Of a stretch of 37,488 nt of DNA, positions 1-37,488 are shown piece by piece; the first letter of the stretch is position 1, and each line of letters opens with the position of its first letter. Source of the stretch: Planctomycetota bacterium (lineage in GTDB: Bacteria; Planctomycetota; Planctomycetia; Gemmatales; Gemmataceae); NCBI GenBank assembly GCA_021324515.1, contig JAJPIY010000340.1, positions 1 through 37,488 on the forward strand. The letters are read 5' to 3'. A program made the position numbers and the translations under genes. The notes beneath the pieces are model-generated. The model worked only from the letters and a program-made list of their open reading frames with translations. It was not told the DNA's origin and searched no databases.

Positions 1-74
1 TCCGGCATGTCCCGGCGGATCATCCAGCGGATATGGACACGAACCTGTTCCTTTTCCGTGCGGTTCGTACTCAT
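1..74 (-). CDS. Partial GNAT N-acetyltransferase, RimI-like (N-terminus only)
   Basis: Only the first 24 codons lie in the window; the gene runs off the left edge. The ATG at 74-72 follows a strong purine-rich ribosome binding site (GGAGG about six bases upstream, in the 75-95 segment). The peptide contains IRWMIRRDMP, which resembles the opening strand of RimI-like ribosomal-protein-alanine acetyltransferases, where an 'IR.M...D...V..IE' pattern starts the GNAT fold. The acetyl-CoA binding motif is outside the window, so the family call is tentative. It would acetylate a protein N-terminus or small molecule in the cytoplasm. It is transcribed leftwards, and a terminator at 298-320 separates it from the DUF11 gene, so it probably has its own promoter. 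Confidence 0.55.
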   Translation of the reverse strand, partial: MSTNRTEKEQVRVHIRWMIRRDMP

Positions 75-467
75 GACCAACCTCCTCTCCTCCCCCTTCA
101 CGCGCGCGGCACCCCCTCCGTGGACGCACCGCGTCGTGATCGCTACGCTCCCGGTTCCGGCGGGACAAGCAGTAACGTTGCAGAAGGGCTTTTTGAATCG
201 CGGTCGGGACGGCGGACGGTTGCCCCGTCATCCTTAACGCGGCCAAATCTTAACAACGCTCCGGTTCCCGCTCAAGGTCAATGGGGGACGGCGTTTGAAA
301 AACGGGGGAATCCTTCCCCCTGAGGTAAACAACCGTCCTGGCGTTTCTTCGCTTGGCTGGCGGCCTGGAGTGGCTGCTGTAAAAACAAGTGGAGAGGCTT
401 ACCATAACCTGCTCCGGGCCGTTTGGCAACCAAATATTTTCCAAAAGTTCATTATTTTTTCGCGCAA
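75..467. other. Intergenic region between the acetyltransferase and DUF11 genes
   Basis: This 393-base stretch has one clear element, the minus-strand terminator at 298-320. The remainder (75-297) should hold the promoter and leader of the leftward acetyltransferase gene, but I saw no convincing -35/-10 pair. Short frames here, including one overlapping the DUF11 stop codon, have no recognisable content and one is crossed by the terminator. Confidence 0.6.
298..320 (-). terminator. Rho-independent terminator after the DUF11 gene
   Basis: Read on the minus strand, a perfect 7-bp stem (GGGGGAA / TTCCCCC, plus positions 304-310 and 314-320) with a three-base loop is followed by GTTTTT (298-303). 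This is a classic intrinsic terminator about 150 bases downstream of the DUF11 stop codon. The plus strand has no T-tract after the stem, so it looks unidirectional. Confidence 0.85.
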
Positions 468-2150
468 TCATCGCAACATCTCACCAGATAAGGACTTGAC
501 GGTTTCCGTTGCATGGACCTGGATGCTGATTGCTTTCTCCACCGGAACCTGTTTCTCAGCCGTCAGCTTGACACGGATGGGGCCTTTGCCCGCCTGTTGT
601 CCCCGCATCGGAATGGCGTAAACCACATCGCCGTGGGCGTCGAGCTGGGCCAGCGGCGCGAAACGCACTTGCTGGTTTTCGATTTGTCCCTTGCTCGGTC
701 CTTCTGCTTGGAAGGGAAGCACCGCATCGGGCAGCACAGCCGACAGCTGCACGCCGACGCAGGGCGCATCGCCCTTGTTGAAAACGTGAATACGGCAGAT
801 GGTCTCGTCGCCGACAGCCAGACGTTCCTCCCGGGCATGCACTTCCAGTTGCAGAATTGCTGTGGCTTGGGCGTGCAGCGTGTGGGTGACACGCGCCTCT
901 GGGAAGTTCTGCGTCAGGACAGCCGCGGTCATTGGCCAATCACCACCTTCATGGGCCTTGAGCCGAAAAGTCACCCGATGCCGTTGGCCAGCTCCCAGGT
1001 CGGTCAGCGACCAGACCAAGGTATGATGAATGCTATCGAACACGGCGCCGGTGCTGGCGGAGACGACCTCAAATGTTGGCGGCAGCGCTTGCACCAGGCG
1101 AACCTCCTTTGCCGTCAGCGCGGCTGGATTGGCGACTTCGAGGTGGAAGTCCACTTCGCGCTGCGTAGCAGTCGTGTCGGGCCCGTCCATTCGCAATGAT
1201 AAGTTCGGCTCGGTGATGACTAGGTCCACGGCGGCTTTGGCCTCGACGCCGCGGTCGGCTTGGGCGAGGACTTCGTGATGAAAGGTGCCGGATTCCACCG
1301 CTATCGTTTCCAGGGGAAGGCTTCGCGTCTGGCCCGGCAGCAGGTCGCCGAAATGCTCCACGCCGATTTTGGGACCGCGAGGGTGGTGCAACCCCGACGG
1401 CAACGTATCGTAAATCTTGATGTTGCGAACGGGAACATCGCCGTTGTTGGCTAGCTGAATGCGAAAGCGGACCGGTTCGCCGCGCGTCACCCGGGTACGG
1501 TCGGCGCTAATCGCAATGCTGAATGGTGGGCGCAACACCTGCGTGCGGAAGGCATTGCCCATCGGGCAACTCACATAGGGCCGCAAATGCAGTTCGCCGG
1601 CTCGGCTGAGTTCCAATTCGACTTTGAGGCGGCGTTCGCCGCCCACTTCGAGATAAGGCAAGTCCCAGATGAGGCGGTCCCCCTGTCTCACAGCCGGCGG
1701 ATCAGCCTTCTGAATACGGGCGTCGGTCGGCACCGGCTCCTCAACGTGCAACTCCGCGATCGCTTGTCTGCCCACGTTGCGGACCACGATCTCATAAGCC
1801 AACGGTTGTCCCAACAAGGACCGATCTGGTCCCAACACTTCGACAGACAAGACGGCCGGCGCCCCGCCCCCGCCGTTCACCGGTGGCGCCGGCGCTCCAC
1901 CGGTCTTTGCCACGTCGTTGACCTGAACTGTTGGCGGCAGCACAGGTGAAGACGGCGGTTGAGGAACGTCAGGGACGTATGCTGCCGACTGAATTGTCTG
2001 CGGAGTTGGGCGGGAGGGGCCTCCGATCGGAGGGGGCGTCACGGTCACAGCGGTGGCAATGATCTCGTGCTGGCTGTACAGCCTTGCAGGACTCAGCAGT
2101 AGGCATGCTCCTAGCATCCACCCGGACCCTATGAGGCGACAATGACGCAC
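468..2150 (-). CDS. DUF11 repeat-containing exported protein
   Basis: A 560-residue protein starting at GTG (2150-2148), with GGGG eight bases upstream right after the stop codon of the preceding gene. A hydrophobic N-terminal segment (about 6-26) suggests export; LGAC at 13-16 resembles a lipobox but is very early, so type I cleavage near residue 26 is as likely. Residues 30-95 are proline-rich. Four Ig-like DUF11 repeats follow (starting about 103, 210, 318 and 430), each with the 'Y.I.V.N.G...A..V.V.D.LP' pattern. DUF11 proteins are cell-surface or wall proteins of unknown function, common in planctomycetes. The gene sits 10 bases after a MazG-like gene, so the two are probably cotranscribed, although their functions do not suggest a shared pathway. 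Confidence 0.88.
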   Translation of the reverse strand: MRHCRLIGSGWMLGACLLLSPARLYSQHEIIATAVTVTPPPIGGPSRPTPQTIQSAAYVPDVPQPPSSPVLPPTVQVNDVAKTGGAPAPPVNGGGGAPAVLSVEVLGPDRSLLGQPLAYEIVVRNVGRQAIAELHVEEPVPTDARIQKADPPAVRQGDRLIWDLPYLEVGGERRLKVELELSRAGELHLRPYVSCPMGNAFRTQVLRPPFSIAISADRTRVTRGEPVRFRIQLANNGDVPVRNIKIYDTLPSGLHHPRGPKIGVEHFGDLLPGQTRSLPLETIAVESGTFHHEVLAQADRGVEAKAAVDLVITEPNLSLRMDGPDTTATQREVDFHLEVANPAALTAKEVRLVQALPPTFEVVSASTGAVFDSIHHTLVWSLTDLGAGQRHRVTFRLKAHEGGDWPMTAAVLTQNFPEARVTHTLHAQATAILQLEVHAREERLAVGDETICRIHVFNKGDAPCVGVQLSAVLPDAVLPFQAEGPSKGQIENQQVRFAPLAQLDAHGDVVYAIPMRGQQAGKGPIRVKLTAEKQVPVEKAISIQVHATETVKSLSGEMLR

Positions 2151-2160
2151 GACTTACCCC

Positions 2161-2532
2161 TTAATACCGTCCTTCCTCTTCTACACGATAGCGGCCTCGG
2201 CATTTCTCTACGGGATATTTCAGAACGTTGCGTGCCATCTTGCTAGCTACGGCATCGCTCAGATCCAGGTCGAGGGCGTTGCATAGGGCGAAGATCACGC
2301 CCGCTGCATCGGCGATTTCATCAGCGACCGCTTGCCGTTGCGCCGGCTCACGGACAAGAGCATAGGAAGCATCCGCGTCGATCCACAGAAAATGCTCCAT
2401 CAATTCTGCCGCCTCTGCTACCAGCGCCATGGCCAGGTTCTTGGGACTGTGAAACGGCTGCCAATCACGTTCGGCCACGAAACGCGCCATCGATTCGCGG
2501 AGCGTGGCTACGGTCGTCGTCCTGTCCGGCAT
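2161..2532 (-). CDS. MazG-like nucleotide pyrophosphohydrolase (dCTPase/RS21-C6 type)
   Basis: A 123-residue all-alpha NTP pyrophosphatase, expected to hydrolyse a (d)NTP to the monophosphate and pyrophosphate in the cytoplasm, as in nucleotide-pool cleaning. The metal-binding signature is visible as EAAEL near residue 40 and DEIAD near residue 73, matching the ExxE...ExxD pattern of the MazG/iMazG/dCTPase fold. The length fits the small single-domain members. I chose the ATG at 2532 because GGGAGG lies exactly eight bases upstream. The frame stays open 47 codons further, but that extension is basic, low in complexity and unlike the family. The DUF11 gene follows 10 bases downstream. Confidence 0.88.
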   Translation of the reverse strand: MPDRTTTVATLRESMARFVAERDWQPFHSPKNLAMALVAEAAELMEHFLWIDADASYALVREPAQRQAVADEIADAAGVIFALCNALDLDLSDAVASKMARNVLKYPVEKCRGRYRVEEEGRY

Positions 2533-2540
2533 GGCCTTCG

Positions 2541-2546
2541 CCTCCC
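2541..2546 (-). promoter_or_regulatory. Ribosome binding site deciding the MazG-like start
   Basis: GGGAGG on the minus strand with an eight-base spacer to the ATG at 2532. It favours the 123-residue product over the longer open frame beginning at 2673. Confidence 0.7.
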
Positions 2547-2699
2547 GCTGCGCGGCAATCCGCAATCCGAAGCCCGAAACAGACCGTATATCGCGTTCGG
2601 GCCTTCGGCTTGGGCGTATCGACTTTTCCCTTGTCTTCAGGTAGAGGGACAGGACTATAGCGGACGACGACAACCTGTCAAGGCGAAGTTTCGTGGAGA

Positions 2700-2811
2700 T
2701 CAGGGCAGTTCAATGTTTCAAGATAGGGAAAATGGGGCAGGGCCTGGCGACCATCGCTATTGAACTTATGGCAAGTTCCCTTACCCAGTTTGAAACATTG
2801 AACTGCCCTGA
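2700..2811. repeat. 112-base inverted-repeat element with perfect 22-base arms
   Basis: Positions 2700-2721 and 2790-2811 are exact reverse complements (22 of 22), enclosing 68 bases. A second inner pairing, AGGGAA at 2725-2730 with TTCCCT at 2776-2781, continues the stem after an asymmetric bulge. The size and perfect arms fit a miniature transposable element or a large extruding hairpin. I see no clear target-site duplication and no second copy in the window. Confidence 0.75.
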
Positions 2812-2856
2812 AAAGGACACCCTGTAGAGGAAAATGCTCTGGACATGCGCAGGTGG

Positions 2857-2886
2857 TTGTGGCATATCTCTTTACCATTCTAGAAT
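2857..2886 (+). promoter_or_regulatory. Possible sigma-70-like promoter for the lipoprotein gene
   Basis: TTGTGG (2857-2862), an 18-base spacer, and TAGAAT (2881-2886). The -10 box matches the consensus at five of six positions and the -35 box is weak. The -10 lies inside the perfect palindrome CATTCTAGAATG (2876-2887), which could be an operator. The start codon is 66 bases downstream. Confidence 0.3.
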
Positions 2887-2952
2887 GCCAAGCCAAGCAG
2901 GTGTGAAAAGCAGACTCGGCGTCCTCGTGCGCGCCTAGGCACTGGGGGTCTC

Positions 2953-3663
2953 ATGAGAGAAATCCAAAGGCGACGCTGGTTGGTTTGGGTCGTTTCTCTC
3001 TTTTGCCTACCTGTGCTTAGCTGCCGCAACAGCCGTAACGTCCGGACTCACCATGCTCCCCCGCCGCCGGACATCAAGCCAACGGTCCTCATTTACGTGG
3101 AAAGCGACGCTTTCGATGAATTATTTGAGACAGCCTTGGTCAATCAAGATCCCGCGATCCTCATTCAGACCGAGACCTCGCGTCCCGACTGGGGCCCGCG
3201 TTTGAATGCCTGGATCGCAGCTTGGAATCAGGGTGGCAGGGTGGTCGATGAACCGCGCCGGCGTTTCCGGATGCAGGCGCCGCTGGGAGGGCTGACGCCT
3301 TCGATCGTCAACAGCGATACCGTCCGCGAATTCCGTCTGCTTATCGATGACCTGATGACGCGGGCCGAGGATCTGGCCCGCCGCAGTTCCTCGTGGTGGG
3401 CCGAAGAGCGGACCCGACGTCGCCGAATCGAGCTGCTCAAACCCTACAGCCTGCGCTTCCATCTGGACCAGGACCAGAAAATACAGCTCCTCTTCTTTAA
3501 TGGCCGCTATGCGCGCTACTATCAGGAAGTCCTGGCCGCAATGGCGATGCATAGCACGGAGGACGCCGAAGGCTGGTCGCGCGCCATGACATGCTCGCGT
3601 TGCAAGATCAAGGCGCCGGGGATGACGGTGCAAAGGAGGCGCCCGATTTCGGCCGTCCCTTGA
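2953..3663 (+). CDS. Hypothetical lipoprotein
   Basis: A 236-residue protein with a lipoprotein signal: basic n-region (residues 1-8), hydrophobic core (9-22) and lipobox ending VLSC at 21-24, so Cys24 should be lipidated. A short proline-rich tether (about 36-40) follows, then a mixed alpha/beta region with a basic, Trp-containing helix near 145-160. I do not recognise a family. It is likely tethered to a membrane and exposed outside the cytoplasm. The last 25 or so codons look unlike the rest (basic, three Cys/Met-rich stretches), and another frame there gives an equally plausible acidic tail, so the C-terminus is uncertain. The gene is convergent with the kinase gene, whose stop is 19 bases away. 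Confidence 0.75.
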   Translation: MREIQRRRWLVWVVSLFCLPVLSCRNSRNVRTHHAPPPPDIKPTVLIYVESDAFDELFETALVNQDPAILIQTETSRPDWGPRLNAWIAAWNQGGRVVDEPRRRFRMQAPLGGLTPSIVNSDTVREFRLLIDDLMTRAEDLARRSSSWWAEERTRRRRIELLKPYSLRFHLDQDQKIQLLFFNGRYARYYQEVLAAMAMHSTEDAEGWSRAMTCSRCKIKAPGMTVQRRRPISAVP

Positions 3664-3681
3664 GGTGAGAGCAAAGTCAGC

Positions 3682-6600
3682 TCACTGCTTCCAATGCCGG
3701 GCCATTCGTGTCAATTGCCGGCGCACCCCGTCGGGGCGCAACCATCCGAAGCCGGCGTAGCCGAGTGTCCGCAATAGGGCCTGAAAATCGTTCTCCGTCC
3801 ACCTGGGCGATCCGTGACGTTTCAGCGACGGCGTGATTTCTTTCTCGGCCGGCCCCGATGGGAACAAACGAGCTAGCGGCAAGCGCCCGCGTTTACGCGG
3901 CAGCGGCTCGGCATAAGGGGTGTGCAGCGCGAGAAACATCTCCAGATAGGGCCGCGCGTCTTCGTCCCAGTCGGCTGGCTCCCTGTCGGTCATCTCCCAA
4001 TCGAGGAGCCACAAACGTAGGGTGCGGTCGGCGCTGCCCGACAGAGCGAAGCGGCCGTCGGCACTGAGCGAGACGCTGGTGACGGCGTCGCCGTGGCCGG
4101 CGAAGGTGCGTAGACATTGCCCGCTGGCCACTTCCCATAATTTTACGGTAGCATCGGTACTGCCGGAGAGAACATAGCGGCCATCGAAACTCAGGCAGAC
4201 CGAGGTAACAGCGCCATAGTGTCCCTCGAAAGTGCGCAAGCGACGGCCCGTATTCAATTCCCAGAGATGGACCGCACCAGACTGTACAAAGTGGCCATTG
4301 TCGCGCTGAATGACGGCTTGTCCGCAGCCGGTCAGGGCGAAGCGGCCATCGATGCTAAGGGCCACAGCGGTAACGGCCTGGGACTGCTCCTCGAAGAGCG
4401 GCAGACAATGGCCGGTCGAGGTCTCCCATACTTTCAGTTGTCCACTGGTGAAGAGTCGCTCGCCGTCGTTGCGGATGAGGAACAGCGCGCTGCCGGATAG
4501 GGCGAGGCGGCCGTCGGCACTGAGGGCGACGGAATGTACCGGGCCAGTATGGCCGTGCAAGACCCGGAGCAGCCGGCCGGCGGACACGTCCCATAAGTGG
4601 ACTGTGCCGTCGATGCTGGCGGAGACAGCCAGACGCGCATCGCCGCTCCAGGCCACGGACGTGAGCACATCGAGATCTTGGCGGCAGCTGCGTAGGCAAT
4701 CGCCCGTCCGCACGTCCCACAGCTTCAGGGTCGCATCCGTGCTGACAGAGAGCGCGAAGCGGCCGTCGCCTGAAAGGACTGCGGCCGTGACACTTCCCAT
4801 ATCGCCTTCGAGCGTGTGCAGGCAGCGGCCTTCATCTGGTTGCCATAATTTCAGAGTGCGATCGGCACTGCTGGACAGGGCAAGCCGGCCATTCTGGCTC
4901 AAACACACCGAGGTCACCGCTTCGGTGTGTTCCGCGAGGAGGGGGCCGCCCCAAGCGCCTTGCAGTGCTTGTCGCGGCAAATGGACGTAGAGATTGCTCC
5001 ACAGAGTCATCGCTTCCGGGCGGCGGCTGTGCCCCGGCTGAGAACGCGCTTCGCGGAGGTGCTGCGCGGCACGCACCGCCTGGCCAGCGGCCAACGCCCG
5101 CCGGGCCAGTTTCAAAGAACGCTCATACTCCGTCCACGCGGACAAAACGAGGTCGCTGGGCAATACGCGCGACAACACATAGGGGGCCGATTGTTCGCTG
5201 GGCACAACCCACAGCGCCAGCGTTGTATCGGCGCTGGCCGACGCCACCTGCCGTCCCGACCCAACCAAGCAAAGCGAATGTACAGTCCCCGCGTGGCCTT
5301 CCAGAGTAGCCAGACAGCGCCCGGTGTTGCGTTGCCAGATCTTGAGGGTGCGGTCTTCGCTGCCAGACAGAACATAACCCCCGCCCGCGCTGAAACAGAC
5401 CGAGGTCACACTGCCTTGGTGGCCCTCGAAGACACGGAGACAGCGGCCGGTAGCGGCCTCCCAGAGCCGAAGCGTGCGATCGCTGCTGCCGGATAGCACG
5501 TAACGGCCGTCGCTGCTCAAGACGGCCGCCAGCACCTTGTCCGTGTGGCCGGAAAAGGTCCGCAGTCGTTGCCCCTTGTCGGCGTCCCAGAGGAGGAGCT
5601 TGCGATCGCGGCTGCCGGACAAGATGTGGCGGCCATCACTGCTGGCGCTCACAGCGAGAACTGGTCCGTCGTGGCCGTCCAGCGTGCGCAGACAAAGGCC
5701 CGCGGCTGTGTCCCACAATTTGATGGTGCCGTCGCCGCCGCCAGAGAAGGCGAGTCGGCCGTCGCCGCTCAGGGCCACAGCCAGCACCCAATTGCGGTGC
5801 CCTTCGAGGACGTGAAGACATTTGCCACTTTCGAGCTGCCATAGCCGCAAAGTGTGGTCGGCGCTGCCGGACACGGCAATCCGGCCGTCGGCGCTGAGGG
5901 CAACACTGGTGACCCACTCGGCGTGGCCTTCTAAGGTGCGCAAGCAGCGGCCGCTTAGCGTGTTCCAGAGTTTGAGCGTGCCGTCTGCGCTGCCGGACAG
6001 GAGCGAACGCCCTTTGCGTCCGGCGCCCACTGAGGATACCCAACCGTTATGTCCTAGGAAGCGGCGTAGCAGTCGGCCGCTGGTGTGCAGACACTCCTGA
6101 GCCGCTTCCCGTACAGCGCGCACCTCGTCCAGCTCCGTGCTGGAGGCCGGCACGCGCTGGATCGTCTCCAGGGCCGCACGCCAATCGCCTTCCTCCAATT
6201 GCACACGCGCCAACAGATACGCAGGCAGCCATTCTCCGGCGTGCGCCTGGGCGACTTCCTGGAGCTGTTGCCGTAGCGCTTCCCCATTCAGACGCCCTGA
6301 GCGCCAGTGCGTCAGGCCGAGGTTGTACGTCGATTCGGGATGCTGCGGGTTGATGGTCAAGGCTTCCTGCCAGAGCTGCTCTGCTTCGTCCTGTTTGTGC
6401 AAGTCACACAGGGACAGGGCACGGTTGTTGAGAGCGTCGGCCCGTGCCTTGGCGGCATGGGGCGCCGGTCGGGGATAACTGCGGCCAAACGTCCGGGCGT
6501 ACAACTGTTGCAAGACCGCGACGATTTCCAGCATGTCGCGTGGCCGATCTTCTGGATTGGCCTGGAAGCACTGGTGGAGCAGTTCGGCCAAGGGCGGCGG

Positions 6601-7545
6601 CATCGATGGCAAGCCCGCATCCGCCCCACGCTCCAGATAATCGGCCAAGATACTGGCCGCCAGATAGCCGGCCGACCAGTAAGTTGATCCAGTGAACATA
6701 TGAAGTAAGGATACCCCCCAGCTCCAGATGTCGGTCTTGCGCGATACGGGCCGACCCTGGACCTGTTCCGGCGAGCAGAACGCTGGCGTCAATCCGCCGG
6801 CACTGACGAGGATCGTGCCTTGGGGTGATCCCGTCCTTCCTGCCTCTCTCCCGCCAGAGGAGAAGGGGCCGCCTCTTGCTCCTCTTATGGAGGAGGACTG
6901 GGGTAGGAGGATGCCGCCCTGCGCCTTGGCCATGCCGAAGTCCGTGACCTTGGCGATGCCGTCGCTGGTCATCAGGACGTTGCCCGGCTTAACGTCGCGA
7001 TGCACCAGGCCTTGCTCGTGGGCGTGCTGCAAGCCCCAGGCAAACTGAATGGCGATGTCGAGAATGCGTTCCAGAGCGCGTGTCGGCCCGCCGGCGTAGA
7101 GCTTGCGCGAACGAATCCACTCCGCCAGGCTGCCGCCGGCAACGTACTCGGCGAAGACATGCGGAATACCGTTGAGGCGACGGATGTAATGACAGGTTGT
7201 CAGGTAGGGATGCAGGCCGAGCTTGACCCAGGTTTCCGCTTCGCGCTCGAAGTCGGCCTTGTCTTGTTCGCTTTGAAAAAACTCGCGGCGGGGACATTTA
7301 ACGGCCAGGTCCATGTTCCAGCCGCGATGGTGGACGCGATAGACCAGGCCGCGTCCTCCGCTGGTGAAGACCTCGCGCACCTCATAGAGATCGAGAAGAA
7401 CATCACCGGGCTTCCACAAGCCGGCCGTCGTTTCTTCATCCGCTTGGCGGCCTTCATAAGTGCGTGTCGAAGGCAAAGATGGAGCGGACGGCTCATCGGA
7501 GAGCCACCACCAAGCCGAGGAACGTTTGGAAGAGCTATCGCCCAT
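3682..7545 (-). CDS. Serine/threonine protein kinase with TPR and two WD40 propellers
   Basis: A 1287-residue protein counted from the ATG at 7545. The kinase domain (about 52-350) keeps the key residues: Lys83 in AVKCP, Asp184 in HRDVKPGNV and Asp202 in DFG, so it should be active. The activation segment carries about 31 extra residues (roughly 212-242) before TPAFCSPEQ. A TPR-like region (about 370-480) follows, then seven WD40 repeats (about 493-790), a helical linker, and seven more repeats (about 880-1200). Repeats end in 'SGS.D.T.KLW'. Fourteen repeats make two complete propellers, probably docking platforms. No transmembrane segment is evident, so it is probably cytoplasmic. The frame is open to a GTG at 7707 overlapping the secretin stop, but that extension translates a dispersed hairpin repeat, so I start at 7545, although its ribosome binding site is weak. 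Confidence 0.92.
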   Translation of the reverse strand: MGDSSSKRSSAWWWLSDEPSAPSLPSTRTYEGRQADEETTAGLWKPGDVLLDLYEVREVFTSGGRGLVYRVHHRGWNMDLAVKCPRREFFQSEQDKADFEREAETWVKLGLHPYLTTCHYIRRLNGIPHVFAEYVAGGSLAEWIRSRKLYAGGPTRALERILDIAIQFAWGLQHAHEQGLVHRDVKPGNVLMTSDGIAKVTDFGMAKAQGGILLPQSSSIRGARGGPFSSGGREAGRTGSPQGTILVSAGGLTPAFCSPEQVQGRPVSRKTDIWSWGVSLLHMFTGSTYWSAGYLAASILADYLERGADAGLPSMPPPLAELLHQCFQANPEDRPRDMLEIVAVLQQLYARTFGRSYPRPAPHAAKARADALNNRALSLCDLHKQDEAEQLWQEALTINPQHPESTYNLGLTHWRSGRLNGEALRQQLQEVAQAHAGEWLPAYLLARVQLEEGDWRAALETIQRVPASSTELDEVRAVREAAQECLHTSGRLLRRFLGHNGWVSSVGAGRKGRSLLSGSADGTLKLWNTLSGRCLRTLEGHAEWVTSVALSADGRIAVSGSADHTLRLWQLESGKCLHVLEGHRNWVLAVALSGDGRLAFSGGGDGTIKLWDTAAGLCLRTLDGHDGPVLAVSASSDGRHILSGSRDRKLLLWDADKGQRLRTFSGHTDKVLAAVLSSDGRYVLSGSSDRTLRLWEAATGRCLRVFEGHQGSVTSVCFSAGGGYVLSGSEDRTLKIWQRNTGRCLATLEGHAGTVHSLCLVGSGRQVASASADTTLALWVVPSEQSAPYVLSRVLPSDLVLSAWTEYERSLKLARRALAAGQAVRAAQHLREARSQPGHSRRPEAMTLWSNLYVHLPRQALQGAWGGPLLAEHTEAVTSVCLSQNGRLALSSSADRTLKLWQPDEGRCLHTLEGDMGSVTAAVLSGDGRFALSVSTDATLKLWDVRTGDCLRSCRQDLDVLTSVAWSGDARLAVSASIDGTVHLWDVSAGRLLRVLHGHTGPVHSVALSADGRLALSGSALFLIRNDGERLFTSGQLKVWETSTGHCLPLFEEQSQAVTAVALSIDGRFALTGCGQAVIQRDNGHFVQSGAVHLWELNTGRRLRTFEGHYGAVTSVCLSFDGRYVLSGSTDATVKLWEVASGQCLRTFAGHGDAVTSVSLSADGRFALSGSADRTLRLWLLDWEMTDREPADWDEDARPYLEMFLALHTPYAEPLPRKRGRLPLARLFPSGPAEKEITPSLKRHGSPRWTENDFQALLRTLGYAGFGWLRPDGVRRQLTRMARHWKQ
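6820..6912 (-). repeat. Possible repeat-derived in-frame insert in the kinase activation segment
   Basis: This segment encodes Ser/Gly/Arg-rich, low-complexity residues between DFGMAKAQGG and the GT...TPAF motif. The DNA holds C-rich/G-rich blocks that pair imperfectly (CCTCTCTCCCGCC against AGAGGAGAAGGGG), resembling the CCCTCTCCC/GGGAGAGGG palindromes that recur between genes in many GC-rich bacteria. The match to such a family is inference from memory of the pattern. Confidence 0.4.
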
Positions 7546-7642
7546 CGTTATCACGCCGGCGTTGGCTGAGTCACACGGACTCACACAAGAGCGATCTACC
7601 TTCCTGTAAGGGTAACGCAAGCCGGCGTTGAGGTCTACCAGG

Positions 7643-7700
7643 GGTTGGCCGCGAGCCGTAGGCGAGCGCACTCGCCCTCCGCTACGGCCCGCGGCTAACC
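7643..7700. repeat. REP-like hairpin between secretin and kinase genes
   Basis: Arms 7643-7661 and 7682-7700 pair over 19 positions with one mismatch and one G-T wobble. An inner perfect stem GGCGAG/CTCGCC (7661-7666 and 7671-7676) closes on a four-base loop. Positions 7648-7669 recur exactly, in inverse orientation, at 34187-34208, so this belongs to a dispersed family. The hairpin begins three bases after the secretin stop codon. Confidence 0.75.
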
Positions 7701-7703
7701 ATT

Positions 7704-10700
7704 TCACTCGCTGACGGCAGGCGGCGGGCGGTAGCCGGTCTGCGTTTCTTCCTCTTCGGCCTGGATGATGATGCGTGGTGTGACCATGATGAGCAAGCTC
7801 TCGGCAGAGCGTCCATAGCCGATGTTGCGGAACAGACGGCTCAGATAGGGGATCTTGCTCAGCACCGGCGGGCCGAACTCATTGCGGCCCTCAGAGAGGC
7901 GCTTCAAGCCGCCCATCAGTACGGTGCCACCATCCGGCACTGCCACCGTCGTCTGTACCGAGACGCGCGACAGGCGCGGCTGCTGGATGAATTGCGTGAA
8001 CACCACCGGCTGGCCGGTCGCGGTACCGTCGAACAGAGGGAAGATCGGCGTCACCACCGGGAACAGATTGACTTCGCCGTTGACCACGTTGGCCAGGCTG
8101 GGGTTCAACGACAGACGCACGAAACGGCGATCGCCAGAGATGACCGCGTTGATGGTCAGGATGATATTCAAGGGGAACAACGTGGTAATCGGGTTGTAAA
8201 CCACCTGGCCGAAGCCGCCGTTAATCACGGAGACGCCGATGGTGAAGAACTGGTAGTCCTGGACGGAGATGTTGGCCGTCTGACCGTTGAACAGCGTCAG
8301 CTTGGGCGCCTGCATGACGTTGGTACGGGTGTCGCCGGCCACGGCCTCCATGAACAGGAACACCTGAATGTCGCTGAGGAACGCCAGGCCCATCGTCAAG
8401 CCGCCGAAGCCGGGGATGCCGGGGTAGCCGCCGAACGGCGGTACAGCCTGAGGATAGGTCAGCTGCGTAATCGGAATATTCAGGTCACTGGTCAATGTAC
8501 CAGCCGGCGTTAGACCGGAGATCAAGTTATTGGGGGCGAAGTAATTGATGTAGCCCGGCTGAGCGAACTGGCCGGAGACCAATTCCGGCTGGAGCTGGAG
8601 GGCAGATCGGCTCTTGTTGAGAATGTTCATATTGAAGTTGACGCCGATACGTTCAAAGAAGTCCTCGGCAATGCTGATGAACTTGACCTCGACGGCCACT
8701 TCCTGGTCGATCAACCGCCGCAAGGCATTGAGCAAGTCCTGAATCTGGTCCTGAATGTCGGGCGTCTGGTTGACGACCAGGGCCATAGTCAAGGGATGGA
8801 AATCGATGGTCCCCGAGCCGCCCTGCTCGGCCCAGCTGTGCGGTGCAATGGTATTGGTGATGAGTTTAATGAGCATGTCTTCATGCGTCTGGGGACGCTG
8901 TTTGGTCACCTGGACATTGCTGCTGGAAGGTTCGGAAGCGAAATTGCCCGGTTGCGGCGCATTGGACATCGAACCGCCGGCAGGCACCGCCGGTAGGCCA
9001 ACCGGCTGACCGTTCAACATTCCGGTCATGGCGGTCGGGGGCATCGTTTGGCTTAGCGCTTGATTGACGTTGACCATGCCGAGCTGGCTTGCGGCATCCG
9101 GCATAACGCCGATCTGGCCGAAATTCTCCACGGCGATGACCAGGTCGGCCACCGGATAGACCACTTGCTTGAGTTTGCCACGCGCCTGATCTTCCGTAGT
9201 GATCTTCAACACGTCGTCGGCCACGACGTAGGTTAGATGCACCAGGTTGAGCAGCAGTTTCAACGCCGATTTAAGAGAGATATTGTCAAGTTTGATCGTC
9301 ACCGGCGCATCCAGCTGGATGCCTTTGTCGGCCAGGGCTGGCTCGTCGATGAAGATGTTGATGCCCTGATCGCCGCGAATGTAATCGATGACCTCGCGCA
9401 GCGGCTGGTTGGTGCAACTGAGGCTGATTGGCGCCGTCAGTTTGCGCTCGATGTTGCGCTCTTCCGCCGAAATGCGCTGCGGAGACACTCCGTCCAGCGA
9501 CTTGCGATTGCGAATCCTTTCCAAACGGCTTTTGTCTTTGGTGAAAGCGATGTCGTTTGAGACCGCGTCCGGTTCGCCGATGTTATCGACATCGTGCATC
9601 GCTTCGATGAACACGTCTTCCTTGCGCTGCTTATCACTCTCGTACTGAGAATGGTTGCGCTGATACTTGGCCATGGTGATGGCGGCGGCGGCCATGGGAT
9701 TGTCCGGATCCAGCTCCTTGATCCGCAGTGCCACCATCTCGGCTTCCGGATACTTGGCGTCATGGAACAGCTCGTTGTATTGTTTCATCAGTTGGGCGAT
9801 GTTTTGCTGCTTGACCTGCTCGGCGTTCTTGGCCTTGGCCATGTCCGATTTGACCTTCCGCGATTTTTCATCGAAGCGGCTGTTGGTCAATTCGGCCTGC
9901 GCCTTGAGGAGTTGGAATTGTTGCAAGCGTGAATCGATCGGCCGCCTCAACAGCGCCAATTGTGTGGGATCAAGCTGCTCTTCCGATAGCCGGGCGAGGT
10001 ATTCCTGAAGCATGTCCACGGCCAGGTCGGTCTGTCCTGTGCGGAAACGTTCCAGGGCTTGCGCTTGGACGTTCAGCCCTTCGGTGCGAAGCTGTTGGAA
10101 CTTGACTTCACGCATGGCGCGCGTGCGGGCCAGCAGCGATTGGCTTGGATCGTCGGTGGCGCGAGCTTGCCCGGTGTCGCTAGACAAGAGAGTCTGTGCT
10201 GGCGCCTCCGACCGATAGGCGCCCGTGAGGGCAATACCGCTGCCGCGGGCATTCGGCTGCATCTCTGGGGTGTTGAGCAACTCGCGCAGCCGGGCGCGGC
10301 GGCGGTCGTCGAGTTTGTTGATATCGATGCTAGCCAGGATCAGACTGGCCCGGCGATAATCGTGGTGCTGATAAGCCGCCACGACCTCGTCAAAAGTGCG
10401 GTTAGCACGCCGTCGATTTTGCGCATCCTCTTCGGCGTCAATGGTGCGCAGCACGGCCAAGCCAGCTTCGCCGGCGCCGAGCTTGACCGCTTCTTCGGCG
10501 AAACGGCGCGCGTTGGCCGTCTGACCGCTGCGCAATTCCAGGCGAGCCTGTTCGAGCAACTGCTCCGTGCTAGAGGCCCCGTGAGACGAGTCCTTGGATC
10601 CCGAAGTCGGGGCCTGGAATTGGGCGCTCACCAGAGTAGTGGTGCCGCTGCCGCGCAATTGGTTGACCATCTGCATGGTGGCGTCGATCGGCTGCAAGTC

Positions 10701-12395
10701 CAGGCCGAAAGCGACGGCCAGCTGCCGAGCCTGGATCAGATCGCGCTCGGCGTCTTGGCAGCGCGTTATGGGCGCCTGGGTTCCGTAACGGAGCGTTTCG
10801 CCAGCATGATGGACCAAGCTGTCGATGCGCTGGCGGGCCAGGAAAACAAGTTGTTGATAGATCTGGTTCGGTGTTTCCTCGTCGATTCGGAAAGACACGC
10901 CAAGCCGCTGGACCTCAGTGATCTTGTCGCGTGCTTCCAGGAGCCGATTTTGCTGTTGCAACAGCTTCGCTTCCGCCATCAACTGGCGCGCACGCATCTG
11001 TCCGTCCCTTGTCGGTGGGGCGGGCGGCACCGTGGTTGGGGTGGCAGGCTGATAAGCCGCGTGGGGCGTCGCTGCTGCCATGTCGTTCCCTTGCGGCGGC
11101 TGCGGCATCTGCCGGAGCGAATGGGCTTGTGCGAGGTCGGCTGCTCCGACCGCAGGGGGCGGATTGTTCGGTGCTCCGGCGCTGTTGCCACTTGAGGCGA
11201 GCGGGCCGCGGCTCAGGTCCGCTACTTGGCGCGGCGTTGTCGGCGGTTCGGGCAGCTTGACACGGCGTTCCTTCTGACGCGCCACCTGGATGTCTGCCAG
11301 CAGTTTATCGGGGCGATCGCCGAGGTCCCAGATACTATAGGGTCCATGTTTGGTACGTGCTTCGTAGGCCAGTTTCTCGGCGCTGTCGTAATCTTTCTTC
11401 TCAAAGCGACGCCGCGCTTCGGCGAGCAATTCCACCGACTGATGCTTGTCGCGTTGCGAGCGCGCGCGATCCACATCAGCCTGGAACTTGTCGGGCGTAT
11501 CCTCGAAGAAGAGTCCCCAATGAATGTGACGGGCTGCGCGAAGCCGTGCGGCTGTCTTGTTGGCTTCCTCCAATTGGCCTTTGGCAAGCTGTTCGCGTCC
11601 TTGTTTCAAGAGGGCCAGCGCCTCCTCCTTGGTCTTGATGGGAGCGGCTGGTGATGGGCCGGCCTCACCGGCTGGCGCGGCACGGTTGCCATCCATGCGG
11701 GCAATATCTTCCAGCAGCCGAACGGGATTGTCTTCGCTCCAGCTCAGGTCCGCATTTAGAGCAGAGGCTTGCTCAGCGCATTTGCGCGCCTGGGCGACAT
11801 CGCCGCGGCCCAGGGCTTCCCGCCCCTGCCGTACCAAGGCACGCGCTTTCTCCGTGTTCGTTGAGAGGAGCGTTGGAGACGTTCCCGGCGGAACATGCAT
11901 TCGTTGGCACAGGGTCTGGAAGCGCTGTTTGTCGGCGGGGCTGAGGTACAGTTCTTTGGCGGTGACTTTCTTGAGGAGGGCAGCGGCTTCCGCAGGCCGA
12001 CCGTGTTGGAAGGCCGAATCCGCCAAACCGAGCTGTTCGCGGGCCTCGCGCTGCGCCTGGAGGGCCAGGGTATTGGCGGCAATTCGCCGCTCCAGCTCCC
12101 GCCGTTCCTCTGGTGTCAGATCGTTGGCACGGCTTTGCGCTTCCCGGTAAAGAGTAGCAGCCTTATCGTAATCGCCGAGCCGTTCTGCATCGATGCCGGC
12201 GTTGAGCGCTAGCCGCGCCCGTGAACTTCGGCCGCTCGTCTGGGCGACTATCCGCTCGGGGCCATCCGTGGCCGCTGGCAGCGAGATAAGGCCGGTGTCC
12301 GGGCCGGCGAGCAACGCCAGCGGTTGGGTCGCTGCCCCTACCAGAAGGCCCCCGACGAAATCGATCCATTTTCGCTTCTGTGCCCTAGCCACCAT
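7704..12395 (-). CDS. Giant secretin (type II/III secretion GspD-like) with long TPR-like N-terminus
   Basis: A 1563-residue protein, more than twice the usual secretin length. A basic n-region and hydrophobic stretch (about 14-31) form a signal peptide. Residues about 60-980 are helical, Ala/Gln/Arg-rich TPR-like repeats ('A..L...G...A......A'), presumably periplasmic. An STN/N0-like domain lies at about 985-1080, an N-type domain at about 1150-1240, and the secretin core at about 1290-1550, with VPDGGTVLMGG near 1488 and the typical LSKIPYLSRLFRN loop after it. It should form an outer-membrane channel. The start is ambiguous: AAGGAGG (12404-12398) sits only two bases from the ATG at 12395 and five from a GTG at 12392; a start at 12428 is also open but has no ribosome binding site and gives an overlong n-region. 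The kinase gene follows downstream. No other secretion genes are in the window. Confidence 0.92.
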   Translation of the reverse strand: MVARAQKRKWIDFVGGLLVGAATQPLALLAGPDTGLISLPAATDGPERIVAQTSGRSSRARLALNAGIDAERLGDYDKAATLYREAQSRANDLTPEERRELERRIAANTLALQAQREAREQLGLADSAFQHGRPAEAAALLKKVTAKELYLSPADKQRFQTLCQRMHVPPGTSPTLLSTNTEKARALVRQGREALGRGDVAQARKCAEQASALNADLSWSEDNPVRLLEDIARMDGNRAAPAGEAGPSPAAPIKTKEEALALLKQGREQLAKGQLEEANKTAARLRAARHIHWGLFFEDTPDKFQADVDRARSQRDKHQSVELLAEARRRFEKKDYDSAEKLAYEARTKHGPYSIWDLGDRPDKLLADIQVARQKERRVKLPEPPTTPRQVADLSRGPLASSGNSAGAPNNPPPAVGAADLAQAHSLRQMPQPPQGNDMAAATPHAAYQPATPTTVPPAPPTRDGQMRARQLMAEAKLLQQQNRLLEARDKITEVQRLGVSFRIDEETPNQIYQQLVFLARQRIDSLVHHAGETLRYGTQAPITRCQDAERDLIQARQLAVAFGLDLQPIDATMQMVNQLRGSGTTTLVSAQFQAPTSGSKDSSHGASSTEQLLEQARLELRSGQTANARRFAEEAVKLGAGEAGLAVLRTIDAEEDAQNRRRANRTFDEVVAAYQHHDYRRASLILASIDINKLDDRRRARLRELLNTPEMQPNARGSGIALTGAYRSEAPAQTLLSSDTGQARATDDPSQSLLARTRAMREVKFQQLRTEGLNVQAQALERFRTGQTDLAVDMLQEYLARLSEEQLDPTQLALLRRPIDSRLQQFQLLKAQAELTNSRFDEKSRKVKSDMAKAKNAEQVKQQNIAQLMKQYNELFHDAKYPEAEMVALRIKELDPDNPMAAAAITMAKYQRNHSQYESDKQRKEDVFIEAMHDVDNIGEPDAVSNDIAFTKDKSRLERIRNRKSLDGVSPQRISAEERNIERKLTAPISLSCTNQPLREVIDYIRGDQGINIFIDEPALADKGIQLDAPVTIKLDNISLKSALKLLLNLVHLTYVVADDVLKITTEDQARGKLKQVVYPVADLVIAVENFGQIGVMPDAASQLGMVNVNQALSQTMPPTAMTGMLNGQPVGLPAVPAGGSMSNAPQPGNFASEPSSSNVQVTKQRPQTHEDMLIKLITNTIAPHSWAEQGGSGTIDFHPLTMALVVNQTPDIQDQIQDLLNALRRLIDQEVAVEVKFISIAEDFFERIGVNFNMNILNKSRSALQLQPELVSGQFAQPGYINYFAPNNLISGLTPAGTLTSDLNIPITQLTYPQAVPPFGGYPGIPGFGGLTMGLAFLSDIQVFLFMEAVAGDTRTNVMQAPKLTLFNGQTANISVQDYQFFTIGVSVINGGFGQVVYNPITTLFPLNIILTINAVISGDRRFVRLSLNPSLANVVNGEVNLFPVVTPIFPLFDGTATGQPVVFTQFIQQPRLSRVSVQTTVAVPDGGTVLMGGLKRLSEGRNEFGPPVLSKIPYLSRLFRNIGYGRSAESLLIMVTPRIIIQAEEEETQTGYRPPPAVSE

Positions 12396-12830
12396 GGCCT
12401 CCTTCATTGATTGCACCAACATCTCCATTGGGAAAGATCTCTACCCGCCCGCAAGCCCAAGCAAGGGTAAGTCCTTGACCTGTGCTTGCGTGGGCTAGGG
12501 AGGACCAACCAAAGGAGACCCCCGTTGCCCCCATGCCGTCCCCGTAAGCCTTCCGCGCCATCTCGAACCGGGCCTCCCCAGCCCGATTCGGAAACTTTAG
12601 CCTTTTGTTTCACTCAAGTTTCGGACGGAAAAGCGACGCGGCTATAACCACGACCCGCAGACAGGTCAAGACCGATTCTACGCTGCGGGGTACGCCGCCG
12701 ATACAAATTGGACTTTCGCATGACCTGCCGATTCGCTATGCGGTTTGCGGGGATGGCGATGAGTGATGCTTCGTAAAACAGATGCCAACCGAATCGAACC
12801 GTTTCGGAGAAATGATGACGAGTCGGCAAA
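12396..12830. other. Divergent intergenic region between secretin and HEAT genes
   Basis: About 435 bases without a convincing gene. On the secretin side, 12447-12495 can fold into an interrupted stem. The rest must hold two divergent promoters; I could not pick out a clear pair of boxes. Short minus-strand frames in 12404-12829 look like random GC-rich translation. Confidence 0.55.
12447..12495 (-). promoter_or_regulatory. Possible structured leader of the secretin gene
   Basis: Read on the minus strand, GCCC/GGGC, GCAA/TTGC and CAAGG/CCTTG pair in nested order within 49 bases, ending about 50 bases before the start codon. It may be a leader structure or a remnant of a repeat. There is no match to a riboswitch class I know. 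Confidence 0.3.
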
Positions 12831-14003
12831 ATGAAACGTCTGCTGGTTTTCCTTTTTTCCCTCTCCCTTTATCTATGCTCTTGCGTGTTTGCTTCGCTTG
12901 GGGCCCAATCGAGGCAAGACAACGCGACGGCCCATGATGCGTCTATCGCTTCGGTGCGCCGCAATCTGCGCCAGGGAGGTACGGCAGCGGAGTGTGCGAT
13001 GGAAATGCTCGGTCGGATGGCCGAGCAAGCGCGTGCCGCTGGGGAATCGTTGGCCTTGGTCCGCAGCTTCGCCGACGATTTGGCTGACCTGGTGATTCAG
13101 GGGCCGCCGCACCTGCGCGGTCTGGCCGCTCACACCCTGGCCCAGATTGGGCCACCGGTGCGCGTTGCCGTGCCAGCTTTGACCGCATTACTTCACAGTG
13201 AGGAGGCGGAGTGGCGCCGCGCTGCCGCCGATAGCTTGGCGCTGGTACTCCAGAATGAGCTGAATGCCGCAGCTCCGGTCTTTCGTCCTGCCTCACGCCG
13301 TAATTTAGTCTTGGCAGCCAGCGCCATCTTGCCGGCGGTGCGGGCAGGACTAGACGATAGGTGCTCGGAAGTCCGTCACCGCTGTCTGGAAACAATCGGC
13401 CTGGCCTGCACTATCCTGACCCGACTCATGGACGAACCGATCAGCAACGACGATGCCTCCGCGCGCCGAGCGTTGCACGTCGAATATGAGGAATTGCGCC
13501 CTCTGTTGTCGGCTTTGCACGAACAAGGCCCGGCATTGGAGCACTTTTTGCACCATGACGATCCGGAAACACGGATTTTGACTCATAAAGTGCTGGAAGA
13601 GTTGGGCGTAGCGCGGAATTGCTGGCTGCGTCGTTGCGCCGCGCGGCAGGAGGCGGCTGATGAAAAAGTCCTGGGCGCCCTGCTGCACGAGGCGGTCCCC
13701 CGATTGGCCGAAGAATTGATGCATCCCGATGTGCGTGTACGTCGTAGCGCCCTGGATGTGCTGGAAATGTCCGGCCCCCTGGCAATGCCAGCCTTGCCGG
13801 CGCTGACACGCGCCCTACGCGATCCCGACCGTTTCGTCCGTTGGTCGGCAGTACGTACCGTAGGTAAGCTCGGCCCCTCAGCCGCGCCGCAGACACGCGC
13901 CGACCTCATGCGTTTACTGAACGATCCCGATGTGGACCTGCGCAAAGCCGCCGCCAATGCGCTGGAACGTCTGCAACTCCCAAAAACGGAGCCACGACCG
14001 TAA
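12831..14003 (+). CDS. Exported HEAT-repeat protein
   Basis: A 390-residue protein with a hydrophobic signal peptide (residues 4-23, cleavage probably near the Ala-Ser-Leu-Gly-Ala stretch at 22-26). Two HEAT blocks are visible. The first (about 85-160) contains 'A...L.QIGPPVRVAVPALTALL' and 'WRRAAADSLA'. The second (about 285-385) has three repeats with 'VRRSALDVLEMSGPLAMPAL', 'VRWSAVRTVGKLGPSA' and 'LRKAAANALERL'. HEAT repeats form a curved protein-binding solenoid, and this one would act outside the cytoplasm. Its partner is unknown. It is divergent from the secretin gene, and its stop codon lies in a hairpin shared with the convergent nucleotidyltransferase gene. Confidence 0.88.
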   Translation: MKRLLVFLFSLSLYLCSCVFASLGAQSRQDNATAHDASIASVRRNLRQGGTAAECAMEMLGRMAEQARAAGESLALVRSFADDLADLVIQGPPHLRGLAAHTLAQIGPPVRVAVPALTALLHSEEAEWRRAAADSLALVLQNELNAAAPVFRPASRRNLVLAASAILPAVRAGLDDRCSEVRHRCLETIGLACTILTRLMDEPISNDDASARRALHVEYEELRPLLSALHEQGPALEHFLHHDDPETRILTHKVLEELGVARNCWLRRCAARQEAADEKVLGALLHEAVPRLAEELMHPDVRVRRSALDVLEMSGPLAMPALPALTRALRDPDRFVRWSAVRTVGKLGPSAAPQTRADLMRLLNDPDVDLRKAAANALERLQLPKTEPRP

Positions 14004-14032
14004 AAGGAGCGTGGGTAGCGGCTCCTTTACGG
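13999..14032. terminator. Shared hairpin between convergent genes, containing both stop codons
   Basis: CCGTAAAAGGAGC and its partner GCTCCTTTACGG form an 11-12 bp stem with one bulged A and a ten-base loop. The TAA of the HEAT gene (14001-14003) lies in the left arm and the TAA of the nucleotidyltransferase gene (14027-14029) in the right arm. The position suggests bidirectional termination, although there is no long T-tract. Confidence 0.6.
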
Positions 14033-14731
14033 GTGCGCCCCCGAGACTGTTGCGGCCCGGAGATCCATCGTTTGCGCCGCTTGCCACACCTCGACCGTGC
14101 TGATCGGCAGCCAAAAACTCGCCTCGACCACTTGCACCGCTTGTTGCTTCGCCAACTCGTGGACGTATTGCGTCACCTCGTATTCGCCACGCGGTGAGAG
14201 AGTCAAAGGAATGTCAAAGATGGTGCGTGGAAAGACATAAGCACCGGTGTTGGCCAAATAGCGTCCTTCCAGGTCCGGTTTTTCGATGAGGCGGTCGAGG
14301 GTGCCATCCGCTTTGCGGAAGGCGATACCGAAGCGGCGGGGTTCCTCAACTGGATGGCAAAGAATGCCAGCCGAGCAGTGGGCCAGTTTGGCCAAGTCCG
14401 TGGCGGCGAACAGGTCGTCGCCGTTGAGGACCAGAAAGCGCGGCGACCGGACGTGCGCGCGGCAGGCCAGCACGGCATCGCCGGTGCCGCGCGGCCTTTC
14501 TTGGCGTACTACTTGCCACTGGGCGAAGTGTTGTTGGCGCCGCAGGTACGCCTCAATCTGTTCCCCTAAATAGTGGACGACGACCAGGACGCGCTCGATT
14601 TGCTTGGGCAGAGCGCCTAACGTCCAATCCAGGATGGGCCGCCCCTGCACGGGCAGCAGCGGCTTGGGCGTTTGCAGCGTGTACGGCCGCAGACGAGTAC
14701 CCAGGCCGGCCGCCAGAAGGATTGCCTCCAT
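14027..14731 (-). CDS. Sugar-phosphate nucleotidyltransferase (NDP-sugar pyrophosphorylase)
   Basis: A 234-residue Rossmann-like nucleotidyltransferase that joins an NTP and a sugar-1-phosphate to give an NDP-sugar and pyrophosphate. The signature LAAGLGTRLRPYT is at residues 6-18, the sugar-binding PKPLLPV at 22-28, GTGDA at 82-86 and the metal-binding NGDD at 103-106. The length fits single-domain enzymes such as MurU (MurNAc-1-P uridylyltransferase) or short GDP-mannose/glucose-1-P transferases; there is no left-handed beta-helix. The substrate cannot be decided from sequence alone. GGAGGAG lies about ten bases before the ATG at 14731. No sugar pathway neighbours are present. Confidence 0.9.
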   Translation of the reverse strand: MEAILLAAGLGTRLRPYTLQTPKPLLPVQGRPILDWTLGALPKQIERVLVVVHYLGEQIEAYLRRQQHFAQWQVVRQERPRGTGDAVLACRAHVRSPRFLVLNGDDLFAATDLAKLAHCSAGILCHPVEEPRRFGIAFRKADGTLDRLIEKPDLEGRYLANTGAYVFPRTIFDIPLTLSPRGEYEVTQYVHELAKQQAVQVVEASFWLPISTVEVWQAAQTMDLRAATVSGAHP

Positions 14732-14959
14732 CGGTTTTCATCTCCTCCGACGAGTCGTTGTTGGACCCTCACAGAGAGCTTGGGAACGGGCGTAAGCCGC
14801 GCGCTCTGTGCCGAAAGATCGGCTTGTACATTCTCCCCGGTTTACCCGTGTGGGCGGGATTCCGTCAAGCCCCATTGCTTGCGCCGTCGATGCAATCGGC
14901 GAGCGCCAGGATGGCCCTCGACCGAGACCCCTGTTGGATACAGGAAAGGTAGGGAAGCT

Positions 14960-15148
14960 ATGATACGTCGCGGATTGTGGCTGTTCATCGGCTCCGGTTT
15001 GCTGGGTTTGTTGAGCGGCTGTCATTACTGCCAGGGTCGTTGCGATTGTTTGGTTTATCCTCTCGATCATGGCACGCCGGCGCCGTTTGTCAAACCAGCC
15101 CTGTCAGCAGCGCCGACCCCGCCACTTGCACCTGTGGCGAGGCAATGA
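14960..15148 (+). CDS. Small lipoprotein
   Basis: A 62-residue protein with a signal of lipoprotein type: Arg3-Arg4, a hydrophobic core (5-18) and LSGC at 18-21, making Cys21 the lipidated residue. The mature part is only about 42 residues, with two further Cys (24 and 28) and a C-terminus rich in Pro and Ala. The ATG at 14960 is preceded by AGGTAGGGAAG; an upstream extension in the same frame has no signal. The family is unknown; small lipoproteins of this type are common and often poorly conserved. It is convergent with the TerB-like gene. Confidence 0.65.
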   Translation: MIRRGLWLFIGSGLLGLLSGCHYCQGRCDCLVYPLDHGTPAPFVKPALSAAPTPPLAPVARQ

Positions 15149-15162
15149 AGGCGCGTTTTTCC

Positions 15163-15211
15163 ACCGGTCCGCAGCGCCGGCAAGAAAGGCCCTTGCTGGT
15201 GCGGCGGACCG
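15163..15211. terminator. Long hairpin between convergent lipoprotein and TerB-like genes
   Basis: Arms of 21 bases (15163-15183 and 15191-15211) pair with one mismatch and two G-T wobbles around a seven-base loop. It lies between two convergent stop codons, so bidirectional termination is likely. No T-tract follows in either direction, so a repeat origin is also possible. Confidence 0.55.
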
Positions 15212-15226
15212 GCAGGAAACCACGGT

Positions 15227-15631
15227 TCAACAGGCGGCACATTCCTGATAGAGCCGCTCAAATTCCGGACTGGTTTTGGTGGCTGCCTTCTTGAGACGCT
15301 TGAGGAACTTCTTCTCATTGTCGTCGATCTTGCCATCGGCGAAGAGCATCTTGCGCAGCCAGTTGGCTTCCTTGGCGTCGATCTTGCCGTCGCGCAGTAC
15401 GTTCTGCTCGATGGCCTTGAAGAACAGGGTTTCAAACTTGGGATTGAGCGGGACTTTCTTGGCCCTGGCTTTTTTCTGGGCGCTTTGGCGCAGTTCGATG
15501 AGGAACGCGACTTCCTGGGCATCGATTTCTTTGTCAGCCCATAATTCCTTTTGCAGAACACGGACCTCCGCATCATCGATCGTGCCGTCGGCCAGGATGG
15601 CTTCCAGGGCCAATTTGCGGAAATCTGCCAT
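15227..15631 (-). CDS. TerB-like protein with four DG-I-D-E loops
   Basis: A 134-residue helical protein without a signal peptide, so probably cytoplasmic. Four similar acidic loops are seen: ADGTIDDAE (Asp15-Glu22), ADKEIDAQE (Asp33-Glu40), RDGKIDAKE (Asp81-Glu88) and ADGKIDDNE (Asp99-Glu106). Within each half the loops are 18 residues apart and the halves are offset by 66, which points to an internal duplication. TerB-family proteins (tellurite-resistance/stress) have such 'DG.I...E' helices and may bind metal at the membrane edge. The loops also resemble the second half of EF-hand loops but lack the first two Asp ligands. The ribosome binding site GGGAGG precedes the ATG at 15631. The C-terminus ends CAAC. 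Confidence 0.75.
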   Translation of the reverse strand: MADFRKLALEAILADGTIDDAEVRVLQKELWADKEIDAQEVAFLIELRQSAQKKARAKKVPLNPKFETLFFKAIEQNVLRDGKIDAKEANWLRKMLFADGKIDDNEKKFLKRLKKAATKTSPEFERLYQECAAC

Positions 15632-15766
15632 AGATGACCTCCCTTAAGGTGTCTTTAAGCCGGCGGCCTCCCGCGAGGCGTTGGGCCGGCCCCTTGTCCA
15701 CCAATATAGGAAGGCCAGACGCTTTCGCCTGCGCCTGGGCGGATAAGGAGCGCGAAGAATTTCCGC

Positions 15767-18700
15767 TTAAGCAGATTCGCGCAGGGTAGAAAGGACGGAT
15801 TCTTCACGGACTTGACGGACGAAGCGTTCCCAGGCCGCTGTGTTGGCCGGCGTCTCGGCACCAGCACGCACCAGATCTTCTAAAAGCGCGGCGGCATTAT
15901 CGTAGCGCTGCGCTGCGTCATCGTGATGGAAGCGGTCCAGAATGCTTTGCAATCCAGGCGGCAGTCCCTTGGCCTTACCGCTCTTACTGAGTGGCGTCAT
16001 GGCGATCCAGCCGGCCGCAATATGTCCCAGGGCGGCGAGGTCGCGGGCCGCGGACGGCTCGTCATCTTCCTGCGGCGGGGGCACGGCCAGCCACCGCGGC
16101 TCCCCCAGGCCGCACAGCTTCAGCACGCCCTCGCGCGTGAACACGAAAGAGGAGGCATGCAAGTGGCCGTGGACCAGCCCCGCCGTATGCGCCGCGTGCA
16201 AAGCCTGAGCGGCTTGCGACAGCAAGCGCAGCCACACCCCCGGAGCGCCGGCCAGTACGGGCCATTCCGTGCTCGGCAGGCCGTGCAGCCATTCTTGCAG
16301 CGCCGCTGGGCGCCCCGCAATTTCCAGCACTTCCAGCGTGGCCGCCACGTTCTCATGCTGCACCGTCGCCGCCGCTGCAAAACGCTGACGAAACTCGTCC
16401 GGACGAACCGCGTCCTCCATCTCCGATTCGGCCAGATGACGCAGCAACAATTCGCAATTGCGGCGTGGATCGAAGACGCGATAAACCGCCTCGCGCGGCG
16501 TCGCTTGCAGCCGATCGATGACGCGCACGGGACCGAGTACCAGACCTTCGAGATTGCCGGCTTCAATAAGGGCCATTTGAAAGAGCGTCAGATAATTGCC
16601 GGCCAACAACAATTGCCGTAGGGAACGCCGTTGCCGCCGTGCCTCCAGCAACAGCGCCGTCAGCGTGTCGCTGTCCACCAATTCCAACGACCGGAGCAAA
16701 TCACCCAGGTGCTGGTCGCCTGGCTCCACTTCGGTCATGATCGGCAAGATGCCGCGCTCGTCTTCCTCGGCAGCCCCTTGGCGGGATGGGGAGTCGGAGG
16801 AAACGTTGGCGTCGAGGCCGGCCAATTCACGCATTTTACGACGATACCATTCTTGCATCTCGTTTAAATGACGCTCAACCTCGCTGCGGCGTTCCCGAAC
16901 GATCTGTTCTTGTTGCTGCAATTGTTCGGCCTGTTGCGCCAGGCGGGCCGAGGCGCCGGCGATCTGTTGGGCCTGTTCGTCGACTTCGCTAGCCCGCTGT
17001 TCCAGCCGCGTCTCATTCAACTGCATTGCTTGTCTCAACTCGGCCAGTCGTCCCTGCCATTCGATGACCTGTTGGCGGAAGGCAGCCACAGCCAAGCGAT
17101 GCTCATCGCGGGCGACGTGCAAGTCCAATTCCTGTTGCCGGACGCGCTCGACCTCGGCTTGGAAATCGCGGCGCATCCGTTCCATGTCCTCGCGGCTCTG
17201 GCGGATGTAGCCGTGAATCTCGGCCAGATGTTCGCGCAATTGCTCGCGCGCCTGCGTCAAGCGGTCCAGGGCTGCCGCGGCCCGCGCCTCCAGTTCCGGT
17301 AATTGCCGGCTCAACCCCAGGATCTCTTGCCGGCTCGCTTCCAGTTCGGCGCGGCAGCGTGCGGCCTCATCCTGCGCCTTCTGACGCTCGACCTCGAAAG
17401 CAATGCGCTCCGAGGCCAACACTTGCCGCTGGCCGCCTAGTGAAGCCTGGATTTCCTCAATGCGCTGCTGCTCGGCTCGAAATTGCTTTTCCGCCTCCGC
17501 AAGCTGCCGCGCTCGTTCATCCAGTTCCGCCGCCCGTGCGCCCAATTCCTGCCGTGCCAGGTCTAGACGGGAGTCGGCGAGCTGCCGGTCCTGTTCGAGG
17601 ATCTTCGCCTGCTCGCTTAACCGGGCCGCCTCGTCTCGGAGCCGCTGTTCTTCTTCCGCTTGCCGACGCTGTTTCTCGTGGATTTCTTCGTCGCGGCGGC
17701 GCACTTGTTCTTGCAACGCGGCCAAGGCCTGCTCGGCTCGCGCCAGGGCCAACTCACGCTCGTGCAACGCCTGCTGCTCGCTCTGGAGTTTCTCTCTCTC
17801 CTGTTCCAGCTGGTTCGCACGCGCTGTCAGCAAAGCGTTCTGTTCAGCGAATTCGGCGGCCGCTGTCCGCACCTGCTCTTGCTCGGCGCGCAACTGTTTC
17901 TCCTCGTCGTCCAGCGCCGCGCGCGCTTGCCGTAGTTGGGCGACCGCCGCTTCCAGTGTGGCCTGGCGTTCCTCGAAGCGCCGCCGTTCTTCCTCGTGCA
18001 ATTCCCGTTCATTGTCCACCTCGGCGCGAATTTTCTCCGCCTCGGCCAGCCGAGTCCGCAGATCGTTTTCGCTGGCTTCCTGTAAAGCGCGCTGATCGCT
18101 GAGCGCCTGCTCTTGCCGCCGTAATTCCTCGCGCATCCGTTCTAGTCGCGTGCGCAGCGTTGCCAGCATGGCCTGCTGTCCCTCTAGCGCCGCCGCACGC
18201 TGGTCCAACTTGGCGCTTTGTTCCTCGTACTCTTTTTTCTGCTTGGCCAGGGCTTCTGTCTCGCTCGCCAAACGATTGTGCCATTCGTCGAGCTGGGCCG
18301 CTTGTTCTTCCAAATCCCGGCTATCGCGCTGCAATTGCTCGTAGCGGCGGTCGATCTCCAGGGCGCTGGCCTGCAACTGTTTCGCGCGCTGTTCCAGCGT
18401 GGCTTGAATGCGATCGAGCCGCACCAGATCGGTCTGATGTTGTTTCTGACCCTTCTCCAAGGCCGCTTCTGCTTCAATCAATTTCGCCTCGCGTTCCTGG
18501 ACTTCTTTAAAGCGCTCGCTCAGGTCGCGCTGTACTTCTTGCTGGCGGCTGACGATGAGGCGATGCTGCTCTTCCAGCAGTTGCCGCTCCCGTTGGATTT
18601 GTTCGCCGCGGCCCTCGATCTCGATCTGTTTCTGCTCTAACTCCTGCTGCCGGGCTGCCAATTCGGCCTCGGCCGCCTCTAGCCGCTGTTTGCGTTGTTG

Positions 18701-19435
18701 CAAGCGCCGGGCCGTTTTGTGGATGGCCTGCTGCTGTTTGATGAGCCGTTCGCGCCGCTCGTGATAGCGCTGATAAAGCTGCTGCCGAATCTCCGCCAGC
18801 TCGCGGCGCAGCGAGGCGTCTCCCTCTTTCTGCTTACGTAGCTCCTCATTCTGCATCGCGATTTCGTGGAGCTGGGCTTGCAATTGCGCACGCTCGGTGT
18901 CCCAGGCTTGGGCGCGTTTTTCTAACTCGGCACGCGCCCTCGCTAGTTCCTGATCGCGCTGTTGTAAGCTCACGGTTTGTTGCCGGCATTCGGTCTCCAA
19001 CTGTTCGAGCCGCGCTTGCCATTTCTGTTCGCGCTCCCCGAATTCGGTCATTCCTGCGCTCGACCGTGGATGCAGCCGAGTTGCCGATTGCACCGTCAAG
19101 ACGATCTCGACATTGCTGATAACGATGGTATCGCCATTGCGGAGATAGGCGGCAGAGACGGCCTTGCCGTTAACAAGGATCGGCAGCACGGGCGCCAGCC
19201 GTCGCAGAGTGGCGGCGTCGGCGGTACGACCAATGAGGCAAATAAGGGGCGGCAGGTTAAGGCCGGGCAAACGCAGGTCGCAGCCGGGCACGCTGCCGAT
19301 GAGGAAGCCGCCGTCGCCGACTTCATAAGTGACGGCCCGGCCGCGGCCGGAACGTACTTCGAGCCGAACCGTCGCCAGCGCGTTGTCGCCGTCATCTAGC
19401 GGCGGCGGTCGAGATGGAGACGACGCTTGGGTCAT
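15767..19435 (-). CDS. Degenerate FHA, long coiled coil and pseudokinase fusion
   Basis: A 1222-residue protein from the ATG at 19435; the frame extends 31 codons further, but the FHA fold begins after this Met. An FHA-like domain (about 20-116) keeps the 'G....D..L' and 'NG..V....L..GD.I' parts but lacks the Arg after the first Gly (IGSVPGCDLRL) and the Ser/His that contact phosphothreonine. Residues about 140-885 are a heptad-rich coiled coil of Glu, Gln, Arg and Ala. A linker like that before planctomycete kinases (LLAGNYLTLFQ near 930) leads to a kinase-like domain (about 960-1200). There HRD is replaced by HGH (about 1088), DFG by a CGLG stretch, and the VAIK Lys is absent, so it should not phosphorylate. 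It is probably a long scaffold. No membrane segment is apparent. Confidence 0.88.
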   Translation of the reverse strand: MTQASSPSRPPPLDDGDNALATVRLEVRSGRGRAVTYEVGDGGFLIGSVPGCDLRLPGLNLPPLICLIGRTADAATLRRLAPVLPILVNGKAVSAAYLRNGDTIVISNVEIVLTVQSATRLHPRSSAGMTEFGEREQKWQARLEQLETECRQQTVSLQQRDQELARARAELEKRAQAWDTERAQLQAQLHEIAMQNEELRKQKEGDASLRRELAEIRQQLYQRYHERRERLIKQQQAIHKTARRLQQRKQRLEAAEAELAARQQELEQKQIEIEGRGEQIQRERQLLEEQHRLIVSRQQEVQRDLSERFKEVQEREAKLIEAEAALEKGQKQHQTDLVRLDRIQATLEQRAKQLQASALEIDRRYEQLQRDSRDLEEQAAQLDEWHNRLASETEALAKQKKEYEEQSAKLDQRAAALEGQQAMLATLRTRLERMREELRRQEQALSDQRALQEASENDLRTRLAEAEKIRAEVDNERELHEEERRRFEERQATLEAAVAQLRQARAALDDEEKQLRAEQEQVRTAAAEFAEQNALLTARANQLEQEREKLQSEQQALHERELALARAEQALAALQEQVRRRDEEIHEKQRRQAEEEQRLRDEAARLSEQAKILEQDRQLADSRLDLARQELGARAAELDERARQLAEAEKQFRAEQQRIEEIQASLGGQRQVLASERIAFEVERQKAQDEAARCRAELEASRQEILGLSRQLPELEARAAAALDRLTQAREQLREHLAEIHGYIRQSREDMERMRRDFQAEVERVRQQELDLHVARDEHRLAVAAFRQQVIEWQGRLAELRQAMQLNETRLEQRASEVDEQAQQIAGASARLAQQAEQLQQQEQIVRERRSEVERHLNEMQEWYRRKMRELAGLDANVSSDSPSRQGAAEEDERGILPIMTEVEPGDQHLGDLLRSLELVDSDTLTALLLEARRQRRSLRQLLLAGNYLTLFQMALIEAGNLEGLVLGPVRVIDRLQATPREAVYRVFDPRRNCELLLRHLAESEMEDAVRPDEFRQRFAAAATVQHENVAATLEVLEIAGRPAALQEWLHGLPSTEWPVLAGAPGVWLRLLSQAAQALHAAHTAGLVHGHLHASSFVFTREGVLKLCGLGEPRWLAVPPPQEDDEPSAARDLAALGHIAAGWIAMTPLSKSGKAKGLPPGLQSILDRFHHDDAAQRYDNAAALLEDLVRAGAETPANTAAWERFVRQVREESVLSTLRESA

Positions 19436-19672
19436 ACGAGGAACCTGGTTTCGGAACCTGCGCGCACGGGCGAGCGAGCCGAATTGGAACGTATTCTGTC
19501 GATTTTGGAAAGGCCAACTCGTTTGCACCGGACAATACTGCGAACCCTTTTTATCTACTTTGTCCCATCGCGATTGCTTTCTGTACCCGATAGAAGAATT
19601 CCTATGCCCTCAAACCGAATGGCCCTCGCCCCTGCCTTCCCGATGACTTCCATGCTGGTCCTCTGCTCGTAT

Positions 19673-21121
19673 TTAGCCCAGCACTTCCTCCACCACTCGG
19701 CCGGACACGTCCGTCAGCCGATGTTCGCGCCCGCCGTGGAAGTACGTCAAGCGTTCATGATCGATGCCCAGCAGGTACAAAATCGTGGCATGCAGATCGT
19801 GAATGTGGACTTTGTTTTCCACAGCGGCGTAGCCGAACTCGTCGGTGGCGCCGATGGTTTGGCCGCCTTTGACGCCGCCGCCGGCCAGCCAGGTGCAAAA
19901 GCCGCGTGGACTATGATCGCGGCCCTTGCCGTTTTGGCCGGTTGGCGTGCGGCCAAATTCGCTTGTCCAGACCACCAATGTCGAATCGAGCAAGCCGCGC
20001 TGCTTCAGGTCGGTCAGCAGGGCGGCGATGGGCTGATCGGTCTCGCCGCAGTGCAACGTATGGTTGGTGAGGACGTCCTTGTGTGCATCCCAGGTTTGCT
20101 CCGCGTGGCCGCCGCCGGAATAGATCTGGACGAAGCGAACGCCACGCTCGACCAGCCGCCGCGCCAGCAGACAGCGGCGGCCGAACGGCGCCGTCTGCGG
20201 ATTGTCCAGACCGTACAGTCGCCGCGTGGCCTTGGTTTCCTGGGAAAGATCGACAGCTTCGGGTGCATGGCTCTGCATGCGGAAGGCCAATTCATAGCTG
20301 GCGATACGGGCGGCCAATTCGCTGTTGTCCGGCGTCGCTTGCTGGTGCCGTCGATTCAGCTCGGCCAACAAATCGAGTTGATTGCGCTGCTGCTTGGCGC
20401 TGACGCCCTCCGGCGGCGACAGGTTGAGGATGGGATCGCCCTGGACCCGGAACTGGGTGCCTTGATAAGCAGCCGGCATGAAGCCTTGGTTCCAATTGGG
20501 CGGTCCCGAAATTGGACCGCCGCGTGGATCGAGCAGAACTACAAAAGCTGGCAGGTTTTGATTGAGCGTGCCCAGACCGTAGCTGATCCAGGAACCGAGC
20601 GAGGGATAGCCCAGGCGCAGATAGCCGGTGTTCATTTGCAACAGGCCGGAGCCGTGGGCGAAGCTGTCGGCGCGCATGCTGCGCAGGATGCACAGGTCAT
20701 CGACGCAGCGGGCCAGGTGCGGGAACAATTCGGAAACTTCGATGCCGGATTGGCCGTGCTTGCGAAACTTGCTTACCGAGCCGAGCAACGTACCCGGATG
20801 GCGCACCTTGAACAACGGATCACGGTCAAGGTTTGGCATCGGTTGGCCGCTGCGCCGATTCAATTCGGGTTTGGGATCAAACGTCTCCAGGTGGCTGACC
20901 CCGCCGTACATGAACAGACAGATGACGGCCTTGGCCGTGGCCGGATGATGCGGCAGGCGCGGGGCCGAGGAAGCATCACCGGCTGCAACGGCGCGAGCGG
21001 AGTGCCCGAAGAACCCATCCTCGGCGAGCAGAGCAGTTAGGGCCACCGCACCGAAACCGCCGCCGGCCTGCCACAAGAAATCACGCCGTGTCTGGGCCAT
21101 GCTATCTACCGCCCTCGTCAT
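19673..21121 (-). CDS. DUF1501 domain protein, Tat-exported
   Basis: A DUF1501 (sulfatase-like fold) protein of 482 residues when started at 21121. A twin-arginine signal is present with Arg12-Arg13 in TRRDFLW and a hydrophobic stretch after it, so a folded protein would be exported. Family features include 'CLFMYGGVSHLETFDPKP', 'WTSEFGRTP' and 'GRDH.P.GF..WLAGGGVKGG'. DUF1501 proteins are expanded in planctomycetes and are usually paired with a DUF1549/DUF1553 gene, as here; the substrate is unproven, though a role in polysaccharide metabolism has been proposed. AAGGAGG eight bases upstream supports the 21121 start. An ATG at 21157 overlapping the upstream stop codon (ATGA) is the alternative; it would push the twin Arg to residues 24-25. 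Confidence 0.92.
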   Translation of the reverse strand: MTRAVDSMAQTRRDFLWQAGGGFGAVALTALLAEDGFFGHSARAVAAGDASSAPRLPHHPATAKAVICLFMYGGVSHLETFDPKPELNRRSGQPMPNLDRDPLFKVRHPGTLLGSVSKFRKHGQSGIEVSELFPHLARCVDDLCILRSMRADSFAHGSGLLQMNTGYLRLGYPSLGSWISYGLGTLNQNLPAFVVLLDPRGGPISGPPNWNQGFMPAAYQGTQFRVQGDPILNLSPPEGVSAKQQRNQLDLLAELNRRHQQATPDNSELAARIASYELAFRMQSHAPEAVDLSQETKATRRLYGLDNPQTAPFGRRCLLARRLVERGVRFVQIYSGGGHAEQTWDAHKDVLTNHTLHCGETDQPIAALLTDLKQRGLLDSTLVVWTSEFGRTPTGQNGKGRDHSPRGFCTWLAGGGVKGGQTIGATDEFGYAAVENKVHIHDLHATILYLLGIDHERLTYFHGGREHRLTDVSGRVVEEVLG

Positions 21122-21129
21122 GAGCATGT

Positions 21130-21136
21130 CCTCCTT
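21130..21136 (-). promoter_or_regulatory. Ribosome binding site for the DUF1501 gene
   Basis: AAGGAGG on the minus strand, eight bases before the ATG at 21121 and two before another ATG at 21127. It lies inside the longer frame that starts at 21157, and is the reason for preferring the internal start. Confidence 0.6.
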
Positions 21137-21153
21137 CGCCATCGCGGTCTGCA

Positions 21154-23214
21154 TCATCCGATGTAGAAGAATTCATTCGTGTTTAACAGCACGACGCAGA
21201 AAGCAGCCAACGCTCGCTGGCGGGCGTCGCCGGCGGATTGGCCGCAGCTGCGGGCGTCGGCCTCGATTTGCCGCTCTTGCCGAGACAAGAAATCGAGGGC
21301 CAGGCGCAGTTCCTCGGGCTGCGGCGGCCGGCACAAAGCCAACAAGAAGGCGCGGCGGACTTGCGCCGCTGGGTCTTCTCCCGCTTCGCGGCGCAGCCGA
21401 GCCGCCCAATGCGCCGCCTGTTCTTGTACGAAAGCGCCGTTGAGAAACGTCAGCGCCTGCGGCGCTGTGGTCGAAAGCGGCCGTTGCTCGCAACTGCAAG
21501 TGGTATCCGGCGTATCGAGCAATTCCAATTCCGGTACGGCCAGCGAACGTTTGCAAAACACGTAGATGCTCCGCCGCGCTGCCTGACGGGGCGAAGACTG
21601 CCCCCAGCCGTCGCCGGGCCGCGATTGACCTTCGAGCACGGCCCGCGGCAGCGGCGGGAAAACACTCGGCCCGCCGCGCTGCGGATTGAGCTGACCACTG
21701 ACGGCCAAGATCGAATCGCGCACGGCCTCGGCCTCCAGCCGCCGCTGCCGCCAACGACCGAACAACGCCCCTTTCTGCTCGCCGCGGCTGACGTCTGCAT
21801 CGGAAGCCGAGGAAGTCTGATAAGCGTGGGAAAGCACAAGCAGGCGATGCAGCGGCTTGAGACGCCAACCCTGGGCCATGAACCAGTCGGCCAACCAATC
21901 GAGCAATTCGGGATGAGACGGCCGCGCGCCCATGACGCCAAAATCGTTGGGCGTCGCCACCAGCCCTTTGCCAAAATGATGCATCCAGACACGATTGACA
22001 AGTACGCGGGCCGTGAGCGGATTGTCGGGGCTGGTGATCCAATTGGCCAACCACAGACGCCGGCCGGTCGAATGGGCCAACGGCGTCGGCGGCGCCGGCT
22101 GCCGACGGACCAGCACGGCCGGCAAGCCCGGCGACACAGCAACCGTCGCCCGCTTGGGATCGCCGCGACGGAAGAGGTGTGTCACCGGCGCTTGCGGACT
22201 ATCCTCGTACCAGATGTGTGCCTGCGGGGGTTGCGGCGTTTGGAACTTTGCCATCAGGTTCAGTTGTGGCGCAGCCAAGAAGCGCGGCTGGCCGCTCAGG
22301 GCCGGCAGCAGCGCTCCTGTCAACAGCGCGGTCTGCATCCCAACACTGCCCCAGTAGCCCTGTAGCTCTTCCTCGCTGCCGACAAAGCGTTCGTGTTCTC
22401 TGCGATGCGTCGCCGATACGACGACCTCTGGCCGTTTGAGCGGCTCAAAAACGGCCAGCATCCGATAGTAGTCGGCCTGGCTGAATGGCTCGAATTTGTG
22501 ATCGTGACAGCGCGCGCAGCGAAGCGTCAGGGCGAGGAACGCCGTCGCCGTGGTGCCCAGCACATCATCGAGTTGATCGTAGCGATCAACGAGAAAATCG
22601 GCCGGCTCGTCATCCCAGGTGCCCAGACGTAGGAACGTGGTGGCGATTTGCGTCTCGGCGTTGGAACCGGGCAATTCATCGCCGGCAATCTGCTCGCGGG
22701 CAAATTGATCGAACGGCTTATCGCGGTTGAACGAATCGATGACGTAATCGCGGTAGCGCCAGGCGTTGGGTTTGGCGCCGTCGCGTTCGTAGCCATTGCT
22801 CTCCGCATAGCGCGCCACGTCGAGCCAGTGCCGCGCCCAGCGTTCGCCGTATTCCGGCCGGGCCAACAGTCGATCGACGACACGGGCGAAGGCATCGGGA
22901 GAAGGATCTTCGAGGAACGCTTGTTGTTCTTCGGGAGTGGGAGGCAGGCCGATCAGGTCGAGATAAACACGGCGTAGCAGCGTGCGTTTATCCACGTCCG
23001 GGGCCAGTTGCAGTCCCGCTTTTTCCAATCGCGCCAACAGGAACGCATCGATGGGCGAGCGTGGCCAATCGCGCTGGCGCACAGGAGGAATGGGCACGGG
23101 CCGCACCGGCTGGAACGCCCAGTGAGCGCTCCGCGGAAGCGTCTCCGCTGCGAGTGCGGAGACAGAGACGGCGAGCAGAAAGAATAGCCCCAAAGAAACA
23201 CGCGAGCCAGTCAT
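21154..23214 (-). CDS. DUF1549/DUF1553 (PSD1) protein without the cytochrome domain
   Basis: A 686-residue exported protein with a type I signal peptide (residues 1-22, Ala-Leu-Ala-Ala). The DUF1549 domain covers about 50-255, with 'RRVYLDLIGLPPTP', 'YGERWARHWLDVARYAES' and CARCHDHKFEP near 235. The DUF1553 domain covers about 400-660, with 'NPLTARVLVNRVWMHHFG' and 'L..LSHAYQ'. The family is nearly confined to planctomycetes and relatives; its function is unknown. Many members begin with a cytochrome c-like PSCyt1 domain bearing CxxCH; here the mature protein begins directly at DUF1549. GGAGG is seven to nine bases before the ATG. The downstream DUF1501 gene starts at or near its stop codon, implying coupled translation. 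Confidence 0.93.
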   Translation of the reverse strand: MTGSRVSLGLFFLLAVSVSALAAETLPRSAHWAFQPVRPVPIPPVRQRDWPRSPIDAFLLARLEKAGLQLAPDVDKRTLLRRVYLDLIGLPPTPEEQQAFLEDPSPDAFARVVDRLLARPEYGERWARHWLDVARYAESNGYERDGAKPNAWRYRDYVIDSFNRDKPFDQFAREQIAGDELPGSNAETQIATTFLRLGTWDDEPADFLVDRYDQLDDVLGTTATAFLALTLRCARCHDHKFEPFSQADYYRMLAVFEPLKRPEVVVSATHRREHERFVGSEEELQGYWGSVGMQTALLTGALLPALSGQPRFLAAPQLNLMAKFQTPQPPQAHIWYEDSPQAPVTHLFRRGDPKRATVAVSPGLPAVLVRRQPAPPTPLAHSTGRRLWLANWITSPDNPLTARVLVNRVWMHHFGKGLVATPNDFGVMGARPSHPELLDWLADWFMAQGWRLKPLHRLLVLSHAYQTSSASDADVSRGEQKGALFGRWRQRRLEAEAVRDSILAVSGQLNPQRGGPSVFPPLPRAVLEGQSRPGDGWGQSSPRQAARRSIYVFCKRSLAVPELELLDTPDTTCSCEQRPLSTTAPQALTFLNGAFVQEQAAHWAARLRREAGEDPAAQVRRAFLLALCRPPQPEELRLALDFLSRQERQIEADARSCGQSAGDARQRALAAFCVVLLNTNEFFYIG

Positions 23215-23309
23215 GGCGCCTCCGGGACGATGGCGGGTGGAGGAAAGAAAGCGGGGGCGGCGACTGCGAGCAATCCGTACTCACATCTGCCTAAATAGTA
23301 GTCGGATCG

Positions 23310-23627
23310 CTAAGCGGTCGGCAAGAGAAATCCAGCCTGGTCCTGGTATAGGGCCAGAGAGTTTTGAGAAGGCCCTTCTGGTTCGCCGCCGCTGACAGGA
23401 GGCAACAGAGCAACCTCTTGTTGCGGTGAGAGCACCAGCGAATCAGCCGCGAATTCGTCCCCGACCGCCAAGGCCGAGCGCCTCAGCAACGAGGACAACG
23501 CTGGATAGTCAGCGGCGAGGCGGCAACGCAGCTCGGCGATGGTGGCGCCGTCGGGCAACTCCACGCACAGGACCGCGGCGCCGGCGAGGTCACGAGCACG
23601 TGCGAACAGGCGGACGTAGACAATCAT
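23310..23627 (-). CDS. moaD: MoaD/ThiS-family sulfur carrier with a C-terminal extension
   Basis: A 105-residue ubiquitin-like protein. MoaD donates sulfur to make molybdopterin together with MoaE. The fold is visible as 'VRLFARARDLAG', 'ELPDGATIAELRCRLAADYP', 'LAVGDEFA' and 'EVALLPPVSGG' (residues 5-81). In MoaD the Gly-Gly is normally the C-terminus and its last Gly becomes the thiocarboxylate; here 24 further residues (82-105) follow. The carrier would need trimming, or it works differently. The start ATG (23627-23625) overlaps the upstream oxidoreductase stop (ATGA), indicating translational coupling. No moaE, moaA or moeB is in the window. The frame is open further upstream, but that part is only antisense-like translation of the oxidoreductase gene. 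Confidence 0.85.
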   Translation of the reverse strand: MIVYVRLFARARDLAGAAVLCVELPDGATIAELRCRLAADYPALSSLLRRSALAVGDEFAADSLVLSPQQEVALLPPVSGGEPEGPSQNSLALYQDQAGFLLPTA

Positions 23628-26557
23628 CGCAGCTCTCCCTGTCGGGCCGGTTGCAGCAGCCGCTGGCGCAGTTCCGGGAGATAACCGTAAGCCAGGGCGA
23701 GGTATTGGGCCGGGTGCAGGGTGCGGACGGCAGCGGCGTCTTCCATCTGAATGCGACACGTGCTGCACTCGGTGGAGCCGAATAGCACGCGCGGGCGACG
23801 CAGTTGTTCCAACATCGGTCGGCCCGCTGCCAGCGAGGTTTCGTAGTTGGCCGCTTTCAATCCATAGGTTCCGGCCATGCCCGAACAGCTCACGTCGATG
23901 GTATGCACGCGCATCTGAGGGACCAAGGACAATAGCGCCGGACCTACCGGCGGCCGTCCCAGGGCTTTGAGATGGCAGGGCACATGATGGCCGACCGCGA
24001 TCGGCAGCGGCTGAAAATCGGTGCGCAGATGGCCTTGTTGGTAGAGGTCCCACAGAAATGCCGTAGACTCGACCGTCTGGGCCGCTACCAGCCGGACTTC
24101 CGGATCGTCAAGCAGGTCGAGGGCGTCGTAGCGCAGCATGAGGGCGGCGGTCGGCTCGGAGCAGAGGATCGGATAGCCCTCGCGCGCCAAGTCGGCGAGA
24201 ATGAGCAGGTTGTGCTGCACGGTTTCGCGGGCGGTCTCGACATCGCCGTAAGCGAGCGGGGCCATGCCACAGCCGCCCTGGCGCGGCGGCACGTACACCT
24301 CGATGCCGTTGTGGTGCAGCACGGTAACGACTGCTTCGGCCAGGAGCGGATCGTTATAATTGGCAAAGATGTCCACGAAATAAGCGACTCGCGGTCGGGC
24401 CGAGTGCGGTTTGCGCGTCCAGCCGCGGCGTTGGGCACGCCGCAAGAAACTCCGTGCGGTGAAAGCTGGCAAGCGGCGGTGGCGCGACAGGCCAAACAGT
24501 TTTTCCAGCAACCAACGCGCCAAGGGATTGCCGAGCACGGCGTTGGTTAGCGGGGCCAAAGCACTGCCCAGGCGTGCGAACGCCTCCGTCCGCGCCATGG
24601 CCCAATCGCTGCGATCCAGTCCGTGCTCGGCGACATTGGCCGCCTTCACCTGAAGCATAAGTTTGGGCACGTTGACACGGGCCGGACATTCGTAGGCGCA
24701 CATCTTGCAATTGACGCACAGGTCGGCGACGGCGCGCACAGCGTCGGAGGACAACAGGTGCGGGTCCGTGTCCGGCTGAAGCAGGTATCGCATCAGATTG
24801 GCCTTGGCGCGCGGCGTGGCCGCCTCCTCGTGGGTAGCGCGAAAGATCGGACACATGCGCTGGGCCGGCGACTCGGTACGGCACTCGCCGCAACCGTTGC
24901 AACGGTTGCATTCGACCGCGCCGTCGTCCGCGCCTGCCCGCAGCGCCAAGACGGACGCTGCCTGCTGGGGCTGCGAGCGAGCGAGCCGGCGTAACGGCCA
25001 GGTCAACGCTGCGGACAAAGGCCCGACGATCTTGCCAGGGTTTAAGATATTTCGCGGATCAAAAATCGATTTTAATTCGCGGAAGACGGAGAAGAGAGGT
25101 CCGGCTTGTCGAGCCACCCAGGGTGTGCGCGCCAGGCCGGTGCCGTGTTGGGCGCTGATAGTGCCACCCAGATCGAAAACAATGGCATAAACTTCGTCGG
25201 CCAACGCCCACAGCCGCGCGGCGTCCTCAGGGCCATGCCAGGAGAGAAACGGCCGCATATGCACTTGGCCCGTGGCGGTGTGGATGAGGTAGGAAGCCGT
25301 AGTTTCATGGCGCTGGAGCACTTCCTGGACGCGATGCAGATAGCCCGGCAGCAACTCGGGCGGCACGCCTACATCCTCGACGAAGGCCAACGGCTGAGTC
25401 GTGCCGCGCAGACCATACAGACTGGGGAAGATGGACTCGCGCACTTGCCACAAGCGCTGGCACGAGGGATCGTCAACAGCGACGTGAGCGCACAGAGCCA
25501 GCCGCTCGTAACGTTGCAAGCGATGGGCCAACTCGTGAGCCTGCCGCGCCGCCTCCGCCGGTGTGTCCGCCTCGTACTCGACGAGCAACACGGCCTCCGC
25601 GACGGCGGGGACCAGATCGGCAACAGAGCTATGGCTACCCCGCGCCAGCGAGAGCAAGCGATGATCGATCAAGTCGCAGGCGGTGGGGCCAGTCGCCGAC
25701 GCCAGCTGGGCGGCACGGAGGGCCGTATCCAAGCGGACGAAGCCAAGCAGCACCACCGCACGTCCGCCCGGCAGCGGCAGGGTCCGCAGCGTCGCCTCGG
25801 TGAACAGCGCCAGTGTGCCTTCCGAGCCGATCAGCAGACGAGCCAGGTCAAGCGACTCCGCGTCGAGCACGTCATGCAGCAGATAGCCGCAGCGATGGAA
25901 GCGTGTGCGCGGCCGGCAGGTCTGGATCGTCTGGGCATGTTGTTCCAGCAGCGTCACCACAGACGAGATAATGTCATTGAGCCGGCCGCTCGTCTCGCCA
26001 ATAGGCCAGCGCGACTGCCGTCCGACGTCCACGGCGTCGCCGTTATCGAGCACAATGCGAAGACGGAGAACGTGATCGCGGGTGAAACCATGACGAAAAG
26101 CGCGGGCGCCGGAAGCGTTAGTGGCCCACATGCCGCCCAGCGTGCATTCGCCATTCGCTGGGTCTGGAGCAAAGCGCCGACCGATCCGCGCCAGCTCGCG
26201 GGCCAGGTCGCGGTAAACCACGCCCGGCTGGACGCGCACCGTATCGGCGCCCACGTCGAGGATGCGGCGGAAATGCTTGCTCAGATCGACGATCAGACCA
26301 TCGCCGAGGGCTTCGCCGGCCAATCCTGTGCCTGCACCGCGCGGCACCAACGGCACCCGATGTTCGCTGGCATAGCGCACCAACGCTTGCACGTCTTCCT
26401 CATCGCGCGGCACCACCACGCCGATCGGCCGCACCTCGAAGATCGAAGCGTCGGTGCTGTACAAGGCACAAGAGAGATCGTCGAACAGCAACTCACCCTT
26501 GAGGATGCCCTTCAAGTCGTCGCGGATGTGTTCGCGCTGCGGCAGGTCCACAGCCAT
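23624..26557 (-). CDS. FAD-linked oxidase fused to Fe-S/CCG domain (GlcD-GlcF/D-lactate dehydrogenase type)
   Basis: A 977-residue fusion. The FAD-binding half (about 35-215) has 'VPLVPRGAGTGLAGEAL' and 'CTLGGMWATNASGARAFRHG'. The FAD-oxidase C domain spans about 250-500. Two 4Fe-4S clusters follow, C..C..C...(8)C near 550 and CVNCKMCAYECP near 614. Two cysteine-rich CCG-type regions follow: the first reads GGCGMAPLAYG near 763, the second SCSGMAGTYG near 892, and a later ECSTC is near 927. The family oxidises 2-hydroxy acids such as D-lactate or glycolate and passes electrons to the membrane. The substrate is unknown. The first CCG motif has Gly in place of its first Cys. The start at 26557 forms TGATG with the upstream stop and has GGAAGGGG just before it; 26569 is an alternative. 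The moaD start overlaps the end. Confidence 0.93.
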   Translation of the reverse strand: MAVDLPQREHIRDDLKGILKGELLFDDLSCALYSTDASIFEVRPIGVVVPRDEEDVQALVRYASEHRVPLVPRGAGTGLAGEALGDGLIVDLSKHFRRILDVGADTVRVQPGVVYRDLARELARIGRRFAPDPANGECTLGGMWATNASGARAFRHGFTRDHVLRLRIVLDNGDAVDVGRQSRWPIGETSGRLNDIISSVVTLLEQHAQTIQTCRPRTRFHRCGYLLHDVLDAESLDLARLLIGSEGTLALFTEATLRTLPLPGGRAVVLLGFVRLDTALRAAQLASATGPTACDLIDHRLLSLARGSHSSVADLVPAVAEAVLLVEYEADTPAEAARQAHELAHRLQRYERLALCAHVAVDDPSCQRLWQVRESIFPSLYGLRGTTQPLAFVEDVGVPPELLPGYLHRVQEVLQRHETTASYLIHTATGQVHMRPFLSWHGPEDAARLWALADEVYAIVFDLGGTISAQHGTGLARTPWVARQAGPLFSVFRELKSIFDPRNILNPGKIVGPLSAALTWPLRRLARSQPQQAASVLALRAGADDGAVECNRCNGCGECRTESPAQRMCPIFRATHEEAATPRAKANLMRYLLQPDTDPHLLSSDAVRAVADLCVNCKMCAYECPARVNVPKLMLQVKAANVAEHGLDRSDWAMARTEAFARLGSALAPLTNAVLGNPLARWLLEKLFGLSRHRRLPAFTARSFLRRAQRRGWTRKPHSARPRVAYFVDIFANYNDPLLAEAVVTVLHHNGIEVYVPPRQGGCGMAPLAYGDVETARETVQHNLLILADLAREGYPILCSEPTAALMLRYDALDLLDDPEVRLVAAQTVESTAFLWDLYQQGHLRTDFQPLPIAVGHHVPCHLKALGRPPVGPALLSLVPQMRVHTIDVSCSGMAGTYGLKAANYETSLAAGRPMLEQLRRPRVLFGSTECSTCRIQMEDAAAVRTLHPAQYLALAYGYLPELRQRLLQPARQGELR

Positions 26558-27009
26558 CACCCCTTCCATTGTTCGCGACGCAGCCGTTCCTGTCGGAATC
26601 GCTCGTGAATGGTCAATTCAAAAGGTTTATGCTCGGCGTGGGCGGCGACGCCGCGGAAATGGGCCTGGCAACGGTAACAGACAACGACATCCTTGACCCA
26701 CAGATACAACAGCCCATCGAACGCCGCCGAGCCGATCAGGATGGCCCAGGTCATCCACTTGTCATAGAGCCAGTACGTCACCGTCGAGGCCAGGCAGGCC
26801 AAAACCAGGATGGCCATGCCGAGGCTGTGTGGAAAGTCCTTCTTCTTGTACAGCTCGCCATTGCCGCAAATCGGGCAAGACGGCAGCGCCGCATCCACGT
26901 CCAGCAGACGCAGCAAATGATCACAGTGCGGACATCGCCATTCCCAACGCCCCGGCACATCGATCTCGCCCGGAGAATCACAAACAGGACAAGCAAAACG
27001 AATGTTCAT
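26557..27009 (-). CDS. Zinc-ribbon-like membrane protein
   Basis: A 150-residue protein not assigned to a named family. Three CxxC motifs lie in the first 50 residues (CPVC at 7-10, CPHC near 26-29, CPIC near 45-48), which suggests one or two zinc-binding ribbons. Two hydrophobic segments (about 64-80 and 87-106) should span the membrane, and a fourth CxxC (CYRC near 111-114) lies after them, followed by a basic tail. The start follows the upstream stop by one base, and its own stop overlaps the oxidoreductase start (TGATG). The tight coupling suggests a role with that enzyme or with a neighbouring membrane protein, but I cannot name it. Confidence 0.8.
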   Translation of the reverse strand: MNIRFACPVCDSPGEIDVPGRWEWRCPHCDHLLRLLDVDAALPSCPICGNGELYKKKDFPHSLGMAILVLACLASTVTYWLYDKWMTWAILIGSAAFDGLLYLWVKDVVVCYRCQAHFRGVAAHAEHKPFELTIHERFRQERLRREQWKG

Positions 27010-27010
27010 A

Positions 27011-27808
27011 TTATAATGTCATCCCATTCCCGCGCAGCAGCAGGCTGATTGTCTCGCCGAGAAAACAGAAGATCACGACTACGTAGAGAATGCCGGTCGT
27101 CGATTGCGTAGAGCGAATGCGCGCCGTTTGCCAGGCCATCCAGTCTAGTCCCAAGGGCGCCGCAAAGCCCACCAACCAACGCAACGGCAGCAGATAAACC
27201 GCATCTTCACTCTTTAGACTAACGAGCGAATGCAGCGCGGTCCAGCACCCCAGAGCGTACCCATCCACTGCTAGACGTGCGACCGTAGCCACTGCCAGCA
27301 CGATCAGCAAGCGCATCAACGGTGTCAACGACATCGTCGGCGCGATGAGGTAAGAATGGCCCAAGAGCATCGCCGTCACTGCCGAGCCGAGCAGAGCGGC
27401 CGAAGTCGCATCGCCCAGGAGACTGGCATACGAGGCAGAAGCAGAAGCGACGGTTGTTGGACCATCGCTCCTGCTTCCGCCTCGTGTATTGCTCATCGAC
27501 AGCCAACCCAAACTGCCGGCCAGCGCCAGAGTAGTCAGCACAATGAACGTCCGTCCGCCCGGCGCTCCTTCGAAGCCCCACACCAGCGAGCCGACGAACG
27601 CCAGAACCAGGGCTGCGCTGAGCCAGATCAACAGCGGCCACTCCGCGCGATCCCGGATACAAGCCAGAGACACTCCCGCCAGGGCCAGGGCCGTTAGGAA
27701 GTGCGTGCGAAAAAAGCGCGGATTGATGACCGCGGCGGGCAACAGCAACAGGCAACCGATCATTCCCGCGGCCAGACGAAGTGCGAAGACAGCAAGCATG
27801 TTCTTCAC
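27011..27808 (-). CDS. Hypothetical polytopic membrane protein
   Basis: A 265-residue, very hydrophobic protein with about seven or eight probable transmembrane stretches: near 7-28, 37-52, 57-77, 86-103, 132-152, 163-185, 205-225 and 240-258. A soluble Ser/Gly-rich loop is at about 105-125. I see no catalytic or transporter motif. The GTG/ATG-type overlap with folE (stop 27805-27807, start at 27808) indicates coupled translation, and an in-frame ATG at 27799 is another possible start. The zinc-ribbon membrane protein gene follows after one base. The pair could form a membrane module for the FAD/Fe-S oxidoreductase, but that is inference from position only. Confidence 0.8.
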   Translation of the reverse strand: MKNMLAVFALRLAAGMIGCLLLLPAAVINPRFFRTHFLTALALAGVSLACIRDRAEWPLLIWLSAALVLAFVGSLVWGFEGAPGGRTFIVLTTLALAGSLGWLSMSNTRGGSRSDGPTTVASASASYASLLGDATSAALLGSAVTAMLLGHSYLIAPTMSLTPLMRLLIVLAVATVARLAVDGYALGCWTALHSLVSLKSEDAVYLLPLRWLVGFAAPLGLDWMAWQTARIRSTQSTTGILYVVVIFCFLGETISLLLRGNGMTL

Positions 27809-28434
27809 CGCGGACCATAGATCAAGGCCATCAGTTCGTTGCGCGTAGCCTGGTTATCGCGGAAGATGCCGCGCATGGCACTGGTGGTGCAGACGCCGCC
27901 CGGCTTGCGGACACCGCGTATCGTCATGCATGTATGCACGGCCTCCAGAACGACGGCGACGCCGCGCGGATTGAGTTCTTCCATCAACAGGTCGGCCAGT
28001 TCCTCGGTCATGCGTTCCTGGACTTGCGGGCGATGCGCCAGCGCCTCGACCACACGGGGCAACTTGCTCAGGCCGACGATCCGCCCCGCTGGCAGATAAG
28101 CGATATGGGCCTTACCCATAAATGGGAGCAAATGATGTTCACACATCGAGGCAAATTCGATGTCGCGCACCAGCACCATTTCATCGTATTTCTGCGTGAA
28201 CGTCTTGCTTAACAACTGCCGGGGATCGGCATGGAGTCCGGAGAACATCTCGGCATACATGCGGGCGACGCGGGCCGGCGTTTCTTGCAGCCCCTCACGC
28301 TCGAGATCCTCGCCGATGGCCAGCAGCAGCTCACGGACGGCTGCCTCGATGCGCGCACGATCGGCCTCGCCTCCCGGCTCCCCGTTGCGGGCGATCGAAT
28401 CCGACGTTCGCGATCGAGAGGCCGAATGAGCCAT
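27805..28434 (-). CDS. folE: GTP cyclohydrolase I
   Basis: A 209-residue enzyme that converts GTP to 7,8-dihydroneopterin triphosphate, the first step of folate (and pterin) synthesis, in the cytoplasm. The zinc site is seen as CEHHLLP in the middle of the protein and Cys in HTCMTIRGV later. Other family blocks are 'LQETPARVARMYAEMF', 'VGLSKLPRVVEALAHRPQVQERMT' and 'TTSAMRG'. The length fits the type I enzyme. GGAGG about nine bases before the ATG at 28434 fixes the start. It is the first gene of a tightly packed run whose next start overlaps its stop. A palindrome (28456-28478) just upstream may be an operator. Confidence 0.97.
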   Translation of the reverse strand: MAHSASRSRTSDSIARNGEPGGEADRARIEAAVRELLLAIGEDLEREGLQETPARVARMYAEMFSGLHADPRQLLSKTFTQKYDEMVLVRDIEFASMCEHHLLPFMGKAHIAYLPAGRIVGLSKLPRVVEALAHRPQVQERMTEELADLLMEELNPRGVAVVLEAVHTCMTIRGVRKPGGVCTTSAMRGIFRDNQATRNELMALIYGPR

Positions 28435-28455
28435 GCCGGCGTTCCTCCATTGTTC

Positions 28456-28478
28456 CGGTACATTAGGCTAGTGTACCG
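28456..28478. promoter_or_regulatory. Palindrome in the folE/oxidoreductase divergent region
   Basis: CGGTACA and TGTACCG form perfect 7-base arms around a nine-base spacer. It lies 22 bases upstream of folE and close to the -35 box of the gene facing the other way, a natural place for an operator. It could equally be the hairpin of a leader. Confidence 0.4.
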
Positions 28479-28488
28479 CTGTCGGTGA

Positions 28489-28517
28489 TTGAGAATCCCT
28501 GCTTTTCTTTGTAGACT
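28489..28517 (+). promoter_or_regulatory. Sigma-70-like promoter for the Gfo/Idh/MocA gene
   Basis: TTGAGA (28489-28494), exactly 17 bases, then TAGACT (28512-28517). The -35 box matches five of six consensus bases and the -10 four of six. The predicted start of transcription (about 28524) gives a leader of about 58 bases before the ATG at 28582. Confidence 0.45.
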
Positions 28518-28581
28518 GTTTCATGAAGACAATCAAGGAAGCCAACAAGGTATCACTCTATCGAGCAAACGAGGGCCTATC

Positions 28582-29940
28582 ATGGCAGCGCAGCGACTTT
28601 CCCGGCGTCGATTTCTTCACCATAGCTTCGCAGCCGGCGGAGCAGCGGCCTTGACCGCCCTGAGTTGGTCCCGCGTGTGGGGGGCCAACGAACGGCTCCG
28701 GGTCGCCTCGATCGGTGTGGAAGGCAAAGGTTGGTCCGACCACACCTCCGTCGCTGCCAGCCCCTATGTCGAAATCGTAGCTCTTTGCGATGTCGATGAG
28801 GATGCGAAGCATCTCGGCAAAGCAGCCGAGAAATATCCTCATGCCAAGCGCTTCACCGATTGGCGGCGGCTGTTCGAGCAAGCACGCGCTTTCGATGCCG
28901 TCATCGTCTCGACGCCGGACCATATGCATGCACCGATCGCGCTGCCGGCCATGAAGCTGGGCAAACACGTCTTTTGTCAGAAGCCGCTGACCCACACCGT
29001 TTTTGAGGCCCGACAGATGCACCTGGCAGCTGAAAAATACCGCGTTGTCACCCAGATGGGCAATCAGATCCAGTCGCACCAGGCGTACCGCACGGCCGTC
29101 AAGCTGGTGCATGACGGCATCCTTGGCCGGGTGAAAGAAGTCCATTCGTGGCAGAGCGGCCCAATGCGCTGGATGCTGGTTGACGATCGTCTACCCGGGG
29201 CCGATCCGGTCCCGCAGACCCTGCATTGGGACGAGTGGCTCGGCGTGGCACCAGAGCGGCCGTACAAGAAGCTAAACGAGAACCCGCTGTATCACCCGTT
29301 TAACTGGCGGGCCTGGCAAGACTTCAGCAACGGCCAGCTCGGTGATTTCGGCTGCCATATTCTCGATCCGGTTTTCCTGGCCCTCGGCCTGACTGCGCCG
29401 AAGACCGTGCGCGCCGAAGCGCCGCCCATCAACCGCGAAGTGTGGACCAAACGCTCCACGGTCTATTACCAATTCCCCGGCACCGAACGCACCACGGACA
29501 AGACGCTAGCCCTGACCTGGTACGATGGCCAGGGGCATTTGCCTCCGCCGGAAGCGCACGGTCTGCCGAAAGATTATAAACTGCCCGCCGCCGGCTCGGT
29601 GTTGATCGGCGAAAAAGGTTCCTTGGTCATCCCACACGTGACCATGCCGAAGTTGTTCCCTGTAGAGAAGTTTGCCGATTTCAAGATAGAGATAGTACCA
29701 GAAGTCAATCATTACACTTCGTGGGCAGATGCTTGCCGCGGCGAGGGCAAAACAACGTCTGCGTTCACCTACGCCGGCCCGCTGACGGAAACGGTGCTGC
29801 TCGGCACGATCGCTATCCGTGTTCCCGGCGAAACGCTGCGTTGGGACAGCACGCGCCTGGCCATCCCCAACTCGACAACGGCCCATGATCTGCTCACCAA
29901 ACGCTATCGCAAAGGCTGGGAGCCATCTTGGATTGCTTGA
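28582..29940 (+). CDS. Gfo/Idh/MocA family oxidoreductase, Tat-exported
   Basis: A 452-residue NAD(P)-dependent oxidoreductase. The N-terminus has a twin-arginine signal (SRRRFL, residues 7-12, and a following Ala/Gly stretch), so it should be exported folded. The nucleotide-binding fold begins at about 39 ('RVASIGVEGKG') and continues to 'GKHVFCQKPLTH', where Gln replaces the Glu of the EKP motif, as often seen in planctomycete members. The C-terminal Gfo domain follows (about 155-440), with 'FNWRAWQDFSNGQLGDFGCH'. The family oxidises or epimerises sugars, cyclitols or their derivatives. The start at 28582 is preceded by GAGGG; a TTG further upstream coincides with the -35 box and is rejected. 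Confidence 0.93.
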   Translation: MAAQRLSRRRFLHHSFAAGGAAALTALSWSRVWGANERLRVASIGVEGKGWSDHTSVAASPYVEIVALCDVDEDAKHLGKAAEKYPHAKRFTDWRRLFEQARAFDAVIVSTPDHMHAPIALPAMKLGKHVFCQKPLTHTVFEARQMHLAAEKYRVVTQMGNQIQSHQAYRTAVKLVHDGILGRVKEVHSWQSGPMRWMLVDDRLPGADPVPQTLHWDEWLGVAPERPYKKLNENPLYHPFNWRAWQDFSNGQLGDFGCHILDPVFLALGLTAPKTVRAEAPPINREVWTKRSTVYYQFPGTERTTDKTLALTWYDGQGHLPPPEAHGLPKDYKLPAAGSVLIGEKGSLVIPHVTMPKLFPVEKFADFKIEIVPEVNHYTSWADACRGEGKTTSAFTYAGPLTETVLLGTIAIRVPGETLRWDSTRLAIPNSTTAHDLLTKRYRKGWEPSWIA

Positions 29941-29997
29941 TTTCGGTTAATCTTCCCTCGCGTAGCCGGTCTGCCGCAGCGTTTCATTCGGCGGTTC

Positions 29998-30366
29998 CTA
30001 CAGCGGCAGTACCCGGACGCGAGATTTCCTCAGCTCGACGACGACCAAAGCGCCTGCCGCCAGTTCGGCATCATATTGACGGAGCGCGGCGATCACGACT
30101 GGCCCAATGTCTTCGGGCAAAATGTTTTGGCCGCGCACCTGCAAAACACTGGGGCCAGTCGCATGGGTTAGGGCTAGCGTGGTGCCGAAATCCAGGTCGT
30201 GGGTGAAGACAATATAGCCGTTGGCCAAGGCCCACTCCATGACCACCGAATCTTCGGCGGAAGGATCGCCAACTGTGGACCAGTGGACTGCAGACCAACC
30301 GTGCCTGGCCAGCTCGTCAACCCACTCCACCGACAAGTTCATATCGATAACCAGCTGGACACTCAT
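29998..30366 (-). CDS. DUF5615 PIN-like toxin
   Basis: A 122-residue PIN-like (Mut7-C-type) protein, the putative toxin of a two-gene toxin-antitoxin pair. The acidic fold is visible as 'LVIDMNLSVEWVDELARHGW' near the start, 'AED' in the middle and FTHDLDFG near residue 70, corresponding to the 'THD.DFG' block of the family. Such proteins are predicted RNases; the acidic residues present (Asp in VIDMN, Glu/Asp in AED, Asp in THDLD) would form the metal site. The start codon at 30366-30364 overlaps the antitoxin stop (ATGA), which fixes it; an upstream extension of 13 residues is inside the antitoxin gene. Confidence 0.88.
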   Translation of the reverse strand: MSVQLVIDMNLSVEWVDELARHGWSAVHWSTVGDPSAEDSVVMEWALANGYIVFTHDLDFGTTLALTHATGPSVLQVRGQNILPEDIGPVVIAALRQYDAELAAGALVVVELRKSRVRVLPL

Positions 30367-30590
30367 GGGATTGTTAACGGCTCCTCGCGTTCCTCGAGCC
30401 GCCATGCCGCATAAGCCAACGCCGCATCAATGTCTGCGGGTTCCAAATAGGGATAGGCTTGCAGAATCCGCTCGCGCGACTTGCCGCTGGCCAACAACCC
30501 GAGAATGGTACCGACCGTAACGCGCAGCCCACGGATGCAAGGCTTCCCGCCCATGACGGCAGGGTTGTGGGTAATTCGCTCTATTTGCAT
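30363..30590 (-). CDS. DUF433 antitoxin
   Basis: A 75-residue DUF433 protein, a helix-turn-helix-containing antitoxin. The family signature reads 'NPAVMGGKPCIRGLRVTVGTIL', followed by 'EPADIDAALAYAAW'. DUF433 proteins normally neutralise a PIN-like DUF5615 partner and probably repress their own operon. AAGGAG is about seven bases before the ATG at 30590. The toxin gene follows with a four-base overlap. The order antitoxin then toxin is typical. Confidence 0.9.
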   Translation of the reverse strand: MQIERITHNPAVMGGKPCIRGLRVTVGTILGLLASGKSRERILQAYPYLEPADIDAALAYAAWRLEEREEPLTIP

Positions 30591-30761
30591 GATATTTCTC
30601 CTTGACCGCTCATACCTCCGTCCGGATCAGGTCGTCGGCCGGGTTTTAATGGCACCTGCGAAGCGGAACCGATACCTTCGCCATTCGATGTCGCCTCCGC
30701 CGTTCCGGGATCGGAATTTCGTCCTTGCCGGCGCCCCATCATCCCTGAGAGAATCTATACT

Positions 30762-31916
30762 ATGCTCACGGAGAATCTGAGTAGGAGCGTGCGTCTTACC
30801 GGCTGGATAGTCATTCTAACTGTGATCGCCACGCTGTCCATGTCGTTGAGCGCGAATCCCGAAAATTCGGGACAGGATAAAAGCCGTGCTCCGGCCATGC
30901 CAGAGCGTAAGACGGTCACCCTGCAAGCAGACAAGATCTCGGTGAACAAAGCGCTCGCCGAGCTGACCAAGCAAACCGGTATCCGCGTCGAAGACGTGCG
31001 TGGCGTGGCAGATGAGGCGGTCCATCTCGAGTGGAAGCAGACGCCGTTTTGGCAAGCACTCGATGCGCTCGCCGCCGCTGCCAAGGCGCGCGTCAACATG
31101 TATCCTACCAGCGGACGCATTGTTCTCGACAAGCGCGGCACGGACTACCGCCTGCCGCCGATTTGTTACGATGGCCGGTTTCGTCTGTGCGTCAAAAAGG
31201 TGACAACCTCCCGCGATCTGGAAAGGAACGACCAAATTCAGCCCATCGGGGCGACAAGTCTTAGCATTGAAATCGCCTGGGATCCGGAGTTGTTGCCGTT
31301 GTACCTGGAGACGCGGCCGCATGGGCTGCGTCTGGTGGATGACCGTAATCATGTTCGGACCCTCCCCGATGAGGGCAGTTTGCTCACTCCGGTAGATGGG
31401 CGTATTGCAGTGAACATCGATCTGCACTTGCCGGCCCTGCCGCGCCGTGTGACAGCCATTCGCTCCCTGGAGGGCGAACTGTCGATGATTGGGCCGAGCA
31501 AGATGCTGAACTTCACTTTCGAAACGCTGGACCGGCTTGCCCAAACGAAAGAGAACGATCCCGAACGTCAGCTCATGCAAGAAGGCGTCGTCTGCCGCAT
31601 CCTTGATGTCAAACTTCTTCCCAAGCGCTGGACCATCCGTGTGGCCCTCGATTATCCGCGCGGTCTGAAGCAATTGGACACCAATCAATCGTGGGTGGTC
31701 AACAACGAGATGACTCTGGAAACACCCGATGGCAAGAAACGTTTACCTAGCACGAACTATGTCCTGGAGTCCGCGTCAGCGCACGGGGCCCTCTTGAGCT
31801 ATCATTTCCGTGATCTGCACGGCAAACCGAGCAATTGGCGCGTCCGCTACCGCACGCCGGCCAACCTCCTCGAAGCGCCGATCAAGTTTGCCTTTAAGGA
31901 CATACCGTTGCCGTGA
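30762..31916 (+). CDS. Exported hypothetical protein with STN-like domain
   Basis: A 384-residue protein. Residues 12-30 form a hydrophobic signal or anchor. Residues about 50-125 have the pattern of an STN/secretin N0-type domain ('VTLQADKISVNKALAELTKQTGIRVEDV...FWQALDALAAAAKARV'), which in secretins and TonB receptors binds partners in the periplasm. The remainder (130-384) is beta-rich and I do not recognise it. The protein is probably periplasmic or anchored. It has no secretin pore domain. The MFS-acyltransferase gene follows after about 85 bases in the same direction. Confidence 0.8.
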   Translation: MLTENLSRSVRLTGWIVILTVIATLSMSLSANPENSGQDKSRAPAMPERKTVTLQADKISVNKALAELTKQTGIRVEDVRGVADEAVHLEWKQTPFWQALDALAAAAKARVNMYPTSGRIVLDKRGTDYRLPPICYDGRFRLCVKKVTTSRDLERNDQIQPIGATSLSIEIAWDPELLPLYLETRPHGLRLVDDRNHVRTLPDEGSLLTPVDGRIAVNIDLHLPALPRRVTAIRSLEGELSMIGPSKMLNFTFETLDRLAQTKENDPERQLMQEGVVCRILDVKLLPKRWTIRVALDYPRGLKQLDTNQSWVVNNEMTLETPDGKKRLPSTNYVLESASAHGALLSYHFRDLHGKPSNWRVRYRTPANLLEAPIKFAFKDIPLP

Positions 31917-32000
31917 CAGGCGGTTAAGTGGTCAGGCCCTTACTCCCTGTCCTCCGAACTCGCCGCGCGGCGAGGAAACGGTATATTGATAGGGATGATT

Positions 32001-34136
32001 ATGTTTCAGCCTGCCGATACTCTTCGTTCGCGCACTTTCGTAGGTCTGCTCCTGGCGCAGTTCCTGGCCGCTTTTAACGATCAGGCCATCCATGCCTCTT
32101 CGATGTTCTTCGCCATCAACACCAATACGCTGAGCAAGGACACGGCCATTTCGCTCATGCCGATTTTGTTCTATGCGCCGTGGGCTTTGTTCTGCACGTT
32201 GGCCGGCTACCTCGCCGATCGTTACAGCAAGTGGAACTCGCTGGTATTCTGGAAGATCGCCGAGATTGCCATTACCGCCATCGCCCTGCTCGGTTTCTGG
32301 CTTGGCACGCACGGGGTTTCATTCGGTCCGTACCTGGTGCTGTCCACGGTGTTTTTGATGGGCACGCACAGCGCTTTTTTCGTGCCGGCCAAGTACGGCG
32401 CGATGCCGGAGATTTTGCAGCCGCACATGCTGTCGCGCGGCAATGGTCTGTTAGAATCGCTGTCGTTCTTGGCCGTCATCCTCGGCACGGTCCTGGGCGG
32501 CGTGCTTTCGCAGATATTTCGCGGCGAAGAATATTATATCGGCCTGATCCTCGTTGGTTTGGCGGTGCTGGGCGCTTTGGCCAGCCTGCTCATCCGTCGC
32601 ATGCCGGCAGCCAATCCGCAGCGGCCGTTTCCGCCGTACTTGTACCAACCGTTGTGGCAGAGCATCCGCACTCTGCTACGTTCGCAGCCTTTGGCCTTGG
32701 CGGTCCTCGGCATCGCCTTTTTCACCTTCATCGTCGCCTTCATGCGCTCGACCATGTACATGCATGGGCAAACCCGTGTACCGCCCTGGGAGGAGGCGCA
32801 GACCAGCGAAGTCGTTGGCATGGTGGCCTTGGGCATCGGCCTGGGCAGCCCGCTGGTCGGCTTCCTGTCCGGCGGCAAAGTTGAGCTGGGTATGGTGCCC
32901 ATCGGTGCCCTGGGCATGATCGCCGCCACCCTGATTGCCGCCTGCGCCCTCGACCGTCTGCCGGCGCTGCTCGTCTGCATTACACTGATCGGTTTTTTCA
33001 CCGGCTTTTACATTGTGCCGCTGTTCACCCTGTTGCAGCATCGTGCTGCCAAAACGAGCAAAGGCGACGCCATTGCCACCAGCAATTTCATCAACGTGAC
33101 AGGCGCCATCGTCGCCTCGGTGTTGTTCTATCTGCTCGTCTGGGCAGCCCATCTGGGGGGGATTACGCCGACAGTGCGACCGACGGCGCAACTGGAAGGC
33201 GAACTGGCCGAAGCTCCTGAATACAAGGAAGGGAAGCCCGTGCGTATCGTCCTCAACGTGGACGGCACACATCATGTCATCCAGGCGCAGACGAATGGTC
33301 ACCGTACCCGCGAGATTGATGTGGAGACGGAATTGATAGACGTATTCGGCGGCGGGCTGAGGGTGGGCGACCGGGTGATCGATCGCAGTTATCGGCTTGC
33401 GGCGGTGACGTATCATCGCGTCCGTCGCGCCGATCAGGAGCCGAAACCGTTTTACGATGAATCCGGTTTGCCGCGTTTGCTCTTTGTCGGCGCCGCCTCA
33501 CTGACGCTGCTGACACTACTATTGTTATGGCGGCAGATGCCGGACCTGTTCCTGCGGACGCTCATCTGGCTGCGGACGCAGCCGCGCCACCGCCTGGAGA
33601 TTGAGGGATGGAATCGTTTGCCGGAGAAAGGCCCCGTTCTGGTGGCGACCAATGCCCGCGGCCTGGAGGCGTGTCTGCACATCGTCAGTGCCACCGACCG
33701 TGCGACGCGGTTTTTGATTACAGAAGAAGCCAACCTTGCCGGCACGGCGGGCTGGTGGCTGCGGCTGGCAGCGCAAGGGGCGTCGCTAGGGCGGTGGCTT
33801 CCGGGAGCGAACGGAACAGATGAACAATTTTTGCAGCGAAAGATGGAACAGGCGTTGTCGCATGGATGCGTCGTCGCGCTGACGCAGGACGGCGACGGGA
33901 TGATGGGGCGCCTGCTTGACAAGCTGTCAGCGCCTGTGTTGCCGGTGTGGTATGAACTGGCGCCACGGCCCCAGCGGAAACGACGGCAACGCATCTACAT
34001 CTTGGCCGGCCGTCTGCTGCCCGCCGGCAGTACGCTGGCCGAAGTAGAGCGCGAATGGCAGCGCCTGGCCGCAGAGCTGAAGCAGCGAGCGGCCCGCGGA
34101 GGACCGCTCCGGCATGTCGACTTTGTCAAGCACTGA
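32001..34136 (+). CDS. MFS transporter fused to a degenerate acyltransferase (Aas/LplT-PlsC like)
   Basis: A 711-residue fusion. The first part (about 10-400) is an LplT-like major facilitator with 'LLAQFLAAFNDQAIH' at the start and about ten to eleven hydrophobic segments; a soluble insert (about 395-490) precedes a last membrane segment. The C-terminal part (about 530-705) matches the PlsC/LPLAT acyltransferase fold ('LEIEGWNRLPEKGPVLVATN'). The catalytic NHx4D motif is replaced by Asn551-Ala-Arg-Gly-Leu-Glu556, so the essential His is lost, and the FPEG block reads TQDGDG. Related proteins (Aas, LplT-PlsC fusions) move lysophospholipid inward and re-acylate it. The transport half may work, but the acyltransferase half probably does not. 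The start at 32001 has AGGGA just upstream; 31995 or a TTG at 31986 are alternatives. Confidence 0.88.
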   Translation: MFQPADTLRSRTFVGLLLAQFLAAFNDQAIHASSMFFAINTNTLSKDTAISLMPILFYAPWALFCTLAGYLADRYSKWNSLVFWKIAEIAITAIALLGFWLGTHGVSFGPYLVLSTVFLMGTHSAFFVPAKYGAMPEILQPHMLSRGNGLLESLSFLAVILGTVLGGVLSQIFRGEEYYIGLILVGLAVLGALASLLIRRMPAANPQRPFPPYLYQPLWQSIRTLLRSQPLALAVLGIAFFTFIVAFMRSTMYMHGQTRVPPWEEAQTSEVVGMVALGIGLGSPLVGFLSGGKVELGMVPIGALGMIAATLIAACALDRLPALLVCITLIGFFTGFYIVPLFTLLQHRAAKTSKGDAIATSNFINVTGAIVASVLFYLLVWAAHLGGITPTVRPTAQLEGELAEAPEYKEGKPVRIVLNVDGTHHVIQAQTNGHRTREIDVETELIDVFGGGLRVGDRVIDRSYRLAAVTYHRVRRADQEPKPFYDESGLPRLLFVGAASLTLLTLLLLWRQMPDLFLRTLIWLRTQPRHRLEIEGWNRLPEKGPVLVATNARGLEACLHIVSATDRATRFLITEEANLAGTAGWWLRLAAQGASLGRWLPGANGTDEQFLQRKMEQALSHGCVVALTQDGDGMMGRLLDKLSAPVLPVWYELAPRPQRKRRQRIYILAGRLLPAGSTLAEVEREWQRLAAELKQRAARGGPLRHVDFVKH

Positions 34137-34186
34137 CTGCCAACCTTCGCTTAGGTCGCATCCCGACGTACCTTCCGCGCGTGCGC

Positions 34187-34208
34187 GCGCTCGCCTACGG
34201 CTCGCGGC
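34187..34208 (-). repeat. Copy of the 22-base repeat from the secretin-kinase hairpin
   Basis: These 22 bases are an exact reverse complement of 7648-7669. It lies between the fusion transporter and the TlpA-like gene. Here the second arm seen at 7682-7700 is missing or degraded, though a short GCGCG/CGCGC pairing lies beside it. Confidence 0.7.
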
Positions 34209-34391
34209 TAAACTTCAGGTCGGGTGATAAATTCGGACGAATTTGCCGAAAGGACCATCCTTTTGTTCCCTGCCATAAGGACTACTGTGCTTTGTTCCTA
34301 CGATCCCTTTATCCCCCAAAGGCAAAACGTCCGAACAAAAGAAGCGATGCTTTGGAAAACACACTCATAAACTAAATAGGAATGGAAACCT

Positions 34392-35513
34392 ATGAAAGCT
34401 ACAAGGACGTGGCTGCCGTCGCTAGGCGGCTCCCTGTTAATCGCGGCCAACCTCTTCGCCTTTTCCCCCGATGCCGTCCCCGCCGACGGTGTCGCTAACG
34501 AACAGCAGTTGCGTCCTTTGCTGGACAAACTGACCGAGCTGAGCCAGCTTATCGAACGCAACAATCAATCGCCTCAAGTTTGGCAATACCATTTGGAACA
34601 AGCGGAGTTATTGCTGCGGCTGGCCGCCCAATCGCAGCAGAAGGAACGCGAAAGCATTCTGCGCATGGCGGTGGATGGGTTTTACAGTGCCGCCATCCTC
34701 TGTCCCCGCGAGCAGCCTGTCGCCTTTGAACGGCTGCGGCAGCTGCCGCAGCGCCTCGCCCAATTCTTCCCCGGTAGCTCCGCTATTCTTTACGCAGTCC
34801 TCCAAGAAATTCAGGCGGATTGCATCCTCGTGTTGGAGCAGTCTGGCGGCGATAACACCAAGAGCGAAAAACACCGCTGCGAGCGCTTGCTGCAATTTGC
34901 CCGCGAACATCCCGATGTACCCGAAGCGGCCAAAGCAGTCCTGCAAGCAGCCCAGACCGCTGAGTCGCTGGGAGACAACGAAGAGGCCAGCCGCTGCTAC
35001 CTTTACCTGGTCGAGCATTTTCCCAACGACGCTGCGGCCCGCAAAGCCGCAGGCGCTTTATGGCGCTTGGGACAGAACCACCAGCCGATGGCTTTGGAGT
35101 TGCCCCTCCTTTATTCGTCCCGCAACTCCCGCAATGCTCTCTTCAATCTCGAGGAGCTGCGTGGCCGGCTGGTAGTCGTCTATTTCTGGACCAGCACCAG
35201 CGAAGGCGTGGCGGAGGAGTTCCAGAAATTGAAACAGCTCACCGACCGCTACGCCGGGCGTGGATTGGAGATCGTTTACGTGAACATGGATACCGAGCCT
35301 GCCGAGGGACGGGCGTTTCTCTCTGGTCGGCTGACGGCTGGCGTCCACGTGTACCAGCCGGGCGGTTTGGATGGGGCCGTCGCCGAGCGTTACGGCCTCC
35401 AGAAAGTGCCGCAAGCGTTCCTGGTCAGCCGGGACGGGACGCTGCTGAAACATTCACTGTCGGCATCGCAGCTGGAAGCGGAATTGGCCAGCCGTCTGCC
35501 GCGCGGCCGCTAA
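34392..35513 (+). CDS. Exported TlpA-like thioredoxin-fold protein lacking the CxxC
   Basis: A 373-residue protein with a signal peptide (about 1-32). An N-terminal helical, TPR-like region (about 40-225) is followed by a thioredoxin-like domain (about 235-370) of the TlpA/redoxin type ('LEELRGRLVVVYFWTS...FQKLKQLTDRYAGRGLEIVYVNMDT', 'LQKVPQAFLVSRDG'). The cis-Pro is kept in KVPQAF, but the WCxxC site reads Trp266-Thr-Ser-Thr-Ser-Glu-Gly-Val, so both redox Cys are replaced. It cannot act as a classical thiol-disulfide oxidoreductase; a binding or structural role outside the cytoplasm is more likely. The short leader is AT-rich compared with its surroundings. Confidence 0.85.
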   Translation: MKATRTWLPSLGGSLLIAANLFAFSPDAVPADGVANEQQLRPLLDKLTELSQLIERNNQSPQVWQYHLEQAELLLRLAAQSQQKERESILRMAVDGFYSAAILCPREQPVAFERLRQLPQRLAQFFPGSSAILYAVLQEIQADCILVLEQSGGDNTKSEKHRCERLLQFAREHPDVPEAAKAVLQAAQTAESLGDNEEASRCYLYLVEHFPNDAAARKAAGALWRLGQNHQPMALELPLLYSSRNSRNALFNLEELRGRLVVVYFWTSTSEGVAEEFQKLKQLTDRYAGRGLEIVYVNMDTEPAEGRAFLSGRLTAGVHVYQPGGLDGAVAERYGLQKVPQAFLVSRDGTLLKHSLSASQLEAELASRLPRGR

Positions 35514-35523
35514 TCTACAATTC

Positions 35524-35583
35524 GGCGAGCGGGAGGTGTGAACCTCCCGGTTGTGCAACCGGGGGGTACACCCTCCGCTCGCC
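35524..35583. repeat. 60-base near-perfect hairpin
   Basis: Outer arms 35524-35539 and 35568-35583 pair over 16 bases with two mismatches. Inner arms 35542-35552 and 35557-35567 pair over 11 bases with one G-T wobble. The only asymmetry is a two-base bulge, and the loop is GTGC. It begins ten bases after the TlpA-like stop codon and has no T-tract, which fits a dispersed hairpin repeat better than an intrinsic terminator, though it may slow transcription. Confidence 0.8.
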
Positions 35584-35641
35584 CTCGGGTGCTGACGCAA
35601 CTCCGCTCACCCCGGAAACACTTGGGGGGGGTCGTTCCGCG

Positions 35642-35670
35642 CTGACAATAAGACTGCGAGGTGCTAAGTT
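35642..35670 (+). promoter_or_regulatory. Weak promoter candidate for the aminotransferase gene
   Basis: CTGACA (35642-35647), a 17-base spacer and TAAGTT (35665-35670). The -35 is good and the -10 poor. It lies about 57 bases before the ATG at 35727, next to the AT-rich stretch TTTAAATAAT. Confidence 0.25.
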
Positions 35671-35726
35671 TAAATAATCGCGGCCCTGCGCCGCTTCTTT
35701 TACCATGAGTCGGCCCCGAAGCGATC

Positions 35727-36953
35727 ATGCAAAACGAACCCAACACCGCGCAAACACCTTTCCAGATCAATGTCGCCGATCGAGTCAAGCGTTTGCCGCC
35801 GTATCTTTTCGGCAAAATCAACGACTTAAAATATCGTAAACGTCGGGCTGGCGTGGACATCATCGACCTGGGCATGGGCAATCCCAGCGACGTGCCCGAT
35901 CCGCAGGTCATCGACAAATTGTGCGAAGCGGCCCATGACGAACGCAACCATCGCTATTCGGTGAGCAATGGCTTGTATAACCTCCGCCGCGAAGTCGCCC
36001 TGCGCTATGCCCGTCGTCATGGCGTGCAACTAGATCCCGATACGGAGGTCCTGGCGGGGCTGGGTTCCAAAGAGGTATTCAGCCATATGTGTTTGGCTTT
36101 GCTTGGGCCGGGTGATACGGCCATTGTGCCCGCGCCGTCGTTTCCTATCCACGTTTACGCCGTCGCCCTGGCTTCAGGCAACGTCATCAGCCTCGACTGT
36201 ACGCAGCCGGATCGTTTTCTCGCCAATGTCGCCGTAGTCGCCGAACACCTCTATCCCCGGCCCAAGGTGCTTATCCTCAATTATCCGCACAATCCCAGCA
36301 CAACGGTCGTCGAGCGCGATTTCTTCGTCGAGGTGGTGGCCCTGGCACGGCGTTTCGGTTTCATGGTCCTTCACGATTTCGCCTATGGCGATGTGTGTTT
36401 CGACGGCTACCGCGCACCGAGTTTTCTGAGCGTGCCGGGGGCCAAGGAAGTCGGCGTCGAGACGATCACTATGAGCAAGGGCTACAACATGGCCGGCTGG
36501 CGTCTGGGCTTCTGTATCGGCAATGCCGAGATGGTCCGCGCCTTGGCCACCATTAAGGGTTATTACGATTACGGCATCTTCCAGCCCATTCAGATAGCCG
36601 GCATCGTCGCTTTGCGCCATGCCGAGGCCCTCGTGGAGCGGCAGGCGCTGGAGTATCAGAAACGCCGCGATGTGTTGGTCGAGGGCTTGCGCCGCATTGG
36701 CTGGGAAGTGGAATCGCCCAAAGCGACGATGTTCGTCTGGGCGCGTTATCCGTGCGAATGGCGCGAGCGCATGGGATCGATGGAGTTCGCCATGAAATTG
36801 ATCGAGGAAGCCGGCGTCGCCGTCAGTCCCGGCCGCGGCTTCGGCGAGGCCGGCGAGGGCTATCTGCGCCTGGCCCTGGTCGAGAATGAACATCGGCTGC
36901 GCCAGGCCGTGCGCCAGATCGGCCGCTGCTTGCGAAGGGATACGTCTGCCTAG
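35727..36953 (+). CDS. Aminotransferase class I/II, AlaC/LL-DAP-like
   Basis: A 408-residue PLP enzyme of fold type I. The PLP lysine is Lys251 in [14 protein letters not shown], the block shared by AlaC (glutamate-pyruvate) and related aminotransferases. Other features are '[14 protein letters not shown]' near the start, 'GSKEVFSH' (phosphate binding), 'LNYPHNPST' and '[13 protein letters not shown]' (the Asp/Tyr that contact PLP). It should transfer an amino group between an amino acid (probably Ala or a diaminopimelate-type substrate) and a 2-oxo acid in the cytoplasm. The precise substrate cannot be read from sequence. The next gene starts 38 bases downstream in the same direction. Confidence 0.95.
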
Positions 36954-36990
36954 CTCCCGCCTTGCCGGGAGGCGCCAACCCGAGGTCGCC

Positions 36991-37488
36991 TTGTTCGATT
37001 GGCTCTTTGAAGGCCGCATTAGCGTTTACGTCGTCCTCATCGCCTTGAGCGTATTTCTGCTCCTGGCGTGGTGGCAGATGCGCAAGCGCTGGCTCTTGGC
37101 CGGCGCCGTAGGCGCGGCCGCATGGATCGGACTGTATTCTCTGCTCGATAAGTTGATTGAGACGGACCGCGAGCAGATCGTTCGCAAGCTCAACGAAATG
37201 GTTGCGGCCGTCAATGCACACAATCTGGACGCGGCCTTCGTCCACATCTCTGCTCAGTTTCGTTCTCCGGGAGGGAAAACCAAGAATGAACTGCGGACCG
37301 CCGCTCAGACGCACCTCGATCGGAGGGACGTGGAGCGCGTGCAGGTATGGGACATCGAGGTCGAAGGGCGGCCTTCGCGGGAACAGGGCGAGGTCCACGT
37401 TTTTTTCTCGGCCAAGACACACAATGGACGCGAGTTCCTCACCGACTGCGACGCTCTCTTCGAGTTTCACCCCGAATACGGGTGGCAA
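36991..37488 (+). CDS. Partial membrane-anchored hypothetical protein (runs off the window)
   Basis: An open frame from a TTG at 36991 to the window end (166 codons, no stop). It begins FDWLFEG and has two hydrophobic segments (about 12-26 and 31-45), followed by a soluble domain with an alpha helix ('REQIVRKLNEMVAAVNAHNLDAAF') and beta strands. That layout resembles short planctomycete proteins that I know only as hypothetical, with an SnoaL/nuclear-transport-factor-2-like soluble part as one possibility. GAGGT lies four bases before the TTG. The frame has a coherent protein pattern and is open to the edge, unlike the opposite-strand frame here, which looks like a shadow. Confidence 0.7.
   Translation, partial: MFDWLFEGRISVYVVLIALSVFLLLAWWQMRKRWLLAGAVGAAAWIGLYSLLDKLIETDREQIVRKLNEMVAAVNAHNLDAAFVHISAQFRSPGGKTKNELRTAAQTHLDRRDVERVQVWDIEVEGRPSREQGEVHVFFSAKTHNGREFLTDCDALFEFHPEYGWQ

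Follow-up and report, generated by a model that had tools for sequence, protein, structure and literature searches.

Among the closest described systems are two in which a pseudokinase fold and an FHA fold work together. In mycobacteria, as described in PMC12599244 and PMC11898655, the pseudokinase domain of MviN binds the FHA domain of FhaA, which is recruited by phosphorylation; the two domains lie on separate proteins, and that of MviN is part of a membrane flippase. In the type VIIb system (YukC/EssB and YukB/EssC), the degenerate FHA domain of YukB docks onto the pseudokinase YukC, in the authors' view independently of phosphorylation (PMC9600267); here too the domains are on separate chains, within a membrane secretion machine, and a comparable long rod goes unmentioned in the portions of that paper dealing with these proteins. 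A review of pseudokinases (PMC12599244) describes, in its relevant part, the bacterial families ActPs1-3, GLW, CP1, DLHK and DYD, in five of which all three catalytic motifs have diverged; the strings 'planctomycet' and 'coiled' have 0 occurrences in its text.

Here we describe a planctomycete protein, encoded in a stretch of 37,488 nucleotides that was analysed as a whole (the window), which unites two kinds of pseudo-domain for which mutual binding has been described in other bacterial systems. It shares with MviN and FhaA the combination of the two folds, with the type VIIb proteins a degenerate FHA domain alongside a pseudokinase, and with five of the reviewed families the divergence of all three catalytic motifs; its own signatures are HG and GxGEPxW. 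Unlike MviN and FhaA, it carries both domains on one rod, lacks a membrane-like stretch and has lost the FHA contacts. MviN-type and EssB-type pseudokinase proteins have a membrane-spanning segment, whereas the window protein has none as judged by hydropathy only, its highest 19-residue mean (1.39) falling in the FHA core. Among the matches listed for open-licence PMC text, we found no paper on this FHA-coil-pseudokinase protein.

Two disarmed heads on a long rod

The open frame (15767-19528, minus strand) begins at a GTG and encodes 1253 aa; alignment with L040 and L041 places the start at the ATG at 19435. Table 1 gives the layout. From 55 named loci, 13 were omitted from the full-length set because they were cut by a contig end or lacked the FHA motif, giving 43 full-length rows with the window included; removal of four near-copies left the 39-row alignments (the window and 38 orthologues) used below.

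Table 1. Positions of the gene, its protein parts and the altered motifs within the window.
Feature	Coordinates	Strand	Remarks
Gene, FHA - coiled coil - pre-kinase - pseudokinase protein	15767..19435	minus	1222 aa from ATG; upstream GTG alternative at 19528
N-terminal FHA-fold domain	19082..19372	minus	residues 22-118; without canonical phosphothreonine contacts
FHA Arg position	19292-19294	minus	Ser
Coiled-coil rod	16814..19063	minus	residues 125-874; heptad periodicity, heptad-sized indels, lengths
Conserved C-terminal coil segment	16814..17305	minus	residues 711-874; conserved Pro713, invariant Trp793 and Trp863
Variable hinge, rod to C-terminal head	16724..16813	minus	residues 875-904
Pre-kinase helical module	16526..16723	minus	residues 905-970
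Pseudokinase domain	15836..16525	minus	residues 971-1200
HRD position	16163-16171	minus	HGH
DFG position	16103-16111	minus	GLG
Conserved C-terminal tail [RK]x?[STA][AG]	15770..15781	minus	extreme protein end; RESA here

FHA domains contact phosphothreonine through the Arg of a GR motif and the Ser and His of an SxxH motif. The original prediction, made from the sequence of this locus, was that these residues are missing at one end and the kinase motifs at the other, pointing to a structural role that retention of the residues in orthologues, or another phosphothreonine or ATP site, would undermine. An AlphaFold model of the N-terminal head, built from 39 sequences (mean pLDDT 87.7), has the FHA beta-sandwich fold, and its top solved match is the FHA domain of mycobacterial FhaA (3poa; Z 14.5, rmsd 1.9 Å, 96 residues aligned), a score level with those of many other FHA domains. 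In a profile alignment with FhaA, GR becomes GS and VSRRH becomes LPPLI, and the Arg, Ser and His are each present in 0/39 rows. Pfam FHA matches 22 of the 39 members at E<=0.01, the window's own domain falling below this cut-off. Arg28 is invariant and Arg78 occurs in 90% or more of rows; given these two residues, the sequences would allow that the domain could have an alternative ligand face or another phosphate-binding mode. Within the FHA domain, conservation peaks in a 20-residue block that includes the loop GSxPGCDLRLPG.

At the other end, the predicted model (pLDDT 90.8) is a two-lobed kinase fold, with PknA (4ow8) as top match (Z 21.8, rmsd 2.9 Å, 228 aligned); Foldseek also lists the intracellular domain of Rv3910 (3otv), at rank 50 (E 4.6e-10). 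The residues expected of a Hanks-type kinase are nearly all gone: the VAIK Lys is present in 0/39 rows (Arg in 38/39, Cys in 1), both the Arg and the Asp of HRD are absent in 39/39, and the DFG Asp is kept in 2/39 (L056 and L058), which speaks mildly against total loss. In the window the Gly-rich loop is without Gly, and at any tabulated position Gly occurs in at most 3/39 rows; in an alignment of nine rows, all five from Gemmatales lack the activation segment with APE. Invariant residues flank the lost motifs, namely a Gly at the HRD Arg position and a Pro after the DFG position. The losses from both heads are thus real in the window, and the DFG of two loci is the only reader or catalytic motif kept among the 39 aligned sequences. 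The alpha-C Glu is also missing (Arg in 34/39, Glu in 0/39), and this loss and that of the VAIK Lys are additional to those first listed. Only 3/39 pseudokinase heads match Pfam Pkinase at E<=0.01, so that most of the family would escape a kinase survey relying on Pfam.

The coiled coil of some 750 residues predicted between the heads was borne out, with heptad periodicity throughout residues ~125-874. A hydrophobic period of 3.48-3.56 was the best in 13/13 segments tested across residues 121-930, in every case exceeding the 99th percentile of shuffled sequences, and by this measure the protein has a long heptad rod, as would be expected of an intermediate-filament-like cytoskeleton. The register is conserved: residues 320-600 span exactly 281 aa in 33/36 rows, the remaining three being off by one heptad, and the C-terminal coil segment exactly 164 aa in 31/36, the others being 7 or 14 residues shorter. 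Indels of 4, 7, 11, 14 or 18 residues account for 90/129 in the coil, although these include events common by descent and hence are not independent; the length of the coil core ranges from 636 to 812 across the 43 rows. The helix of the rod is interrupted, Pro713 being conserved in 42/43 rows.

Beyond the hinge, the pre-kinase module contains the 20-residue block with the highest conservation in the whole protein, and a stretch judged by eye to be similar lies ahead of active kinases, both in this genome and in those of other planctomycetes. The tail pattern fits 50/52 complete C-termini of named loci, against 14/448 control frames, some of them spurious.

Distribution and degrees of degeneracy

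The C-terminal head was found in 86/102 Gemmatales genomes, with a single match in 85 of the 86 and, in the remaining genome, one frame matched in two pieces; the match is missing in 16/102, including 6/71 good genomes. One universal rod length is contradicted by shorter forms in three genera: frames of 750-773 aa in g25 and of 877-1156 aa in g35 (three genomes with a match in each), and L142 of g30, which appears to have shed the N-lobe and the bulk of the coil but keeps the FHA domain, a C-lobe remnant and the tail. Gene neighbourhood was dropped as a pathway clue, because no neighbours are widely conserved: the clusters shared most often occur at 10/56 loci and are generic families, with many contigs short.

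Outside Gemmatales, coil profiles built from 36 rows (A4) and 10 rows (A5) matched 0/295 other genomes of the class at E<=1e-10; of 392 genomes of the phylum searched at E<=1e-6, just the one containing the window gave a match. These profiles also miss a second order of three genomes (family f5), where the protein is present in 3/3 as a less degenerate form of the same clade, since the coil of f5 bears no recognisable similarity. Absence by coil profile alone is therefore weak evidence, as diverged forms could escape. The f5 kinase is partly degenerate and still above the Pfam cut-off. With the f5 pseudokinase as query, 44 of 45 genomes of order f3 match at E<=1e-8; among 25 f3 loci read by script none has the GEPxW signature and 23 show HRD with DxG, the script's pattern having landed in an unlikely place in L220 and L229. 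An RpoB tree puts Gemmatales, f5 and f3 on one side (96/98), and a clade of Gemmatales with f5 is not rejected (p-AU 0.368).

In another planctomycete family, f4, five FHA-coil proteins (L139 and L164-L167) resemble the window protein in their order of parts, their Arg-less FHA domain and a similar pre-kinase stretch, but have an intact kinase with HRD and DFG (APE was seen in L139). Because Arg-less FHA domains coexist with intact kinases in these proteins, the two losses were probably not one event. It is important to note that the f4 kinase domains branch among other kinases of f4, so these proteins may be parallel assemblies rather than the ancestor. From the sequences, the relatives form a graded series from intact through partly to fully degenerate kinase, which need not be a single line of descent, and as such the related orders bear on how a kinase may become a structural part.

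Selection and candidate functions

We computed dN/dS for two pairs, the window against L039 and against L040. Over the whole protein it is about 0.09 and 0.11, respectively. Against L039 the parts give 0.100 (FHA), 0.065-0.111 (coil), 0.079 (pre-kinase) and 0.078 (pseudokinase), with 0.347 for the hinge (residues 875-900); against L040 they give 0.06-0.16, with 0.48 for the hinge. Purifying selection on the disarmed heads thus equals that on the rod, and since dN/dS is about 0.09 for both we conclude that the protein is not decaying. That it is the decaying vestige of an FHA-coil-kinase enzyme might be argued from the shortened forms in g25, g30 and g35 and from the series running from f4 (intact kinase, Arg-less FHA) through f5 to Gemmatales. 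We regard this as very improbable: the dN/dS values contradict it in this genus, the protein is retained across the order with invariant residues beside the lost motifs, and the f4 enzymes need not be ancestral.

Most likely the protein is a tether or building block and not a signalling enzyme. Our preferred reading, to which we assign a probability of about 0.6, is a soluble cytoplasmic scaffold or tether, a docking rod of ~100 nm whose two heads both dock partners without phosphate chemistry. We favour it because the folds match, the residues are lost, the register is conserved, selection is purifying, the window protein has no membrane-like stretch and most Gemmatales genomes have the protein; YukB-YukC sets a precedent for a degenerate FHA domain docking a pseudokinase independently of phosphorylation. 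Judging from the heptads, two chains would pair into the rod, kinked at Pro713. The FHA-fold head would recognise the shape of a protein partner rather than a phosphothreonine, and the pre-kinase/pseudokinase head would likewise dock by shape, with no phosphate transfer; the rod would set the spacing between them, while the conserved patch in the C-terminal coil and the tail may be extra docking points. Counted against the scaffold are the shorter rods (g25, g35 and L142), the range of coil lengths, the two retained DFG Asp, Arg28, the lack of a shared neighbourhood and the genomes without a match.

Were the FHA head of one rod to dock the pseudokinase of the next, without phosphorylation, the protein would instead self-assemble head to tail, its ~100 nm units building up filaments or a lattice reminiscent of intermediate filaments. 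The two heads lie on one chain, the precedents of MviN-FhaA and YukC-YukB suggest by analogy that such domains can bind, FhaA is the closest FHA domain by Z (though tied), and the loop noted above sits in the most conserved FHA block. The MviN-FhaA contact, as described, requires phosphorylation, however, and further FHA proteins argue the other way: L140 is an FHA-coil form without a kinase, and G081 and G083-G086 have frames of 732-820 aa, known by FHA match only, beside the full protein. We consider self-assembly rather unlikely, and slightly less likely still that such a polymer of disarmed FHA and kinase forms filaments or a cytoplasmic lattice in Gemmatales. It is more doubtful again that the pseudokinase allosterically controls one or more active Hanks kinases, with the FHA domain recruiting targets through an altered phosphate site. 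The similar stretch ahead of the active kinase L003 in the same genome (by eye), the conservation of Arg28 and Arg78, and the 98 to 140 Ser/Thr kinases predicted per Gemmataceae proteome, as given in PMC11032199, would suit such a regulator; it would have no need of a ~100 nm rod with conserved register, and no neighbouring gene is widely conserved.

The structural role first proposed was partly upheld: loss of the residues in orthologues and equal selection on heads and rod fit a structural or docking role, while its other points are unsupported as stated. A part in the general planctomycete cell plan is unlikely, because the protein was found in Gemmatales and the three-genome order and not phylum-wide (the searches may have overlooked diverged forms). 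It may have a role in the cell architecture of Gemmatales. The gene is a concrete starting point for studying how the Gemmata cell is organised: its product is widely retained, nearly always as one match per genome, and under strong constraint, in a group noted for its unusual internal membranes. In the imaged cells described in PMC8567305, the membranes of Gemmata and Tuwongella, both Gemmatales, are heavily invaginated.

The gene and the predicted folds of its heads

The window's rod protein joins an FHA-fold head to a pre-kinase module and pseudokinase (together, the C-terminal head) through a long coiled coil. Its start is most likely the ATG at 19435, giving a length of 1222 residues, since alignments of the relatives L040 and L041 begin at that Met, which is residue 1 in the numbering used here. 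Pfam returned only a weak FHA-like match (PF16697) below cut-off, and no kinase match, for the window protein.

Modelling the two ends, a check proposed with the original prediction, supported the folds it had assigned. AlphaFold models built from 39 sequences (the window and 38 orthologues) gave a mean pLDDT of 87.7 for the FHA head and a pLDDT of 90.8 for the C-terminal head. The best solved match to the predicted FHA head was FhaA (3poa; Z 14.5, rmsd 1.9 Å, 96 aligned), tied with Ki67, EmbR, OdhI and others. The C-terminal model matched kinases, best of all PknA (4ow8; Z 21.8, rmsd 2.9 Å, 228 aligned), in matches that leave most of the pre-kinase helices uncovered.

Lost residues and the rod

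Residue positions were taken from profile alignments to FhaA for the FHA domain and to StkP/PknB for the kinase, and counted over 39 rows, the full-length set of 43 less four near-copies. The FHA Arg and Ser/His said to have been lost are gone from all 39: S, G, T, A or E stands at the Arg position and V, I, L or A at the His position, while the Ser position holds P in 36, A in two and T in one. At the kinase Lys position there is R in 38 rows and C in one, and at the alpha-C Glu position R in 34, with Glu in none. The noted loss of HRD and DFG held across orthologues for HRD, its Arg position being G and its Asp missing in 39/39, but not entirely for DFG, whose Asp is retained in two (L056 and L058). 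In a nine-sequence alignment, an activation segment with APE is absent from all five Gemmatales rows and present in the intact kinase and the three rows from a second order (f5).

The coiled coil claimed between the heads is borne out by a heptad-like repeat. Averaged over 43 rows, the best hydrophobic period is 3.48-3.56 in all 13 scan windows between residues 121 and 930, exceeding the 99th percentile of shuffles in each. Relative to the window protein, 90 of 129 coil indels in residues 205-874, many of them shared by descent, are 4, 7, 11, 14 or 18 residues long. Of 36 rows, 33 have precisely 281 residues across segment 320-600 and 31 have precisely 164 across segment 711-874; the remaining rows depart from these lengths by 7 or 14. 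Coil core lengths range from 636 to 812 residues, with 12 of the 43 rows at 670. Given a coiled-coil rise of about 0.15 nm for each residue, a stretch of 670-750 would span roughly 100-110 nm. Conservation of Pro713 (42/43 rows) and of Trp793 and Trp863 (43/43) gives the rod a conserved kink followed by a conserved patch. Hydropathy revealed no membrane-spanning stretch in the window protein.

Shorter forms also occur. Frames are 750-773 aa in genus g25 and 877-1156 aa in genus g35 (three genomes with a match in each). In L142 (G070, genus g30) the FHA domain, the C-terminal tail and a remnant of the C-lobe remain, but the N-lobe and most of the coil seem to be lost; the coil of L145 (G079) is short, and L140 (G082) has an FHA domain and a coil but no kinase.

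Selection, distribution and relatives

Comparison with L039 (dS 0.84) gave a dN/dS of 0.094 for the whole protein: 0.100 for the FHA domain, 0.065-0.111 for the coil, 0.078 for the pseudokinase and 0.347 for the hinge (computed over residues 875-900). Against L040, where synonymous sites are closer to saturation, it was 0.113 overall.

We call the order Gemmatales from the labels of 55 named relative loci, mostly Gemmata, Gemmataceae, Zavarzinella, Fimbriiglobus or plain Planctomycetota, Planctomycetia or Planctomycetaceae. Odd labels (Singulisphaera for L052 and L058, Isosphaera for L077, Bacteroidales for L081) are presumed to be labelling or binning errors; the L081 contig is probably misbinned or mislabelled, because a Gemmatales-type copy sits under a Bacteroidales MAG label. 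Of the order's 102 genomes, 86 match the C-terminal head (E<=1e-15), among them 65 of the 71 good ones; 85 of the 86 have a single match, and in G040 one frame lies in two pieces. The coil profile, which is blind to the f5 form and may miss other diverged forms, matches 83 of the 102 and none of the class's other 295 genomes (E<=1e-10); at E<=1e-6, only the window's own genome matches among 392 of the phylum. The C-terminal tail [RK]x?[STA][AG] ends 50 of 52 complete C-termini versus 14 of 448 neighbouring frames (spurious ones included). Two small Arg-less FHA proteins of family f4 (L174 and L176) end in RASA and RVSA, resembling this tail.

An FHA profile found long frames in all three f5 genomes. 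The encoded proteins have the FHA-coil-pre-kinase-pseudokinase layout and carry GxGEPxWL or a near variant; they keep the FHA His and the APE region, and exceed Pfam cut-offs for FHA and Pkinase. In a kinase-region tree (43 sequences), 22 Gemmatales and three f5 pseudokinases fall together on the same side of a 100/100 branch, several end branches being long. RpoB places Gemmatales, f5 and a further group, f3, on one side (96/98), and a sister pairing of Gemmatales with f5 is not rejected. The five f4 FHA-coil proteins read (L139, L164-L167) combine HRD and DFG motifs with an FHA domain that has Ser at the Arg position, suggesting that loss of the FHA Arg is not tied to loss of the kinase. Their kinases form a clade (100/98) nested among other f4 kinases, and so may reflect parallel assembly. 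The window's own genome, assembled into 419 contigs, also encodes an apparent further pseudokinase (L008, contig C372) with a similar pre-kinase stretch and, by eye, PAGPLN for HRD and NAG for DFG; it adjoins L003 in the kinase-region tree on a long branch.

Possible role and neighbouring genes

The original prediction gave the protein a structural role, perhaps in the planctomycete cell plan. The losses and constraint fit a tether or scaffold, since both heads are maintained by selection yet lack the residues of known readers or writers, and the rod's register is kept in most relatives compared. The cell-plan link reaches too far: within the scope of our searches, the protein occurs only in Gemmatales and one small order. 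As precedents, two bacterial systems have an FHA domain that binds a pseudokinase: MviN-FhaA, where phosphorylation is required (PMC12599244, PMC11898655), and YukC-YukB, where the authors state that the FHA domain lacks the contact residues and suggest phosphorylation-independent binding (PMC9600267). The rod protein, by comparison, carries both heads itself, and as they sit on one rod, head-to-tail assembly is a natural but unproven idea.

Rod protein gene and other genes noted in the window
Feature	Coordinates	Strand	Remark
Frame encoding the rod protein	15767-19528	-	
169-aa protein of no assigned family	15067-15576	-	directly downstream of the rod protein gene
Kinase with many WD40 repeats	3682-7707	-	adjoins the secretin-domain protein
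1574-aa protein with C-terminal secretin domain	7704-12428	-	adjoins the WD40-repeat kinase

Genes flanking the rod protein gene show no wide conservation among relatives. The window's 169-aa protein has no Pfam match; related frames occupy its place in L040, L041 and L043, and the L040 counterpart has ADGKIDxxE-type repeats.
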